Source: Methylocystis silviterrae (lineage in GTDB: Bacteria > Pseudomonadota > Alphaproteobacteria > Rhizobiales > Beijerinckiaceae). From it: 64,000 bases of DNA. Below are positions 1 to 64,000 of the stretch, one piece after another; the stretch's first letter is position 1; every line of letters begins with the position of its first letter. The notes beneath the pieces are model-generated. The model saw only the letters and a list, made by a program, of their open reading frames with translations, was not told the origin of the DNA and did not search any database. Where the stretch lies: NCBI RefSeq assembly GCF_013350005.1, contig NZ_JABVWW010000001.1, positions 310,001 to 374,000 on the forward strand, written 5' to 3'. Made by a program: the position numbers and the translations under genes.

Positions 1-346
1 CGGGCCCGGCGTCTTCCGCCGCGCGCGTGGCGAGCCGCAGCGCCATGCCGCGGGGGCTAAGTGTGTAGCGTGCGAGCCAGTCTATGAAGCTGCGCAGCTT
101 TTGCGAAAGAGGCGGCCGATCGAGACGGGCGCTGACCGTCTTGAGATTCCCGCCCGGGCCGGAGTCGCCGTCGATCGACCAGACGACGCCATAAGCCTCC
201 CGGCGTCCAAGCGGGGCCGTGACGCTGTCGCCGGGGGAAAGCCGCATCGCCGCGGGGGCGAGGTAGGAATAGGTCGTATCGACTGCGACGGGCGCCAAAA
301 TCTCGACGACTCGCGCTCTTTCTTGCTCGTCCTGCGCCGCGCTCAT
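1..346 (-). CDS. priA: Primosomal protein N' (PriA helicase), N-terminal part, cut by window edge
   Basis: Translating the minus strand from the ATG at 346 gives an open frame of 115 codons that runs off the window start without a stop. It reads MSAAQDEQERARVVEILAPV, then TYSYLAPAAM, LSPGDSVTAPLGRREAYGVV and FIDWLARYTLSPRGMALRL. This is the layout of the PriA N-terminal 3'-DNA-binding domain, which recognises stalled forks before the helicase domain reloads DnaB. The helicase motifs lie outside the window. The gene is divergent from the small membrane protein at 447, so the 100 bp between them should hold both promoters. The family call rests on recognisable N-terminal motifs only. Confidence 0.8.
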   Translation of the reverse strand, partial: MSAAQDEQERARVVEILAPVAVDTTYSYLAPAAMRLSPGDSVTAPLGRREAYGVVWSIDGDSGPGGNLKTVSARLDRPPLSQKLRSFIDWLARYTLSPRGMALRLATRAAEDAGP

Positions 347-446
347 GCCGAGGGCTTAATCCATTTCCCACCCTCAGCGAAAATTTTCTGGAACGAAGCG
401 GCGTGCGACCGGGTTCGAGTATCTCAACCTCTCCACGGAGCCTTCG

Positions 447-938
447 ATGGAAAAATTGTCGCGCATCGGTCTGTCAGCGCTTGTGACGGGAAGCGTCGCA
501 AGCGTCATCTCGACCGCCGCGCTGGCGGCGCTGGCGAAGCTTGAAGGCAGGGGCGCGCTCGAGCCCACCAACGCCACCAGCCATTGGCTTTGGGGGCGCA
601 AATCGCGCGGCCGGCGCGACGTCGACGCCGCACACACAGCGGTGGGCTACGCGACGCATCACGCATCGGCGGTCTTCTGGGCCTTACCCTTCGAGGCCTG
701 GCTCGCGATGCATCCGCCCCGCTCAGCGCTCGAATTGATCGGCGATGCGGCGATGATGTCGGGAATCGCCGCCACCGTCGATTATGGCGTCGCGCCCAAG
801 CGGATCACGCCGGGCTGGGAACTCGCCTTGTCGGACCGCTCGATGGTTGCGGCCTTCGCCGCCTTGGCGGTCGGTCTGGCGTGCGGCGCGGCGGCGTCTC
901 GCGCGCTTCTGGGGGAAGCGGAGATGGAGCAGAGTTAG
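447..938 (+). CDS. Conserved hypothetical membrane protein
   Basis: This 163-residue protein has a hydrophobic N-terminal stretch (about 8-31, LSALVTGSVASVISTAALAA), a middle part with His residues (HTAVGYATHHASAVFWALPF, about 64-83) and a C-terminal hydrophobic segment (about 136-155). Three to four membrane-spanning segments are plausible. I do not recognise the family. The start ATG is preceded by ACGGAG and is divergent from priA. It is followed at 24 bp by the convergent NDH-2-like gene. Codon and base use match the surroundings, which supports a real resident gene. Confidence 0.7.
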   Translation: MEKLSRIGLSALVTGSVASVISTAALAALAKLEGRGALEPTNATSHWLWGRKSRGRRDVDAAHTAVGYATHHASAVFWALPFEAWLAMHPPRSALELIGDAAMMSGIAATVDYGVAPKRITPGWELALSDRSMVAAFAALAVGLACGAAASRALLGEAEMEQS

Positions 939-962
939 CTCCGGCCTCCCGTCGGCGCTGAC

Positions 963-2219
963 TTAGCGCGTAATCAATCGCGAGCCTCGATTGCCTGTCA
1001 GATAGGTCGCGATCCAGCTGATCGCGACGAAGATGCGGCTGCGCAAATTCACTAGAAAATAGATGTGCACGACGCTCCAGAAGAGCCAACCCGGAAAGCC
1101 GGTCAATTCCAGTCGGCCGAGTTTGACGATCGCGGAGTTGCGTCCGATCGTCGCCAAATTGCCGTAGTCCCGATAGCGGAAGGGTTTGCGTGGAGAGCGC
1201 CCCTTCAGACGGAGTCGGATGGCGCGTCCGGCGTATTTCCCCATCTGCTTGGCGGAAGCGGCGAGAGCCGGAACGGGCGCGCCATCAGGACCGGTCAGGA
1301 GAGCGAGATCTCCAATGACGTAGACATCGGGAAGGCCGGGAACCGTCAGATCCCCGCTCACCGGAATGCGTCCGGCGCTGTCGCTTTCAACGCCCAGCCA
1401 GTTCGCGGCGGGCGAAGCCCTTACGCCAGCGGCCCAGAGAATCACGCCGGCGGGAATCTCCTTTTCTCCAGCGACGAGTCGGTCCTCGAAGATCTGGTCG
1501 ACGGGCGTATCCGTCCGCACTTCCACGCCCTTTGCTTCGAGCGAATCGCGCGCATACTCCGAAAGCCGTTCGGGAAAGCTTGCAAGAATGCGCGGCCCCG
1601 CCTCGAGCAAAATGATGCGCGCGTTCCTTGGATCGGCGCGGCGAAACTCCGGTGGGAGCGTTCGCCGGGCGAGTTCGGAAATCGCGCCGGCGAGTTCGAC
1701 TCCCGTCGGTCCGCCCCCGACAATGATGATGGTGAGCAGTCTCTCGCGCTCGACGGGGTCGACGCTAACCTCAGCGCGTTCGAACGCAAGAAGCAGCCGG
1801 CGGCGGATGAGCGTCGCGTCTGAGATGGATTTCAGCCCCGGAGCCAAACTCGCCCAGTTGTGACCGAAGTAGGAGTGGGTGGCCCCTGTCGCGACGACGA
1901 GGACATCATAGCCGATCTCGCATTTGTCGGTCTTTACGACTTTGCGGGCGGCGTCGACGCTCTCAACCGTGAGCATCAGGACGGTCACATCCTTCTGGCG
2001 CCGCACGATGTGGCGTATCGGCCAGGCGACATCAGGCGAAGCAAGGGCTGCGGTCGCGACCTGATAGAGCAGGGGCTGGAAGCAATGATGATTGTTGCTA
2101 TCGAGGATGAAGATGCGCGCTCCGGCGCCATCAAGCGCCTGCGCAGCCGCAATCCCGGCGAAACCGCCGCCGATGATGACGACGCGAGGTTTGCGCTCGG
2201 CGGCGCTGCTGTGCTGCAT
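963..2219 (-). CDS. NAD(P)/FAD-dependent oxidoreductase, type II NADH dehydrogenase-like
   Basis: The 418-residue protein has an FAD-binding Rossmann motif near the N-terminus (VVIIGGGFAGIAAAQAL) and a second dinucleotide motif in the middle (IIIVGGGPTGVELAGAI) for NADH. It carries the ATGATHSYFGH segment, the WAAGVRASP segment and the VYVIGDLALL motif that closes the FAD site, all typical of NDH-2 enzymes that pass electrons from NADH to quinone without pumping protons. The hydrophobic C-terminus (LELTGFPGWLFWSVVHIYFL) fits peripheral membrane anchoring. The ATG at 2219 starts just before the first Rossmann strand; an upstream extension to 2354 in the same frame lacks family character. Family known, exact quinone use inferred. 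Confidence 0.85.
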   Translation of the reverse strand: MQHSSAAERKPRVVIIGGGFAGIAAAQALDGAGARIFILDSNNHHCFQPLLYQVATAALASPDVAWPIRHIVRRQKDVTVLMLTVESVDAARKVVKTDKCEIGYDVLVVATGATHSYFGHNWASLAPGLKSISDATLIRRRLLLAFERAEVSVDPVERERLLTIIIVGGGPTGVELAGAISELARRTLPPEFRRADPRNARIILLEAGPRILASFPERLSEYARDSLEAKGVEVRTDTPVDQIFEDRLVAGEKEIPAGVILWAAGVRASPAANWLGVESDSAGRIPVSGDLTVPGLPDVYVIGDLALLTGPDGAPVPALAASAKQMGKYAGRAIRLRLKGRSPRKPFRYRDYGNLATIGRNSAIVKLGRLELTGFPGWLFWSVVHIYFLVNLRSRIFVAISWIATYLTGNRGSRLITR

Positions 2220-2447
2220 GATGAACCATCCATGGGCGGGCGAGTCGTCAATTGGGCAAGCCGCCCATCGCGACTCAAGATTTAAGCCGTCAAAGGCGCC
2301 AAGGTTCCAGTCTCGCGCGACGCCTTCTCGCCGACATCCGAGGCAAAGCAACAAACTCAGACAGTGCAGGGCGCGACGCAGCGCGGTCCCGCGGAAATTG
2401 AAAAATGATCAGCGTAAGGATCGAGAAATGTAGGCTTCAACTTGGGA

Positions 2448-2480
2448 GAGCCGCGACGCGCAGCATGCGCATCGCGGCTC
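2448..2480 (-). terminator. Hairpin downstream of the SmbP-like gene
   Basis: GAGCCGCGA at 2448-2456 pairs with TCGCGGCTC at 2472-2480, with further pairing inside the loop. It lies directly after the minus-strand gene ending at 2487. There is no clear T-tract, so termination is only inferred. Confidence 0.4.
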
Positions 2481-2486
2481 ATCGCT

Positions 2487-2849
2487 TTATTGATTTGCCG
2501 CCTTCAAATGAATGAGCGCGGACTGGGCATGACGAACGCCTTTGTCAATGCGGCTGGCGTGGTGGGTGCGCTTGGCCGTCTTGAGCGCCCGACTGAGATG
2601 CTTCATCGCCGTCTTGATGTGGCCCTTGGGGTCTTCCCCGCTGGCCGCCTTGGCGTGATCCCAGGCGTTATGCGCATGCTCGGCGAAGGAGGAGGCCATA
2701 TGCCGCTTGCCCTCCTTGATCGCCTCATTCGTCTCCTCGATCGCTTGAGTCAGATGCTCGCTATGGCTTTGCGCCAACGCCATATGCGGCGTCACAAGAA
2801 AAGCGGCCGCGATGGCCAAAGCGGCGAAAATCGAACGACGTGCCAGCAT
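2487..2849 (-). CDS. smbP: SmbP-like small exported metal-binding protein
   Basis: The 120-residue product begins with a signal peptide (MLARRSIFAALAIAAAF followed by a cut after ALA-QS) and continues as a His-rich, helical protein with spaced H residues (HSEHL, KRHM, EHAHNAWDHAK, GHIKTAMKH, THHAS, RHAQSALIHLK). This pattern resembles SmbP, a periplasmic copper-binding four-helix protein first known from Nitrosomonas. The ATG at 2849 is chosen because AGGGGAG lies 7-8 bp upstream and the signal peptide begins there. It stands alone between the NDH-2-like gene and rnpB. Metal preference cannot be read from the sequence; copper is plausible. Confidence 0.75.
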   Translation of the reverse strand: MLARRSIFAALAIAAAFLVTPHMALAQSHSEHLTQAIEETNEAIKEGKRHMASSFAEHAHNAWDHAKAASGEDPKGHIKTAMKHLSRALKTAKRTHHASRIDKGVRHAQSALIHLKAANQ

Positions 2850-2967
2850 TATTAATACTCCCCTATCGCATTTCTCTTTGGTCTCGGCTCGGCGCCCGTC
2901 AGCCTTAGCCAAGGCGAAGAACCAATTTATGAGATGGGACTATTGCTTAGCTATCCAAGGCGACGTT

Positions 2968-2997
2968 TTGACGCCCGTCTTGCATTCCGGCTCGGGG
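2968..2997 (+). promoter_or_regulatory. Possible rnpB promoter
   Basis: A TTGACG box at 2968-2973 sits about 40 bp before the first base of the RNase P RNA. The matching -10 region 17 bp further (CTCGGG) is poor, so this is a weak candidate placed mainly by position. Confidence 0.3.
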
Positions 2998-3011
2998 GCG
3001 CCTATCCCTCA

Positions 3012-3396
<385 letters not shown>

Positions 3397-3737
3397 TAAA
3401 TCAGCGGTATTTCGTAGAGCAGATAAGCGGTCGAGATAGCTTTCGCGAAAAAGCGGCGTCGGCCGGACCAGAAAGCTTTGCGTCATTTTGCTTGCGCCGC
3501 CTTGCGCTCGCCAAATTCGCGCCACCGTAAACGCTCCCTTAACGATAAAAAAGCCTAATAAGGCCGGTTGCCGATCGGCGCGTGGCGACCAGCCTGCTTC
3601 CGACGCCTCGCGGTTCCATGTCGATCAAGACCGCCCAGCCGCAATCGAACCGTCTTGGCGAGCCAGCGCTCGCCGGACGCACAGCGTCGCGCCGCCGACC
3701 CTCTCGCGCCGCGCGCCGCCTGGTGAGGAGCATGAGA
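3397..3737 (+). other. Gene-free stretch between rnpB and rsmH
   Basis: About 340 bp with no convincing gene. It must hold the rnpB 3' processing or termination signals and the promoter of the division cluster. The first part is less GC-rich (AACGATAAAAAAGCCTAATA near 3540-3560). The rsmH frame stays open back to 3582 but this part has no family similarity. mraZ, usual at this place, is absent. Confidence 0.5.
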
Positions 3738-4739
3738 ATGACGTCGGCGCCGCATATTCCGGTGCTGCGCGAGGAGGCGATCGCCGCCCTCGGCGTCCAT
3801 CGTGGCGGCCGCTATATCGACGCCACCTTCGGCGCCGGCGGCTATACGCGCGCCATCCTGACGCAGCCGGAAACGCGCGTGCTCGCCTTCGACCGTGATC
3901 AGACCGCCGTCAAAGCTGGTCAGGCGCTTGTCGACGAGATGCGCGGACGGTTGACGCTCGTTGAAGCGCGCTTTTCTCAACTCGAGGACGTTGCGCGCGC
4001 GCAAGGCTTCACGCCGCTTGACGGCGTCGTCTTCGACATCGGCGTTTCGTCGATGCAGTTCGACCAAGCCGCGCGCGGCTTTTCCTTCCGCGCCGAGGGA
4101 CCGCTCGACATGCGCATGGAGGGGCGAGGGCGCAGCGCCGCCGACATCGTCAATGAAGCGGATGCGGAGACGCTCGCCGACATCCTGTATTTCTACGGCG
4201 AGGAGCGCGCCGCGCGCCGTATCGCGCGCGCCATCGTCCACGACCGCGAAATTGCGCCTTTCACAACGACAAGAGCGCTGGCCGAAATGATCGCTCGCGT
4301 CGCTCCCAACCGCGCCAGCGATATTCATCCGGCGACCAAAAGCTTTCAGGCGTTGCGCATCGCCGTAAACGACGAGCTTCAGGAATTACTGAAGGGGCTG
4401 CTTGGCGCGGAACGGCTTCTCGCCGAAGGCGGTCGTCTCGTCGTCGTGACGTTCCACTCGCTTGAGGATCGTATCGTCAAGCAGTTTCTCTCCGAACGCT
4501 GCGGTCGCGGCGAAACCGGCTCCCGCCGTCTGCCGGGCGAAGCCGCGCCGCCGCAGCCAAGTTTCGTTTGCGAAGGCCGCCAACCGGTGACGCCCACGCC
4601 CGGTGAAACGGCCGCCAATCCGCGCGCGCGTTCGGCCAAATTGCGTTACGCGACCCGCACGGCGGCGGCGCCTCACCCGCTCGACCCAAAGCTCGCGCGC
4701 CTCATTCATCTCCCCGATCGCGACAAGGGAAAAGCCTGA
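3738..4739 (+). CDS. rsmH: 16S rRNA (cytosine(1402)-N4)-methyltransferase RsmH (MraW)
   Basis: SAM-dependent enzyme that methylates N4 of C1402 in the decoding centre of 16S rRNA. The 333-residue protein begins MTSAPHIPVLREEAI, the standard N-terminus, and has the SAM-binding segment YIDATFGAGGYTRAIL, the block DGVVFDIGVSSMQFD, GFSFRAEGPLDMRM, and the C-terminal VVVTFHSLEDRIVKQFL. The ATG at 3738 is chosen because GAGGAG ends 7 bp before it; the ATG at 3732 is too close to that site, and the open frame back to 3582 is not conserved in the family. It opens the dcw cluster and its stop overlaps the ftsL start by one base. Confidence 0.95.
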   Translation: MTSAPHIPVLREEAIAALGVHRGGRYIDATFGAGGYTRAILTQPETRVLAFDRDQTAVKAGQALVDEMRGRLTLVEARFSQLEDVARAQGFTPLDGVVFDIGVSSMQFDQAARGFSFRAEGPLDMRMEGRGRSAADIVNEADAETLADILYFYGEERAARRIARAIVHDREIAPFTTTRALAEMIARVAPNRASDIHPATKSFQALRIAVNDELQELLKGLLGAERLLAEGGRLVVVTFHSLEDRIVKQFLSERCGRGETGSRRLPGEAAPPQPSFVCEGRQPVTPTPGETAANPRARSAKLRYATRTAAAPHPLDPKLARLIHLPDRDKGKA

Positions 4740-5152
4740 TGCTGCGGCTCCTCAATATCGTTGCGGTTCTCCTGCTCGTCGGTTCGGCGGTTTACGCCTA
4801 TTCGATCAAGTATCAGACGAGCTATCGCGCCGAGCAGATCACTAAGACCAAGATCGAGATCAGGCAGGAGCGCGATGCGATTGCGGTGCTGCGCGCCGAA
4901 TGGGCTTATATGACCCGGCCTGAGCGCATTCAGCAGCTCGCTGACGCTTATCTGCCCGGCATGAAACAGATTGAAGCGACGCAGATCGTCGCCGCGCAAT
5001 CGCTTCCCGAGAGATCGCCGCGCGTCGACTCCATCGGCAATAAGCTTGACGCGCTCGGATTGAGCATGCCAGCGACGCCGCCCGTCCCCGGCAGCGCGCC
5101 GACGACCACGCCCAAAGCGCAGGGACAAAGCCAAGAGCGACGCAAGCCATGA
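4739..5152 (+). CDS. ftsL: Cell division protein FtsL
   Basis: A 137-residue bitopic membrane protein with one N-terminal membrane segment (LLNIVAVLLLVGSAVYAYSI, about 4-23), then a short coiled-coil-prone region (SYRAEQITKTKIEIRQERDA) and LRAEWAYMTRPERIQQLADAYL, the conserved segment of alphaproteobacterial FtsL. In the divisome FtsL works with FtsB and FtsQ and activates FtsW-FtsI. The C-terminal 50 residues are Pro/Thr-rich and low in complexity. The call relies on topology plus location between rsmH and ftsI. The start overlaps the rsmH stop (TGATG) and the end overlaps ftsI by 4 bp, which suggests translational coupling. Confidence 0.9.
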   Translation: MLRLLNIVAVLLLVGSAVYAYSIKYQTSYRAEQITKTKIEIRQERDAIAVLRAEWAYMTRPERIQQLADAYLPGMKQIEATQIVAAQSLPERSPRVDSIGNKLDALGLSMPATPPVPGSAPTTTPKAQGQSQERRKP

Positions 5153-6924
5153 CGCAGACGATGCGCGACACGCAACCTTCGCCGCCGCCGAGCGGTAAAA
5201 TTCGCGCGTTTCTGCGCGCCCTATTTTCAACGAGTCTCGCGCTGAGCGCGTCGCGCATGCGGCTCGCGGCGCTCGGCTTTCTCGTGCTCTACGCGGTGAT
5301 TTCGATCAAGCTCGTCTATCTCGGCTTTAAGCCGGAGGCGGCGACGTCGCGGCGCGCCGCGGCGGAGGCCGTCGCGGCGTCCCGCCCGGACATCATCGAT
5401 CGCAACGGCGAGGCGCTCGCAAGCGACGTCAAGGTGATGTCGGTGTTCGCCGAGCCGCGCCGCATCATCGACAAGGACGAGGCGACCGAGCTGCTGACCG
5501 CGGTTTTGCCTGGCCTCGACGCCCGCGAATTGCGAGAGCGGCTCGGCTCCAAGAAGGGCTTCGTTTGGGTGAAGCGCGAGGTCACGTCGCATCAGCGCGA
5601 CGAAGTTTTCCATCTCGGACTGCCGGGCGTCGGATTGATCCCCGAGAACAAGCGTGTTTATCCCAACGGGCCGATCGGCGCGCATGTGCTCGGCTTCGCC
5701 AATGTGGACAATCAGGGCATCGCCGGCATCGAGAAATACATCGACGGGCAGGGTCTCGCCGATTTGCACGGCGCCGGCTTCGGCGTAACGCCCGAGGAAC
5801 TCAAGCCCGTGTCGCTTTCTCTCGACATTCGGGCCACGCATGCGTTGCGCGACGAACTCGAAAAGGGCGTCGTTCATTTCAAAGCGAAGGCAGGCGCCGC
5901 GGCGATCTTGGACGTCAACACCGGAGAGGTCATCGCGCTCGCATCGCTTCCCGACTACGATCCGAACAAGCCGACCGAAGCGCTCGATCCGATCCACATC
6001 AACCGCATGAGCGTCGGCGTTTATGAGATGGGCTCGACCTTCAAGGCGCTGACCATCGCGATGGCGCTCGACTCCGGCAAGGTCAATCTGAATTCACGGC
6101 TCGACGCGCGCGGCGTGCTGTCGTTCGGTCGCTTCAAGATCCATGACTATCACGCGCAAAACCGCGCGCTCACATTGCCGGAAGTTTTCACCTATTCTTC
6201 CAATGTCGGCACCGCGCGTATGGCGATGGGACAGGGCGTGGAGCGGCACAAGGCGTTTTTGCGCAAGATGGGCCAGCTCACGCGCATGCGCACCGAACTG
6301 CCCGAAAGCGCCGAACCCATCGTGCCGAAAAACTGGGGCGAGTTGAACACCATGACCATCGCCTTCGGGCATGGCCTTGCGGTGGCGCCGCTCCAGGCGA
6401 TGATGGCCGTCGGCGCGCTGATGAATGGCGGCTATCTGATCACGCCGACCTTCATCAAGCGCAGTGAGGAGGAAGCGAAGGCGGGCGCCGAACGCGTCGT
6501 GAAACCGGAGACGAGCGAGGCGATGCGCTATCTCATGCGTCTCAACGCCGAAATCGGCACGGCGCGAAGAGTGAACGTCGCCGGCTATTACGTCGGCGGC
6601 AAGACCGGCACCGCGGAAAAGGTCGTTAACGGCCATTATTCGAAGAACCGGCTGTTTAACACTTTCATGGCCGTCGCGCCGTCGGACAAGCCGAAATATC
6701 TGTTCCTGACCATCATGGACGAACCGCAGGGCTTGCCGGAAACCGGCGGCTACGCCACGGCGGCCTATAACGCGGGACATGTAACGGGCGAGATCATCGA
6801 GCGCGTCGGTCCGATTCTCGGCCTCGCGCCGCGTTTCGAGCCGCCGCACCAGCCTTTCCCGCTCCTCGCCAAATTGGGTTATGGCTATGCCAATGTTCCA
6901 GCCCGCGGCGGCGGAGGACATTGA
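5149..6924 (+). CDS. ftsI: Penicillin-binding protein 3, septal transpeptidase FtsI
   Basis: A 591-residue class B penicillin-binding protein that crosslinks septal peptidoglycan. It has a cytoplasmic N-terminus, one membrane segment (about 39-59, LAALGFLVLYAVISIKLVYL), a pedestal domain with RPDIIDRNGE (79-88), and the transpeptidase domain. The active-site motifs are complete: STFK with the nucleophile Ser at 296, SSN at 350-352, and KTGTAEK near 485. It partners FtsW, encoded seven genes downstream. The start lies in an ATGA overlap with ftsL; the stop overlaps the murE ATG by one base. Confidence 0.97.
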   Translation: MTQTMRDTQPSPPPSGKIRAFLRALFSTSLALSASRMRLAALGFLVLYAVISIKLVYLGFKPEAATSRRAAAEAVAASRPDIIDRNGEALASDVKVMSVFAEPRRIIDKDEATELLTAVLPGLDARELRERLGSKKGFVWVKREVTSHQRDEVFHLGLPGVGLIPENKRVYPNGPIGAHVLGFANVDNQGIAGIEKYIDGQGLADLHGAGFGVTPEELKPVSLSLDIRATHALRDELEKGVVHFKAKAGAAAILDVNTGEVIALASLPDYDPNKPTEALDPIHINRMSVGVYEMGSTFKALTIAMALDSGKVNLNSRLDARGVLSFGRFKIHDYHAQNRALTLPEVFTYSSNVGTARMAMGQGVERHKAFLRKMGQLTRMRTELPESAEPIVPKNWGELNTMTIAFGHGLAVAPLQAMMAVGALMNGGYLITPTFIKRSEEEAKAGAERVVKPETSEAMRYLMRLNAEIGTARRVNVAGYYVGGKTGTAEKVVNGHYSKNRLFNTFMAVAPSDKPKYLFLTIMDEPQGLPETGGYATAAYNAGHVTGEIIERVGPILGLAPRFEPPHQPFPLLAKLGYGYANVPARGGGGH

Positions 6925-8375
6925 TGCTGCTTTCCGAACTGCTTGCGACGCCAGACCTTGAGCCCGCCTTGCGCGGGCTTGCCGTCTCTGGCCTGACGGC
7001 GGATAGTCGAATGGCGCGCGGCGGTTTTGCCTTTTTCGCCATCCCGGGCCACGCCGGGGACGGCATGTCCTATGTTGCCGACGCGAAGTTGCGCGGCGCC
7101 TGCGTCGTCGTCGCTCAACGGCGAGCGGACAGCCCGCTGCCGCTCGTCGTCGTCGATGACGTTCGGCGCGCCCTGGCCCTTGCCGCGGCGCGCTTCTTTT
7201 CTCGGCAGCCGTCGACGATCGCGGCCGTCACGGGAACGAGCGGCAAGACATCGGTGGTGGCCTTCTTGCGCCAGATCTGGGCCGCGCTTGGACATGAGGC
7301 GGCCTCGCTAGGCACCGTCGGAATCGTCGATTCTCGCGGCGCGCATTATGGAGCGCTGACGACGCCCGGACCCGTCGAACTGCACAGAACGCTGGACGAA
7401 CTTGCTGGACGGGGCGTGACACATCTCGCCATGGAGGCGTCGTCGCTCGGGATCGATCAGCGGCGGCTCGACGGCATGCGCGTCGACGTCGCGGGCTTCA
7501 CCAATTTCTCGCGCGACCATCTCGACCATCACGCCGACATGGAGGAGTATTTCGCGGCGAAGATGCGGCTCTTCGACACGCTGCTGCACCCGGGCCAGAC
7601 GGCTGTGATCGACGCCGACAGCGACGTTGCGTCCCGCGTCATCGACATTTGCCGCGCGAGGGGCCTCACAATTTTGAGCGTCGGTTCGAAGGGAGAGACG
7701 ATAAGGCTCCTTTCGGCGACGCCGTCCGCCTTGGAAACGTCGCTGCGGCTCCGCCATAATGGCGCCGAATATGAGGTGAATCTGCCGCTCGCCGGCGCCT
7801 TCCAGGTCTCGAACGCGCTTGTCGCCGCCGGGCTGGCGATCGCAAGCGGCGATGATCCGGGGCAGGTCTTTGCGGCGCTCGAAGCGCTCAAAGGCGCGCC
7901 GGGGCGGCTCGAACTCGTCGGCCAGCGCAATGGCGCGCCGATTTTCGTAGATTACGCGCATAAGCCCGACGCGCTGGAGAAAGTGCTCGCCACTATACGG
8001 CCGCTGACAAAAAAACGCCTGATTGTCGTCTTCGGGTGCGGCGGCGATCGTGATCGTGGCAAGCGCCCGCTGATGGGGGACATCGTCGCCCGGGCGGCGG
8101 ATGTCGCTATCGTCACGGACGACAATCCGCGCAGCGAGGACGCCGCCGCCATTCGCGCAGAAATTCTCGAAGGAACCCGCGGCGGCGCGGCGCACATTAT
8201 CGAGATCGGAGACCGGCGCGCGGCGATCGCCAACGCCGTCGCGGGGCTTGAAGCGGGCGATGCGCTCGTCGTCGCTGGAAAGGGCCACGAAACCGGGCAG
8301 ATCGTCGGCGACCGCGTTTTGCCTTTCTCCGATCATGAGGCGATTGCGCAGGCGCTCAAGGAGAATCATCCATGA
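6924..8375 (+). CDS. murE: UDP-MurNAc-tripeptide synthetase MurE (meso-diaminopimelate adding)
   Basis: Cytoplasmic Mur ligase that adds the third residue to UDP-MurNAc-L-Ala-D-Glu. The ATP loop is TGTSGKTSVVAF, the middle domain has HLAMEASSLGIDQRRLDG and FTNFSRDHLDHH, and the C-terminal domain contains DDNPRSED, whose DNPR motif marks specificity for meso-diaminopimelate rather than lysine. Length of 483 residues is normal. The ATG at 6924 overlaps the ftsI stop; a TTG one codon earlier is possible but less likely. The end overlaps murF by 4 bp. Confidence 0.97.
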   Translation: MLLSELLATPDLEPALRGLAVSGLTADSRMARGGFAFFAIPGHAGDGMSYVADAKLRGACVVVAQRRADSPLPLVVVDDVRRALALAAARFFSRQPSTIAAVTGTSGKTSVVAFLRQIWAALGHEAASLGTVGIVDSRGAHYGALTTPGPVELHRTLDELAGRGVTHLAMEASSLGIDQRRLDGMRVDVAGFTNFSRDHLDHHADMEEYFAAKMRLFDTLLHPGQTAVIDADSDVASRVIDICRARGLTILSVGSKGETIRLLSATPSALETSLRLRHNGAEYEVNLPLAGAFQVSNALVAAGLAIASGDDPGQVFAALEALKGAPGRLELVGQRNGAPIFVDYAHKPDALEKVLATIRPLTKKRLIVVFGCGGDRDRGKRPLMGDIVARAADVAIVTDDNPRSEDAAAIRAEILEGTRGGAAHIIEIGDRRAAIANAVAGLEAGDALVVAGKGHETGQIVGDRVLPFSDHEAIAQALKENHP

Positions 8376-9790
8376 CCAAGAGGCCGTTATGGTCGGGATT
8401 GGCGCTGGTCGGCGCGCTGCGGGCGCGTGCGAGCGGCGGCCTTGCGCGCGAAGCCGCCGGCGTTTCCATCGATACCCGCACCCTTCAGCCCGGCGATCTG
8501 TTTATCGCGATCAAGGGCGAAACGCGCGATGGTCACGACTTCGTGCGGACGGCGTTCGAGAAAGGCGCGGCGGCGGCGGTCATCGACGAAGCGCATGCGT
8601 CTGAGCTTTCCGGCGCCGGGCCGCTTTTCGTCGTCAGAGACGTGCAACAATCGCTCGAGTCGCTGGGTGCGCGGTCACGCGAGCGAAGCGCCGCCTTCAT
8701 CGCCGCCATCACCGGCTCCGTCGGCAAGACCTCGACGAAGGACATGATCCGGCTGATGCTGTCGCGTTTCGGCGAAACGCATGCCTCGGCGGCGTCTTAC
8801 AACAATCACTGGGGCGTGCCGTTGACGCTTGCGCGCATGCCGGCGGAGTCGCGCTTCGGCGTGTTCGAACTCGGCATGAATCACGCGGGCGAGATCGCCG
8901 CGCTCGTCGCTCAGGTGCGCCCCCACGTCGCCGTCGTGACCCGCATCGCCCCGGTTCATCTCGAATATTTCGGATCAATCGAGAAGATCGCGGACGCCAA
9001 GGCCGAGGTTTTTTCCGCGCTGGACGGCGGCGTCGCGATCATCAACCGGGACGACGGATTTTACGAGCGTCTTGCCGCGGCGGCTGCCCCAACCGCCAGC
9101 CATGTCTTTGGTTTCGGCGAGACGGACGGCGCGCATGCGCGGCTCCTGTCTTACGAGACCGCCGGCGAAGGCGCGCTGGTCGAGGCGGAAATTCTCGAGC
9201 GGCGGCTGCGCTTTCGCATCGGCGCCCCAGGCAAGCATATCGCCATGAACGCGCTGGCGGCGCTGCTCGTGGGCGTCGTTTTCGACGTGGATTTGGAGGA
9301 AGCTGCTGCGGCCTTTGCCGAATTCACGCCGCCGTCCGGACGCGGCCAGCGCGAGAAAATTGCGACGCCAGACGGCGAGTTTACGCTTATCGACGAAAGC
9401 TACAACGCCAACCCGACCTCCATGCGGGCGGCGCTGCAGCTGCTGGGCGGCGCAGCCATAGGACCGGGGGGTCGGCGCATCGCCGTGCTCGGCGACATGC
9501 TGGAGCTCGGGCCTCAGGCGGCCGAACTGCACGCCGAGCTCGCTCCGGATCTTATCGACGCCAATGTCGATCTGCTATTCACCTCGGGACCATTGATGTC
9601 GCGCTTGAGTTACGCTGCGCCTGATTCGATGCGCGCCGCGCATCGGGCGACGCCGCTGGAGCTGGAAGAGGCCGTTCTTGCAGCGGTTCGTCCCGGCGAT
9701 GTGGTGATGGTGAAAGGCTCCAATGGTTCGCGGATGGCGCGGATCGTCTCGGGCTTGAAAAGCGCATTCGCTCGCGAGATGGCGAGCTGA
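8372..9790 (+). CDS. murF: UDP-MurNAc-pentapeptide synthetase MurF
   Basis: Adds D-Ala-D-Ala to UDP-MurNAc-tripeptide, completing the cytoplasmic precursor that MraY then uses. The 472-residue protein has the ATP loop TGSVGKTSTKDMI, the block YNNHWGVPLTLARM, FELGMNHAGEIAAL, DESYNANPTSMRAAL and the C-terminal GDVVMVKGSNGSRM, all MurF hallmarks. The start ATG overlaps the murE stop by 4 bp and ten bases separate it from mraY. The D-Ala-D-Ala substrate would come from Ddl, encoded at 17369. Confidence 0.97.
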   Translation: MTKRPLWSGLALVGALRARASGGLAREAAGVSIDTRTLQPGDLFIAIKGETRDGHDFVRTAFEKGAAAAVIDEAHASELSGAGPLFVVRDVQQSLESLGARSRERSAAFIAAITGSVGKTSTKDMIRLMLSRFGETHASAASYNNHWGVPLTLARMPAESRFGVFELGMNHAGEIAALVAQVRPHVAVVTRIAPVHLEYFGSIEKIADAKAEVFSALDGGVAIINRDDGFYERLAAAAAPTASHVFGFGETDGAHARLLSYETAGEGALVEAEILERRLRFRIGAPGKHIAMNALAALLVGVVFDVDLEEAAAAFAEFTPPSGRGQREKIATPDGEFTLIDESYNANPTSMRAALQLLGGAAIGPGGRRIAVLGDMLELGPQAAELHAELAPDLIDANVDLLFTSGPLMSRLSYAAPDSMRAAHRATPLELEEAVLAAVRPGDVVMVKGSNGSRMARIVSGLKSAFAREMAS

Positions 9791-9799
9791 GGAGAGACG

Positions 9800-10882
9800 A
9801 TGCTGACGCTGCTTGCGGACTTCTCTTATCTATACAGTCCGCTCAACATCTTCCGCTACATCACTTTTCGCGCCGCTATGGGGGCGGCGACGGCGCTGTT
9901 CTTCGTGTTTTTCTTCGGACCGGGCGTCATCGCCGCGTTGCGGATCAAACAGGGCAAGGGCCAGCCGATCCGCGAGGACGGACCGGCTTCGCATCTTGTG
10001 ACCAAAAAAGGCACGCCGACGATGGGCGGCCTGATGATCCTCTCGGGACTGGTCGCGGCGACGCTGCTCTGGGCGAATTTGCGCAACGCCTATGTGTGGA
10101 TCGTGCTCTTCGTCACCGTCAGCTTCGGCCTCATCGGCTTTTATGACGACTATCTGAAGGTGAGCAAGCAGTCGCACGCCGGCTTCTCGGGCAAGATGCG
10201 ATTGGCGCTCGAGTTTTTGATTGCCGGCCTGGCCTGTTACGCGTTGATGGAAACGGGCGGCGAGAACATGACGAAGCTCGCCATCCCCATGGTGAGGGGC
10301 TATGTCGCGACGCTGGGACCGCTCTTCATCCTGTTTGGCGCCTTCGTCATCGTCGCCGCCGGCAACTGCGTCAATCTCACGGATGGACTCGACGGCCTCG
10401 CCATCGTGCCGTCGATGATCGCCGCCGGCGCCTTTGCGATCTTTGCCTATCTCGTCGGCAATTCGATCTTTTCGAACTATCTCGGCGTCAATTACGTCGC
10501 GGGCGTCGGCGAACTGACCATCGTTTGCTCGGCCTTCATCGGCGCGGGACTCGGCTTTCTGTGGTTCAACGCGCCGCCGGCGCAAATCTTCATGGGCGAC
10601 ACCGGCTCGCTGGCGCTCGGCGGGCTCGTGGGCGCCGTCGCCGTCGCGGTGAAGCAGGAATTCGTGCTTGTCATCGTCGGCGGGCTCTTCGTGATCGAAG
10701 GCGCCTCGGTCATCATCCAGGTCGGCTATTTCAAGCTGACCGGCAAGCGCATCTTCCTGATGGCGCCGATCCATCACCATTTTGAACAGAAGGGCTGGAA
10801 GGAGCCGCAGATCGTTATCCGCTTCTGGATCATCGCCTTCGTCCTGGCCCTGATGGGTCTCTCGACCTTGAAGCTGAGGTGA
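9800..10882 (+). CDS. mraY: Phospho-MurNAc-pentapeptide transferase MraY
   Basis: Integral inner-membrane enzyme that moves phospho-MurNAc-pentapeptide onto undecaprenyl phosphate to give lipid I. The 360-residue protein has about ten hydrophobic segments, the early motif [12 protein letters not shown], the catalytic [13 protein letters not shown] and [10 protein letters not shown], and the late [12 protein letters not shown] motif with its His triad. Length equals the family norm. GGAGAG ends five bases before the ATG. It ends in a TGA that is followed within three bases by murD. Confidence 0.98.
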
Positions 10883-10884
10883 CG

Positions 10885-12312
10885 ATGACGCCGATCGAGA
10901 CCTTCAAGGGCAAGCGCGTCGCGCTTTTCGGCCTCGGCGGTTCGGGCCTTGCCACGGCCCGCGCGCTGATCGCTGGCGGCGCGCAGGTCGCCGCATGGGA
11001 TGACGGCGAGGCTGGCCGACTCAAGGCGGTCGCGCAAGGCGTAGCGCTCGAGGATCTCGCGGCGGCGGATTGGAGCGGCTTCGATGCGCTCGTCCTTTCT
11101 CCCGGCGTGCCGCTGACCCATCCCGAGCCGCATTGGACCGTGCAGGCGGCGAAGGCCGCCGGAGTCGAGATTATCGGCGACGTCGAACTATTCTGCCGCG
11201 AACGCGAGGCGCGCGCCGGGGGATCGCCCTTCATCGCCATCACCGGCACAAACGGCAAATCGACGACCACGGCGCTGATCGCGCACATTTTGCGCGAAGC
11301 CGGCCGCGACGTTCAGCTCGGCGGCAACATCGGCGTGCCGATTTTCGACCTCGAGCCGCCGTCGGACGAACGCATTCACGTCATCGAATGCTCGTCGTTC
11401 CAGATCGATCTTGCGCCCTCGCTGGCGCCGACCATCGGCGTGTTGATCAACATCACGCCGGACCATATCGATCGTCACGGCGCGATCGAAAATTACGCCG
11501 CCATCAAGGAGCGCCTCGTCGCTGCGGCGGAAGTGGCTCTGGTCGGCGTCGACGACGCCTATTGCCACGCGATCGGCGCGCGCCTCGTTGAAGCCGAGAC
11601 CCCCGAGCGGCGCGTCGTGCCGGTCTCGGGGAAGCGCGCGCTCGACTGGGGATTTTATGTCGAGGATCGAAGCGTCTATTTCCGCGAGCAGGGACATCCG
11701 CCCGAGGAAGCCGAGCTGATCGGTTCGCTCGAAGGCGCACGCGCGCTTCGCGGCGCGCATAATGCGCAGAACGCGGCGTTCGCCGCCGGGGCCGCGTGGG
11801 AATGCGGATTGGACGACGACGAGATCTTGAGCGGCCTGTTGAGCTTCCCCGGCCTGCCGCATCGGATGGAGGAAGTTCTGCGCATCGAGCGCGCGCTGTT
11901 CGTCAACGACTCGAAGGCGACCAACGCCGACGCGGCCGAAAAGGCCTTGGTGAGTTTTACCGATATCTACTGGATTCTCGGCGGCCGATCGAAAGAGGGC
12001 GGCGTCGAACCGCTGCGTCCGCATTTCTCGCGCATACGCAAAGCCTATCTGATCGGCGAGGCCGCCGACGATTTTGCGCGCACGCTGGAAGGCGCGCTGC
12101 CTTTCGAACATTGCGGAACGCTCGACGTCGCGACGACGCGCGCGGCGCTCGACGCGCTTGCCGAAGACGCCCCCGAGCCGGTCGTGCTGCTGTCGCCGGC
12201 CTGCGCCTCCTATGACCAGTTCGCCAATTTCGAGGCGCGGGGCGACGCGTTTCGCGGCTTCGTCGAAGGGCTTCCCGCCGTGATCGCGGCGCGAAAAGGA
12301 GAGCTGACATGA
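10885..12312 (+). CDS. murD: UDP-MurNAc-L-alanine:D-glutamate ligase MurD
   Basis: Adds D-glutamate to UDP-MurNAc-L-Ala. The protein (475 residues from the ATG) has an N-terminal nucleotide-sugar fold ([21 protein letters not shown]), the ATP loop [17 protein letters not shown], the [11 protein letters not shown] motif, [11 protein letters not shown] and the C-terminal [20 protein letters not shown], which is characteristic of MurD. The ATG at 10885 has GAGG six bases upstream; a GTG at 10879 that overlaps mraY is the alternative. The end overlaps ftsW by 4 bp. Confidence 0.96.
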
Positions 12313-13463
12313 TCTCGCGCGCGGAACGAACACTATTCTCCGACTGGGCGTGGACAGTGGATCGCTGGCTGCTCGCGAGCCTCGCCCTGCTGATCGTCGC
12401 CGGTCTCGTCTTTTCCATGGCCGGCAGCCCGCCCGTCGCGGAGCGGCTGCATCTGGCGACCTTCCACTTCGTCAACCGGCAGGTGCTCTATCTTCTGCCG
12501 GCGCTGGTCCTGATGATTGCGACGTCGTTTCTTTCGCCGCGTCACGTGCGCCGACTGGCGCTCGTGATTTTCATCGTCTCTCTCGCGCTCGTCTTCGCAA
12601 CCATCTTCTACGGTCAGGAAGTGAAGGGCGCGAAGCGATGGATCTTCGGCGTTCAGCCCTCGGAATTCTTGAAGCCCGCCTTCGTCGTGCTCGTCGCCTG
12701 GGCCTTCTCCGAAGGGGCGCGTCGCAAGGATGTTCCAGGCAATCTGATCGCGCTTCTGCTCCTGCCGATCGCGATCACGCCGCTGATGCTGCAGCCTGAT
12801 TTCGGGCAGACGATGCTCATTTCGATAGTCTGGGCGGCGCTGTTTTTCATGGCCGGCCTGCACTGGATCTGGGTCGTCGGGTTGGGCGGGCTTGGCGGCG
12901 TCTCGGCGCTGCTCGCCTATAAATTCGTGCCGCACGTCCATGCGCGCATCGAGTCCTTTCTGGAGCCGCCGCCGCCGGTCGCAGGCGTGCCCGCGAATTT
13001 TCAGTCGGAGACGGCGCTTGAGAGCTTCATCGCCGGTTCGTGGTTCGGCAAGGGTCCCGGCGAAGGGGTCATCAAGCGCATCCTGCCCGACTCGCACACG
13101 GATTTCATCTTCGCGGTCATCGGCGAGGAGTTCGGCGTTCTTATCTGCATCGCGCTTGCCGCGGTGTTCGCCTTCGTCGTGGTGCGGGGGTTGTTTTCGG
13201 CGGCGCGCAACAGCGATCCCTTCTGCCGATTTGCGACTGCGGGACTCGTGATGCTGTTTGGCCTGCAGAGCTGCATCAATATGGCGGTGAACGTGCATCT
13301 CATGCCCGCCAAGGGCATGACGCTCCCTTTCGTCTCCTATGGCGGCTCTTCGCTTATTTCGCTGTCGCTCGGCATGGGCTTTCTGCTCGCCGTCACGCGT
13401 AAGCGGCCGCGGTCCCGCGTGCTGTCTGAGTTCGCCGCGACGGGCGCGCCCGCCGCCGCGTGA
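12309..13463 (+). CDS. ftsW: Septal peptidoglycan glycosyltransferase FtsW
   Basis: SEDS-family membrane protein that polymerises lipid II at the septum together with FtsI. The 384-residue protein has about ten membrane segments, the motif [24 protein letters not shown], the large periplasmic loop with [20 protein letters not shown], and the C-terminal [19 protein letters not shown]. These are the SEDS signatures. The start overlaps murD by 4 bp and the stop is 13 bp before murG. Confidence 0.97.
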
Positions 13464-13476
13464 TAAAAGCCTCGAT

Positions 13477-14586
13477 ATGATCGATTCGCCGATTCTCCTC
13501 GCCGCCGGTGGCACCGGCGGCCATCTTTTTCCGGCCGAGGCGCTCGCGCATGCGCTCGCCGCCCGCGAGCTGGCGGTGGAGCTCGTCACCGAGGAGCGCG
13601 CCCTGCGCTACGGCGGCGCCTTTCCGGCGCGGGCCATGCATGTGATTCCCGCCGGCACGCCGCGGGGCGGCTCGCTGCTGGCCAAGGCCCAGGCGGTCGC
13701 GCGTCTCGCCCTCGGCACGGCGCAGGCGGCCGCGCTGCTGCACCAGGTCAAACCGGCCGCGGTGATCGGTTTCGGCGGCTACCCGACCGTCCCGCCCTTG
13801 CTTGCGGCGTCCTATCTCGGCGTGCCGAGCGCTTTGCACGAAGCGAACGGCGTCATGGGCAAGGCCAATCGCTTCCTCGCCGGCCGCGTCGACAGGATCG
13901 CCGCCGGCCTGCCGACTCTCGCCGTGCCGGCGGCCCTGCAAAACAAGCTCGTCGTCACCGGCAATCCAGTGCGTCCCAATGTGCTCGAGGCCGCCAAGAC
14001 TCCCTATCCTTCGTTCGACGATGGAATGTTCCGGCTGCTCGTCGCCGGCGGCTCTCAGGGAGCCCGCGTCATGGCGGACATTGTGCCGGCGGCCGTCGCG
14101 GCGCTCCCCGACGCGCTGCGGGCGAAAGTCGCCGTCGTGCAACAGGCGCGTCCCGAAGATATCGCGCGCGTCGAGGCGATCTACGCCGGCGCTGGGGTCG
14201 GCGCCGAGATTGCGCCCTTTTTCGCCGACTTCCCGGCGCGGCTCGCTGCGGCGCATTTCGTTATCACCCGCGCCGGCGCGTCGACGGTCTCGGAGCTTGC
14301 GGTTATCGGGCGACCGGCGATGCTGGTGCCGCTGCCGCATGCGCTCGACCAGGATCAGGCGGCGAACGCCGCTTTTCTGGAAGCGGCGGGCGGCGCGGAA
14401 ACCGTGCGCCAGAGCGACTTCACGCCGGAATTTTTGACGCGGCGGCTTTGTGACCTCATCAATGCGCCGGCGCAGCTTTCCGCGCGCGCCGAAGCCGCCA
14501 GACGAGTCGGCGTCGCCGACGCCGCCGATCGTCTCGCCGATCTGATTATCGACGTGGCGCGGACAGGCGCTACGAAACGGAGCTAG
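13477..14586 (+). CDS. murG: Lipid II synthase MurG (undecaprenyl-PP-MurNAc-pentapeptide GlcNAc transferase)
   Basis: Membrane-associated GT28 glycosyltransferase that converts lipid I to lipid II. The 369-residue protein opens with the Gly-rich loop [19 protein letters not shown], has [15 protein letters not shown] and [14 protein letters not shown], the second Gly-rich loop [14 protein letters not shown], and the UDP-sugar-binding [20 protein letters not shown] with [14 protein letters not shown]. The open frame extends back into ftsW, but the ATG at 13477 is where family similarity begins. murC follows after two bases. Confidence 0.97.
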
Positions 14587-14588
14587 GA

Positions 14589-15995
14589 ATGAAACTGCCG
14601 AAAGAGTTGGGCCCGATTCATTTCGTCGGCATCGGCGGCATCGGCATGTCTGGAATCGCCGAAGTGCTGCTCAATCTCGGCTACAAGGTGCAGGGGTCGG
14701 ACGCCGCCGAAAACGCCAATGTCAAGCGTCTCGTCGAAAAGGGCGCGACGGTCAGCATCGGACATGACGCGAAAAATCTCGGCGACGCCGCCGTGGTCGT
14801 CGTCTCGACCGCAATCAAGCGCGACAATCCCGAACTTGTCTTGGCGCGCGAAAAACGTCTGCCGGTGGTGCGCCGCGCCGAAATGCTGGCCGAGCTGATG
14901 CGCCTCAAGCAATGCGTCGCCATCGCCGGCACGCATGGCAAGACGACGACGACCTCGCTCGTTGCGACGCTGCTCGACGCCGGCGGCCTCGATCCGACCG
15001 TGATCAACGGCGGCATCATCAACGCCTATGGCACGAATGCGCGTCTTGGCGCCGGCGACTGGATGGTGGTGGAGGCCGACGAAAGCGACGGCACATTTCT
15101 CAAACTGCCGGCGGACGTCGCCATCGTCACCAATATTGATCCCGAACATCTCGACCATTTCCATACATTCGACGCGATCAAGGAAGCTTTCCGCAACTTC
15201 GTCGAGAATATTCCCTTCTACGGCTTCGCGGTGATGTGCCTCGATCATCCGACCGTGCAGGAGCTCGTCGGCCGCATCGAGGATCGCCGCGTCATCACCT
15301 ATGGCGAAAATCCGCAGGCCGACGTGCGTCTGCTCGACGTCGATCTCGAGGGCGGCGTGTCGAAGTTCAATGTGCTGCTGCGCGACCGAAAGACGTCGCA
15401 GGCGATCTATCTCGAAAATCTCGTCCTGCCGATGCCGGGCCATCACAATGCGTTGAATGCGACGGCGGCGATCGCCGTCGCCAATCAGCTCGGCCTGTCG
15501 CCCGAACAGATCCGCAAGGCGCTTGCCGGCTTTGGCGGCGTGAAGCGGCGCTTCACCAAGACGGGCGAATGGAACGGCGTGCAGATTTTCGACGACTATG
15601 GACATCATCCCGTCGAAATCTCCGCTGTGCTGCGCGCGGCGCGCGCCTCCACCAAGGGCAAGGTCGTCGCGCTGATGCAGCCGCATCGCTATTCGCGGCT
15701 GCAGTCGCTTTTTGATGCGTTCGCCACCTGCTTCAACGACGCGGATGTGGTCATCATCGCCGACGTGTATTCCGCAGGCGAGCAGCCGATACCGGGCGTC
15801 GATCGCGACGCGCTCGTCTCGGCGATCAAGGCGCACGGCCATCGCCGCGCGATGGGGTTGCCCTCTCCCGAAGTGCTGGCGGCGATGGTTCGCGAGATCG
15901 TCGCGCCTGGCGATTATGTCGTCTGTCTTGGCGCCGGCAATATCACGCAATGGGCCTATGCGCTGCCGGAGCAACTCGCGGCGGGGCAGGGGTGA
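14589..15995 (+). CDS. murC: UDP-MurNAc:L-alanine ligase MurC
   Basis: First Mur ligase, which adds L-Ala to UDP-MurNAc. The 468-residue protein starts with a UDP-sugar fold ([19 protein letters not shown]), has the ATP loop [17 protein letters not shown], the [10 protein letters not shown] motif and [11 protein letters not shown], and ends with the ligase C-terminal domain containing [11 protein letters not shown] and [14 protein letters not shown]. Start with GCTAGGA close upstream. The next gene, murB, is separated by 145 bp carrying a palindromic repeat. Confidence 0.97.
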
Positions 15996-16009
15996 TGGCG
16001 TTGGTTTCG

Positions 16010-16136
16010 CCCCCTCCCTGTCCCTCCCCCGCTGAAGCGGGAGAGGGGACCCTAACGAGCGGCGTTCGCGCGGTTTGGATGAAACGCGTGGCCCGCTCCC
16101 TCTCCCGCGAAGCGGGGGAGGGTTGGGGAGGGGGCC
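16010..16136 (+). repeat. Intergenic palindromic element between murC and murB
   Basis: Two G/C-rich arms in opposite orientation, about 16010-16050 (ending CTGAAGCGGGAGAGGGGA) and 16098-16135 (starting TCCCTCTCCCGCGAAGC), flank a central part of roughly 45 bp. Each arm also contains its own small hairpin (CCCGCTGAAGCGGG; CCCGCGAAGCGGG). This is the style of the dispersed intergenic palindromes (CCCTCTCCCGC...GCGGGAGAGGG) common in alphaproteobacterial genomes. It lies inside a co-directional gene string, so it would be transcribed and could stabilise or attenuate the message. Number of copies elsewhere is not visible here. Confidence 0.75.
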
Positions 16137-16140
16137 TCTC

Positions 16141-17061
16141 GTGACCTTCCCCGACCTTTCCGCCGAAATCGCCGCCGCCATGCCGCAATTGCGCGGGCGC
16201 GTCGCGGCGAATGAGCCGCTTGCGCCTTACACCTGGTTTCGCGTCGGCGGGCCGGCGCAGATCCTCTTCATGCCGGCCGACGAAGCCGATCTCGCCTATT
16301 TCCTCGCGCGACTGCCGCGAGAGATTCCCGTGACCGTCGTCGGCCTTGGCTCCAATCTGATCGTGCGCGACGGCGGCGTCGAAGGCGTGGTCATACGGCT
16401 GTCGGCCAAGGGCTTCGGCGAGATCGTCGTCGAGGACGGTTGCAGGGTGCGCGTCGGCGCCGCCGTGCCGGATGTGAAGGCGGCGCGCGCCGCGGCCGAA
16501 GCCGGCGTTGACGGATTGGCCTTCTATCGCGGCATTCCCGGCGCGATCGGCGGCGCGTTGCGCATGAACGCCGGCGCGCATGGCGGCGAAACAAAGGACG
16601 CGCTGATTGAAGCGCGCGGCGTCGACCGCGCCGGCGACATCCGCGTCTTTGGCGTCGCCGACATGGGCTACGCCTATCGCCATTGTTCCGCCCCCGACGA
16701 CGTGATCTTCACGCAGGCGCTTTACCAGGGCCGTCCCGGCGATCCGGCGACGATCATCGCCGAGATGGAGCGCATCACCGCGGCGCGGGAGGCCTCGCAG
16801 CCGATCAAGGAAAAGACCGGCGGCTCGACCTTCAAAAATCCTGACGGCGAAAAGGCGTGGCGGTTGATTGACGCGGCCGGCTGTCGCGGACTCGTCGTCG
16901 GCGATGCGCAGGTGAGCGAAATGCACTGCAATTTTCTCATCAATCGCGGCCGTGCGAGCGCCGCCGACATCGAGGCGCTTGGCGAAGAGGTGCGCCGGCG
17001 CGTGCGCGAGACGAGCGGCGTCGAACTACATTGGGAGATCAAGCGCATCGGCGTCGCTTGA
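16141..17061 (+). CDS. murB: UDP-N-acetylenolpyruvoylglucosamine reductase MurB
   Basis: FAD enzyme that reduces UDP-GlcNAc-enolpyruvate to UDP-MurNAc. The 306-residue protein has [15 protein letters not shown] and [15 protein letters not shown] for [23 protein letters not shown], the proton-donor region [10 protein letters not shown] and MHCNFLIN near the end. The GTG at 16141 is chosen because the frame upstream encodes only the palindromic repeat; an ATG at 16180 is the alternative. Base use matches the rest of the cluster. Confidence 0.95.
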
Positions 17062-17368
17062 GATGAATGGCGTGATGAGATTGCGTCGTCGCTTCTGAGA
17101 TCTTAGCCTGGACGCTTGAGGAGATTCAGTCGTGCCGCCCCGTAAAGAATCCACCGATCCTCGGACGCCGCTGAAACAGCTCCGACCTCGAAAAGCGGCG
17201 ACGATCACGGACCGAAGAAGAGTCCTTCGGTCAATGATCGAGTTTTTCCAGCGTCAGGCGCATTAAGCGACTCGCTCTGTCCTTTCGCCACATTCACCGA
17301 ATGGGCTTCGGAAGCCGACGAAGCCGCCTATTCGGATCTTTAGTTGGCATTTTTCAAGTCGAGAGCAC
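17062..17368 (+). other. Intergenic region between murB and ddl
   Basis: About 307 bp that break the otherwise tight gene string. It contains one small possible reading frame (17132-17266) and a perfect 8-bp hairpin, GACCGAAG at 17210-17217 with CTTCGGTC at 17225-17232, without a T-tract. It is AT-richer near 17331-17360, just before ddl, where a promoter for ddl-ftsQ-ftsA could lie. No conserved motif is recognised. Confidence 0.4.
17132..17266 (+). CDS. Possible small ORF, 44 residues, unknown
   Basis: A GTG at 17132 preceded by GAGGAG with an 8-bp gap opens a frame of 44 codons that ends with TAA at 17264. The product is basic (many Arg and Lys, e.g. LKQLRPRKAATITDRRR). No similarity is recognised. 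The good SD is the only positive sign; the frame overlaps the hairpin at 17210-17232, so chance is quite possible. Confidence 0.25.
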   Translation: MPPRKESTDPRTPLKQLRPRKAATITDRRRVLRSMIEFFQRQAH

Positions 17369-18292
17369 ATGACCAAGCACGTCGCCGTTCTAATGGGCGG
17401 ACTTTCCGCCGAACGCGAAATTTCCTTGCGCTCGGGCGAGGCCTGCGCGAAAGCCCTCGAAGAGCAGGGATTTCAAGTGTCCCGCGTCGATGCGGGGCAT
17501 GACGTCGCGAATGTTCTTGCGGCGCTCAAACCCGATGTCGCCTTCAACGCGCTCCATGGCAGGTTTGGCGAGGACGGCTGCATTCAGGGCGCGCTGGAGC
17601 TTTTGCGCATCCCCTATACGCACTCAGGCGTGCTCGCCTCTTCGGTGGCGATGAAAAAGGATATCGCGAAGACGGTGATGGCGGCCGCCGGCGTTCCGAC
17701 GCCAAAAGGGCGCGTTCTGCACAGGCTGGACGCCGCCAAAGCGCACGCGCTGCCCCTTCCTTATGTCCTCAAGCCCGTCTCCGAAGGCTCCTCTTTCGGC
17801 GTCTTCATCGTCAGCGAGGGCCAAGAGCATCCTCCGCAGGAATTATGGCGTGAGGATTGGACTCATGGCGATATGATGCTCGCGGAGCAGTTCATCGCCG
17901 GGCGCGAACTCACATGCGCAGTCATGAACGACAAGGCTCTCGACGTGATCGAAATTCTCGCGGCCGACGGCGGCTGGTACGATTATCACGCCAAATACGC
18001 CAAGGGCGGCTCGAAACACGTCCTTCCGGCAAATCTTAAACTGAATATTTACCAAGAGGTCCAACATTTGGCCCTTGAGGCTCACCGAGCTCTCGGCTGT
18101 CGCGGCGTAAGCCGCGCGGACTTCCGATACGACGACCGCCCCGGAGGTACGGGCGAGCTCGTCGTATTGGAAGTGAACACGCAGCCGGGAATGACGGAGA
18201 CCTCGCTCGTGCCAGAAATGGCGGCATACGCAGGTTTTTCATTCGGCGAGTTGGTCAGATGGATGGTGGAAGACGCATCCTGCGATCGTTGA
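17369..18292 (+). CDS. ddl: D-alanine-D-alanine ligase Ddl
   Basis: ATP-grasp enzyme that makes the D-Ala-D-Ala dipeptide used by MurF. The 307-residue protein starts MTKHVAVLMGGLSAEREISL, has FNALHGRFGEDGCIQG, the Lys-Pro of LPYVLKPVSEGSSFGVF, the WYDYHAKYAKGGSKH loop and the C-terminal LEVNTQPGMTETSLVPEMA with metal ligands. Length is typical for DdlB. It overlaps ftsQ by 34 bp, and this order ddl-ftsQ-ftsA-ftsZ is standard. Confidence 0.96.
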   Translation: MTKHVAVLMGGLSAEREISLRSGEACAKALEEQGFQVSRVDAGHDVANVLAALKPDVAFNALHGRFGEDGCIQGALELLRIPYTHSGVLASSVAMKKDIAKTVMAAAGVPTPKGRVLHRLDAAKAHALPLPYVLKPVSEGSSFGVFIVSEGQEHPPQELWREDWTHGDMMLAEQFIAGRELTCAVMNDKALDVIEILAADGGWYDYHAKYAKGGSKHVLPANLKLNIYQEVQHLALEAHRALGCRGVSRADFRYDDRPGGTGELVVLEVNTQPGMTETSLVPEMAAYAGFSFGELVRWMVEDASCDR

Positions 18293-19275
18293 GAGAGTCA
18301 TTTGCGGCTCGGCACTCGCTCGTCCCCATCGTTCCCGGAGAAGCCCCATACGCCTTGGCGGCGGCCGCTGTAGCGTCCATCCCGCCGGCAGCCGTTCCCG
18401 CCGCCCCCGCGGCGGTCGCTCCGCGCGCGTCGGCGCGAAGAACCCGCGGTGAACGTCTCTTTTCGCGCCTCGCCTTGCTGGGCTGTCCCGGCGTCGGCGC
18501 TCTGGCGACGCTCGCGCTCTTCGCCGCGATCGGCGCGGCAGGATTCGTCGAGAACGGCGGCTACGCCGCTCTCGTCGCAAGCGAGGGCGAGCTCTACGAC
18601 ATAGCGGCGCGCGTCGCCGGGTTTCCGATTTCCGCCGTCACCATCACCGGTCAATCGCGTTTGACCGAACGCGAACTCCTCGACGCTGCAGGCGTCGGGC
18701 CGCGAAACTCCTTGCCCTTTCTCGATGCGACGGCGGTGCGCGACCGGCTGATGCAGGTCCCCCTCGTCAAATCCGCGCGGGTGATGAAGCTCTACCCCGA
18801 TCGCCTGGTCGTCGCGATCGAGGAGCGTCAGCCAAGCGCCTTATGGCAGCGCGACGGACGCGTGGCCGTCATTTCCGAAGACGGGGTGCCGATCGATGAG
18901 TTGCGCGACCAGCGCTATCTCGGTCTGCCTTTCGTCGTCGGCGAGGGCGCGCAGAAGCGGCTGCTCGAATTTCTCATGCTGATGACGACGGCCGGCGACC
19001 TTGCGCATCGGATCAAGGCGGGCGTGCTCGTCGCGGGGCGCCGCTGGAACTTCGAGATGACGAACGGCGTCACGGTGAAACTGCCGGAGATCGGTCCCGC
19101 GAGCGCGCTGGAGACGCTCGCGCGGCTGCAGCGAGAGGCGCGGATCCTCGACAAGGACGTCATGTTCATCGACTTGCGCATTCCCGACCGCGTCAGCGTA
19201 AGGCTGACGGAAGAGGCCGCTGTGGCGCGCGAAGCGCAGCTTGCGCCGCGCAAGTCGACCAAGAGTGGTGGTTAG
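18259..19275 (+). CDS. ftsQ: Cell division protein FtsQ
   Basis: A 338-residue bitopic membrane protein. A long Ala/Pro-rich cytoplasmic part (about 1-70) is followed by one membrane segment (about 74-96, LALLGCPGVGALATLALFAA) and a periplasmic POTRA domain (FPISAVTITGQSRLTERELL, about 116-135) and the FtsQ beta domain (VKSARVMKLYPDRLVVAIEERQ region). FtsQ links FtsL/FtsB to the divisome. The ATG at 18259 overlaps ddl by 34 bp; later starts would remove part of the cytoplasmic tail only. ftsA begins four bases after the stop. Confidence 0.93.
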   Translation: MDGGRRILRSLRESFAARHSLVPIVPGEAPYALAAAAVASIPPAAVPAAPAAVAPRASARRTRGERLFSRLALLGCPGVGALATLALFAAIGAAGFVENGGYAALVASEGELYDIAARVAGFPISAVTITGQSRLTERELLDAAGVGPRNSLPFLDATAVRDRLMQVPLVKSARVMKLYPDRLVVAIEERQPSALWQRDGRVAVISEDGVPIDELRDQRYLGLPFVVGEGAQKRLLEFLMLMTTAGDLAHRIKAGVLVAGRRWNFEMTNGVTVKLPEIGPASALETLARLQREARILDKDVMFIDLRIPDRVSVRLTEEAAVAREAQLAPRKSTKSGG

Positions 19276-19279
19276 CTGC

Positions 19280-20590
19280 ATGATTTCCCCTGGTGTCCCG
19301 CCGCGCCTGAAGCCGCTCTCGCCACGTCGCTCGGCGACGTTCGCGGCGCTTGACGTCGGCACGTCCAAGATCGCCTGCCTGATCGCGCGGCTCACGCCGC
19401 TTGGCGCGGTCGCGCCCGGCGATTGGCGCACGCATCGCGTTCGCGTCGTTGGCATTGGCCATCAGCGCTCTCTGGGCGTGAAGAACGGCCTGGTGGTCGA
19501 CATGGACGCCGCCGACGCCGCGATCCGGCAGACCGTCGACGCCGCCGAGCGCATGGCCGGCATGCAGGTCGAGCGCGTCATCGTCACGGCGTCGGGCGGC
19601 CGACTGTCTTCGCAGCATTTTCAGGCGAAACGCGTGATTGGCGGCCGCGAAGTCGCCGAGCACGATATTCATCGGGTTCTCGAGGCTTCGGCCGCGCATC
19701 ATCTCCATCGCGGCCGCGTCGCCATTCACTCGCTGCCGACGGGCTTTTCGCTCGACGGCGTGTCCGGCATCCGCGAGCCCAAGGACATGATCGGCGAAGA
19801 ACTCGCGGTCGATCTCCACGTCGCGACCTGCGATCAGGCCGCCGCCCGCAATCTTCTCGTCGCCGTCGAGCGCAGCCATCTCAGCGTCGAAGCCATGGCC
19901 GCCACGCCTTATGTCGCCGGGCTCTCCACGCTCGAACCCGACGAGGCCGAGATGGGCGTCATGGTCGTCGACATGGGGGCTGGATCAACGTCCGTGGCCG
20001 TCTTCGCGCGGGGCGAGATGATTCACCTGGACGCCGTGACGCTTGGCGGCGCCCACGTCACGATGGATATCGCGCGCGGACTCGACGCGCGGCTCTCCGA
20101 CGCGGAGCGGCTGAAGACCTTTCACGGCTCGGCGATCGCTTCGACCTCCGACGAGCGCGAAACCATTTCCTTCGATCACGTCGGCGAGAGCGATCACAAG
20201 GCGCATGCGCCGAAATCGCATCTCGTGCGCATCATCCGCCCGCGAATAGAGGAAACGCTCGAGTTCCTGCGCGACCGCTTGGCGAAGGCCGGCCATCCGA
20301 GCGGTCCTGGCCGCCGCATCGTGCTGACGGGCGGCGCGAGCCAGCTCACAGGCGTCGCCGAGGCGGCGCGCCGCATTCTCGGCGGACAGGTTCGGGTCGG
20401 ACGGCCGATCGGTATCGAAGGCTTGCCGGATTCCTCGAAGAGCCCCGCCTTCGCGGCCGCCGCCGGGCTGCTCGTCTATCCGCAAGTCGCCGCGCATGAA
20501 TATTTCGAGCCGCGCCGGGTCGAGCGCGCGGCGACGGGAACTGACGGATACATCTCGCGCGTAGGGAGATGGTTAAGAGAAAGCTTCTAG
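19280..20590 (+). CDS. ftsA: Cell division protein FtsA
   Basis: Actin-like ATPase that tethers FtsZ to the membrane. The 436-residue protein has the phosphate-1 loop AALDVGTSKIACLIARL, the SHS2-like insertion (VTASGGRLSSQHFQAKRVI), the phosphate-2 motif VVDMGAGSTSVAVFARGEM, the adenosine motif VLTGGASQLTGV, and a C-terminal amphipathic helix (ISRVGRWLRESF) expected to bind the membrane. The ATG at 19280 follows the ftsQ stop closely; an upstream start at 19241 within ftsQ is less likely. Confidence 0.95.
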   Translation: MISPGVPPRLKPLSPRRSATFAALDVGTSKIACLIARLTPLGAVAPGDWRTHRVRVVGIGHQRSLGVKNGLVVDMDAADAAIRQTVDAAERMAGMQVERVIVTASGGRLSSQHFQAKRVIGGREVAEHDIHRVLEASAAHHLHRGRVAIHSLPTGFSLDGVSGIREPKDMIGEELAVDLHVATCDQAAARNLLVAVERSHLSVEAMAATPYVAGLSTLEPDEAEMGVMVVDMGAGSTSVAVFARGEMIHLDAVTLGGAHVTMDIARGLDARLSDAERLKTFHGSAIASTSDERETISFDHVGESDHKAHAPKSHLVRIIRPRIEETLEFLRDRLAKAGHPSGPGRRIVLTGGASQLTGVAEAARRILGGQVRVGRPIGIEGLPDSSKSPAFAAAAGLLVYPQVAAHEYFEPRRVERAATGTDGYISRVGRWLRESF

Positions 20591-20737
20591 TATCGCGTGA
20601 GAGTGATTCTTTCGACCCGGCGCGCCCTTCGACGCGCCGAGCATGATTGCCAAGGACGACGCGTTCGGCGACCGGGCGTCCAAGGGCGAAGGACAACGGG
20701 CGCCGAGTTGTGAACGCATTGGTGAGAGGCCTGGCAG

Positions 20738-22375
20738 ATGACGATCAACCTTAAAGCTCCCGAACTCAGGGAATTGAAGCCCCGCATCATGGTTTGCGGC
20801 GTCGGCGGCGGCGGCTGCAACGCCGTCAACAATATGATCACCTCTGGTCTGTCGGGCGTCGATTTCCTTGTCGCCAATACGGACGCCCAGGCGCTCGCGT
20901 CGTCGCAGGCCGAGCGAATCATCCAAATGGGCCTGCAGGTGACGGAAGGACTGGGCGCCGGCGCTCAGCCAGAAGTCGGCCGCGCCGCCGCGGAAGAAGC
21001 GCGCGAAGAAATTCGCGAGCATCTCTCCGGCGCGCATATGTGCTTCGTCACCGCCGGCATGGGCGGCGGCACCGGCACGGGCGCCGCGCCGGTGATCGCG
21101 CAGATCGCGCGCGAAATGGGCATTCTCACCGTCGGCGTCGTCACCAAGCCGTTCCATTTCGAAGGTCAGCGTCGCCTGCGCATCGCCGAATCGGGCATCT
21201 CCGAACTGCAAAAATGCGTCGATACGCTGATCGTCATCCCGAATCAGAATCTCTTCCGCATCGCCACGGAGAAGACGACCTTCGCCGACGCCTTCGCCAT
21301 GGCTGACCAGGTTCTCTATTCGGGAGTCGCCTCGGTCACCGATTTGATGGTCAAGGAAGGCCTCATCAATCTCGATTTTGCTGACGTTCGCTCAATCATG
21401 CGCGGCATGGGCAAGGCGATGATGGGCACTGGCGAAGCCACGGGCGAAAATCGCGCCAATCTTGCCGCGGAAGCCGCGATTGCGAATCCGCTGCTCGACG
21501 AAGTGTCGATGAAGGGCGCCCGTGGCCTGCTGATCTCGATCACCGGCGGCCACGATCTGACCCTCTATGAAGTCGACGAGGCGGCGAGTCGTATTCGCCA
21601 GGAGGTCGACGAGGACGCCAACATCATTCTGGGCGCGACATTCGATTCGTCGCTTGAAGGCGTGGTGCGCGTCTCCGTTGTCGCGACGGGCATCGACCTG
21701 ACCGCGATCACGGCCGATGATCCGACGAGCGAATCGCGTCTCGCCGAGGCCGCCGAGCGCCTGCGCGCCCAATTGCAGCAGGCGCGCGTCCAGCAGGCCG
21801 CGCCGGCTGTCGACGCCGCGCCGGTTCTGCGTCCTCGCGAAGAGCCGCAGGCCGCAGCTGGCTATTATTCGGAGCAGGCGCCGGCGCATGGCGTCTACCT
21901 CGAGCCGGCGCCGCCGCGTCTCGCCTATGGCGAGCCGAGCTTCGAAGCCGAGCGCCACGAAGCGCCGGCCGGCGCCTATGTGCCGCCGGCTCCGGAGCAG
22001 CCGCGCGCGCCGCGCATGCCTCAGATCGAGGATTTTCCCCAGCCCATCCAGGAACAGCTGCGTCAGCAGATGGGCGCTGGCGATCCTCGTCGCAAATCGA
22101 TTTTCGAGCGGCTCGCCTCCTTCGGTGCGAGCCGTCAGGAAGATTCGATGCATGGCGCGCCTGCGGCGCCGACCCCGCGCCCGCAAATGGCTCCCCCAGG
22201 CCAGCCTTCGGCGACGCACGCCGAATATGGCAAGCGACCGGCCGCGCCGGCGCCGGTTGTTCCCGGCGGACATGCCGCGCTCGATTCGCACGGTCGTCGC
22301 GCCCTGCAGCCGCGCCCGTCCGAGGAGGATCATCTCGAGATCCCGGCCTTCCTGCGTCGCCAGGCCAACCACTGA
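20738..22375 (+). CDS. ftsZ: Cell division GTPase FtsZ
   Basis: Tubulin-like GTPase that forms the Z ring. The 545-residue protein has [21 protein letters not shown], the G-box [17 protein letters not shown] (about 110), the catalytic [14 protein letters not shown]7 loop, and after about residue 320 a long Ala/Pro/Gln-rich linker. It ends in [13 protein letters not shown], the conserved tail that binds FtsA and other partners. Extra length compared with E. coli FtsZ lies in the linker, as usual in Hyphomicrobiales. The ATG follows GAGAGG at a good distance. A separate 147-bp leader suggests its own promoter. Confidence 0.98.
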
Positions 22376-22394
22376 AACATTCTCGACAATCGGC

Positions 22395-22425
22395 AAAGGC
22401 CCGCCTCGCGCGGGCCTTTTCATTT
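22395..22425 (+). terminator. Rho-independent terminator after ftsZ
   Basis: AAAGGCCCGC at 22395-22404 pairs with GCGGGCCTTT at 22410-22419 around a short loop, followed by TTCATTTT. This is a strong intrinsic terminator and marks the 3' end of the division cluster, separating it from lpxC. Confidence 0.88.
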
Positions 22426-22485
22426 TGGCCGCCGGGTCTTGTAACAAACTGTAAGAAAGCGTGACTGGAGCGTCGGCGCCCGGAT

Positions 22486-23478
22486 TTGCTATCGTTCGTC
22501 CGGGCTTTAGGGGAGGGTTGCGCCATTCGTTCGGATTCACGCCGACCTGCGTTGCGCGCGCGCCGCGCTGCGCATCCCGGGAGCGCGGCCGCGCCAGCGG
22601 TTCAGCAGACACTCGCACGAAGCTTCACATTAACCGGCCAGGGCGTGCATGGCGGTCGTCCCGCCAGGATGACGCTCGCGCCGGCCGGCGCTGACGTCGG
22701 GATCGTTTTCGGCGTCGCCGGAGCCGAGATCGAAGCGCATTGGTCGCGCGTCGACGCATCGACATTGCGCACACGGCTCGCCGGCGACGGCGCAAGCGTG
22801 TCGACGGTCGAGCATGTGATGGCCGCGCTCGCCGCGCTTCGCGTCGACAATGCGCTGGTTGTGCTCGACGGCGACGAGGTTCCAGCGATGGACGGCTCGG
22901 CCCGCGACTTCGTCTCGGCGATCGACGAAGCCGGCGTCGTCGCTCTATCCGCGCCGCGGCGCGCGCTGCGCGTCGTCAAGCCCGCGCGAGTATCCGACGG
23001 GGCCGGCTGGGCGGAGCTGCGGCCAGCGGAAGCCGGCCTTCGTTTGGATGTGGAAATCGCCTTCCCCTGTCCGATCGGACGCCAGCGCTTGGCGCTCGAT
23101 CTGACGCCCGAGACGTTTCGGCGCGAATTGGCCGGAGCTCGCAGTTTCGGATTCATGCGCGATGCGGAGCGGCTTTGGCGAGAAGGTCTGGCGCTTGGCG
23201 CCAATCTCGACAATACGCTGGTCTTTGACGCGCGCGGCGCGATCAATCCGCACGGGGAGCGATTCGCCGACGAATGCGTGCGTCACAAGATGCTCGACGT
23301 CGTCGGCGATCTGGCGCTGGCCGGGGCGCCGATCATAGGCGCCTTCCGCTCCTATCGCGGCGGGCATAGCCTTAATCTCGCGCTGCTCGAAGCTGCGGCG
23401 CGCGCGGGCGCCCTGGCGCTCGAACTCGACGCGCATAACGAAGGCAAGAGTGCGACAGGCCGAAGCCTATCGCCATAA
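22486..23478 (+). CDS. lpxC: UDP-3-O-acyl-N-acetylglucosamine deacetylase LpxC
   Basis: Zinc amidase that commits the pathway to lipid A. Recognised by FTLTGQGVHGGRPARMTL, STVEHVMAALAALRVDNALV (zinc His and general base Glu), MDGSARDFVSAI, ARSFGFMRDAE, and HKMLDVVGDLALAGAPIIG with the second His and Asp, then GGHSLN with the catalytic His. The N-terminus is unclear: no ATG lies before residue 50, so the start is a TTG or GTG. TTG at 22486 gives 330 residues; TTG at 22552 would give a length closer to the family. Its position after ftsZ is standard. Confidence 0.92.
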   Translation: MLSFVRALGEGCAIRSDSRRPALRARRAAHPGSAAAPAVQQTLARSFTLTGQGVHGGRPARMTLAPAGADVGIVFGVAGAEIEAHWSRVDASTLRTRLAGDGASVSTVEHVMAALAALRVDNALVVLDGDEVPAMDGSARDFVSAIDEAGVVALSAPRRALRVVKPARVSDGAGWAELRPAEAGLRLDVEIAFPCPIGRQRLALDLTPETFRRELAGARSFGFMRDAERLWREGLALGANLDNTLVFDARGAINPHGERFADECVRHKMLDVVGDLALAGAPIIGAFRSYRGGHSLNLALLEAAARAGALALELDAHNEGKSATGRSLSP

Positions 23479-23646
23479 TCTCGCCAGATGAAGGTTCTTC
23501 TTTCAGCCGACCGCAAAGGCGGGATCGGTGCGCCGCCGCGCCGTTAGGGGCAGGGCAGGGGCGTCCTGCGAGGGCGATTTGGCTGATTGAGCATAGAGGG
23601 CGCCGGGACCGCGCGAGCGTCGCGCAGCGCCGCAATGGGGCAACAC

Positions 23647-24546
23647 ATGTCGGTTTTCGCTCGTGCATTCAAAGTGTTGGCTTTGGCGTCAGCCTTGTCG
23701 ATAGGCGCGGCGCCGGCGCGCGCCGACCTCATGGACTCGATCACCAGCGGTTTCGGTCTCTTTGGCAGCGGCGGGACGAAATATCAGACGGAGATCACGC
23801 CCGATATTCCGGCCGAGGATCTCTATAACGCCGGTCTGGCGCGGCTGAAGGCCAAGGACTACGAGGGAGCAGCCAAGAAATTTGGCGAATTGGAAAAGCA
23901 ATATCCCTCATCGGACTGGGCCCGCAAAGGCCTGCTGATGACGACTTTCGCGCAGTACGAGCACCCCAAATATGACGACGCCGTGCAGTCGGCGATGCGT
24001 TATATCGGGCTTTATCCGAACTCCGCCGACACGCCCTATGTCTACTATCTCGCGGGCATGTCCTTCTATAGTCAGGTGCCGGACGTCATGCGCGATCAGC
24101 AGTCGGCGGAGAAGGCGCTGGAGGTTTTCACGCAGCTCATACAGAAATTTCCGAAGTCGGAATATGTGAACGACGCCAGATACAAAATCCAGGTGACGCG
24201 AGACCAACTCGCCGCCAAGGAGATGAACGTCGGGCGCTTCTATCTGCTTCGCAAGAATTACCCCGCCGCGATCAACCGTTTCCACGACGTTCTCGGCAAA
24301 TATCAGATGACCCGCCATACCGAAGAGGCGCTCTATCGCCTCACCGAAGCCTATCTCGCGATGGGCGTCACCAATGAAGCGCAGACGGCCGCCGCCATCC
24401 TGGGACATAATTACCCGGATTCGCAGTGGTATAAGGACGCTCACGCCTTGCTGAAGACTGACGGTCTCGAGCCGCACGAATACACGGATTCATGGCTTTC
24501 GAAGATCGGAAAGTCGCTCCACGCGAATCTGGCCGTCCTCCAATAA
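23647..24546 (+). CDS. bamD: Outer membrane assembly factor BamD (ComL family), without lipobox
   Basis: TPR-type periplasmic protein of the BAM complex, which inserts beta-barrel proteins. The 299-residue product has a signal peptide (MSVFARAFKVLALASALSIG, cut likely after ARA) and repeated TPR-like helices: LYNAGLARLKAKDYEGAAKK, YPNSADTPYVYYLAGMSFY, EKALEVFTQLIQKFPKSEYV, VGRFYLLRKNYPAAINRF, ALYRLTEAYLAMGV. BamD is normally a lipoprotein, but no Cys occurs anywhere in this protein, so it cannot be lipidated in the usual way. The ATG at 23647 is chosen for GGGG spacing and signal peptide; 23635 is possible. Its 3' end overlaps the convergent esterase gene by 57 bp. Confidence 0.88.
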   Translation: MSVFARAFKVLALASALSIGAAPARADLMDSITSGFGLFGSGGTKYQTEITPDIPAEDLYNAGLARLKAKDYEGAAKKFGELEKQYPSSDWARKGLLMTTFAQYEHPKYDDAVQSAMRYIGLYPNSADTPYVYYLAGMSFYSQVPDVMRDQQSAEKALEVFTQLIQKFPKSEYVNDARYKIQVTRDQLAAKEMNVGRFYLLRKNYPAAINRFHDVLGKYQMTRHTEEALYRLTEAYLAMGVTNEAQTAAAILGHNYPDSQWYKDAHALLKTDGLEPHEYTDSWLSKIGKSLHANLAVLQ

Positions 24547-25425
24547 TCGCGCCTGTATAAATGCGCCGGCATGCGTGAGCGCGCGCCGGCCGTCCTCAAG
24601 CCTTGCATTCCATAAATGCCACGCATGGATCATGCGCGGCCAGATCTCCAGCGTGACCGAGACGTCGGCGGCGCCGGCCGCAGCGGCGAGTCGCGTCGAA
24701 TCGGCGAGCAGCGTTTCGTTTGAGCCCACCTGAATCATGAGGGGCGGCAAGCCGCTCAGATCGCCAAACAGCGGCGAGACTCGGGGGTCACGGCGATCGA
24801 CTCCCGCCGGGACATAGGCCTGCGCGAGTTCCTCGAGATAGGCCTTATGCAGCAGCGGATCGACGTCGTCTTTCGTCGCCAGCGTTTCGCCAGAGAGGGT
24901 GAGATCGGTCCAAGGCGAGACAAGCCAGGTGCAGGCAGGGAGCGCTTCCTTGAGGTCGCGCAGCCGCATCAGCAAGGCAAGCGTCAGCCCGCCGCCGGCG
25001 CTGTCGCCGCCGACCGCGATTTGGCGCGCGGAAAACCCCTGTTCCCGAAGAAATCTCCAGGCCGCGAGCGCATCGTCATAGGCCGCTGGAAACGGATGCT
25101 CGGGCGCCAGTCTGAATTCGACGGCGAGCGCCCTGGCGCGCGCGGCGCGTCCGGCTTCCGTGGCCATGCGGCGGTGGCTGACGATCGAACCGGAGCAGTA
25201 GCCGCCGCCATGGAAGAACAGCAGCGCGCGCGAGGGGTCGCTCGTTGGCGCGCAAGACCATTCGCCGGCCATGCCGTCGATCGACGCGCGCTCCAACGAG
25301 ATATCCGCCGCGACCGGCCAAGCGGCGCCGACTTCCTCGATGCGGGCGCGCCGCGCCGGCCAGCCGACGGGTCGCGGTTTTGCGCTCAGCAGCGCGCGAA
25401 TATCTTCGATGTCGAGATCCGCCAC
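24490..25425 (-). CDS. Alpha/beta hydrolase, hormone-sensitive-lipase family esterase
   Basis: The 311-residue enzyme shows the HSL-family oxyanion motif FFHGGGYCSGS, EFRLAPEHPFPAAYDDALAAW, the nucleophile elbow GGDSAGGGL, and late Asp and His (VSPLF..., MIHAWHLW) of the catalytic triad. Such enzymes hydrolyse short-chain carboxylic esters; the natural substrate cannot be told. The GTG at 25425 is chosen because CGGAG lies 6 bases upstream and similarity begins there; the frame stays open to 25524. It is convergent with bamD and divergent from recN, so it is its own transcription unit. Confidence 0.85.
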   Translation of the reverse strand: MADLDIEDIRALLSAKPRPVGWPARRARIEEVGAAWPVAADISLERASIDGMAGEWSCAPTSDPSRALLFFHGGGYCSGSIVSHRRMATEAGRAARARALAVEFRLAPEHPFPAAYDDALAAWRFLREQGFSARQIAVGGDSAGGGLTLALLMRLRDLKEALPACTWLVSPWTDLTLSGETLATKDDVDPLLHKAYLEELAQAYVPAGVDRRDPRVSPLFGDLSGLPPLMIQVGSNETLLADSTRLAAAAGAADVSVTLEIWPRMIHAWHLWNARLEDGRRALTHAGAFIQARLLEDGQIRVERLSDLRKP

Positions 25426-25538
25426 GAAAAACTCCGTTTGGAAAAGGGCGCTGGCGACTATAATCGAGGGCCGTCCGCGCGTCGCCGACGCGCGGCTTCC
25501 GGCGCATCTGCGCGCCCAGGGCATTTGAGCAAAGCCTC

Positions 25539-27218
25539 ATGCTGGTCCGTCTTTCCATTCGCGACATCGTGCTGATCGACGCGCTCGACCTGGAATTCGC
25601 GCCGGGCCTGACGACGCTCACCGGAGAGACCGGGGCGGGAAAGTCGATCCTGCTTGACGCCTTCGTGCTGGCGCTCGGCGGGCGCGGCGACGCGTCGCTG
25701 GTTCGCGCCGGCTGCGAACAGGGCCAGGTGACGGCGGCGTTCGATACGCCGGCGAATCATCCCGCGCATCTCGCGGCGCGCGAATTCGGATTGGCGAGCG
25801 AGGACGAGCTGGTGTTGCGCCGCGTGCAGGCGGCGGACGGCCGCACCCGAGCTTTTGTGAACGATCAGCCAGCCACCGCGCAGGCGCTGCGCGCGATCGG
25901 GCGCGAACTCGTGGAGATTCATTGTCAGCACGACGAACGCGCGCTCGTCGATCCGAACGCGCATCGCGCGCTCGTCGACGCGCATGGCGGCCTTATCGCG
26001 CAGGCGAATGACGTGCGCGCGCGCTATGGCGCCTGGCAGGCGGCGCGCCGCGCATTGGCGGAAGAAGACGCGCGCATCGCCAAGGCGCGCGCCGACGCAG
26101 AATATCTACGCCATGCGCACGCCGAGCTTTCGGCGCTGGCGCCGCAGGAGGGCGAGGAAGAGACGCTCGCCGAACGGCGGCTCTTCATGCAACGCGCCGA
26201 AAAGGTCGCCGCCGACATTTCCGACGCGCTCTCGGCGTTTTCAAATGACGGATCGCCGGCGCGGGAAATCGCTCAGGCGGCGCGGCGGTTGGAGCGGCGT
26301 CTGACGCAGGCGCCGCAACTGCTGGACGCGCCTGCGCGCGCCTTGACGCAGGCTGTCGACGCCTTGGGGCTCGCCGAGGAAGCGCTTGAGCGGGCGCTTG
26401 CGGAAACGAAATTCGATCCGGCGGAATTGGAGCGGGTCGAGGAGCGGCTGTTCGCGCTGCGCGGCGCAGCGCGCAAGCATCAGGTCGCCGTCGCCGACCT
26501 TGCGAAGCTTGAAGAAAAATTCGCCAATGACATCGCCGCGCTCGATGCGTCCGAAGCGCGGCTCGTCGCGCTAGGGCGCTCGCTTGCGGACGCCAAGCAA
26601 TCCTATGACGAGACGGCCTTGGCCTTGTCCGCGGCGCGACGCGCTGCGGCGAAGAAACTCGATGTGCTGGTCGACGCCGAGTTGAAGCCGCTGCGGTTAG
26701 AGGGCGCGCATTTTTCGACGCAGGTGACGAGCGACCCGGAGTCCGCCGGGCCGGAAGGAATCGATCGCGTCGAATTCTGGGTGCAGACCAATCCGGGCTC
26801 GCGCCCCGGTCCGCTGACCAAGGTCGCGTCGGGCGGCGAGCTCGCGCGCTTCATGCTGGCGCTGAAGGTCGTGCTCGCCGATCGCGGCTCGGCGCCGACG
26901 CTGGTTTTTGATGAAATCGACACGGGGGTCGGGGGCGCCGTGGCCGACGCCATCGGTCAGAGGCTGGCGCGTCTCGCCGCGCGCGCGCAGGTGCTGGCTG
27001 TCACCCATGCGCCGCAGGTCGCCGCGCGCGCCGGCCAGCATCTGCGCATCAGCAAAGGCGCGCCGGCGAAGACCGGCAAGGATAAGCGGGTCGCGACCAG
27101 CGTCGCCGTGCTGGCCGAGGGCGAGCGGCGTGAGGAAATCGCCCGCATGCTGTCCGGCGCCGCCATCACCGAAGAAGCGCGCGCCGCCGCGGCGCGGCTG
27201 CTGGAAGGGGCGGGGTAG
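25539..27218 (+). CDS. recN: DNA repair protein RecN
   Basis: SMC-like ATPase for double-strand break repair. The 559-residue protein has the Walker A LTGETGAGKSILLDAF, the N-terminal VNDQPATAQALRAIG segment, long coiled-coil regions (about 160-370), the signature VASGGELARFMLALKVVLA, the Walker B TLVFDEIDTGVGGAVADAI, and the switch VTHAPQVAARAGQHLRI. Length is family-normal. In many relatives bamD-recN is followed by ligA; here the accessory island begins after the stop. Confidence 0.97.
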   Translation: MLVRLSIRDIVLIDALDLEFAPGLTTLTGETGAGKSILLDAFVLALGGRGDASLVRAGCEQGQVTAAFDTPANHPAHLAAREFGLASEDELVLRRVQAADGRTRAFVNDQPATAQALRAIGRELVEIHCQHDERALVDPNAHRALVDAHGGLIAQANDVRARYGAWQAARRALAEEDARIAKARADAEYLRHAHAELSALAPQEGEEETLAERRLFMQRAEKVAADISDALSAFSNDGSPAREIAQAARRLERRLTQAPQLLDAPARALTQAVDALGLAEEALERALAETKFDPAELERVEERLFALRGAARKHQVAVADLAKLEEKFANDIAALDASEARLVALGRSLADAKQSYDETALALSAARRAAAKKLDVLVDAELKPLRLEGAHFSTQVTSDPESAGPEGIDRVEFWVQTNPGSRPGPLTKVASGGELARFMLALKVVLADRGSAPTLVFDEIDTGVGGAVADAIGQRLARLAARAQVLAVTHAPQVAARAGQHLRISKGAPAKTGKDKRVATSVAVLAEGERREEIARMLSGAAITEEARAAAARLLEGAG

Positions 27219-27536
27219 CGGAGGCTTTGGGAGGGGTCTCCGCTAAATATCAGCTGGGCGCAGAGCCAAGTGAGTACACCCCGGAGACTTGTCCCCATTC
27301 CTTTGGATGCTTGTTTATAATTCGTTTGGTATTGGCGTCCAGCTGTTCCGGGCGCGGCGGGCGAGCCAGTGTTCCTAGACCCTGTTGAGGGCTAACTGGG
27401 CGAGCTAATCGACGAGTTTGGCGAGCCGGCGCGACAGGGACTCCAGACGCGGTTGCTCCCGGTGCCGGGGTTGTGCTTGTACTTTTTTCAGATTCGCTGC
27501 CGTGCTGGTCGGCAAGCACCAAGATTTGGACGCATC
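27219..27536 (+). other. Left edge of the accessory island, gene-poor
   Basis: About 320 bp between recN and the nucleotidyltransferase gene. A weak hairpin AGCGGAG (27217-27223) / CTCCGCT (27238-27244) overlaps the recN stop and could end its transcript. After about 27244 composition changes (CATTCCTTTGGATGCTTG, near 27297). Minus-strand frames here show no recognisable transposase or integrase, so I name no mobile gene. The nucleotidyltransferase frame is already open from 27453 through a TTG. Confidence 0.4.
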
Positions 27537-28340
27537 GTGCCCCGCGAAATAGAGCCTTCTGTGTGGAGGCCCGACATCGGCCGCATCGAAGTACAGCTGG
27601 TTGCAGGCACCAACGCGCCGCCCGTGCTGCTGGAGCGAACGCCTGAGGTCGAATGGGCGGATCACGCCTTCACATCGGTGCTCGCTGCTAGCCAGCGCTT
27701 GGCGGACTTGCTGGCGACGCTTGAGGCGGTGGGTGCACGTTACTGCGTTTTTGGCGGATGGTTGCGCGATATGCTTGCGGCACATGCATACGGTACGCCG
27801 GGGCCTCGGGACGTTGACGTTGTCGTCGTCGATATTGGTATCGATGCGCTGATAGCAGCGCTCCCAGCTGATATTCGTCCGACCATGTTTGGCGGGGTGC
27901 AAAGTGCTGCAGAACCGGTGCCCTTTGATATCTGGCCGCTCCACGAAACCTTCCTGATCCGCAAGCTTTCTATGCCGGTCTCATTTGGCAGCCTTCTCCA
28001 GACGGCTGACTTCAACATCAACGCGGCGCTCTACTTCCCAGCGCAAGCGGGATTGGCATCGGCGATCCTTGATGCTGGCATGCTGAACGCTATCCGGCGC
28101 AAATGCATATCGTTCAACGCAAGTCATTTGCCTTTTCCGATTATGCAATGCTCGCGGCTCCTTGCTTACAGCGTCAAGCTCAACTTGGATTTCGATGCAG
28201 CTGTGATCGCCTTCATGCGAGAAATTCTGAGGAATTCTAGCAATCAGGCGCAAATCATCGAAGGCTTGCGGCGCTATCAACCGAGAGTTGCAGATAAAGC
28301 GATTGCAGCGATCTTGTCGATTGTCGGGGGTGGATATTGA
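27537..28340 (+). CDS. Class II CCA-adding/poly(A)-polymerase-like nucleotidyltransferase, putative defence gene
   Basis: The 267-residue protein keeps the head-domain motifs of class II tRNA nucleotidyltransferases. Counting from the TTG at 27453, they are GGWLRDML at 101-108 (family GGxVRDxLL), RDVDVVV at 119-125 with metal-binding Asp120 and Asp122, FDIW at 158-161 with a third acidic residue, TADFNINAALYF at 184-195 (family RRDFTINAMAYD), and a helical tail with CSRLLAYSVKLNLDFD matching the LRAVRFA region. The long RNA-binding body and tail of true CCA enzymes are missing. The GTG at 27537 is one choice; TTG 27453 and GTG 27561 are alternatives. It overlaps the patatin gene by 4 bp. Lower GC than the flanks points to transfer. 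The product, a second messenger or modified tRNA, is unknown. Confidence 0.75.
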   Translation: MPREIEPSVWRPDIGRIEVQLVAGTNAPPVLLERTPEVEWADHAFTSVLAASQRLADLLATLEAVGARYCVFGGWLRDMLAAHAYGTPGPRDVDVVVVDIGIDALIAALPADIRPTMFGGVQSAAEPVPFDIWPLHETFLIRKLSMPVSFGSLLQTADFNINAALYFPAQAGLASAILDAGMLNAIRRKCISFNASHLPFPIMQCSRLLAYSVKLNLDFDAAVIAFMREILRNSSNQAQIIEGLRRYQPRVADKAIAAILSIVGGGY

Positions 28341-30277
28341 AAAGTTTCTATTTTTCCAATTGCATGGCGGCGTTTGAAGGTGGGGGCGTGAAAGGGGCTG
28401 CCTATGCCGGCGCCTATGCGCAAGCGGTCGCCGCTGGCATTCGCTTTAGCGAAGTTGCCGGCAGTTCGGCTGGTTCGGTCGTTGCAGCACTGATCGCCGC
28501 GGGCGCCTCGGCACCCTCGGTGCGCAAGCGCATGCTCGCGACCGATTTTGCCGGACTGGTGAAGCCTCCGCAACCGGACAAGGCACCATACAGGAAGAGC
28601 GGATTGCCCTTTTATGCGGGGGCATTGCGCCTTGGGAACGGCGAGTGGCTAGATGCAATTGAAGCAGGCGGCCTGCATAGTAGCAGTGCGCTCTATGATT
28701 GGATTGAGCAGAACCTGCGTGAAGTGCTCGCCGAGCAGGGGCGCGATCTACCCGAGCGGCCGATCCACTTCAGAGATTTGACCCTCCCGCTCTACATAGT
28801 CGCCGCCGATGTCGCCCAGAAGCGGCCCAAACTTTGGAGCCACGATACTACCCCCGACGAGTCGGTGGCGCTCGCCGTGCAGTCATCTTGTGCGATCCCT
28901 GTGTTCTTTCAGCCGGTGATTACTGCTGCGTCTGTCTTAATCGATGGCGGTGCTGTCAGCAATTTACCGACTTTCGTGTTTCCTCCGCACAAGGGGCATC
29001 AAGGGCGCTTTGCGGAGAAGACGCTCGCGTTCCGGCTCAAATCGAAGCCTTCGTCGCAATCGGCCGAGTTTAAGGACGCCTTGGGCTATGCGCTGGGCGT
29101 TGCAAGTACATTAGTGACTTCTGCTACTCAAATCCAGCAATCACTTCAGGATGGCATCTACCCGGTAGAGATCGACACCGGCGAGATCGCTGCGACCGAT
29201 TTTGGACTAATGACCCCAGAACTCCGCCAGACATTGTTCGACAGCGGTGTGACTGCAATGCGCAAGTTCGTCGCTGGGGAGCGGGAGATCGTCGGACGCC
29301 ACCGCGCCGCCAAGAGGTTCGAAGGATTTGACGAGCGGCTACACGGCTATGTCCATGCCTTTGGCGAGGCGCGCTCGACGATCTGGATTTCGGACGTATC
29401 GACCTATTGGCTGTGGTTCGTCTTTCCCTCCCTTGCCGCCGCGATTCGGCGGGGTGTGCAAGTGCGCATGGCCGCAGGACCTGCACCAGCCGGCAAGGGA
29501 GCCGAGGAGGCCAAGCGGCGCGCTTTACTCCAATCAATGGGCTGCGAAGTTAAAGAGTGTCCGATTGCCTTCACCGGCATCTTGGTCGATTATCCAAGCG
29601 ATGCCGCCACGTCAGTGATCAGTTCGGAGCGCGGCGCAGTCGGTGAGGATTTCCACTACGGGTCCGAGATCGTCCGCATCTACACCAGCGATGATGATCT
29701 GCCGATAATCAATAGCCTGGGTGTCGGTCTCGCCGAGCAATTCGGTGCGGCAAGCTCATCGCTAGAACCTGCGGAGTTCAAAATCGAGCCGATGGAGCGC
29801 GGGGAGCTGTTCACCGCGCTTTCCACCGTTCGTTATTATGAGAACGCGCGGTTCGAGATCTACGACCTGCCTCTCGATGCCAGTTTACGCGTCAGCCAGA
29901 CGCGTGTGAAGGAATTCAAGCTTCTCCAGGTCGCCGGACTCGTCCAGGAATTCGACAAGACGGGCATCGAGCTGTTCGCGCCGTGCCGCTACCGTCTACC
30001 CGACGGTTCTAAGAGCATCATTACGCCGCCGGTCGCGGAGATGACGCAGCAGGGGCCCGTCCTGATCGAGGGCCACACGCGTGCCTTTTACGCTTCACAG
30101 CAGGGCCGGACCCATTTGAAGGCTGTAATTGTCTACCAGGTCCAGGCAGCATTTCCGCTCGAACCGAGGCCCTTTGTCGATCTCAGGATCTCGCACGAGA
30201 CGATCGAAGTTGCGGCGAACATGCCAGGACGCAATCCGTCCTTGATGCGCAACATCGAGGGTGCCTTGCACCCATAA
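28337..30277 (+). CDS. Patatin-like phospholipase fused to PLD-like and ParB-like segments, putative effector
   Basis: A 646-residue multidomain protein. Residues 10-260 form a patatin domain with a complete catalytic set: oxyanion loop EGGGVKG (14-20), GSSAG with nucleophile Ser44 (42-46), and DGG (203-205) with catalytic Asp203. Residues about 335-470 resemble a phospholipase D-like fold (STIWISDVSTYWLW, IRRGVQVRMAAGP, DFHYGSEIVRIYTSDD) but without HKD motifs. Residues about 500-620 look ParB/sulfiredoxin-like (VLIEGHTRAFYASQQG, 575-590). Starts with TTG in a TTGA overlap with the nucleotidyltransferase, with GGGGGTGG just upstream. The pairing recalls CBASS, where a nucleotide signal switches on a patatin that destroys membranes; this function is inferred. 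Confidence 0.8.
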   Translation: MKSFYFSNCMAAFEGGGVKGAAYAGAYAQAVAAGIRFSEVAGSSAGSVVAALIAAGASAPSVRKRMLATDFAGLVKPPQPDKAPYRKSGLPFYAGALRLGNGEWLDAIEAGGLHSSSALYDWIEQNLREVLAEQGRDLPERPIHFRDLTLPLYIVAADVAQKRPKLWSHDTTPDESVALAVQSSCAIPVFFQPVITAASVLIDGGAVSNLPTFVFPPHKGHQGRFAEKTLAFRLKSKPSSQSAEFKDALGYALGVASTLVTSATQIQQSLQDGIYPVEIDTGEIAATDFGLMTPELRQTLFDSGVTAMRKFVAGEREIVGRHRAAKRFEGFDERLHGYVHAFGEARSTIWISDVSTYWLWFVFPSLAAAIRRGVQVRMAAGPAPAGKGAEEAKRRALLQSMGCEVKECPIAFTGILVDYPSDAATSVISSERGAVGEDFHYGSEIVRIYTSDDDLPIINSLGVGLAEQFGAASSSLEPAEFKIEPMERGELFTALSTVRYYENARFEIYDLPLDASLRVSQTRVKEFKLLQVAGLVQEFDKTGIELFAPCRYRLPDGSKSIITPPVAEMTQQGPVLIEGHTRAFYASQQGRTHLKAVIVYQVQAAFPLEPRPFVDLRISHETIEVAANMPGRNPSLMRNIEGALHP

Positions 30278-30569
30278 GCCGTCGGTCAGAACCGCAATGA
30301 GCTACCGGGTCCTGCCAAACTGTGCGTAACTGGATTAAGCACCGGCAGCAATGTGGCTCCTTGCTTCCTTTTGCACGATCAGACCGGGCACCTAAGGGCC
30401 AACATCGATCGTCTGCCCCCTGGTTGGCCTGCCAAGAACGAGACGTCTTCAACGCCCGCTAAGGGTCAAATCAAGCCCTTCATCATCCGCTCAGCGGGGC
30501 GACTGCTACGGGTCGCGAGCCGAAATTCACGCTGATAACCTACCGCCTTTTGGAAGGCGCGGGTTGACT
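30278..30569 (+). other. Gene-free stretch between patatin gene and toxin-antitoxin pair
   Basis: About 290 bp with intermediate GC and no supported gene. A short hairpin CGCCTT (30544-30549) / AAGGCG (30554-30559) lies just beyond the toxin stop and may end the minus-strand TA transcript. No attachment-site repeat matching the left edge was seen by eye. Confidence 0.35.
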
Positions 30570-30857
30570 TCACAGCGACTCCGGCCATCGACGTGCGCCA
30601 TGATAGATGCGCAATATCTGAAGCGCGTTGTCCTTGACGCGATAGGGAACGATGTAGGGCGTCTTGTCGATGATGAATTCGCGCGTTCCAGGCACGCGGC
30701 CGGGGCGGCCGATAGGCGGATTCTCGGCAAGAGTCGTCTCGACCATTTCGAGAAGGTGAAGGGCGACGCGTCGCGCAGCCGCGGGATTGTCCCGCGAAAT
30801 GTCTGTGCGTAGGGCGGCGAGATCGTCGATCGCCTCGGGCGACCAGATGATCTTCAA
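30570..30857 (-). CDS. ParE/RelE-superfamily toxin
   Basis: A 95-residue protein with the fold signature of the ParE/RelE family: IIWSPEAIDDLAALRTDI at the N-terminus, NPPIGRPGRVPGTREFII, YIVPYRVKDNALQILRIYHGARRWP at the C-terminus. The closing HGARRWP is typical of ParE-like members, which poison DNA gyrase, while RelE relatives cut mRNA; the target is not decided by sequence. Start is a TTG that overlaps the antitoxin stop (TTGA), so the two are coupled. Antitoxin comes first in the operon, as usual. Confidence 0.88.
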   Translation of the reverse strand: MKIIWSPEAIDDLAALRTDISRDNPAAARRVALHLLEMVETTLAENPPIGRPGRVPGTREFIIDKTPYIVPYRVKDNALQILRIYHGARRWPESL

Positions 30858-31150
30858 GGTCGACGCGTTTCGTCAGGCGTTTCCCAGCTCTCGATCCAAT
30901 GACGCACGTCTTCATGTTCAACGCCGCCGCCGCGATCGAGAGAGCCCAGGGCTTGGCGAATTCCGGCGACTTGCCACTCGTTGGCGTCGAGATATTCGGC
31001 GATCGCCTCGGCCGTGAGAAAGGAGCGGCTGCGGCCCGTGCTCGCCGCGAGGCTGGCGAGCCGCTTCTTGATCTCGGGACCGACCCTCACGGTGAAGGTC
31101 TCGGATGTTTCGCGCTTTGTGCGCTTGATCTTTGCAGCCGGTGATTGCAT
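30854..31150 (-). CDS. Ribbon-helix-helix antitoxin
   Basis: A 98-residue protein with the N-terminal beta strand and helices of an RHH/CopG-type DNA-binding antitoxin (FTVRVGPEIKKRLASLAAST, GRSRSFLTAEAIAEYLDAN) and a C-terminal tail (EHEDVRHWIESW) expected to wrap the toxin. The ATG at 31150 is chosen; the frame extends to 31198 without family character. The sequence just upstream, GTTATGTTGTGTAC, is AT-richer and may be the self-regulated promoter. Pairs with the toxin at 30570. Confidence 0.88.
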   Translation of the reverse strand: MQSPAAKIKRTKRETSETFTVRVGPEIKKRLASLAASTGRSRSFLTAEAIAEYLDANEWQVAGIRQALGSLDRGGGVEHEDVRHWIESWETPDETRRP

Positions 31151-31264
31151 GTACACAACATAACACACCGCCTGTCGGCGACAATTGTCATTCAACAATA
31201 TCCGGGAGGACGGCGCGTCGCCTTTCGTTGCCTCCTGTCCCGCGCTGGCCTAAGAGAGTGCGCC

Positions 31265-32143
31265 ATGCAGAATGCGCCTTTGCTCATGCCCGCCGCGGAC
31301 ACGCTTGCCGAATTGCGCGACGAGATCGACCGGATCGATCGCGACATGCATCGGCTGTTGATGGAGCGCGGCGAGATCATCGACCGGCTGATCGCCGTGA
31401 AGCGCGCGCAGGGCGTCGGCTGCGCCTTTCGACCCGATCGCGAGGCGCAGATGATGCGTGCGCTGGTCGAGCGTCACCAGGGGCTCCTGCCGCTCGACGC
31501 CGTCGAGGGCGTATGGCGCGTCATCGTTTCGACCTTCACCTATGTGCAGGCGAATTATTCGGTGCATGCGGATGATTCCGGCGGCGACGCGCAGATGCGC
31601 GATTCGGCGCGCTTCCACTTCGGCTTCACCGTTCCCTATGTCGCGCATCACGGCGCTGGCGCTGTGATCGACGCGGTCGCCGCGTCGACCGGCGATCTGG
31701 GGATACTGCGCGCGACGGGCGGGCTGTCGGATGGCGCCTGGTGGATGCGCCTCGTCGGCGAAGGCGCTCCCAAGATCATCGCGCGCCTGCCTTTCGTCGA
31801 GCGGCCCAATCATCCTGCGGGTCTGCCGATGTTCGTCGTCGCGCGGCTTCCGGCCGACGCAATGGCGCAGGGCGTGACGCTTTATGCCGTCGGCCTCGCG
31901 CGCTGGACTCACGCGCTGCCCGCCGCTTTCCAGACGCTCAAAGGTGAAATCCTCGCGAGCGCCCCGCATCCGGAAGGGCTGGCGCTGCTTGTCGCGGCCG
32001 CCGGCGACGCTGACGCGCAGTCCTTCGCCAAAGCCTTGGCCGAAGCGGGGGTGGAGGGCGCGCGCGTCGACGTGATCGGCAGCCATGCGATGCGCTTCCA
32101 GCTTAACGACGCGCGCAGCGGCGTCTTCGCGCCAGGCGATTGA
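31265..32143 (+). CDS. Chorismate mutase (AroQ) fused to a degenerate prephenate dehydratase-like domain
   Basis: Residues about 10-95 form an AroQ-type chorismate mutase: [51 protein letters not shown], turning chorismate into prephenate. The remaining 190 residues ([51 protein letters not shown]) resemble the binding-protein fold of prephenate dehydratase, but its catalytic Thr-Arg-Phe motif is not seen; the equivalent place reads GLPMFVVAR. So dehydratase activity is doubtful. It is three bases upstream of hisC, then tyrA, making an aromatic amino acid operon. AGAG precedes the ATG; a frame extension to 31145 is unlikely. Confidence 0.82.
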
Positions 32144-32145
32144 TC

Positions 32146-33276
32146 ATGACGAAGCCCACCCCCCGTTCAACCGTTCTCGCGATCGACGCTTATGTGCCCG
32201 GCAGGAGCGCCGCGCCGGGCGCTGCGCGCGTGTTCAAATTGTCGGCCAATGAGACGCCGCTGGGGCCATCTCCGCGCGCGGTAGAGGCCTTGCGCAGCAT
32301 GGCCGGCGAGATTGCGCTTTATCCCGAAGGCTCTTCGCGCGCCCTGCGCGAGGCGATCGGCGCGCGTTACGCGCTAAACCCAGATCGGATCATCGCCGGC
32401 GCCGGCTCGGATAATCTTCTGGAGCTGCTTGCGCTCGCCTACATCGGGCCAGGCGACGAGGGCGTTTACAGCCAGCACGGGTTCCTTGAATACAAGATCG
32501 TCACTCTGGCTGCGGGGGGAACGCCGGTTGTCGCTCCCGAGACGAACTACACGGCGGAGGTTGACGCGCTTCTTGCCTGTGTGAGCGAGAGAACAAAGAT
32601 CGTATTTCTCGCCAATCCAAATAATCCGACGGGAACGTTTTTGCGCGCGAGCGAAGTCTCGCGGCTGGCGCGTTCGCTTCCCGCGCATGTGCTGCTCGTG
32701 CTCGATTCCGCCTATGCCGAATATGTCCTGCGCGAGGATTACGAGGCGGGCGTCGCGCTGGTCGACGCGCATGAAAATGTCGTGATGACCCGCACCTTCT
32801 CGAAAATTTACGGCCTTGCGGGCCTGCGCGTTGGCTGGGCCTATGGACCCGCGCATGTGATCGACGCGCTGAACCGAATCCGCTCGCCCTTCAATGTCTC
32901 GAGCGCGGGTTCAGCAGCGGCGATCGCCGCGCTGTCGGATCGCGCGCATCTCGACGCGGCGATCGCGCATAATGACCGCTGGCTGCCGTGGCTCTCGCGA
33001 GAAATTTCCGCGCTCGGTCTCGACGTTCTGCCGAGCGTCGCCAATTTCGTCGCCATACGTTTTCCGGACGCGCCGGGATTGACGGCCGTCGACGCCGACC
33101 GCTTCCTCATGTCGCGCGGTCTGGTGCTGCGCGCCATCGGCGCCTATGGCATGGGGGAATTCCTGCGGCTTACCGTCGGCGCGCAGGAGGCGAATGAACG
33201 CGTCGTCGAAGCGCTTGCTGAATTCATGCAGAGCGCCCGGGCGCTGCAAAACGCGCAAGCAGACGTTCATGGCTGA
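32146..33276 (+). CDS. hisC: Histidinol-phosphate / aromatic aminotransferase HisC
   Basis: PLP enzyme of fold type I, 376 residues. Motifs: [53 protein letters not shown] with the conserved Asn, LDSAYAEYV with the Asp that contacts PLP nitrogen, and [20 protein letters not shown] with the Schiff-base Lys. In this context, between chorismate mutase and TyrA, it may serve transamination of aromatic keto acids as well as histidine synthesis. The ATG at 32146 is preferred over a TTG at 32140. It overlaps tyrA by 8 bp. Confidence 0.93.
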
Positions 33277-34192
33277 TCCTGCGTGTGAACGCCTGGCGCT
33301 GATCGGCGTCGGACTCATCGGCTCATCGATCGCGCGTGCGGCGCGCCAATTCGGCGCAGCCCGGCGCATCGCGGTGATGGATTCATCGCAAGAGGTCGTC
33401 GGCCGCGCCGGCGAACTCGGTCTCGCCGACGTTGCGACACAAGATTTTGCGCAGGCGGTTCGTGGAGCCGATCTCGTCATTGTGTGCACGCCTGTCGGCG
33501 CTTGCGGCGACGTTGCGCAATGCCTCGCGCCGCATCTGGAAAAGGGCGCGGTTCTTTCCGACGTCGGCTCGGTGAAAGGCGCCGTCGTCGCGCAGATGAC
33601 GCCGCATCTTGCCGAACCGGCGCGCTTCATTCCCGCCCATCCGATCGCCGGCACGGAGTTCTCCGGGCCGGACGCAGGATTCGCCACGCTGTTTCAAAAC
33701 CGTTGGTGCATTCTCACGCCGCCCGACAACGCCGACGCCGCAGCCGTGGAAAAGCTGACGACATTCTGGATGCGTTTGGGGGCCAACGTCGAGACGATGA
33801 GCGTCGCGCATCATGACGCCGTGCTCGCGCTGACGAGCCACCTGCCGCATCTGATCGCCTATAATATCGTCGGAACGGCGGATGATTTCGGCGACGAGAC
33901 GCGTTCCGAGGTCATCAAATTCTCGGCGTCCGGCTTTCGCGATTTCACGCGCATCGCCGCGTCGGATCCCATCATGTGGCGAGACATCTTCCTCGCCAAC
34001 AAGGACGCCGTTCTGCAGATGCTCGGACGCTTCAACGAAGATCTCAGCGTGCTACAGCGGATGATCAGGCGGGGCGACGGGGAAGGACTGCTGGAATTCT
34101 TCTCGCGCACCCGCGACATCCGCCGCTCGATCGTCGAGCAGGGCCAGGACACGGCCGCGCCTGACTTCGGAAGGCGAGCCGAAGGGCGGTGA
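33269..34192 (+). CDS. tyrA: Prephenate/arogenate dehydrogenase TyrA
   Basis: NAD(P)-dependent enzyme of tyrosine synthesis, 307 residues. Rossmann motif [17 protein letters not shown], the segment [26 protein letters not shown], the catalytic block [19 protein letters not shown], and the helical domain [19 protein letters not shown]. The choice between prephenate and arogenate cannot be made here. Start ATG 33269 lies within the end of hisC. The C-terminal tail (about 285-307) is low in complexity. Confidence 0.93.
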
Positions 34193-34233
34193 AGACCGTC
34201 TCTCCACGGCCGCTGTCTTCACGGGAATCACAT

Positions 34234-34929
34234 ATGACCGAAGCGAATTTCGACGCGCTGCGCGCCGCTTTCGAAAACGCCGTTCCCGGCTATGACGCGC
34301 TGCGACGCAAACTCATTCCGCATTTCGACGCCTTCTATGGAACCGCGCTCGATCTTCTCGAAGAGGTCGTGGGCGAGGGAGAATTTCGATGCGTCGACCT
34401 TGGCGTCGGCACGGGTCTTTTGTCGGAAATGATTCTCAAGCGGTTTCGCGGCGCGCAGGTCGAAGGCGTCGATCTCGCGCCGAAGATGCTCGATGCGGCG
34501 CGCGAACGGCTTGCGATTTACGGCGCGCGCCTGCGCCTGTCGCTCGCGGACTATGCAACCACGTCGCTCCCTGGGCCGCTCGACGCCGTCGTCTCGGCGC
34601 TCTCGATCCACCATCTCGATCACGAGGCGAAGCGCCGCCTCTTCCGGCGGATTCATGATGCGCTGCGACCCGGCGGCGTTTTCATCAACGCCGACCAGTC
34701 GCTCGGCGCGACCAGTGAAATCGAGGACGCCTATCAGCGCCGTTGGGAAGCGGATGTCCGAGCTTCGGGAATCGCCGCCGATGATTTCGCGGCGGCGAGA
34801 AAGCGCACAGAACTCGATCGCAGCGCGACCTTCGCAGATCAGATCGCCTGGCTCGAAGACGCGGGGTTCCGCTATGCGGACATTGGCTGGAAGCGCCACC
34901 GCTTTACGGTGTTTTACGCCCGCCGTTAG
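34234..34929 (+). CDS. Class I SAM-dependent methyltransferase
   Basis: A 231-residue methyltransferase with motif I FRCVDLGVGTGLLSEMIL, VEGVDLAPKMLDAARERL (acidic residue binding the SAM ribose), LDAVVSALSIHHLDHEAKRR and IHDALRPGGVFINAD. The substrate is unknown; the layout is like UbiE/Methyltransf_25-type small-molecule enzymes. The ATG at 34234 has GGGAA upstream; a GTG at 34189 that overlaps tyrA by 4 bp is an alternative. The end overlaps the convergent PHA-type gene by 26 bp. Confidence 0.8.
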   Translation: MTEANFDALRAAFENAVPGYDALRRKLIPHFDAFYGTALDLLEEVVGEGEFRCVDLGVGTGLLSEMILKRFRGAQVEGVDLAPKMLDAARERLAIYGARLRLSLADYATTSLPGPLDAVVSALSIHHLDHEAKRRLFRRIHDALRPGGVFINADQSLGATSEIEDAYQRRWEADVRASGIAADDFAAARKRTELDRSATFADQIAWLEDAGFRYADIGWKRHRFTVFYARR

Positions 34930-35257
34930 GATCGTTTTTTGACGCGTTGCCGATTCGCAAGGCATCGCCGGCGTTGCGCGAGATGACCTGCTGCACGGCG
35001 CCGGACAGCGCCGCGAGCAGCCAGGGCAGCTGAACGTCAATGCGCAGCAAATCTTTTAGCACCGTGATCTGCGCCGATGCCGCCTGGCCGAGCGCCCTCA
35101 CGTGAACCGTCGCCACGTCCCCCGCCCAAGTGACTTCGGAATGCGCGACCTTGTCCACATATTCGCGCTGCATCTTTGTCAGCTGTTCGGAGACTCGGGC
35201 TTTCGCCGCTTCGACGCCGAGATCATGCGGCACTGTGACGGTGATGGCGTTCGACAT
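34904..35257 (-). CDS. Polyhydroxyalkanoic acid system (PHA granule-region) family protein
   Basis: A 117-residue cytoplasmic protein. ITVTVPHDLGVEAAKARVSEQL at the N-terminus and VHVRALGQAASAQITVLKDLLRIDVQLPWLLAAL are the pattern of the small family named for its link to PHA granule genes. Molecular role is unknown. No PHA synthase is nearby. Convergent overlap of 26 bp with the methyltransferase gene. Confidence 0.7.
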   Translation of the reverse strand: MSNAITVTVPHDLGVEAAKARVSEQLTKMQREYVDKVAHSEVTWAGDVATVHVRALGQAASAQITVLKDLLRIDVQLPWLLAALSGAVQQVISRNAGDALRIGNASKNDPNGGRKTP

Positions 35258-35307
35258 AGGCTTCCTCCACTTGCCACAATGTAGGCGCCCTCTGAGGGAT
35301 TAGAAGA

Positions 35308-36081
35308 ATGGCGCGGCTAAAGGCGATGACGAGAACCGGGATCTCTCGCGAGCTTGTACGATGTACAGTCGAGGTTGCGCTCGCTCTGGCGTTAAGCGTG
35401 GTCGCAACTTCCGCTGGGGCGCTCGACGCGCCGTCGCCTCCACGACGTCCGGAGTTTCAAGCCGTGCCCTTGCCCGGGGCAAAGCCCGCGGCAGGCGACA
35501 AGCCGCCGCAAGGGGAGACCCAGTCCGCCGAGGATTGCATGGCGAATCTGCGCGCGGCTGGCGTCGCTTTCGAACCCGCCGAAGCGCCTGCCGGCGCGCT
35601 TGACGGTTGCGCGATCGAGGCGCCCGTGCGTCTCGTTTCGGTGACGGCCGGCATACGGCGCATTGCGCTCATCGCAAAGCCGCTGCTGGCTTGCGGCTTC
35701 GCGCTGCAGTTTTCCGATTACGTGAAAAATTTGCTGGCGCCGCTCGGCGCCGGGACGATGGTCGCCTCGCTCGTCGCGATCGACACAGGTTCGGGATACG
35801 AATGCCGCGGCCGCAATCATGATAACGGGGCCAAGCTGAGCGCGCACGCCAAAGGGCTCGCTCTTGATGTCGGCGCATTTGTTTTCTCGGACGGTCGAAA
35901 GATCGCCGTCGACGCTCAGCCGGACGCTCAATCGACCGCTTACGTCAGAGGGCTACGAACGGCGGCGTGCGGCTGGTTCACCACGATCCTGGGCCCTGGA
36001 TCAGATCCCTATCACGCAAGCCATCTTCATTTCGACATCGAGCGCCATGGATCGAATGGCGGCTATCGAATCTGCCAATAG
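35308..36081 (+). CDS. Extensin-like family secreted protein
   Basis: A 257-residue protein with an N-terminal membrane or signal segment (about 17-38, LVRCTVEVALALALSVVATS) and a Pro-rich spacer (APSPPRRPEF). The C-terminal domain contains DGCAIEAPVRL, LLACGFALQFSDYV, GSGYECRGRNHDNGAKLSAHAKGLALDVGAF and PYHASHLHFDIERHG, the marks of the bacterial extensin-like family. The H/D pattern (SAHAKGLALDV ... HLHFD) resembles D-Ala-D-Ala carboxypeptidase/endopeptidase zinc sites, so a cell-wall role is plausible but not proven. A stand-alone gene. Confidence 0.85.
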   Translation: MARLKAMTRTGISRELVRCTVEVALALALSVVATSAGALDAPSPPRRPEFQAVPLPGAKPAAGDKPPQGETQSAEDCMANLRAAGVAFEPAEAPAGALDGCAIEAPVRLVSVTAGIRRIALIAKPLLACGFALQFSDYVKNLLAPLGAGTMVASLVAIDTGSGYECRGRNHDNGAKLSAHAKGLALDVGAFVFSDGRKIAVDAQPDAQSTAYVRGLRTAACGWFTTILGPGSDPYHASHLHFDIERHGSNGGYRICQ

Positions 36082-36219
36082 TCGAAAAAAATAGAATTCC
36101 CTGCGCTGAAACGTTAAGGTGCCGTTCATCTTTCATGGTGAACGCGACGCGCCGGCGTGGCACGCCGCAGCGATGCAGCGTTGTCGCTTCGGATGGACAA
36201 CACAGGGAGGCTTGGAATC

Positions 36220-37155
36220 GTGATCGATGACTATGGCGAGATCAACACAGCCAAGGCGAATTTCGACGAAATCTATGTAATGGATGACCCAAGGTCGTAC
36301 TATTCTGTCCTGGGTGGTTTGGATTACATGATTCCCGACGTCGCTGAGCCCGTCATCCGGCAGGTGCTTGCGGCAAAGGCTTCCGGCGGAAATAAGCCAG
36401 TCGTCCTCGACGTCGGTTGTTCGTACGGCATCAATGCCGCAGTGCACCGTTTTCCGCTCAGTTTCGATACGCTGAGGCGTCGATATGCACGGCGCGAACT
36501 GGTGGAACTATCCTCCGATGATTTGTTGCGGCTCGACGCCAATTATTTCGCGGCCTGGCCGGATCGCGGCCTGGCGAGCTTTATCGGCCTCGACGTCTCG
36601 GAGCCTGCGATTCTTTACGCAAAAAGCGTTGGTCTGATCGCGGACGGCGTCATCGCCGATCTCGAGGAGAATGAGTTGACGTCGGACGCTGCGCGCATCG
36701 TCTCCCGCGCGGACGTCATCCTCTCGACGGGCTGCATCGGTTACCTGGGCGAAGCGACTTTCCGCAGGCTGCTGGCGCAGATGAAGCGGCGGCCATGGGT
36801 GATCTCCTTCGTGCTGCGCATGTTTCCCTTCGATGGCGTTGCGCAGACGCTCGGCGACTTTGGCTACGTCACGGAGCACTTGGACGGCGCCACCTTCATC
36901 CAGCGGCGCTTCCGAAACGGCGATGAATTCGAGCACACGTTGCAGACTCTCGCGGCCCTCGGAAAAGACACGCATGGCCTGGAGGCGGAGGGCCTCTACC
37001 ACGCCGACCTCTACATTTCCCGTCCCGCCGAGGAAACGGCGCAACTGCCGCTCTGCGACTTCGTCACGATCGCGAGCGGCCGCTATCGGTCGTTCGGACC
37101 GCGCTATGTCCATGTCGAGACCGAAGAAGGCAAGCTCGTCACGCTCGAGCCTTGA
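36220..37155 (+). CDS. SAM-dependent methyltransferase-like protein
   Basis: Begins with IDDYGEINTAKANFDEIYVM and has the SAM-type motif I VVLDVGCSYGINAAV, FIGLDVSEPAILYAKSVGL and DVILSTGCIGYLGEATF. 311 residues from GTG 36220. That start is chosen because GGGAGG lies nine bases upstream; an ATG at 36193 and GTG at 36157 are in frame. The substrate is unknown. GC content is a little lower in the leader (36075-36110) than nearby. Stand-alone gene facing the convergent pstS-like gene. Confidence 0.72.
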   Translation: MIDDYGEINTAKANFDEIYVMDDPRSYYSVLGGLDYMIPDVAEPVIRQVLAAKASGGNKPVVLDVGCSYGINAAVHRFPLSFDTLRRRYARRELVELSSDDLLRLDANYFAAWPDRGLASFIGLDVSEPAILYAKSVGLIADGVIADLEENELTSDAARIVSRADVILSTGCIGYLGEATFRRLLAQMKRRPWVISFVLRMFPFDGVAQTLGDFGYVTEHLDGATFIQRRFRNGDEFEHTLQTLAALGKDTHGLEAEGLYHADLYISRPAEETAQLPLCDFVTIASGRYRSFGPRYVHVETEEGKLVTLEP

Positions 37156-37227
37156 GCGCGCAATCGCCTAGGGCGCGCTCGGCGAAGTGAGCGTGGTCAG
37201 ACGGAGACCGGTCTCACCTGTCGCGGT

Positions 37228-38199
37228 TCACCTCGACGATGCGAGTAGGCCGAGCCGCGTCAGCTCGTGCTCGCGAATGTTGCGGGTGATCGGATAATAG
37301 CCGCCTTTTTTCGCCTGGGTCTGGCCATCTCTCGAAAGCACATATGTGACGAACTCGCCGCTCAGCGCGTCGATCGGCTTTTTGGGATCCTTCAGCAGAT
37401 AGACGTAGAGGCCTCGCGCCAGCGGATATTTGCGCGAATAGGTATTGTCGAAGGAGGAGTCGTAGCAGCCCTTGCCGGCAGTCACGGGAACGGCGCGCAC
37501 TGCGTCCGTCCTATAGCCGATGCCTGAATAGCCGATCGCAGACTTGTCGGCGCCGACGGCGCTCACGACGGCTTCGGATCCGACCTGCATCTTGATGTCG
37601 TCCTTGAAATCGGCGCCGCTCAAGACATGCTGTTTGAAGAGCTTGTAAGTGCCGGAAAGGGTGTTGCGGCTGTACATGGCGATCGGCTTGGCCGCCCACT
37701 CGCCGGTCAAACCAAGTTCGCCCCAGGTGCGGATGCTTTTTCCGCCGCCGCTTTTCGGATCGGCCGCAAAAACCCGTTCCATCTGCTCCATGCTGATGCA
37801 CTGGAGCGGATTGTCCTTATGGACATAAATCGCGAGAGCGTCGATCGCGACCAGAACCGCCGTTGGCTTGTAGCCGAATTTCGCTTGGAAGGCGGCGATC
37901 TCGTCCGGCGTCATTTGACGCGACATTGGACCGAGTTGCGCTTCTCCCGAGAGGAGCGCCGGCGGCGCCGTGTTCGAGCCCTTGCCGACAAGTTCGATCG
38001 ACACATTCGGGTAGATCGACTGAAACCCTTCGGCCCAGAGCTCCATTTCGTGATGCATCGTGTCCGAGCCGATCGACCTCAATTTTCCCGACAGTCCGTT
38101 GACGACCTTGTAGGGGGAGAGCTCCAAATCGAGCGCAACAGCGCCGGCGGCCACAACCACGAAAGCCGCGACGGCGGCGGAGAGGGCTCGCAGTTTCAT
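37228..38199 (-). CDS. pstS: Periplasmic phosphate-binding protein, PstS-like
   Basis: A 323-residue secreted binding protein. Signal peptide MKLRALSAAVAAFVVVAAGA, then LRSIGSDTMHHEMELWAEGF, IELVGKGSNTAPPALLSGEA, LGPMSRQMTPDEIAAF, YSRNTLSGTYKLFKQHVLSG and VGADKSAIGYSGIGYRT. These are the phosphate-contact regions of the PstS/PBP_like_2 family. No pstC, pstA or pstB is near, so it may be an accessory binding protein or work with a transporter elsewhere. The open frame reaches 38361, but the signal peptide fixes the start at 38199. Confidence 0.82.
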   Translation of the reverse strand: MKLRALSAAVAAFVVVAAGAVALDLELSPYKVVNGLSGKLRSIGSDTMHHEMELWAEGFQSIYPNVSIELVGKGSNTAPPALLSGEAQLGPMSRQMTPDEIAAFQAKFGYKPTAVLVAIDALAIYVHKDNPLQCISMEQMERVFAADPKSGGGKSIRTWGELGLTGEWAAKPIAMYSRNTLSGTYKLFKQHVLSGADFKDDIKMQVGSEAVVSAVGADKSAIGYSGIGYRTDAVRAVPVTAGKGCYDSSFDNTYSRKYPLARGLYVYLLKDPKKPIDALSGEFVTYVLSRDGQTQAKKGGYYPITRNIREHELTRLGLLASSR

Positions 38200-38412
38200 G
38201 GCTTTGCTTTTCTCCGTTGCATCAATCATTGCGGCCGAAACCACCTCGCCGCGGCAAGCGCGCGATCGACGTGGAACGGCCGGGGGATCGTCCTCTAGGC
38301 GGATTTCAGTGAGTCGTTCTTGCTTTCGCCGCAATTTCGCTCGGCGAAATGACAGGCGCATGACGCCAATGCGACGGCGCGGCCGCGCAGCGTGCAGCTC
38401 AAGAAAAAGCGC

Positions 38413-38450
38413 AAAAAAAAACCGGAAGGCGAGGCGTCGCCTTCCGGTTT
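38413..38450 (-). terminator. Rho-independent terminator of glnA
   Basis: AAACCGGAAGGCGA at 38419-38432 pairs with TCGCCTTCCGGTTT at 38437-38450. On the minus strand the stem is followed by a run of eight T residues (A at 38413-38420 on the plus strand). It lies 45 bp beyond the glnA stop. Confidence 0.9.
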
Positions 38451-38494
38451 GACGTGATGCGGCCGCTGCGCGAAGGCGCCGCCGCGTCTGTTCG

Positions 38495-39904
38495 TCAGTA
38501 GCTGTAATACATGTCGAATTCGACCGGATGCGGCGTCATTTCGAAGCGCATCACGTCCTGCATCTTGAGGTCGATGTAGGAGTTGATGAAGTCCTCGTTG
38601 AAGACGCCGCCGGCCGTCAGATAGGCATGGTCGGCTTTGAGATTCGCGAGCGCTTCGCGCAGGCTGCCGCACACCGTCGGGATGGCCTTCAATTCTTCCG
38701 GCGGGAGATCGTAGAGATCCTTGTCGGCCGGTCCGCCCGGATCAATCTTATTGGCGATGCCGTCGAGGCCCGCCATCAGCATGGCGGCGAAGGCCAGATA
38801 GGGATTCGCCGTCGGATCGGGGAAACGAACCTCGACGCGCTTCGCCTTCGGGCTGGAGCTGAAGGGGATGCGGCACGACGCCGAGCGGTTGCGTGACGAA
38901 TAAGCGAGCAGCACTGGCGCCTCATAGCCCGGAACCAGACGCTTATACGAGTTGGTCGACGGGTTGGTGAAGGCGTTCAGCGACTTCGCATGCTTGATGA
39001 TGCCGCCGATGTACCACAGGCACTCCTGAGAGAGGCCGGCGTATTTGTCGCCTGCGAAGACCGGCTTGCCGTCCTTCCAGATCGACTGATGGACGTGCAT
39101 GCCCGAACCGTTGTCGCCAAACACCGGCTTCGGCATGAAGGTCGCCGACTTGCCGTAGGAATGCGCCACCTGATGGATCGCATACTTATAGATCTGCAGG
39201 TGGTCGGCGACCGTGACGAGCGTCTCGAACTTCAGACCGAGTTCGTGCTGGGCCGAGGCGACTTCGTGATGGTGCTTCTCGACCTTGACGCCCATGGCTG
39301 ACATGGCGGCGAGCATCTCGCTGCGCATGTCCTGTCCGGCGTCGACCGGCGGCACCGGGAAGTAGCCGCCTTTGGTGCGCACGCGGTGGCCGAGATTGCC
39401 GCCTTCATAGGCCGTGCCGCTATTGGAGGGCAGCTCGGTCGAATCGAGCGTGAAGCCCGTATCGTAGGGCTCGGTCGAAAAGCGCACGTCGTCAAAGACG
39501 AAGAATTCGGCCTCGGGACCGAAAAAAGCCGTGTCGCCGACGCCAGTCGATTTCAGATGCTCCATCGCCTTCTTGGCCACGCCGCGCGGGTCGCGGTTGT
39601 AGGGCTGGCCCGTCGAGGGCTCTACGACGTCGCAGACGACGGAGAGCGTCGACGCCGCGAAGAACGGGTCCACGGCGATGGAATTCAGATCCGGAAGGAG
39701 CGTCATGTCCGATTCATTGATCGCTTTCCAGCCGGCGATCGACGAGCCGTCGAACATGATGCCTTCGGTCAAAGCTTCTTCATCGACAATGGAAACGTCG
39801 AACGTCACATGCTGCCACTTGCCGCGCGGGTCGGTAAACCGGAAATCGACGTATTTAACGTCGTTATCCTTGATCTGCTTAAGAACGTCCTTGGCCGTTG
39901 TCAT
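38495..39904 (-). CDS. glnA: Glutamine synthetase type I GlnA
   Basis: Makes glutamine from glutamate, ammonia and ATP; a dodecamer in the cytoplasm. The 469-residue protein begins [20 protein letters not shown], has [67 protein letters not shown]-type C-terminal region (residues [19 protein letters not shown]) and [10 protein letters not shown] with the Tyr that is adenylylated by GlnE. The ATG at 39904 matches the family start; the frame extends to 40246. Downstream of glnB in the same direction, so nitrogen control by PII is expected. Confidence 0.97.
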
Positions 39905-40013
39905 GTGGTTCGATGCCTCTCTTTGCTGATCTTGCTGTTTAGTTGTTTTCGCGTTGGGCGCGGCGGAACGTCTGAAGATGTTGGCGAGAAAGCTCATGGG
40001 CGGGGGCTCAGTG

Positions 40014-40373
<360 letters not shown>

Positions 40374-40526
40374 TTAAGCCCCGGCCCGCTAGCGACTTTG
40401 GCTCTGCTGAAGAGCCGCCGAGCTTCTAACATTGCCGCCCTAGTCGCGCCATGGCCAAAGTTCCGGCGCCAACCCAAGTCTGTCGCCTATTAAACACACA
40501 GTATGCACTTATTTTAGGCCATAAGC

Positions 40527-41405
40527 CTAACTTATAGGCTCTGTTGGCTCGTCGACGATGGCAGGCAGGTCTTCCCGGGCGCCCCATTCCGACCAGGAGC
40601 CGTCATACACCGTGGCCGGCGGACGCCCCGCCGCCGCGAGCGCGAGGCTGATGAGGCAAGCCGTGAGCCCGGAGCCGCAGGTGGCGATGACCGGCGCGTC
40701 GGGATTGACGCCCGCCGAGGCAAAGGCCGCTTCGAGCCCGGGCTTGTCCTTTAGCTTTCCGCCTTCGAGGACATCGCCGAATGGAAGGTTCAGCGCGCCG
40801 GGCATGTGGCCGGAGCGCAGGCCCGGGCGCGGCTCAGGCGCCCATCCGTGGAAACGCTCCGCGCCGCGCGCGTCGACCACCTGCGGCCCGCCGAGATCAA
40901 GCGCGCGCCGCACCGCCTGCGCGTCGGCGACCAGGCTCGCGTCGAAACGGGGCGTAAAAACCGCCGGCGCTCTCTTGCGCGCCTCGCCCTGTTCGAGCGG
41001 GCGGCCTTCGCCCTGCCACGCAGGAAGGCCGCCCGCGAGGATCGAGACGCGTTCCGCGCCGAAGACGGTAAGCGTCCACCAGAGACGCGGCGCTGAAAAT
41101 ATGCCGACGCTGTCGTACACGACGGCCTGCATTCCGTCTCCATATCCGAGCCGGCGCATCTCCGCCGCGAAGACTTCGGGCTTGGGCAGCATATGCGGCA
41201 AGTCGGTGGACGGATCGGCGATCGCGTCTATATCGAAGAACTGCGCGCCGGGAACATGCCCCGCAAGGAACTCGGCGCGAGCGTCGCGGCCAGTCACCGG
41301 CATGTGCCACGACGCGTCCAGGACAACGAGATCCGGCGCGTCGAGACGCTCTGCGAGCCACGCCGTGGTGACGAAGAGCTTTTCGGGATCAATTCTATGC
41401 GACAT
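40527..41405 (-). CDS. sseA: Sulfurtransferase, 3-mercaptopyruvate sulfurtransferase/rhodanese type
   Basis: A 292-residue tandem rhodanese protein. The first domain (about 10-130) has VVLDASWHMP, FLAGHVPGAQFFDIDAIAD and LGYGDGMQAVVYDS; the second (about 160-285) has VVDARGAERFHGW, RSGHMPGALNLPF and the active-site loop ATCGSGLTACLISLAL. The CGSGxTA loop is that of mercaptopyruvate sulfurtransferases. Start ATG 41405 (MSHRIDPEKLFVTTAWLAER) is preferred to an upstream start at 41456. Divergent from the Cys-rich gene at 41499. Confidence 0.9.
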   Translation of the reverse strand: MSHRIDPEKLFVTTAWLAERLDAPDLVVLDASWHMPVTGRDARAEFLAGHVPGAQFFDIDAIADPSTDLPHMLPKPEVFAAEMRRLGYGDGMQAVVYDSVGIFSAPRLWWTLTVFGAERVSILAGGLPAWQGEGRPLEQGEARKRAPAVFTPRFDASLVADAQAVRRALDLGGPQVVDARGAERFHGWAPEPRPGLRSGHMPGALNLPFGDVLEGGKLKDKPGLEAAFASAGVNPDAPVIATCGSGLTACLISLALAAAGRPPATVYDGSWSEWGAREDLPAIVDEPTEPIS

Positions 41406-41498
41406 CGTCCGCTCGCTGCGCCCGACGCTGCTTGCATCCGGCGGTCCGGCGTTCACAATACGCCGATTCGATTCTCACGCCATTGGCGCTTGACCGAC

Positions 41499-41915
41499 AT
41501 GCTCGACATTCCAGGCAAGGCCTGCGGCTCCTGCTTCTTCTGCTGCAAGGTTCTTGAAATTGACGAATTCAAGAAGCCGGCGGGCAAGCTCTGCGAGCAT
41601 TGCGTGCTGACGGGCGGCTGCGGCGTTTATGACACGCGTCCGGACGTGTGTCGCGACTACTACTGCCGATGGAAAGACGAGCGCAGCTTTTCCTCGCAAC
41701 TGCGACCCGACAAGGTCGGCACGCTGCTGATGGATGACCCGGACAGCGACGAATACCACGCGGTCTGCGACCCGGAAAAGCCGTTTTCCTGGCGCAATCC
41801 TCTCGTATTCAAGCATCTTGTCGCCGAGGCGAAGGCGGGACGGCTCGTCGTCGCAAAGGCGGGGTTGCGGGCATGGCGCATTTTCGACGACGGACGGTGG
41901 CAAGAATGGGCCTGA
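41499..41915 (+). CDS. YkgJ-like Cys-rich (putative Zn- or Fe-binding) protein
   Basis: A 138-residue protein with a dense Cys cluster in the first 55 residues: KACGSCFFCCKVL, LCEHCVLTGGCGVYDTRP and CRDYYCRW. This is the CxxCC...Cx(n)C pattern of the YkgJ family (UPF0153), thought to bind a metal or Fe-S cluster; the role is unknown. The rest of the protein has FKHLVAEAKAGRLVVAKAGL. ATG 41499 is the first start giving the family N-terminus. Confidence 0.8.
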   Translation: MLDIPGKACGSCFFCCKVLEIDEFKKPAGKLCEHCVLTGGCGVYDTRPDVCRDYYCRWKDERSFSSQLRPDKVGTLLMDDPDSDEYHAVCDPEKPFSWRNPLVFKHLVAEAKAGRLVVAKAGLRAWRIFDDGRWQEWA

Positions 41916-41991
41916 GCCTCAGAGCCGCGCGCGCCAAGAATTCGACCGAGAATTCCGAGGAATTGTCTGCGCCGAGCGACGCTTCGAGGCC

Positions 41992-42828
41992 ATGAGAGCG
42001 GCCGCCCGGCTTTCTTGCCTTGCGGCGCGCGGCGGCTGCGCCGCCGCAGCGATGTCGGTAGCGCTCTGCGCGCCCGCCGCCGCGGAGATGCTCAGGGCGC
42101 ATTACGCCTTGAGTCTCATGGGGCTCTCCATCGGCAGCGCATCCGCTTCCGGCATCGTCGACGCGCAGAATTACCGCGTTGATATCTCGATGCGGACGAC
42201 AGGGCTCGCCAATCTCATCAACAACGCCAAGGGCGCCGCCAGCGCGAGCGGCGGCCTGACCGCCGGCGGTCCGTCGCCGGCAAATTACGCCAACACCACA
42301 TCAAACAGCGAGGAGACGCGTACGGTGCGCATGTCGCTCGCCGGCAACGCGGTGCGCGCGGTGGAGGTGAGGCCCGCGCCTTGGGACGCCGAAGCGCGCG
42401 TCCCCGTGACGGAAAGGGCCAAGCGCCACATCGTGGATCCGGTCAGCGCGCTGATCATGCGCGTGCCGCCTGGAGAGGAGCTCACGGGTCCTTCGGCGTG
42501 CAACCGAACCATTTCCGTTTTTGACGGCGTGACGCGTTTCGACGTGGAGCTCGCCTATGCCGGCGATCACACGGCGCAAACGCGAGGTTACGCCGGCCCC
42601 GTCACCGTATGTTCGGCGCGTTACACCCCGATCGCCGGGCATCGCCCCGACAGCTCCGCGACACGCTATATGGCGAACAATCACGACATCAGCGTTTGGC
42701 TCGCGCCGCTTCCCGAAGCGCGCGTCGTGGTGCCGATTCACATTGCGATCGGCACCGCCGCCGGCAAGCTCGTCATCGACGCGTCGGAGTTCCAGATCGA
42801 GCAGCGCCGCGCCGATTTCAGGCGCTGA
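41992..42828 (+). CDS. DUF3108 family exported protein
   Basis: A 278-residue protein with an N-terminal signal sequence (about 5-27, ending CAPAAAEM) and a predicted beta-rich domain: LRAHYALSLMGLSIGSASAS, YRVDISMRTTGLANLI, DPVSALIMRVPPGEELT, SVFDGVTRFDVELAYAG and VPIHIAIGTAAGKLVIDASE. This matches the DUF3108 family of exported proteins of unknown function found in many proteobacteria. Start ATG 41992 gives the signal peptide; the frame extends upstream into the previous gene without sense. Confidence 0.75.
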   Translation: MRAAARLSCLAARGGCAAAAMSVALCAPAAAEMLRAHYALSLMGLSIGSASASGIVDAQNYRVDISMRTTGLANLINNAKGAASASGGLTAGGPSPANYANTTSNSEETRTVRMSLAGNAVRAVEVRPAPWDAEARVPVTERAKRHIVDPVSALIMRVPPGEELTGPSACNRTISVFDGVTRFDVELAYAGDHTAQTRGYAGPVTVCSARYTPIAGHRPDSSATRYMANNHDISVWLAPLPEARVVVPIHIAIGTAAGKLVIDASEFQIEQRRADFRR

Positions 42829-42844
42829 CCGGCTTCGGCCGATT

Positions 42845-43237
42845 TCACTCGACGCGAACTTCCTTGGTCTTTTTCCGGTTCATGCGGTCGGACTCATATT
42901 CGAGATATCTGACTTCCAGAGGGTCGGAGCCCTTATTCGGGCGCAGACAGAATGACGGGCGCGGCGAAAAGCCTCCGTCCTGCGCCTCGAAGCAATCCGA
43001 GAAGCGCACCTCGCACTGAAACATCGTTTCGCTTTTTGGCGCCGCCCGCGCCACGACGGCGCGCGCCTTCTCGATCGCCTGCCTACAGACGTCGGGGTTG
43101 AAGCCCCAGGCCTCGCAGTCGCTTTGCGTCGCCATATATTTGCCGTCGGCTGAACAGACGGGCGAGCGTCGGAACGCGTAGTAGGCTGAAAATCCAGCGG
43201 CCGCGACAGCGACAGCGATGATGAAAAACTTGAACAT
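42845..43237 (-). CDS. DUF1190-like small membrane/exported protein
   Basis: A 130-residue protein with an N-terminal membrane segment or uncleaved signal (MFKFFIIAVAVAAAGFSAYY) followed by six Cys residues arranged as in the DUF1190/YgiB family: SPVCSADGKYMATQSDCEAW, NPDVCRQAIEKA, MFQCEVRFSDCFEA and RPSFCL. Function unknown. Convergent with the DUF3108 gene, 16 bp apart. Confidence 0.6.
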   Translation of the reverse strand: MFKFFIIAVAVAAAGFSAYYAFRRSPVCSADGKYMATQSDCEAWGFNPDVCRQAIEKARAVVARAAPKSETMFQCEVRFSDCFEAQDGGFSPRPSFCLRPNKGSDPLEVRYLEYESDRMNRKKTKEVRVE

Positions 43238-43662
43238 CGGACTTCACGCTCGCGAGATGGACTGTTGCCGCGCTCCGATAGATAGTCGTCGGCGCGCAGC
43301 GGCGGCAAGCGCAAACTGAGCCCTTGTACGAGCTTTGATGCGGCGATGCAGCGCAGCGGCGGCCCTGTCGGTCGCTTGACAGCGCTTTGCGTCTGCAATA
43401 CTCCGAAACCACCGCATTTCGGAACCGCGGCCGAGAGCTGCGAGCATTATAGCTCTCCGGACGCGGCTAGGGCCGAATAAGCGATGCAGACGCGTTCCCG
43501 CCTAGGTGAGGTCGACGTTGAACCAAAACCGAGGCGGGCCGACGTCAGCCATGCTTTCCACTTGACCAATTCGACGAAGAAAGCAACGCCGCGGTCGCGG
43601 ATTGCAGCCTGAATCTCGGCTTGTGGCGAAACCGGCAGTGTGTGTGACAAAAGGAGGAAACT
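43238..43662 (+). other. Gene-free stretch upstream of the 37-residue peptide gene
   Basis: About 425 bp without a supported gene. It contains a promoter-like CTTGAC at 43375-43380 and, 17 bp on, ATACTC at 43398-43403. No tRNA fold follows it. The last 20 bp carry AAAGGAGGAAACT before the ATG at 43663. Confidence 0.45.
43375..43403 (+). promoter_or_regulatory. Candidate sigma70-type promoter
   Basis: CTTGACA at 43375-43381, a 17-bp spacer and ATACTC at 43398-43403 fit the alphaproteobacterial housekeeping promoter (CTTGAC -35). It would transcribe a 250-nt leader before the small peptide gene, or an unrecognised RNA. Confidence 0.4.
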
Positions 43663-43776
43663 ATGGGCGCTATTCTTGAACTGACGAGCTATGCAGCGAC
43701 CCCGGTCGGCATGATCGCGATCATCGTCATCGGCGCGGCCGCGTATTTCGCCGCCCGCTGGGTGTTCAGCGACTAA
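43663..43776 (+). CDS. Small membrane peptide, 37 residues
   Basis: The ATG at 43663 is preceded by AAAGGAGG, an almost perfect ribosome-binding site with five bases between. The peptide begins MGAILELTSYAATPVG, has one membrane helix (MIAIIVIGAAAYFAARW) and ends in VFSD. It is followed 24 bp later by a strong terminator. Strong translation signals plus terminator argue for a real, well-expressed gene. I do not recognise the family; small inner-membrane peptides of this size often modulate larger complexes, but no partner is visible. Confidence 0.7.
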   Translation: MGAILELTSYAATPVGMIAIIVIGAAAYFAARWVFSD

Positions 43777-43800
43777 AACAAGCTTCAGCATTCAAAACGC

Positions 43801-43836
43801 GGCGCGCTGGCCTTAGGCCAGCGCGCCGTTTTTGTT
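43801..43836 (+). terminator. Rho-independent terminator after the small peptide gene
   Basis: GGCGCGCTGGCC at 43801-43812 pairs with GGCCAGCGCGCC at 43816-43827 (loop of about 3 nt), followed by GTTTTTGTTTG. This is one of the strongest intrinsic terminators in the window. Confidence 0.9.
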
Positions 43837-44028
43837 TGTCTGCTCGCCCGCGTTCGGCGCGCGCAAAGAGGCTTGCATCCGTGGGAGCCTGCGGTATTGT
43901 GACGTACGCCCCACCTCTAACGGGCAGGGCGCGCCGGACCCGCCGGGCTCCAGGATTGGGGTGCGTCCTAGGCCAGTGCGGGGCGATCTCGACCAATACG
44001 CTGCGCTTCGCGCGGCGGCGGAGGCTGA

Positions 44029-44814
44029 ATGGCTCCTACCTCTTCGATCAGGGCCGCGAATGACCACAGGGACGGCGCGCGCGCCGCTCGGCCCAATGGC
44101 GCCGACGGCGTCCGCGCGACGGCGGAGGCGGATCGCATCGACGTCGCCATTGCCGATAAGAGCCCGCTGATCCTCGCGGGGCTGGACAAGCTGCTGTCGG
44201 ACGACCGCCGGTTCACCCTTGTAGCGAAGCTGACGGACGGCGAAGAATTTCTCGAAGCGGCGCGTCAGCAGAAATTCACTATCGCCGTCATCGGCTGGCA
44301 ATTGCCGACGCTGCACGCCCGCGACGTCTTGCGCGCGCTGTCGCGGCAAGTCGCGGCGCCGAAGATCGTCGTCTACAGCGGCACCAATGATCCAGCCGCG
44401 CCGGCCGAAACTCTGCAGCTTGGCGGCGCAGGCTTCGTCTCCAAGCGCGCGCCGCCGGAGCGGCTTCTGGATGTGTTGGCCGCGGTGGCGGCGGGCGACA
44501 TGGTGTTTCCCTTCGTCGACATCCGCAAGATGCGGAGCGACCCGCTGGAAAATCTAACCCTACGGGAGCGGAGCCTGTTATCGGCGCTCGGCTCCGGCCA
44601 CACCAACAGTCAGCTCGCCAAGGATTTCGGCGTCTCGATCAACACGATCAAATTCCATCTGCGCAATCTTTTCGAAAAGCTCGATGTGCGCAATCGGGCG
44701 CAGGCGATCGCGCTCTTCCTGGAGATGAAGCACGGCGCATATCCAGGCGGGGCCGGCGGGCGCAGCATGGAGCCGGCGGGCGCGTCGCGCGGAAGACGGC
44801 ACCGTTCGGACTAG
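44029..44814 (+). CDS. LuxR/NarL-type response regulator with atypical receiver
   Basis: A 261-residue regulator. Residues about 37-155 form a receiver-like domain (IDVAIADKSPLILAGLDKLL), but the place of the phospho-acceptor Asp reads VIGWQLPTL, with Gly89 instead of Asp, and the usual DD acidic pair is DK (43-44). The conserved Lys is kept (GFVSKRAPP, Lys139). Residues about 176-232 form a LuxR-type HTH (LTLRERSLLSALGSGHTNSQ, LAKDFGVSINTIKFHLRNLF). It probably binds DNA without classic phosphorylation. GGAGG precedes the ATG by five bases. No histidine kinase is adjacent. Targets unknown. Confidence 0.85.
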   Translation: MAPTSSIRAANDHRDGARAARPNGADGVRATAEADRIDVAIADKSPLILAGLDKLLSDDRRFTLVAKLTDGEEFLEAARQQKFTIAVIGWQLPTLHARDVLRALSRQVAAPKIVVYSGTNDPAAPAETLQLGGAGFVSKRAPPERLLDVLAAVAAGDMVFPFVDIRKMRSDPLENLTLRERSLLSALGSGHTNSQLAKDFGVSINTIKFHLRNLFEKLDVRNRAQAIALFLEMKHGAYPGGAGGRSMEPAGASRGRRHRSD

Positions 44815-44820
44815 ATCACG

Positions 44821-44928
44821 CTGCATTTGGTCGGAATCGCCAAAATGCAGATAAATTGATCGATTCCAAAAGTTCAGAGCGCGCTCAACGCGAAAAACCG
44901 GTTTCCACTTTTTCGCGAGCCGCGCTCT
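44821..44928 (+). repeat. Dispersed Hyphomicrobiales hairpin repeat
   Basis: Two nested palindromes. CTGCATTTGG at 44821 pairs with CCAAAATGCAG ending 44850; AGAGCGCG at 44876-44883 pairs with CGCGCTCT at 44921-44928, with inner CGCGAAAAA / TTTTTCGCG arms around CCGGTTTCCA. The core CGCGAAAAACCGGTTTCCAC is a sequence I recognise from dispersed intergenic repeats in Rhizobiales genomes. It lies between the convergent regulator gene and the YdcF-like gene and could terminate both transcripts. Confidence 0.75.
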
Positions 44929-44968
44929 AGGCGCGCATGGGCGGCGCCCTCTATGGGCAATGGCCGGA

Positions 44969-45772
44969 CTAAGGCGCGGGAAACAGCGCGTCGCTTTTTC
45001 CGGTCAGCCGATAGGCGACCAGTCCCGCCCACTCATGCGCGGCGAATTCCACAAGTCCGAGCGCTTTCGTCGCGAAACGCGGGAATTCGAGCCCAGAGTC
45101 GCCGCTGGTGCGATAGTCGACCGGATAAGCGATCACGTCGAAGCCCGCCTGACGGAACACGCCGACGGCGCGTGGCATGTGAATCGCCGAGGTGACGAGC
45201 AGCCAACGCGCGCCAGGCTTGGGGCGAAGCAGTTCGTGCGTGAAGACGGCGTTCTCGTAACTATTGCGCGAGCGACGCTCATAAAGAACGTCGCCCTGAT
45301 CGAGTCCGATCTCACGCCAGAAGCGCTGCACCGCGTCGGCTTCAGAGTAGGGCGAAGCCTGCGGCGCGGCGGAGCCGCCGGTAAAGACGAGACGCGCATT
45401 GGGATATTTGCGTTTGAGCGCGATCGGCGCGGTCAGGCGCTCGGCGGCATCGACCAGCGTCGGACGATCGCGGCTGGCGCTCAGCCGCTCGTCGATCGTT
45501 CCGCCGAGCACGATGATGCCGTCGGGCGCCGGCATATCGTCGGGCGGCGGAGGAAAACGCGCCTCGAGCGGACCCGCAAGGAGACCGCCGAGCGGTCCGA
45601 AGGCCATCAGCAGCAAGGCGAGCGCGCTTACGGTCGAGAGCGCGCGTCCCCAAGTTTTCCAGCGCGTGAACAGCAGCGTTGCGCCGATGACGGCGAGGAA
45701 AATGAAAAAATGGACCGGCGCCAGAACGAACGCGAAGCTTTTCGAGACGATGAAGAACATCGGTTCATGCAT
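44969..45772 (-). CDS. YdcF family (DUF218) membrane protein
   Basis: A 267-residue protein with two N-terminal membrane segments (about 15-34, FVLAPVHFFIFLAVIGATLL, and 43-65) and a DUF218 domain: GIIVLGGTIDERLSAS, ARLVFTGGSAAPQASPYSEA, ERRSRNSYENAVFTHELLRP and WLLVTSAIHMPRAVGVFRQA. It resembles ElyC/SanA-like proteins linked with envelope integrity; activity is unknown. Stand-alone gene on the minus strand, after ETF-QO. Confidence 0.85.
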   Translation of the reverse strand: MHEPMFFIVSKSFAFVLAPVHFFIFLAVIGATLLFTRWKTWGRALSTVSALALLLMAFGPLGGLLAGPLEARFPPPPDDMPAPDGIIVLGGTIDERLSASRDRPTLVDAAERLTAPIALKRKYPNARLVFTGGSAAPQASPYSEADAVQRFWREIGLDQGDVLYERRSRNSYENAVFTHELLRPKPGARWLLVTSAIHMPRAVGVFRQAGFDVIAYPVDYRTSGDSGLEFPRFATKALGLVEFAAHEWAGLVAYRLTGKSDALFPAP

Positions 45773-45864
45773 CTTTCCGGCGCGTCATCGCGCGCAAAGC
45801 GGCGGAAGCGAAGGTATTGCGGACGGCTTCGCTTCGCGCGCAATGGCGCCTTCGCTGCGACCAA

Positions 45865-47541
45865 TCACATATTCGGATAGTTCGGTCCGCCGCCGCCCTC
45901 CGGCGGAACCCAGGTGATATTTTGCGCCGGGTCCTTGATGTCGCAGGTTTTGCAGTGAACGCAATTCTGCGCGTTGATCACAAAGCGCGGATCACGGCGC
46001 GTCGTCTCATCGGCATAGACCACCTCATAGACGCCCGCCGGGCAATAGAGTCGCGCGGGCTCGCCGTAGATCGGGAGATTGCGCGCGATCGGAATCGCGG
46101 GATCGGCAAGCTTCAGATGAACCGGCTGATCCTCCTCGTGATTGGTGTTCGAGACGAACACCGACGACAGCTTGTCGAAGGCGAGCTCGCTGGCGCGTTT
46201 GGGATAGACGATCGGCGTGACTTCCGAGAGCGGCTTTAAGGTCTCGTAATCGGCCTTGCCGTGCTTGAGCGTGCCGAAGAAGGAAAAGCCGAAAAGTTCG
46301 TTCATCCACATGTCGAGGCCAAAGAGTGGCGCGCCGACATAGGTGCCGTATTTCGACCAGAGCGGCTTGACGTTGCGCACCGGCTTTAAATCGCGGCCGA
46401 TCTCGGAGGCCCGCCAGGCGGCGTCATAGGCGTCGACCGCGTCATGCGCGCGGCCTTCGCCGATCGCCGCCGCGATATGCTCGGCGCACAGAATGCCCGA
46501 GACAATGGCGTTGTGGGACCCTTTGATGCGCGGCACGTTCATGAAGCCCGCGGCGCAGCCGACCAGCGCGCCGCCCGGCATGACGAGCTTTGGCACGCTC
46601 TGCCACCCGCCTTCCGTCAGCGCGCGCGCACCATAGGAAAGACGTTCGCCGCCTTCGAGGGTGGGCGCGATCATCGGATGCGTCTTGAAGCGCTGAAACT
46701 CGTCGAAGGGAGAGAGCGTCGGATTTGAATAGTTGAGATGCACGACGAAACCGATCGACACGAGATCGTCGTCGAAATGATAGAGGAAAGAGCCGCCGCC
46801 GGTGTCGGCCGCAAGCGGCCAGCCGAAGGAATGCTGCACAAGTCCATCCTTGTGTTTCTCCTTCGGAATGCGCCAAAGCTCCTTGAAGCCGATGCCGAAT
46901 TTCTGCGGCTCGCTGTTTGCGCAAAGGTCGTATTTGGCCAGCAACTGCTTGGTGAGCGAACCGCGCGCGCCTTCGGCGAAGATCGTATATTTGCCTTTGA
47001 GCTCCATCCCGCGGGTGAAGCTGTCCTTGGGTTTGCCGTCGCGTCCCACGCCCATGTCGCCGGTCGCGACGCCGACGACTTCGCCCTTGTCGCCGTAAAG
47101 AACTTCGGCGCCGGCGAATCCGGGATAGATCTCGACGCCAAGGTTTTCCGCTTCCGAGGCGAGAAAGCGCACGACATTGCCGAGCGAGCCGATGAAATTG
47201 CCGTGATTGTTCATCAGCCGCGGCATCAAAATATTAGGAATGCGAATGCTGGCTTTTTCCGACAGCAACAGGAAATGGTCCTCATGCACTTTCGTCTTCA
47301 GCGGCGCGTCGTCGCGCGTGCGCCACTCGGGCAGAAGCCGGTCGAGACCGATCGGATCAATGACCGCGCCGGAGAGAATATGCGCGCCGGGCTCGGAGCC
47401 TTTCTCGATGACCACGACGGAGAGATCCGGCGCAACTTGCTTCAAGCGAATCGCCGCGGCGAGGCCGGCCGGGCCCGCGCCGACCACGACCACGTCATAT
47501 TCCATAGATTCGCGTGGCGGCAGCTCCGTATCTTCAGCCAT
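45865..47541 (-). CDS. Electron transfer flavoprotein-ubiquinone oxidoreductase
   Basis: Membrane-bound flavo-iron-sulfur enzyme that passes electrons from ETF to ubiquinone. The 558-residue protein has the FAD motif VVVVGAGPAGLAAAIRLKQ, HILSGAVIDPIGLDRLLPEW, IFAEGARGSLTKQLL, LVSIGFVVHLNYSNP, CAAGFMNVPRIKGSHNA and the C-terminal [4Fe-4S] Cys set CPAGVYEVV, NAQNCVHCKTCDIKDP. The ATG at 47541 has AAGGG seven bases upstream; a TTG two codons earlier is possible. The ETF subunits are not in the window. Confidence 0.96.
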   Translation of the reverse strand: MAEDTELPPRESMEYDVVVVGAGPAGLAAAIRLKQVAPDLSVVVIEKGSEPGAHILSGAVIDPIGLDRLLPEWRTRDDAPLKTKVHEDHFLLLSEKASIRIPNILMPRLMNNHGNFIGSLGNVVRFLASEAENLGVEIYPGFAGAEVLYGDKGEVVGVATGDMGVGRDGKPKDSFTRGMELKGKYTIFAEGARGSLTKQLLAKYDLCANSEPQKFGIGFKELWRIPKEKHKDGLVQHSFGWPLAADTGGGSFLYHFDDDLVSIGFVVHLNYSNPTLSPFDEFQRFKTHPMIAPTLEGGERLSYGARALTEGGWQSVPKLVMPGGALVGCAAGFMNVPRIKGSHNAIVSGILCAEHIAAAIGEGRAHDAVDAYDAAWRASEIGRDLKPVRNVKPLWSKYGTYVGAPLFGLDMWMNELFGFSFFGTLKHGKADYETLKPLSEVTPIVYPKRASELAFDKLSSVFVSNTNHEEDQPVHLKLADPAIPIARNLPIYGEPARLYCPAGVYEVVYADETTRRDPRFVINAQNCVHCKTCDIKDPAQNITWVPPEGGGGPNYPNM

Positions 47542-47715
47542 TTTCAATCCCTTTTGCCTTTTCTTGGAGGCATTCTAGCCTTTTTGCCGCCGTCGCGGCA
47601 AAAGGAGTTTCGCCTTGGAGGGGCTTTGTTGGAGGCGCCTCGCGGCAAGGTTTCGTCGCGCGGCGGGGAAGGTGCATAATCCGGCCATGCTCGACCCGCT
47701 CTACGCCCCCGCCGC

Positions 47716-48705
47716 ATGAAGCGTCTCGCGGTCTTCATCGCGCTGGCGCTTCTCGCCGTCGTCGTTTGGCGCGTCGCCTATCGTCCGGCGACTCCCGCCG
47801 ATGTCTTTCTGGGCTATGTCGAAGGAGAGATGCTCTACATCGGCCCTTACGAGACCGAGAGGGTCGCGAGCCTCGCGGTTTCGGCCGGCGCCCAGGTCAA
47901 ACAGGGCGATCCGCTGTTCACGATGTCGACGACGCTTCTCGATCGCGTGCGCGACGAGTCGTCGGCGCGCCTCGCCCAACTCGAGGCGCAAGTCGAAAAT
48001 CTGCAGGCGGCGATGAATCGGCCCGAGCAGATCGCCGTTCTTCAGGCCGCGCTGGAGCGCGCCGAGGCCGCCCTCGAATTGTCCCGCGCTGATTACGAGC
48101 GGCAGCGAAAACTATACGCCAAAGGTCACGTCGCGAAGGCCGCGCTAGATCGCGCCGAAATGGCCCGAGCGCGCGATGAGGCGAGCGTGGAGGAAGCGCG
48201 CCGGCAGGTTCAGGCTTCGCGCATGGCGAGTCGCTCGCAGGAGATTGAAGCCGCTGAAGCCAGTCTGAAGCAGGCGCGCGCGCAACTCGACGCGCTGAAC
48301 ATCCGCATCAAGCGCCAGAGCGTGGTCGCGCCCGCCGACGGCGTCGTGCAAGATATTTTTTTCCGCCCCGGCGAGATCGTCAACGCTGGTCAGCCGGTCG
48401 TTGCGCTATTGCCGCCGGAGAATCGCAAGGTGCGCTTCTTCATTTCCGAGCCGGAGCTGCCGAAGATCTCGCTGGGCGAACGGATGCGCGTCACCTGCGA
48501 CGGCTGCGCCGATGATCTCTTTGGGCGCGTCAGCTATATCGCCAGCCGGCAGGAATACACGCCCCCCGTGATCTTCAGCGACAAGGAGCGCGCAAAACTC
48601 GTTTTTAAGGCCGAAGCGCGGCTCGAAGGCGCGGCGCGCGCATTGCCGCTCGGTATGCCGGTCGCCATCGGGCCGGCGCCGGAGTCGACGGGAGCGGCGC
48701 CGTGA
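47716..48705 (+). CDS. HlyD-family periplasmic adaptor of an ABC exporter
   Basis: A 329-residue membrane-fusion protein: N-terminal membrane anchor (LAVFIALALLAVVVWRVAY), the first lipoyl half VASLAVSAGAQVKQGDPLFT, a long helical hairpin (about 75-195), the second lipoyl half VVAPADGVVQDIFFRPGEIV and a beta-barrel domain (VRFFISEPELPKISLGERM). Like YbhG/YhiI. It overlaps the ATPase gene by 4 bp, and this adaptor-ATPase-permease order indicates one efflux operon. Confidence 0.9.
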   Translation: MKRLAVFIALALLAVVVWRVAYRPATPADVFLGYVEGEMLYIGPYETERVASLAVSAGAQVKQGDPLFTMSTTLLDRVRDESSARLAQLEAQVENLQAAMNRPEQIAVLQAALERAEAALELSRADYERQRKLYAKGHVAKAALDRAEMARARDEASVEEARRQVQASRMASRSQEIEAAEASLKQARAQLDALNIRIKRQSVVAPADGVVQDIFFRPGEIVNAGQPVVALLPPENRKVRFFISEPELPKISLGERMRVTCDGCADDLFGRVSYIASRQEYTPPVIFSDKERAKLVFKAEARLEGAARALPLGMPVAIGPAPESTGAAP

Positions 48706-49631
48706 GCGCTGAGAGCGACATCGCGATCGATGTGCGTGGGCTTACCAAATCCTTCGGCGCCAAAAAGGTCGTCGACAATTTCACGCTGCAGGTGGCGCGC
48801 GGCCACATCCAGGGCTTTCTCGGCCCGAACGGCAGCGGCAAGACGACGACGATCCGCATGCTCTGCGGCCTGCTGACGCCCGATTCGGGCGAGGGCGAAT
48901 GTCTTGGCTTCGACATTCGCCGGCAGCAGGAAGAGATCAAGCGCTATGTCGGCTATATGACGCAGGGCTTTTCGCTTTATCGCGACCTCACCATTCGCGA
49001 AAATCTGGAGTTCGTCGCGCGCGTTTACGGTCTCGAAGCGCCGGAAAACGCAGCTCAGGGCGCGCTCGAGCGCCTCGGCCTCGTCGCGCGCGCCGACCAA
49101 CTCGCCGGCGAGCTTTCCGGCGGCTGGAAACAGCGACTGGCGCTTGGCGCATGCATCTTGCCTGGCCCGTCGCTGCTCCTCCTCGACGAACCGACCGCGG
49201 GCGTCGATCCCAAGGCGCGACGCGACTTTTGGGACGAGATCCATCATCTGGCGACGCAAGGCTTAACGGTGCTCGTTTCGACGCACTACATGGACGAAGC
49301 GGAGCGCTGTCACCGAATCGCCTATATCGCCAATGGGCGGCTGCTCGCTTCGGGCACGATTCCGGAGATCATCGCCGGCGCGAATCTCTCGACCTGGGTG
49401 GTGACAGGCGAAGGCCTCGATCGGCTCAGCAGCGAATTGAAACGTCAACCCGGCGTAGACATGGTTGCGCGTTTCGGCTCGGCGCTGCATGTCGGCGGCC
49501 GCGATGAAGCGGCGATGGAGCGCGTCGCGGATCGCTATAGCGCCGAAGGCCTTCATCATTGGAGACGCGACGAGCCATCGCTCGAAGACGTGTTCATTGA
49601 TCTGATGACCCGCGCTGGAGCCGACCCGTGA
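48702..49631 (+). CDS. ABC transporter ATP-binding protein
   Basis: A 309-residue ATPase with Walker A GFLGPNGSGKTTTIRML, Q-loop GYMTQGFSLYRDLT, signature GELSGGWKQRLALGACIL, Walker B LLLLDEPTAGVDPKARRDFW and the switch VSTHYMDEAERCHRIAY. The C-terminal part (LEDVFIDLMTRAG) is the DRA/YbhF-type extension. GTG start inside the end of the adaptor gene; end overlaps the permease by 4 bp. Substrate unknown; relatives export drugs or other hydrophobic compounds. Confidence 0.93.
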   Translation: MSAESDIAIDVRGLTKSFGAKKVVDNFTLQVARGHIQGFLGPNGSGKTTTIRMLCGLLTPDSGEGECLGFDIRRQQEEIKRYVGYMTQGFSLYRDLTIRENLEFVARVYGLEAPENAAQGALERLGLVARADQLAGELSGGWKQRLALGACILPGPSLLLLDEPTAGVDPKARRDFWDEIHHLATQGLTVLVSTHYMDEAERCHRIAYIANGRLLASGTIPEIIAGANLSTWVVTGEGLDRLSSELKRQPGVDMVARFGSALHVGGRDEAAMERVADRYSAEGLHHWRRDEPSLEDVFIDLMTRAGADP

Positions 49632-50815
49632 GCACGCAGGAAGACCCGCGGAGCGTCGTCCCGCGTCCGGCGCGCCGCGGCCCGCTCGCGCAGTCTTGGC
49701 AGCGTGTCGTCGCGATGTTCGTCAAGGAATTCATTCAGCTTCGGCGCGACCGGCCGACCTTCGCGATGATCGTCGGCATTCCGCTCATTCAGCTGATGCT
49801 CTTTGGATATGCGATCAACACCGATCCCAAACATCTGCCGACGGCGGTGCTGACGGGCGACGACAGCCCGATCGCGCGCGCGCTGATCGGCGCCTTACGC
49901 GCCACCGATTATTTCAACATCAAATATGTCGCGCGCGGCGAGGCCGACGCCGACAAATTGATCCTCTCGAACAAGGTGCAATTCGTCATTCAAATTCCGC
50001 CCGATTTCTCTCGCCAGCTCGTCCGCGGCGAAAAACCGGGGCTGCTACTCATCGCCGACGCCACGGACCCGACGGCGACCTCGGGCGCGGTCGCCGCCGC
50101 GCTTGGCACCGCGAATCAGGCGCTCGACCGTGAACTGACCGGACCGCTGGCGTCGCTTGCGCAGAATGCGCCGCCTTACGAGATCCGCGTGCATCGGCGC
50201 TACAATCCGGCTGGAGAGACGCGCCGCAATATCGTGCCCGGACTGATCGGCACGATTTTGACCATGACGATGCTGATGTATACGGCGATGTCGGTGACGC
50301 GGGAAATCGAGCGGGGAACGATGGAGGCGTTGCTCGCCATGCCGATACTCCCGGTCGAGATCATGCTCGGAAAAATCGCGCCCTATGTCGTCGTCGGCGC
50401 CGTGCAGATGGCGACGATCCTCATCGTCGCTTCCTTGTTGTTTCAGGTGCCGGTGGTCGGCTCGCTCTTTACGCTCACCGTGCTGACTTTGCTTTTTATC
50501 GTCGCAAATCTGTCGGTGGGCTACACTTTCTCGACGGTCGCGGTAAATCAGCTGCAGGCGATGCAGATGACCTTCTTCTTTTTTCTGCCGAGCATGCTTC
50601 TTTCGGGCTTCCTTTTTCCTTTCCACGGGATGCCGATGTGGGCGCAATATACGGGTGAGGCGCTGCCGCTCACCCATTATCTGCGCATTGTGCGCTCGGT
50701 GATGTTGAAGGGCTCTAACTTCGACGATCTCGCCGTCGACGCCGGCGCGCTTGCGGCCTTCACGCTTGTTGCGATGAGCGTCGCGGTGATGCGTTTCCGG
50801 CAGACGCTGGACTGA
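49628..50815 (+). CDS. ABC-2 type permease
   Basis: A 395-residue ABC-2 permease: N-terminal cytoplasmic part (RVVAMFVKEFIQLRRDRPTF), first membrane segment AMIVGIPLIQLMLFGYAI, a large periplasmic domain (about 60-190), and five C-terminal membrane segments including GLIGTILTMTMLMYTAMSVT, EIERGTMEALLAMPILPVEI and FFFFLPSMLLSGFLFPFHGM. Like YbhS/YbhR. Related operons often have two permeases; only one is here, so it may form a homodimer. GTG start in the overlap with the ATPase gene. Confidence 0.92.
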   Translation: MSTQEDPRSVVPRPARRGPLAQSWQRVVAMFVKEFIQLRRDRPTFAMIVGIPLIQLMLFGYAINTDPKHLPTAVLTGDDSPIARALIGALRATDYFNIKYVARGEADADKLILSNKVQFVIQIPPDFSRQLVRGEKPGLLLIADATDPTATSGAVAAALGTANQALDRELTGPLASLAQNAPPYEIRVHRRYNPAGETRRNIVPGLIGTILTMTMLMYTAMSVTREIERGTMEALLAMPILPVEIMLGKIAPYVVVGAVQMATILIVASLLFQVPVVGSLFTLTVLTLLFIVANLSVGYTFSTVAVNQLQAMQMTFFFFLPSMLLSGFLFPFHGMPMWAQYTGEALPLTHYLRIVRSVMLKGSNFDDLAVDAGALAAFTLVAMSVAVMRFRQTLD

Positions 50816-50864
50816 CGTTGACGGCCCAATTTTCGGCGGCTTAACATTCGCGCGGAGACAAACA

Positions 50865-51068
50865 ATGTCGGACACCCAAGACGCGGAAGCGCGATTCAAC
50901 TTCATCATGAAAATCGCCGCCGTCGCCGCGGTGGTGCTGACTGGCTATTACATCTGGTCCTTCTTCGTCAGCAGTCGCTACGAGGCGCTCTGCGGCGGCT
51001 CTTATTGGGAACTCGACAAGAAACAAATCGATTCTTGTCTCGACAGGAAAAAGGAACTCGAGAAGTAG
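50865..51068 (+). CDS. Small single-span membrane protein, unknown
   Basis: A 67-residue product with one membrane helix (FIMKIAAVAAVVLTGYYIWSFF) followed by a short soluble tail with two Cys (EALCGGSYWELDKKQIDSCL) and a basic-acidic end. The ATG lies after CGGAGACAAACA. Fifty bases beyond the permease, it may be the last gene of that operon or separate. No family is recognised. Confidence 0.6.
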   Translation: MSDTQDAEARFNFIMKIAAVAAVVLTGYYIWSFFVSSRYEALCGGSYWELDKKQIDSCLDRKKELEK

Positions 51069-51101
51069 AGCGGTTCCGCATCGCGCGTCGCCCGAGGCCC
51101 T

Positions 51102-52058
51102 CTAGAAAAGAAAGGCGAGGCTCTGCGCAAAAAAGCCTGCGAACAGCAACAGACCGGCGTCGCGATTTGAGCGGAACAGGCGCAGAGCGGTGATCGGCGC
51201 GACATCTTCTCGGGTCTGCGCGATCTGCCAGGCGAGATGCGTCGCATAGGCGGCGACCCCGGCATAGGCGAACCATCCGCCGCCTGCCAGAAAAACGGCG
51301 AAGGCGGCGCATGCGGCGGACAAGGCGTAGAGCGCGCCGACCGCCAATTGCACCCGCGGTCCGAACAGTCGCGCCGTCGAGCGCACGCCGACGATCGCGT
51401 CGTCACGCATGTCCTGGAGCGCGTAAATCGTGTCGAAGCCGATCGTCCATGAGATCGCCGCCGCATAGAGAAAAAGCGCCGGCGCGCCGAGTTCGCCCGT
51501 GCGCGCCGTCCAGCCGAGCAGCGCGCCATAGGCGAAGGCTAATCCGAGAATCGCCTGCGGCCAGGACGTGAAGCGCTTGGCGAAGGGATAAATCAGCACG
51601 ATCAGCGGAGATATCAGTCCAAGAGCGATCGTGAGGCCGTTGAACGACACAAGCACCGCGAGCCCGACGAGGCATTGCGCGACGAGGAAGCCCACCGCCG
51701 CTGCGGGCGTTACGCGCCCGCTGGCGAGCGGCCGCAGGCGCGTGCGCTCGACCTTGGCGTCGATCTCGCGATCGATATAGTCGTTATAGGTCGAGCCCGC
51801 GCCGCGCATGGCGACGGCGCCGATAAAGAACAGCGCCAACTGCCAGACGTTGGGGCCTTCGCGCATCGACGCGGAAGCGAGCGCGCTCGCTTCCCAGCAG
51901 GGAAGCAGCAGCAGCCACCAGCCGATGGGCCGATCGAGGCGCGCAAGCTGGACATAGGGCAGGAATGCTGGCGGCGTGTGGCGCAGTAACGGATGATCCG
52001 CGATGGCGTCGGGCAGCGCGGTCGCTCCCGCCGAATCGCCGCTTCGCCTTATGCTCAC
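51102..52058 (-). CDS. ubiA: 4-hydroxybenzoate polyprenyltransferase UbiA
   Basis: Integral membrane prenyltransferase that attaches the polyprenyl tail to 4-hydroxybenzoate in ubiquinone synthesis. The 318-residue protein has YVQLARLDRPIGWWLLLLPC, the first Asp-rich motif GSTYNDYIDREIDAKVERTR, RPLASGRVTP, and the second Asp-rich motif DTIYALQDMRDDAIVGVRST, with about eight membrane segments. Length is normal. Just downstream of the hypothetical gene at 52063 in the same direction. Confidence 0.95.
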   Translation of the reverse strand: MSIRRSGDSAGATALPDAIADHPLLRHTPPAFLPYVQLARLDRPIGWWLLLLPCWEASALASASMREGPNVWQLALFFIGAVAMRGAGSTYNDYIDREIDAKVERTRLRPLASGRVTPAAAVGFLVAQCLVGLAVLVSFNGLTIALGLISPLIVLIYPFAKRFTSWPQAILGLAFAYGALLGWTARTGELGAPALFLYAAAISWTIGFDTIYALQDMRDDAIVGVRSTARLFGPRVQLAVGALYALSAACAAFAVFLAGGGWFAYAGVAAYATHLAWQIAQTREDVAPITALRLFRSNRDAGLLLFAGFFAQSLAFLF

Positions 52059-52062
52059 AGGC

Positions 52063-52506
52063 TCACAGCGGTCCGGCAGGCAACTTTGGCGGCGCCATCA
52101 TGCCGCCGCCGCCAGCCGCCGCTTGATCGCGCATCTCTTTCATCTTCGCTGCGGCCGCGCAGGCCTGCGACGCGAAGCCCTGAGTTTTGGCGCGCGCTTC
52201 CTTGAAGCCGTCGGCGACATTGTCAGGAATGTTGCACCATTCCTTGTTCTTGATGATGTAATTCATCATCTCGGTTTCGACGGCGACGAGACGTTTCGCT
52301 GCGGGGCAGGCGGCTTCGGGATCCATCTTGCCCTTGCCAGCCTTTCCGAGAGTGTTGAGCGCCTCGATTCCCGCCATGCGCTTCTGGGTGAGCTTCTGGA
52401 AGTCTTCCTGACAGGCTTGCGCATGCGCGCCGGTAGAGGCGAGCAGCATCGCGAACAGCGAAAGCCCCGCGACAGCGCGGGAAATATCGACAGCGCCGAT
52501 GATCAT
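52063..52506 (-). CDS. Hypothetical secreted protein
   Basis: A 147-residue protein with a signal peptide (IIGAVDISRAVAGLSLFAML, cut after AHA-QA) and a helical, Cys-containing body (ACQEDFQKLTQKRMAGIEAL, EWCNIPDNVADGFKEAR, ASQACAAAAKMKEM) ending in a Gly/Pro tail. No family recognised. ATG 52506 is preferred; 52524 adds six residues. It is divergent from rsmE. Confidence 0.6.
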   Translation of the reverse strand: MIIGAVDISRAVAGLSLFAMLLASTGAHAQACQEDFQKLTQKRMAGIEALNTLGKAGKGKMDPEAACPAAKRLVAVETEMMNYIIKNKEWCNIPDNVADGFKEARAKTQGFASQACAAAAKMKEMRDQAAAGGGGMMAPPKLPAGPL

Positions 52507-52646
52507 GTGTCTTGGTCCGCTCATCAGGCTCGCAGCATTACCAGCAGGCTTGCCGGCGACGCAAGTTTTGGCGAACCTGCACGCAACAAAGCGGCGGCTT
52601 CATGGCGAGCGCGCCTTGCGCTCGCGTCTCCGCTTGGGAAGCCATT

Positions 52647-53408
52647 GTGTCAGCTTACGATTTTTCTGCGCAGCGCTTGTTCGTTCGTGACGATCTCGCG
52701 CCGGATGTCGAACTCGCGCCTTCAACTGAGGCGTCGAACTATCTGCTCAATGTCCTACGCATGCGGGAGGGCGCCGCGATCCATCTGTTCAATGGCCGCG
52801 ACGGCGAATTTCGCGCGACGCTCGCGAACGTCTCGCGACGCTCCGCAAGATTACGCGTCGGCGAGCGACTGCGCGCCCAGACCGAACGCGCCGACCTCGA
52901 TTATTGTTTCGCTCCCCTCAAGCAGGCGCGGCTCGACTACATGGCGCAGAAGGCCACCGAGATGGGCGCCGGCCGTCTCCTGCCGGTGATGACGCGCCGA
53001 ACGCAGGTCCGCCGGCTCAACGCGGGGCGGCTCGAATCCAATGTCATCGAGGCCGCCGAGCAATGCGGCGTGCTGGCCGTGCCCGAAGTCGCGGCCGCCG
53101 TCGAACTGTCAGAGTTTCTCGCGCGTTGGCCGGCGCGGCGGCTCCTCGTGTTTTGTGACGAACGCGCCGCGCTCGCCAACCCCTTGGACGCGCTCGAGGG
53201 CCGTATGGCGCGAGAGGGCGTGAGCGTGCTCATTGGACCGGAAGGCGGCTTCGACGACGCCGAACGGGCCGCCATCGCTGGTCTGCCGAACGTCGCGCGC
53301 CTTTCGCTCGGACCGCGCGTGTTGCGCGCCGACACCGCCGCCGTCGCGGCTCTGGCGATCGTCCAGGCCGCGATCGGCGATTGGCGTTCTCGGACGGCCG
53401 CCGTCTAA
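52647..53408 (+). CDS. rsmE: 16S rRNA (uracil(1498)-N3)-methyltransferase RsmE
   Basis: SPOUT-class methyltransferase for U1498 of 16S rRNA. 253 residues. YDFSAQRLFVRDDLAP is the N-terminal PUA-like domain start; KATEMGAGRLLPVMTRRTQV, NVIEAAEQCG, VSVLIGPEGGFDDAERAAI and LGPRVLRADTAAVAALAIVQ are the knotted SAM-binding region. The GTG at 52647 gives the family N-terminus and has GGGAAG upstream; an ATG at 52602 is possible. An AT-rich tract follows the stop. Confidence 0.93.
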   Translation: MSAYDFSAQRLFVRDDLAPDVELAPSTEASNYLLNVLRMREGAAIHLFNGRDGEFRATLANVSRRSARLRVGERLRAQTERADLDYCFAPLKQARLDYMAQKATEMGAGRLLPVMTRRTQVRRLNAGRLESNVIEAAEQCGVLAVPEVAAAVELSEFLARWPARRLLVFCDERAALANPLDALEGRMAREGVSVLIGPEGGFDDAERAAIAGLPNVARLSLGPRVLRADTAAVAALAIVQAAIGDWRSRTAAV

Positions 53409-53664
53409 ACCAAAAATAAATAAATAGAAAATAAAGGGTAGTTCTCACGTGGCGCCGACTGTTTCGCCAGTGGGCGTCCAAGACACGATCCTGCCACGAT
53501 GTTTGGCTCTAGTTGGATTGCAGCGCCGGAATGCGCCGCTCGAAGGCGAGGAGGTTCTCCTCGCCGCCAGCGCAATTACGGCGTATCGAGACATTGTCGG
53601 GATCGTAAGGCTCCGGAAATCTCGCGCGACGCGCGCGAACTTTCGGAAATGAGGCCCTAAACTC

Positions 53665-53988
53665 ATGACCCTAGCCAACATCAGCCGCAGTAACCGTCTT
53701 CTGCTGGCGGGCTTTTTCGGCGCCATCGCGCTCACGGCCATCGCCGTTGCGCCGGCGCATGCCGATAATGTCAGCCAGTGCGCGCGATATGGCGCCGATT
53801 ATGTCGCAGTCGCGGGGTCAAACGGTTGTGTTCGGCTCGGCGGTCACGTCCGCGTCTCTATGCCTCGCACCCCTGTCGCCCCATTGGGTTACACGGATAT
53901 GCGCCGAGACGGCATGCAGCATGCCGCCGCGCGTTCCTCGCTGCCGCCGATGGCGCCCTTCGGGTTGCACGACCTCTTCCCACGCTAA
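53665..53988 (+). CDS. Small exported protein with a porin-like N-terminal motif
   Basis: A 107-residue product with a signal peptide (LLLAGFFGAIALTAIAVAPA, cut after AHA-DN) and then VSQCARYGADYVAVAGSNGC and VRLGGHVRV. The spacing C-x2-YGA-x-Y...GxxxCxRxGGxVR is what alphaproteobacterial porins show at their mature N-terminus. No barrel follows; the rest is a short Pro/Met-rich tail. So it is a stand-alone small protein of unknown role or a truncated porin. GAGGCCCT lies upstream of the ATG. Confidence 0.6.
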   Translation: MTLANISRSNRLLLAGFFGAIALTAIAVAPAHADNVSQCARYGADYVAVAGSNGCVRLGGHVRVSMPRTPVAPLGYTDMRRDGMQHAAARSSLPPMAPFGLHDLFPR

Positions 53989-54010
53989 CCATCGCGTCGG
54001 CGCCGGCTCC

Positions 54011-54054
54011 AATATTATTGTGGAAGCACGCAAATATTATTGCGGAAGCACGCA
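54011..54054 (+). repeat. Two-copy 22-bp tandem repeat at the gshA stop
   Basis: AATATTATTGTGGAAGCACG at 54011-54030 plus CA is repeated at 54033-54054 with one change (T to C). The gshA stop codon lies inside the second copy, so the first copy duplicates its last codons downstream of the stop. Confidence 0.85.
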
Positions 54055-55425
54055 GTCGGTGAAGGCGGCGTCGATCGACTGCCCCCACCCGCCGTAATAG
54101 GCGTCCAAGCGCCGCTGGGCCAAGGTGCGTCCGTCTTCGAGAATTGCTTCCAGCGGCGCAAGAAAAACGCTCTCATCGCGCCCTTTGGCGTCAAGGCGGG
54201 CGCGTCGGCGCAATCCGACCTTCGCCAGCGCAAGCACGTCGCGCCCGACGTCGCGCAGGCTGCGGCCCTCGATTCTCGCATCGAGCGCCAGACCGGGCAC
54301 ATCCGCGCGTAGCGCCTGACGCGCGGCGGCGCTCCACCCCTTCGTCAGTTCGCGCGCCTGATCGAGCCCGGCGGCGTCATAGAACAGACCGGCGCAAAGC
54401 GCGGGAAGGGCGGTGAAATGGGCGCGCGGGCCTGCGTCCGCGCCGCGCATTTCGAGATAGGTCTTTAACCTCACCTCCGGAAAGATCGTCGAGAGGTGAT
54501 TGGCCCAGTCGGACATTGTGGCGCGCTCGCCAGGAAGTTGCTGAAGGCGGCCCTCCATCAAGTCCCGAAAGCTCGCTCCCGCCACGTCGTGATAGACGTC
54601 GCCGCGTTTGACGAAATACATCGGCACGTCGAGCGCATAGTCGACGTAGCGTTCGAAGCCGAATCCCTCCTCGAAGGCGAAGGGCAGCATGCCGGTTCGG
54701 TCGGGATCGGTGTCGAGCCAAATGTAGGACCGTTGCGACAGCCGGCCGGTCGGCTTGCCGTCGAGAAACGGCGAATTGGCGAACATCGCGGTGATGAGCG
54801 GCTGTAAAGCGAGGCCGACGCGCGTTTTTTGAACCATGTCGGCCTCGTCGACGAAGTCGAGGTTGACCTGCACGGTTGCAGTGCGAAACATCATATCGAG
54901 CCCCAGCGCGCCAACTTTCGGCATATAGGCCTGCATGATGGCGTAGCGCTGCTTGGGCATCGTCGGCGTCTCCGAGCGGGACCACTTCGGACTGCAGCCA
55001 AGATCAAGGAACCGCACGCCCAGCGCTCGGGCCACGGGCGCAAGCGCCGCGAAATGCGCGTCAAGCTCGTCATGCGTGGCGTGAACGTCGGCCAGCGGCG
55101 CCCCGGAGAGTTCGAATTGCCCGCCGGGCTCGAGCGAGATCGCGCCGCCGCCATCGGACTGATAGAGCCCGATCAGCGCGTCCCGGTCGAGGATGGGGGC
55201 CCAGCCGAGCGTGTCGCGCAGGCCCTCGAGCAGCGCCCGCACGCCGCCCAGGCCTCCGGAGCCCTCATAGGGGACCGGCGAATCGTCGGCCGCATAGAAG
55301 GGGATTTTCTCGTGCTCCGTGCCGATAAGCAGCGGCGCGCCGCCGGTCTTGGAGCCGGCTTCGAGCCATTCGACCAACATGTTGCGCGACGTGATCGGCG
55401 TCGTGTCGGATACGTCGCGGGCCAT
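54037..55425 (-). CDS. gshA: Glutamate-cysteine ligase GshA (plant/alphaproteobacterial type)
   Basis: First enzyme of glutathione synthesis. The 462-residue protein has LLIGTEHEKIPFYAADDSPV, GGAISLEPGGQFELSGAPL with catalytic Glu and Gln, ATHDELDAHFAALAPVARAL, FLDLGCSPKW, MQAYMPKVGALGLDMMFRTA and YLEMRGADAGPRA. This is the pattern of the GCS2 family of alphaproteobacteria and plants rather than E. coli GshA. rsmE lies upstream on the other strand, separated by the small porin-like gene. The stop lies inside a short tandem repeat. Confidence 0.94.
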   Translation of the reverse strand: MARDVSDTTPITSRNMLVEWLEAGSKTGGAPLLIGTEHEKIPFYAADDSPVPYEGSGGLGGVRALLEGLRDTLGWAPILDRDALIGLYQSDGGGAISLEPGGQFELSGAPLADVHATHDELDAHFAALAPVARALGVRFLDLGCSPKWSRSETPTMPKQRYAIMQAYMPKVGALGLDMMFRTATVQVNLDFVDEADMVQKTRVGLALQPLITAMFANSPFLDGKPTGRLSQRSYIWLDTDPDRTGMLPFAFEEGFGFERYVDYALDVPMYFVKRGDVYHDVAGASFRDLMEGRLQQLPGERATMSDWANHLSTIFPEVRLKTYLEMRGADAGPRAHFTALPALCAGLFYDAAGLDQARELTKGWSAAARQALRADVPGLALDARIEGRSLRDVGRDVLALAKVGLRRRARLDAKGRDESVFLAPLEAILEDGRTLAQRRLDAYYGGWGQSIDAAFTDCVLPQ

Positions 55426-55621
55426 CTAAGGGGAATTTTCCGTGCTAGAGGAGACGCGCGATTGCGGCGCGGGATGCGCCTCGCGGGTGAAGGAATCGCG
55501 CCGATGGATTGCAGGAAAGCGGGCGTTGCGCAAGCCTCCGCCCGCGCCGGCTCGCGGGGGCTCGCCGAAGGGCGTCTTCGGTTAGAATTTCGCGGGCCGT
55601 CCCGAGCTTGGCGGCCAGCCC

Positions 55622-56530
55622 CTAGCGCTTGCCGAACATCTGGCCGAGAATGCTTTCAAAGTCCGAGCGCGCGCCGGCGTTTTCGCCGCCGCTGCCGCGT
55701 CCGATCTGCAGCGTCTTCTTGATCTCTTCGATCGCCTGCTGAATCGACGCCTGATCCATGTCGTCGGGCAGGCCTTGAGAGCGCCCGGCGCCCGGGTCGA
55801 GGTCAAGCGGGCCGCCCATCGGTCCGCCGACAGGTCCACCCATAGGGCCGCCCATCGGTCCGCCAATGGGTCCGCCGTAGGGGTCGGGCGCGGGCCGGCG
55901 GCCGCCGCCGAGCAGCGAGCCCAGAATCGACCCCAGAAGTCCGCCAAGCAGGCCGCCGCCGCCAGTTGCGCCGCCAGCTGCGCCGCCTTGAGGCGTCGGC
56001 GTCGGCGCGGGTTCGGGCTGCGAGGCCCGCCCGCCGCCGAGCATTTGCTCCAAAATGGAGCCGAGCGCGCCTGAGCTGACGAGCTGGCCGAGCACGCCGC
56101 CGAGACCCCGGTTGCTCACATTTTTGAATAATCCGCCGATGAGCACGGAAACGAGCACCGGCAGCAATTGCGAGAGAATGTCCGGACGCAGCCCCGACTC
56201 GCGGGCCGCGACCTGCACGACTTGCCCAGCGGCCGCCGGCGAGCCGAAGAGATCTTCGAGCAGCTGTCGCGACTGGGCGAGAGAGTCCGCGTCCTGCGCG
56301 GCGCCAGGGTCGTCGAAGGCGGCCACGCGTAGCGGGGACGCGATATCGCCCAAGACCTTTTCGAACAGCAACGGCCGTTCGGCGGCGTTGCTCAGGCCGA
56401 CTTCGAGCGCGGGAGAGAGGGCTTTGATGGCGCGGTCCATCTGTTCGTCGGAGAGGCCGAAGCGCTGAGCGAGATTGGAGACCAACTGGCCGCCTTGCGC
56501 GGACTGCAAAATCTCGTCGAGATAGGACAT
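55622..56530 (-). CDS. DUF937-like protein with Gly-Gly-Pro repeats
   Basis: A 302-residue protein. The N-terminal 165 residues (YLDEILQSAQGGQLVSNLAQ, LSDEQMDRAIKALSPALEVG, LPVLVSVLIGGLFKN, LGGVLGQLVSSGALGSILEQ) fit the DUF937 family. A Gly/Pro/Ala-rich segment follows (about 165-250), including GGPIGGPMGGPMGGPVGGPM. The C-terminus has MDQASIQQAIEEIKKTL. Function unknown. The ATG at 56530 is preferred to 56548. Confidence 0.72.
   Translation of the reverse strand: MSYLDEILQSAQGGQLVSNLAQRFGLSDEQMDRAIKALSPALEVGLSNAAERPLLFEKVLGDIASPLRVAAFDDPGAAQDADSLAQSRQLLEDLFGSPAAAGQVVQVAARESGLRPDILSQLLPVLVSVLIGGLFKNVSNRGLGGVLGQLVSSGALGSILEQMLGGGRASQPEPAPTPTPQGGAAGGATGGGGLLGGLLGSILGSLLGGGRRPAPDPYGGPIGGPMGGPMGGPVGGPMGGPLDLDPGAGRSQGLPDDMDQASIQQAIEEIKKTLQIGRGSGGENAGARSDFESILGQMFGKR
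55808..55876 (+). repeat. 12-bp in-frame tandem repeat inside the DUF937 gene
   Basis: Five to six copies of a 12-bp unit related to GGTCCGCCCATC encode repeated Gly-Gly-Pro-Xaa (residues about 219-241 of the minus-strand protein). Such repeats can change copy number. Confidence 0.7.
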
Positions 56531-56829
56531 GCGCCCAGCTCCGTTCACGCGAGCCCGGAAGGCGAGCCCGCCGTCATGGTGTCACAGTCTGGCGGTTGCG
56601 CCAATCGGCGGCGGCGCAGGAAACTTGTTGCGGCGCGTCGGCGTTAGCACAACGCATTGACCGCGTTCGCCGAGGGGTCTCCCGCAGTGGATCCGCGCTG
56701 CGCCGCGGCTTGACACCGTCGCGCATGCGCGACATTGCTTGCCGGCATTCAGCCGGGTGATCCGGATGGCCGCGATTGGCGCTTGAGCGGCTCGCCGCCT
56801 CGGCGCCGCCTCTGCCAAAAGGCGCGAAG

Positions 56830-57798
56830 ATGAACGTTCACCCCCGGCCGACAAAGCCGCCGCTCAAGATACTGCTTTGCTCGCCGCGGGGATTTTGCGC
56901 AGGCGTCGTGCGCGCGATCGACGCCGTCGAGCGGGCGCTGGCCAAGTTTGGCCCTCCCGTTTATGTGCGCCATGAGATCGTGCACAATCGCTACGTCGTC
57001 GAATCGCTTAAGGCGAAGGGCGCGATTTTCGTCGAGGAGCTCGACGAAATCCCCAATACCAACGCGCCGGTGATCTTCTCGGCGCACGGGGTCGCCAAAT
57101 CAGTTTCGGCCGCAGCGGCGGGACGCGGACTCCTCGCCATCGACGCGACCTGCCCGCTCGTCACGAAAGTGCATCGAGAGGCGGAAATTCACAGGCGGCG
57201 CGGCCGCCGGGTGTTGCTCGTCGGACATTCCGGGCATCCTGAGGTCGTGGGCACCATGGGACAGCTGCCTGAAGGGGCGGTGGTGCTGGTCGAATCCGTG
57301 GAGGACATTGACCGGCTCAAACTCGATGACGAATCGAATCTGGCGTATGTGACGCAAACAACGCTGTCGCTCGACGACTCCCAGGAGATCGTCAGCGCGC
57401 TGATGCGGCGCTTTCCATTGATCATTGGCCCGCACAAGGAAGACATCTGCTATGCGACCACGAACCGCCAGGCTGCGGTGAAGGAGGTCGCTCCGCATGT
57501 CGCGGCCGTGATCGTGGTCGGCTCGCCCAATTCGTCGAACTCGCAGCGGCTGCGCGAGGTGGCCGAGCGCGCTGGCGCGCCGGCGCAGCTCGTGCAGGGC
57601 CGGGGTGAGATCGACTGGGAGATTTTTGGCAACATATCGTCGCTCGGCATTACCGCTGGCGCGTCCGCGCCCGAAGTTCTGGTCGAGGAGATCATGGACG
57701 CATTCGCCGAGCGATATGACATTGTCGTCGAAACCATCTCCAGCGCCGACGAGAACGTGTCTTTCCCTCTGCCCAAGGAGCTGCGGGCGATCGCCTGA
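56830..57798 (+). CDS. ispH: 4-hydroxy-3-methylbut-2-enyl diphosphate reductase IspH
   Basis: Iron-sulfur enzyme ending the MEP isoprenoid pathway (IPP and DMAPP). 322 residues. The three Fe-S Cys are visible in [30 protein letters not shown] and [17 protein letters not shown]; other marks are [10 protein letters not shown] and [19 protein letters not shown] 56830 has AAAAGGCG upstream; the frame opens earlier at 56776. First of three tightly spaced genes (ispH, thrB, rnhA). Confidence 0.96.
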
Positions 57799-57827
57799 GG
57801 GCGGCCCGCAGTGAACGGTCGGCGCCC

Positions 57828-58793
57828 ATGGCCGTCTACACGCTGGTTGACGATGAGGAGCTGATCGCTTTTCTCGCGACATACGACCTCGGGCCGCTGC
57901 TCTCCTGCAAAGGCATCGCCGAGGGCGTCGAAAACTCCAACTATTATCTCCATACCGGGGCCGGCAGCTTCATCCTCACGCTTTACGAGAAGCGCGTCGC
58001 GGAAGCCGATTTGCCATTCTTCCTGAACCTCATGGAACATCTCGCGGCGCGGGGCGTGACCTGCCCGCTGCCGGTGAAGAACCGCGCCGGGCTCGCGCTG
58101 GGGCGCCTCGCCGGCCGACCCGCCGTCATCGTCACTTTTCTGGATGGCTATTCGATCCACCACCCGGAAATCGCGCACTGCGCCGCGCTCGGCGCAAATC
58201 TCGCGCAACTACACCTCGCCGGCGCCGATTTCGCGCAGCGGCGCCACAACGCGCTTTCTGTCGAGGGATGGCGGCCGCTTTTTTCGACTTGCGCGTCCCG
58301 TGCGGAAGAGGTCGCGACGGGATTGCGCGCGCTCGTCGACGCGGAGCTCGATCATCTGGAGCGGAGCTGGCCGCGGGACCTGCCGAGCGGCGTCATTCAC
58401 GCCGATCTCTTCCCCGACAATGTTTTCTTTCTCGGCGAGCGCATCTCGGGGTTGATCGACTTTTATTTCGCCTGCACCGACGCCTACGCCTACGATCTGG
58501 CGATCTGCCTGAACGCCTGGTGCTTTGACGCCGAGCATCGCTATCAGCCGGACAAGGGCGCCGCGCTGCTCGACGCCTATCAGCGGATTCGGCCGCTCTC
58601 CTTCGCCGAGATCGACGCCTTTCCCATGCTCGCGCGCGGCGCCGCGCTGCGTTTTCTGCTCACCCGCTACGTCGATTGGCTCAACGTGCCGCCGGGCGCG
58701 CTGGTGCGTCCCAAGGATCCGCGCGAATATCTCGCCAAGCTCCGGTTTCACCAGTCCGCCGCCGATGCGCGCGTCTACGGAGTCGGTTCATGA
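57828..58793 (+). CDS. thrB: Homoserine kinase ThrB (APH-like type)
   Basis: 321 residues with the aminoglycoside-phosphotransferase-like fold of alphaproteobacterial homoserine kinase. [40 protein letters not shown], the Brenner-type catalytic loop [37 protein letters not shown] and [19 protein letters not shown]. It phosphorylates homoserine for threonine synthesis. It differs from the GHMP-type ThrB of E. coli. Overlaps rnhA by 4 bp. Confidence 0.93.
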
Positions 58794-59266
58794 CGCTCGG
58801 CGTCGAGATCTGGACCGACGGCGCCTGCTCGGGCAATCCGGGGCCGGGCGGCTGGGGCGCGATTCTCCGCTTTGGCGATCGCGAGAGAGAGATCAACGGC
58901 GGCGAGCCGCTCACCACCAATAATCGCATGGAGCTGATGGCGGCGATCATGGCGCTTGAAACTCTCACGCGTCCTTGCGCGGTCGATCTGCATACCGATT
59001 CGCAATATTTGCGCAGCGGGGTCACCTCATGGATCGCCGGCTGGAAAGCGCGCGGCTGGCGCACCGCCGACCGAAAGCCGGTTAAGAACGTCGATCTGTG
59101 GCAAAGGCTCGAAGCGGCGGCGGAGCGGCATGACGTCGACTGGCATTGGGTCAAAGGCCATTCGGGCCATGACATGAACGAGCGCGCCGACGAACTGGCG
59201 CGCGCTGGCATGGCGCCTTTCCTCCCTGGCAGACCGCCTGCAAGCGCGCGCTTTTCATCAAGATAG
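58790..59266 (+). CDS. rnhA: Ribonuclease HI
   Basis: Degrades RNA in RNA-DNA hybrids. 158 residues: [20 protein letters not shown] with the first catalytic Asp, [15 protein letters not shown] with Glu, [20 protein letters not shown] with Asp, and [19 protein letters not shown] with the last Asp and His. ATG lies in an ATGA overlap with thrB. A terminator follows. Confidence 0.97.
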
Positions 59267-59325
59267 CCTTGTCGAAGAGCGGGCGAAGCCTATCTCACAG
59301 TCGACCAGGACTCTTCTTCGCCTTT

Positions 59326-59362
59326 GGGGAGCGCGGCGCGGCCGCGTTCCCCATTTTTGTTT
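59326..59362 (+). terminator. Rho-independent terminator after rnhA
   Basis: GGGGAGCGCGGC at 59326-59337 pairs with GCCGCGTTCCCC at 59341-59352 (one G-T pair), followed by ATTTTTGTTTG. It ends the ispH-thrB-rnhA unit. Confidence 0.88.
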
Positions 59363-59458
59363 GCCATCATATTGACACGTCGCCGCGCAAAACGAGCATG
59401 TGCGGTTGAGTTAAGCGCGTCTTTGCTGATTCTCTCTTCGATGGAGGGCAAGACGTCG

Positions 59459-61207
59459 ATGCACCTTCCCAAAAAATGGTGGATTGGACTGCCGGTCCTT
59501 TTTGGACTGGCCTATTTTGCGCAGGGCGCGTTGGCGCCTCGTCTAGAGGACGATCTGCGCGCTGCGATCTTGTTGCGAGTCGCACAGTCGCCTGACGCAA
59601 TCGACAGGCCGGAGGTCCGCGTCGTGGGCCGTGACGTCGTCCTCGCCGGCATTTCGCTGTCGCCCGATGTGAAAGCTCAGCTTTTGACGGCGCTGGGCGT
59701 TGAAACGCCAGCGCGGCGCATCATGGACGCGACGCAGCCTCTCTCGCGCGCAACGCCCTTCGTGCTGCGACTCGAACGCCGCGGCGGTAAGGCCATGATC
59801 TCGGGCAACGTCCCGCCCACGGGCGCGCGCGAAAAGCTGCGCGCGGAGATCGCCGCCTTAGGCCTGGAAGTGTCGGACTCCGCCGCCTACGCCGACGGCG
59901 CGCCGAAATCCTTCCCCGATCTCGCGTCCTTCGCCGTGCGCCGCCTCGCCGAACTCGATCCGGCGACGACGACGATGACTGACGCGAATCTGGCTGTTTC
60001 CGGCGAAGCGCGCAGCGCGGCCGATTACGGCAAGGCGCTCGCCGCGCTCAAGGCGTCGCCGTTTGAGAGCGCGGTAAAGGTGGACGTGTCGCCGCCGCGT
60101 GTTTCTCCCTACGTGTTTTCAGCGGCGGCGCGCGATGGCGTCATCAGCCTCTCTGGCCATTTGCCGAGCGACGATCTGCGCAAACAGGTTGTCGCTATGG
60201 CGGCCTCCGTGGGCGCCGGCGCCGCGGTCAGCGACGCGACCGAGCTTGGCGCCGGCGCGCCCGCCGGAGACTTCGCCGGAGCGCTTGCGTTCGCGGTCAG
60301 CGAGCTCGGCAAGTTGTCGCAAGGCAAAGTCGCCGTATCCGACGGCAAGATCATCATCGAAGGGCAGGGGCGCCAGAACATATTGGGCGAGACGATCCGC
60401 GCCGATGCGAAAGCGCGGTTGCCTTCGGGATTTGAGATCGCGCGGCTCGACGTCACGGCGGGTCCGATAACGCCGTATGTTTTCAGCGCCCAGCGCGCCG
60501 GCGGAGACGTTACGCTCACCGGCTATGCGCCGGATGAGTCCGTCCGCAATCGCCTCGTCGAAACCGCGCGCAGGAATTTCTTCGACGCGAAAGTCGTTGA
60601 TCGGCTCGTTATCGCGAAAGGCGCGCCGCAGAACTTCGCGGAAGCGATGGATCATGCCCTCGCCGCATTGGCGCGGCTCGACGAAGGCAAGCTCGCGATC
60701 AGCGACTCGAATATCTCGCTCGCCGGCGTCGCGCGTCATCAGAACGCACGCGCCGAGATCGCGGCGAGCTTCGCCGATGCGCTTCCGCAGAGTTTCCGCG
60801 GCGAGGCGCAGCTCTCGACACGCATCGTCGGCTCGCCGCTTGTTGCAAGCCAGTGCGCCGCGGCGCTCGCCGATCTTCTCGCCAAATCGCCAATCGTCTT
60901 TGTGTCCGACGATTCGGCGATCGCCGCTGAATCCGCGCCTCTCGTCGATGCGATCGCTGCGACGGCGCTGCGCTGCCCGGGCGCCACTCTCGAGATCGCG
61001 GCGCACACCGACAACGTCGGCATCGCCGAAGTGAATCTGGGGCGCAGCAAGCGTCGCGCGCAGGCGTTGGTCGAACGATTGGCGAAGGCCGGAGTCGACC
61101 CGTTTAGAACAATCGCCGTCGGCTATGGCGGCGAGCGTCCGATCGCTTCCAATGACAGTGACGAAAATCGCGCGCGCAATCGCCGCGTCGAAATCGTCGT
61201 CAAGTAG
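59459..61207 (+). CDS. OmpA-family protein with three BON-like modules
   Basis: A 582-residue envelope protein. N-terminal membrane anchor (WWIGLPVLFGLAYFAQGALA), then three modules of about 150 residues, each with a P-[FY]-V segment and an sG..P turn (TPFVLRLERRGGKAMISGNV; SPYVFSAAARDGVISLSGHL; TPYVFSAQRAGGDVTLTGYA), BON-like. The C-terminal about 100 residues form an OmpA peptidoglycan-binding domain (LEIAAHTDNVGIAEVNLGRS, GYGGERPIASN, RARNRRVEIVVK). It should tie the inner membrane to the cell wall. ATG 59459 with GGAGG upstream; longer frames exist. The next gene is 21 bp away, probably an operon. Confidence 0.85.
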   Translation: MHLPKKWWIGLPVLFGLAYFAQGALAPRLEDDLRAAILLRVAQSPDAIDRPEVRVVGRDVVLAGISLSPDVKAQLLTALGVETPARRIMDATQPLSRATPFVLRLERRGGKAMISGNVPPTGAREKLRAEIAALGLEVSDSAAYADGAPKSFPDLASFAVRRLAELDPATTTMTDANLAVSGEARSAADYGKALAALKASPFESAVKVDVSPPRVSPYVFSAAARDGVISLSGHLPSDDLRKQVVAMAASVGAGAAVSDATELGAGAPAGDFAGALAFAVSELGKLSQGKVAVSDGKIIIEGQGRQNILGETIRADAKARLPSGFEIARLDVTAGPITPYVFSAQRAGGDVTLTGYAPDESVRNRLVETARRNFFDAKVVDRLVIAKGAPQNFAEAMDHALAALARLDEGKLAISDSNISLAGVARHQNARAEIAASFADALPQSFRGEAQLSTRIVGSPLVASQCAAALADLLAKSPIVFVSDDSAIAAESAPLVDAIAATALRCPGATLEIAAHTDNVGIAEVNLGRSKRRAQALVERLAKAGVDPFRTIAVGYGGERPIASNDSDENRARNRRVEIVVK

Positions 61208-61228
61208 CGCCAGAGAAGGAGACGGCAG

Positions 61229-62017
61229 ATGTCCTACTTGCTGACGCTTGGCTGGCCTTGGTTCGCCGCCGCTTGTGCGCTTGGCGCGCTTGCCGGCTAT
61301 GTGACGACCTCGCGGGCGAAGGACGCCCCTGCGGCGCCCGGCTGGAACGTTATCGCGATCGCAGTGACGCTCGGCGCGGGCGCAGCCGCCTCCTGGCTGG
61401 GGCTCCTTGACGGGCGCGCCGCGCTGACGATGGACGTATTGCTGATCGCGATGCTCGCTTATCTCGTCGGTCTGCCGGTTGGCGCCGCGCTCAAGACGAC
61501 ACAGGCCGCGCCCGCTTATGCCGGCAAGCGGCCGATCATTGTACTGCGCGGCGCGACGCGCGACGTTTACGAAACGACCGTCGCGCCGTCGACCGAACCG
61601 CAAGATGAGCAAGGTGAGATTGTCGCGACTGCGCAGCCAGCGACACAGATGAGCGTTGAGCCGGCGCTAGAGGCGGCGGCTTCTGCCGCCAAGGCGCTAA
61701 AAGAAAAAGCCGCGCAAATGCGCGCGCCGAGCGGCAAAATGGCGCCGGGCGCTCCGCCTGCCGCGCTTCCCGCGCCACGCGACGGCGCCGCGGACGATCT
61801 TGCAAAAATCAAGGGCGTCGGACCAAAGAGCGTCGAGAAGCTGCACGCGCTGGGGGTTTTCCATTATGATCAGATCGCCGGCTGGAGCGACGACAACATC
61901 AAATGGATCGAGGCGTCGATCGGCGCGGCGGGGCGGGTGAAGCGCAACGGATGGATCGCGCAGGCGCAAGCGCTAAGCGGCGGCGCCTCGGCTGATCGCA
62001 GCGCCGACGCGGCATAG
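61229..62017 (+). CDS. Membrane protein with C-terminal helix-hairpin-helix domain
   Basis: A 262-residue protein with three N-terminal membrane segments (about 7-26, 39-58, 68-90), an Ala-rich linker (about 100-190) and a C-terminal HhH-type domain (DDLAKIKGVGPKSVEKLHAL, GVFHYDQIAGWSDDNIKWIE). The HhH part resembles that fused to some NADH-quinone oxidoreductase and ribosomal L21 proteins; its function here is unknown. AAGGAG upstream of the ATG. In a string with the OmpA-like and pentapeptide genes. Confidence 0.75.
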   Translation: MSYLLTLGWPWFAAACALGALAGYVTTSRAKDAPAAPGWNVIAIAVTLGAGAAASWLGLLDGRAALTMDVLLIAMLAYLVGLPVGAALKTTQAAPAYAGKRPIIVLRGATRDVYETTVAPSTEPQDEQGEIVATAQPATQMSVEPALEAAASAAKALKEKAAQMRAPSGKMAPGAPPAALPAPRDGAADDLAKIKGVGPKSVEKLHALGVFHYDQIAGWSDDNIKWIEASIGAAGRVKRNGWIAQAQALSGGASADRSADAA

Positions 62018-62037
62018 GTCGGCAGAGGGACGAGTTC

Positions 62038-62829
62038 GTGCGTATGCGTATGGGTCTGAGCTTCGTCCTTATCTGCGTCGCGTCATTGTCTGCCCAAGAC
62101 CTCCGCGCGCAGGACATGCTGCAAGGCGTCGATCTTGCGCAGCCGGCTTATTCCAAGGCTGAATTAACGCGCGCCGACGTCGAAGCGGCGCTGCTGCATC
62201 GCAAGAGCGGACATAAGGTCGATCTTTCAGAAAAGAGCCTCAACGGGCTCGATCTTTCCGGGCTCGATCTGCACGGCGTCGATTTTCGCGCGACCCGCAT
62301 GAACAAGACATCGCTCGCCGGCGCGCGGCTCGACGACGCGATCCTCGATCAAGCCTGGCTGATCGAAGCCGACCTCACCGGCGCATCGCTGAAGGGGGCG
62401 CACGCCTTCGCTTCGCAAATGCAGCGTATAAGGGCCGACGGCGCAGACTTCGCGCATGCGCGTCTCGCCGGCGATCTGACCGGCGCATCGGCGCGCGGCG
62501 CCAATTTCAGCGAGGCGGATCTCTCCGCCGACATGAAGAACCAGTCGATGGGATTGATGCGTGCGGTGCTGCGCTCGGCCGTGCTCGAAGGCGCGCGTTT
62601 TCACAAGGCCAATCTCGCGAGCGCCGACCTGCGCTTCGCGCGCGCCGCGGGCGCGGATTTTTCCGAGGCGAATCTGAAGGGCGCCGACGCCGCCGGCGCG
62701 GATTTGACCGGCGTAAACTGGACCGGCGCCACGACTGACGGTCTTGATCTCGATTCCGCGCAGATCGACTCCGCCGCCGGGAGCGCGCTCGCAGGCGCGC
62801 AAAACATCGATCGCGCCCGTGTGAAATGA
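62038..62829 (+). CDS. Exported pentapeptide-repeat protein
   Basis: A 263-residue protein with a signal peptide (MGLSFVLICVASLSAQDLRA) and then many A(D/N)LxX pentapeptides: LNGLDLSGLDLHGVDFRATR, KTSLAGARLDDAILDQAWLI, EADLTGASLKGAHAF, GADFAHARLAGDLTGASARG, ANLASADLRFARAAGADFSE. These fold as a right-handed four-sided helix. Target unknown. GTG 62038 is seven bases after GAGGGA; ATGs at 62044 and 62050 are possible. Overlaps the ROK gene by 4 bp. Confidence 0.87.
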   Translation: MRMRMGLSFVLICVASLSAQDLRAQDMLQGVDLAQPAYSKAELTRADVEAALLHRKSGHKVDLSEKSLNGLDLSGLDLHGVDFRATRMNKTSLAGARLDDAILDQAWLIEADLTGASLKGAHAFASQMQRIRADGADFAHARLAGDLTGASARGANFSEADLSADMKNQSMGLMRAVLRSAVLEGARFHKANLASADLRFARAAGADFSEANLKGADAAGADLTGVNWTGATTDGLDLDSAQIDSAAGSALAGAQNIDRARVK

Positions 62830-63749
62830 CGCGCGACGTTATCCGCATCGGCGTTGATCTCGGCGGCACCAAGATCGAGGCGATCGCGCTCGACGCCGCG
62901 GGCGAGACGCTGGAGCGTCGCCGCGTCGCGACGCCCGCCGATGATTATGCGGCGATCATCGAAGCCGTCGTGACCCTCGTTCGTGATGTCGAATCGAATA
63001 TCGGGCGGCGCGGCGTCGTGGGCGTCGGCGCGCCGGGCGCGATCTCGACGCATACCGGCCTCGTAAAAAACTCCAACACGGCCGTCGTCAACGGCAAGCC
63101 GCTCGACGTCGATCTCGCGCAGGCGCTCGGACGCCCGGTGCGGGTCGCCAATGACGCCAATTGTTTCGCGCTGTCGGAGGCGATTGACGGCGCCGGCCGC
63201 GGCGCCAGCGTGGTGTTCGGCGTTATTCTTGGCACCGGCGTCGGCGGCGGCGTCATCGTCAACGGAAAGATCCTTGAGGGGCGCAATCGCGTCGCAGGCG
63301 AATGGGGCCATACGCCGCTGCCGTGGATGACTCCGCAGGAATATCCCGGGAGCCCCTGCTTTTGCGGGCACAGCGGCTGTATCGAGACGTTTCTTTGCGG
63401 GGCCGGCCTTTCGCGCGACTATGAGAAGCGCTCCGGCGCGCGCCGCCATGCGGCCGAAATCGCCGCGCTGGCGGAAGCCGGCGAGCCCGCCGCGCGCGCA
63501 AGCCTCGATTGCTATCAGGACCGTCTGGCGCGGGCGTTGGCGGTGGTCGTCGATCTCATCGATCCTGACGTCATCGTGCTCGGCGGCGGGCTTTCCAACA
63601 TCTCGCGCCTCTATGAGGGACTCGCGGCGCGCGTGGGGGAGAACGCCGTCACCGACGCCTTTGATACGAAAATCCTGCCGAATGCGCATGGCGACTCGGG
63701 CGGCGTGCGCGGCGCCGCCTGGCTATGGGGCGCCGGCGAGGCCGAATGA
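62826..63749 (+). CDS. ROK family sugar kinase (fructokinase/glucokinase type)
   Basis: 307 residues. ATP motif IRIGVDLGGTKIEAIALDAA, GVGAPGAISTHTG, the active-site VANDANCFALSEAIDGAGRG with the catalytic Asp, GVILGTGVGGGVIVNGKIL, AGEWGHTPL, the zinc-type Cys cluster CFCGHSGCIETF and DPDVIVLGGGLSNISRLYE. Sugar specificity (fructose, glucose or N-acetylmannosamine) is undecided. Start in an ATGA overlap with the pentapeptide gene. Confidence 0.92.
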   Translation: MTRDVIRIGVDLGGTKIEAIALDAAGETLERRRVATPADDYAAIIEAVVTLVRDVESNIGRRGVVGVGAPGAISTHTGLVKNSNTAVVNGKPLDVDLAQALGRPVRVANDANCFALSEAIDGAGRGASVVFGVILGTGVGGGVIVNGKILEGRNRVAGEWGHTPLPWMTPQEYPGSPCFCGHSGCIETFLCGAGLSRDYEKRSGARRHAAEIAALAEAGEPAARASLDCYQDRLARALAVVVDLIDPDVIVLGGGLSNISRLYEGLAARVGENAVTDAFDTKILPNAHGDSGGVRGAAWLWGAGEAE

Positions 63750-63867
63750 GCTGGACATATTGAGGCCGCCGGAGCGGAGCTCGCGCCGGCGCCGTTCCCT
63801 CCGGCCTCGCGCCGGTGTATGCCGAAGCAATCGCGGCGGCTGCGGCGAGCGTGAAAGGGAGTTTGCG

Positions 63868-64000
63868 ATGGGCGCCGCCGGAGATCAGCAGACTCACGGA
63901 AAGAAGCCGTGCGCCCATTTGGCTTTTCTTGCGTCGGGTGCGCCAGAGGCGGAAGAGTCGCGCCAGCGCCTTATTGAAAAATACGGCGACTGCCCGCCTG
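63868..64000 (+). CDS. nadK: NAD kinase, N-terminal part, cut by window edge
   Basis: An ATG at 63868 with AAAGGGAG 9 bases upstream opens a frame that runs to the end of the window (44 codons). It contains AHLAFLASGAPEAEESRQRL and IEKYGDCPP, the N-terminus of alphaproteobacterial NAD kinase (iAS..pEA......l...YGd.p). The GGDG catalytic motif would lie outside. It would make NADP from NAD. Confidence 0.72.
   Translation, partial: MGAAGDQQTHGKKPCAHLAFLASGAPEAEESRQRLIEKYGDCPP

Follow-up and report, generated by a model that had tools for sequence, protein, structure and literature searches.

The window, a stretch of 64,000 nucleotides from the genome of Methylocystis silviterrae, a species of a methane-oxidizing genus, carries a bamD gene at positions 23647..24546 (+). 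Its upstream neighbor is lpxC (22486..23478, +; named by recognition from the list of open reading frames), and further upstream lie two genes that we take, also by recognition, to be ftsA and ftsZ. On the minus strand, an open reading frame recognized as esterase-like (24490-25524, -) shares 57 bases with the 3' end of bamD. Beyond this frame is a gene that, by recognition, is presumably recN.

Translation of bamD yields a protein of 299 aa that scores 262.6 bits with the TIGR03302 BamD profile (cut-off 81.4) and 182.3 bits with PF13525 (cut-off 25). The AlphaFold model is a TPR stack with a mean pLDDT of 86.4, in which residues 6-37 fall below 50. Judged by the modeled helices, the TPR body spans about aa 56-270 (23812..24456, +). 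Among solved folds, BamD chains come closest to it: every one of the 27 best Foldseek matches is a BamD entry, a BamD chain of a BAM complex, or a BamA-BamD fusion, and BamD of Neisseria gonorrhoeae stands first. Identity to Escherichia coli BamD is 27% over 239 columns.

In the part of a published account that bears on it, R197 of E. coli BamD is an Arg at the interface with BamA POTRA5 (PMC6529637). The residue aligned with it, Arg211 (24277..24279, +), is invariant across 47 aligned sequences, and BamA of the source genome keeps a Glu at the position aligned with E373, the partner of this Arg in BamA. Both interface residues are thus kept. Family profiles, fold and interface Arg together establish the window protein as BamD. 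The kept interface also fits a lipoprotein, and it does not follow from the interface that docking alone suffices.

The initial annotation held that this BamD is without a lipidation Cys, and the translation of 23647-24546 (+) bears this out: there are zero Cys residues in the 299 aa, and hence no lipobox Cys of the kind found in outer-membrane lipoproteins. Upstream, the in-frame open reading frame extends to a TTG at 23587, and it is Cys-free there too, as far as the next stop. The protein begins with a predicted type I (Sec) signal peptide (aa 1-26; 23647..23724, +). A normal signal peptide ending in ARA before DL had been described, in agreement with the sequence, which reads MSVFARAFKVLALASALSIGAAPARA before the cleavage site and DLMDS after it (AAPARA/DLMDS). 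A basic n-region (MSVFARAFK) is followed by a hydrophobic h-region (VLALASALSIGAA) and by PARA before the Asp, with small residues at -3 and -1. The assignment to signal peptidase I (SPI) is based on the -3/-1 rule and on alignment. The mature N-terminal segment, DLMDSITSGFGLFGSGGTK (aa 27-45; 23725..23781, +), has low model confidence and no predicted secondary structure.

The source genome (64 contigs, ~100% complete by estimate) has a single match to PF13525. A search with the window protein itself returned one extra weak match (E 0.0035, 29% over 70 aa). The matching protein, of 329 aa and located on C21, was rejected as a second BamD and judged from its sequence to be CpoB/YbgF-like. Neither search found a second bamD, and a separate lipoprotein BamD encoded elsewhere in this genome is very improbable. 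The window protein, the sole BamD found in the genome, is predicted to be no longer a lipoprotein.

A search of the genus produced a bamD match in 38 of 39 genomes; the genome without a match (G023) is 66% complete. In all 38 readable genomes the mature junction is free of a lipobox Cys. In 34 of them bamD encodes no Cys anywhere ahead of the TPR body, counting from the start codon, and in the other four (L013, L103, L104, L106) a single Cys lies inside the signal peptide. Because all 38 genes are without the lipobox Cys, its absence in the window is not a sequencing error, an explanation that the initial annotation had wished to see excluded by comparing relatives at the signal peptide.

Among 111 further genomes of the family, sampled as GTDB Beijerinckiaceae, the lipobox Cys is present in 97, absent in 11, and atypical in three. 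The 11 lipobox-less genomes belong to Methylosinus (3/3), g33 (2/3), g35 (2/2), g40 (2/3), g17 (1/4) and Beijerinckia (1/2, Beijerinckia mobilis). In four of them (L058, L147, L158, L172) a Cys lies further up in the signal peptide, so that, with the four from the genus, eight of the 49 lipobox-less rows carry a signal-peptide Cys at one place or another. For three of the eight (L013, L147 and L158) this place is the hydrophobic stretch, where the Cys follows an Ala and stands a good way ahead of the xxA site. These three proteins may be lipidated in an unusual manner, which would leave the Cys-free window protein unaffected. The three atypical proteins come from g9 (2/6; L122 and L259) and g33 (1/3; L114). 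Their signals end in GFC or AFC, with the Cys near its usual place and preceded by Phe at -1, and they are possibly intermediates between a lipobox and an SPI site. A further metagenome-assembled genome (MAG), L088, which stands outside the tree described below, also has a BamD without the lipobox Cys.

Outside the family, the lipobox Cys is present in 140 of 140 sampled BamD proteins. One set comes from other families of the order: 70 genomes in 31 families were read, out of 282 that matched, and all 70 have the Cys. The second set, again 70 of 70, covers the remainder of the class (24 of 24 genomes) and of the phylum (46 of the 101 that matched). Each set is a non-random draw of the 30 best-scoring matches and 40 picked for spread. 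Labels were given by a regular expression that disregarded any Cys with a long run of hydrophobic residues and AxAD behind it; one protein of the order sample (L179), which reads ALGAC, was assigned to the lipobox class by hand. G095 (contig end) and G068 (partial match) were left out of the counts. Loss of the lipobox is conserved in Methylocystis and has recurred, and among the genomes sampled it stays within one family. What had been noticed as one odd protein is real, but it is in fact a lineage trait that has arisen several times in a single family.

In the alignment (A1), the predicted first mature residue of the window protein, Asp27 (GAC; 23725..23727, +), falls in the same column as the relatives' lipidated Cys or in the one beside it. 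At this junction the codons are GCC GAC in the window versus GGG TGC in g8. An xxA site is found in 48 of the 49 lipobox-less family members, where the next residue is Asp (44), Phe (3) or Ile (1); Ala occupies -1 in 48 of the 49 and -3 in 43. Within the genus, A-R-A or S-H-A precedes Asp in 37 of 38 members. Given these xxA sites, and an Asp aligned at or near the lipidated Cys, a predicted type I site has taken the place of the lipobox. One MAG assigned to Methylocystaceae (L027/L071) was counted as lipobox-less and is without an xxA site. It has an in-frame deletion of ~30 codons across the cleavage site of BamD, which is either real or an assembly error.

A BamD tree of 161 rows (149 from the family and 12 outgroup) was built from the TPR body only, with the columns of the trait itself excluded. 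It calls for at least six changes between the two states, or seven if the atypical rows are scored as lost; the count drops to five when B. mobilis (L147) is not counted and to four when all eight rows with a signal-peptide Cys are not counted. These numbers are approximate, because the tree follows a single gene, was computed by a fast method and leaves 46 forks open. The direction of change is likely to be loss of the Cys, because the outgroup rows have it. All clear losses fall within one clade of 82 rows, and both states are present inside three genera (g4, g17 and g40). In E. coli, an Asp directly after the lipidated Cys is associated with inner-membrane retention. Many genera of the family have an Asp at that place, directly after the lipobox Cys, and Ser is common there in the clade with the losses.

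The lipoprotein pathway itself appears to be in place. LspA and LolA were found in the source genome, and a lipobox is present in BamE at all 55 loci read (30 of 39 genus matches, plus 25 further family genomes that include 10 of the 11 lipobox-less ones outside the genus; G109 has no BamE match). Pal likewise has a lipobox at 28 of 28 readable genus loci, 30 having been fetched, of which L345 and L348 were unreadable at the expected offset. A general loss of lipidation was therefore rejected. Among the proteins tested (BamE and Pal), the loss is specific to BamD.

We propose, with a probability of roughly 70%, that BamD of Methylocystis is cut by SPI, is soluble in the periplasm, and is recruited to the outer membrane through protein contacts. 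BamD would be exported by Sec and cut by signal peptidase I after ARA, which would free it into the periplasm in soluble form. It would then be recruited to POTRA5 of BamA by way of the conserved Arg211 and would dock also on BamE, which by sequence is still a lipoprotein. The conserved C-terminal amphipathic helix may add a contact with the membrane or with a partner. We infer the cleavage, periplasmic solubility, docking on the BAM complex and function of the window protein from its sequence features and from those of its relatives.

Alternatively, the non-lipidated protein might be held at the outer membrane by a peptide anchor of its own. The membrane would then be bound by the conserved amphipathic Trp helix at the C-terminus, possibly with help from the hydrophobic N-terminus of the mature protein. 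We regard this as unlikely. The C-terminal segment in question, WLSKIGKSLHANLAVL (24493..24540, +), follows a conserved Ser282 and is predicted to be a helix over aa 283-298, for which the AlphaFold block means are pLDDT 87 and 66. The segment DSWLSKIGKSL ranks 6th by hydrophobic moment among the 289 11-mers of the protein. When only full tails are considered, the motif SW[ILMV][SAT] occurs in 38 of 38 lipobox-less members, as an anchor would have it, but also in 3 of 3 atypical members and in 63 of 67 lipobox members. Because lipidated members carry the motif about as often, the helix is at most permissive and was rejected as a specific compensation; the motif may bind a protein partner instead. 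As a feature that was already there, the helix could make loss of the lipid tolerable.

The tail of BamD in B. mobilis (L094, 2779-4545) is ~260 aa longer than usual and rich in Pro and Ala. This lipobox-less protein has four W-rich tail segments (SWIARMFSKPW, NWFSKTF, NWFTKTF and NWLTKTW), whereas a Cys-bearing congener (L357) has two. The difference favors a peptide anchor, but it comes from just one pair of Beijerinckia species, and the lipobox-less one is among the species with a Cys within the hydrophobic stretch. In the source strain and some close relatives, bamD ends in SLHANLAVLQ (24514-24543 in the window); among 30 genus tails read, AVLQ is the end in five and HAI in 21.

The mature N-terminus does not strengthen the case for such an anchor. 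Its mean Wimley-White sum is 1.79 in the 49 lipobox-less members versus 4.82 in the 97 lipobox members, the values being unreliable for the three atypical rows, L038, L058 and L027, where segment borders are misplaced. Averaged over the lipobox-less members, the segment is thus friendlier to the interface, but the trend follows the clade, and within mixed-state genera its sign varies: g40 and g4 agree with it and g17 opposes it. A more hydrophobic N-terminus was for this reason rejected as a compensation.

Less probable again is an uncleaved signal peptide that anchors BamD in the inner membrane, from which it would span the periplasm. The N-terminus does include a hydrophobic stretch, and the MAG L027/L071, having lost the region of the cleavage site, would suit such an arrangement, but this is one MAG and its deletion may be an assembly error. 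The xxA site, present in all but one of the 49 lipobox-less members, argues for cleavage, and the linker of ~30 residues from that site to the TPR body would give an inner-membrane BamD little reach toward the outer membrane.

That the Cys-less gene is an artefact (a sequencing error, a wrong start codon, a pseudogene, or a cover for a second lipidated BamD elsewhere) is extremely improbable, as nothing in its support was found, the state is identical in all 38 readable Methylocystis genomes, the reading frame is open and Cys-free upstream, and a genome estimated as 100% complete has one bamD match only.

A BamD that would be soluble in the periplasm and recruited through protein contacts is accordingly our preferred reading. 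The initial annotation had suggested a soluble or otherwise anchored BAM subunit; this is the best fit to the observations, with its functional half kept here as a prediction. A broader proposal, to which we would give rather less than an even chance, is that some Beijerinckiaceae have a BAM complex whose BamD is soluble and exchangeable, moving back and forth between BamA and the periplasm. This central subunit would then have shed its dependence on lipoprotein trafficking several times, a step made tolerable by the pre-existing C-terminal helix and by lipidated BamE.

BamD is essential in E. coli. The window protein resembles BamD of E. coli and N. gonorrhoeae (YfiO/ComL) in its TPR fold, family scores, interface Arg for BamA, and presence as the one copy found, but differs from them in having a type I signal peptide and no lipobox Cys. 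Closer at hand are the lipobox-bearing BamD proteins of other genera of the family (among them g8, most of g17, G138 of g40, and G082 of Beijerinckia), which are products of the same gene, near-neighbors in the tree, and carriers of the SWIS motif, yet keep the lipobox Cys at the aligned position.

BamD is described as a lipoprotein in the relevant parts of reviews from 2008 (PMC2635482) and 2026 (PMC13067283). A 2012 survey of BAM lipoproteins across proteobacteria applied LipoP to representative BamD proteins, and the portion of it considered here mentions no Cys-less BamD (PMC3359395). In passages of a 2024 review, essential outer-membrane assembly is said to rely on lipoproteins in seemingly all Proteobacteria, and the question is posed why the lipid tether exists at all (PMC11784454). 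The same review relates that many lipoproteins work when made soluble and expressed from multicopy plasmids (PMC11784454). Such engineered proteins, in which the lipobox signal is swapped for that of a soluble periplasmic protein, often with function kept, are a further likeness to the window protein. However, they are multicopy laboratory constructs, and section 4 of that review names no BamD among them (PMC11784454), whereas the window protein is encoded by a chromosomal gene that has changed several times in nature. In the open-access literature, as judged by titles and the starts of abstracts, we recognized no report of a natural non-lipidated BamD; most subscription journals lie outside that scope.

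The Cys-less BamD is real, and the functional question that it raises is easy to test. The family offers a natural test of whether the lipid anchor of BamD is needed, in that the site has been lost repeatedly in one family while BamE and Pal keep theirs. Genera that hold species both with and without the Cys provide matched pairs for direct tests. Moreover, BamD of the species without it should no longer need the Lol pathway, and these species can therefore reveal which needs for Lol remain.
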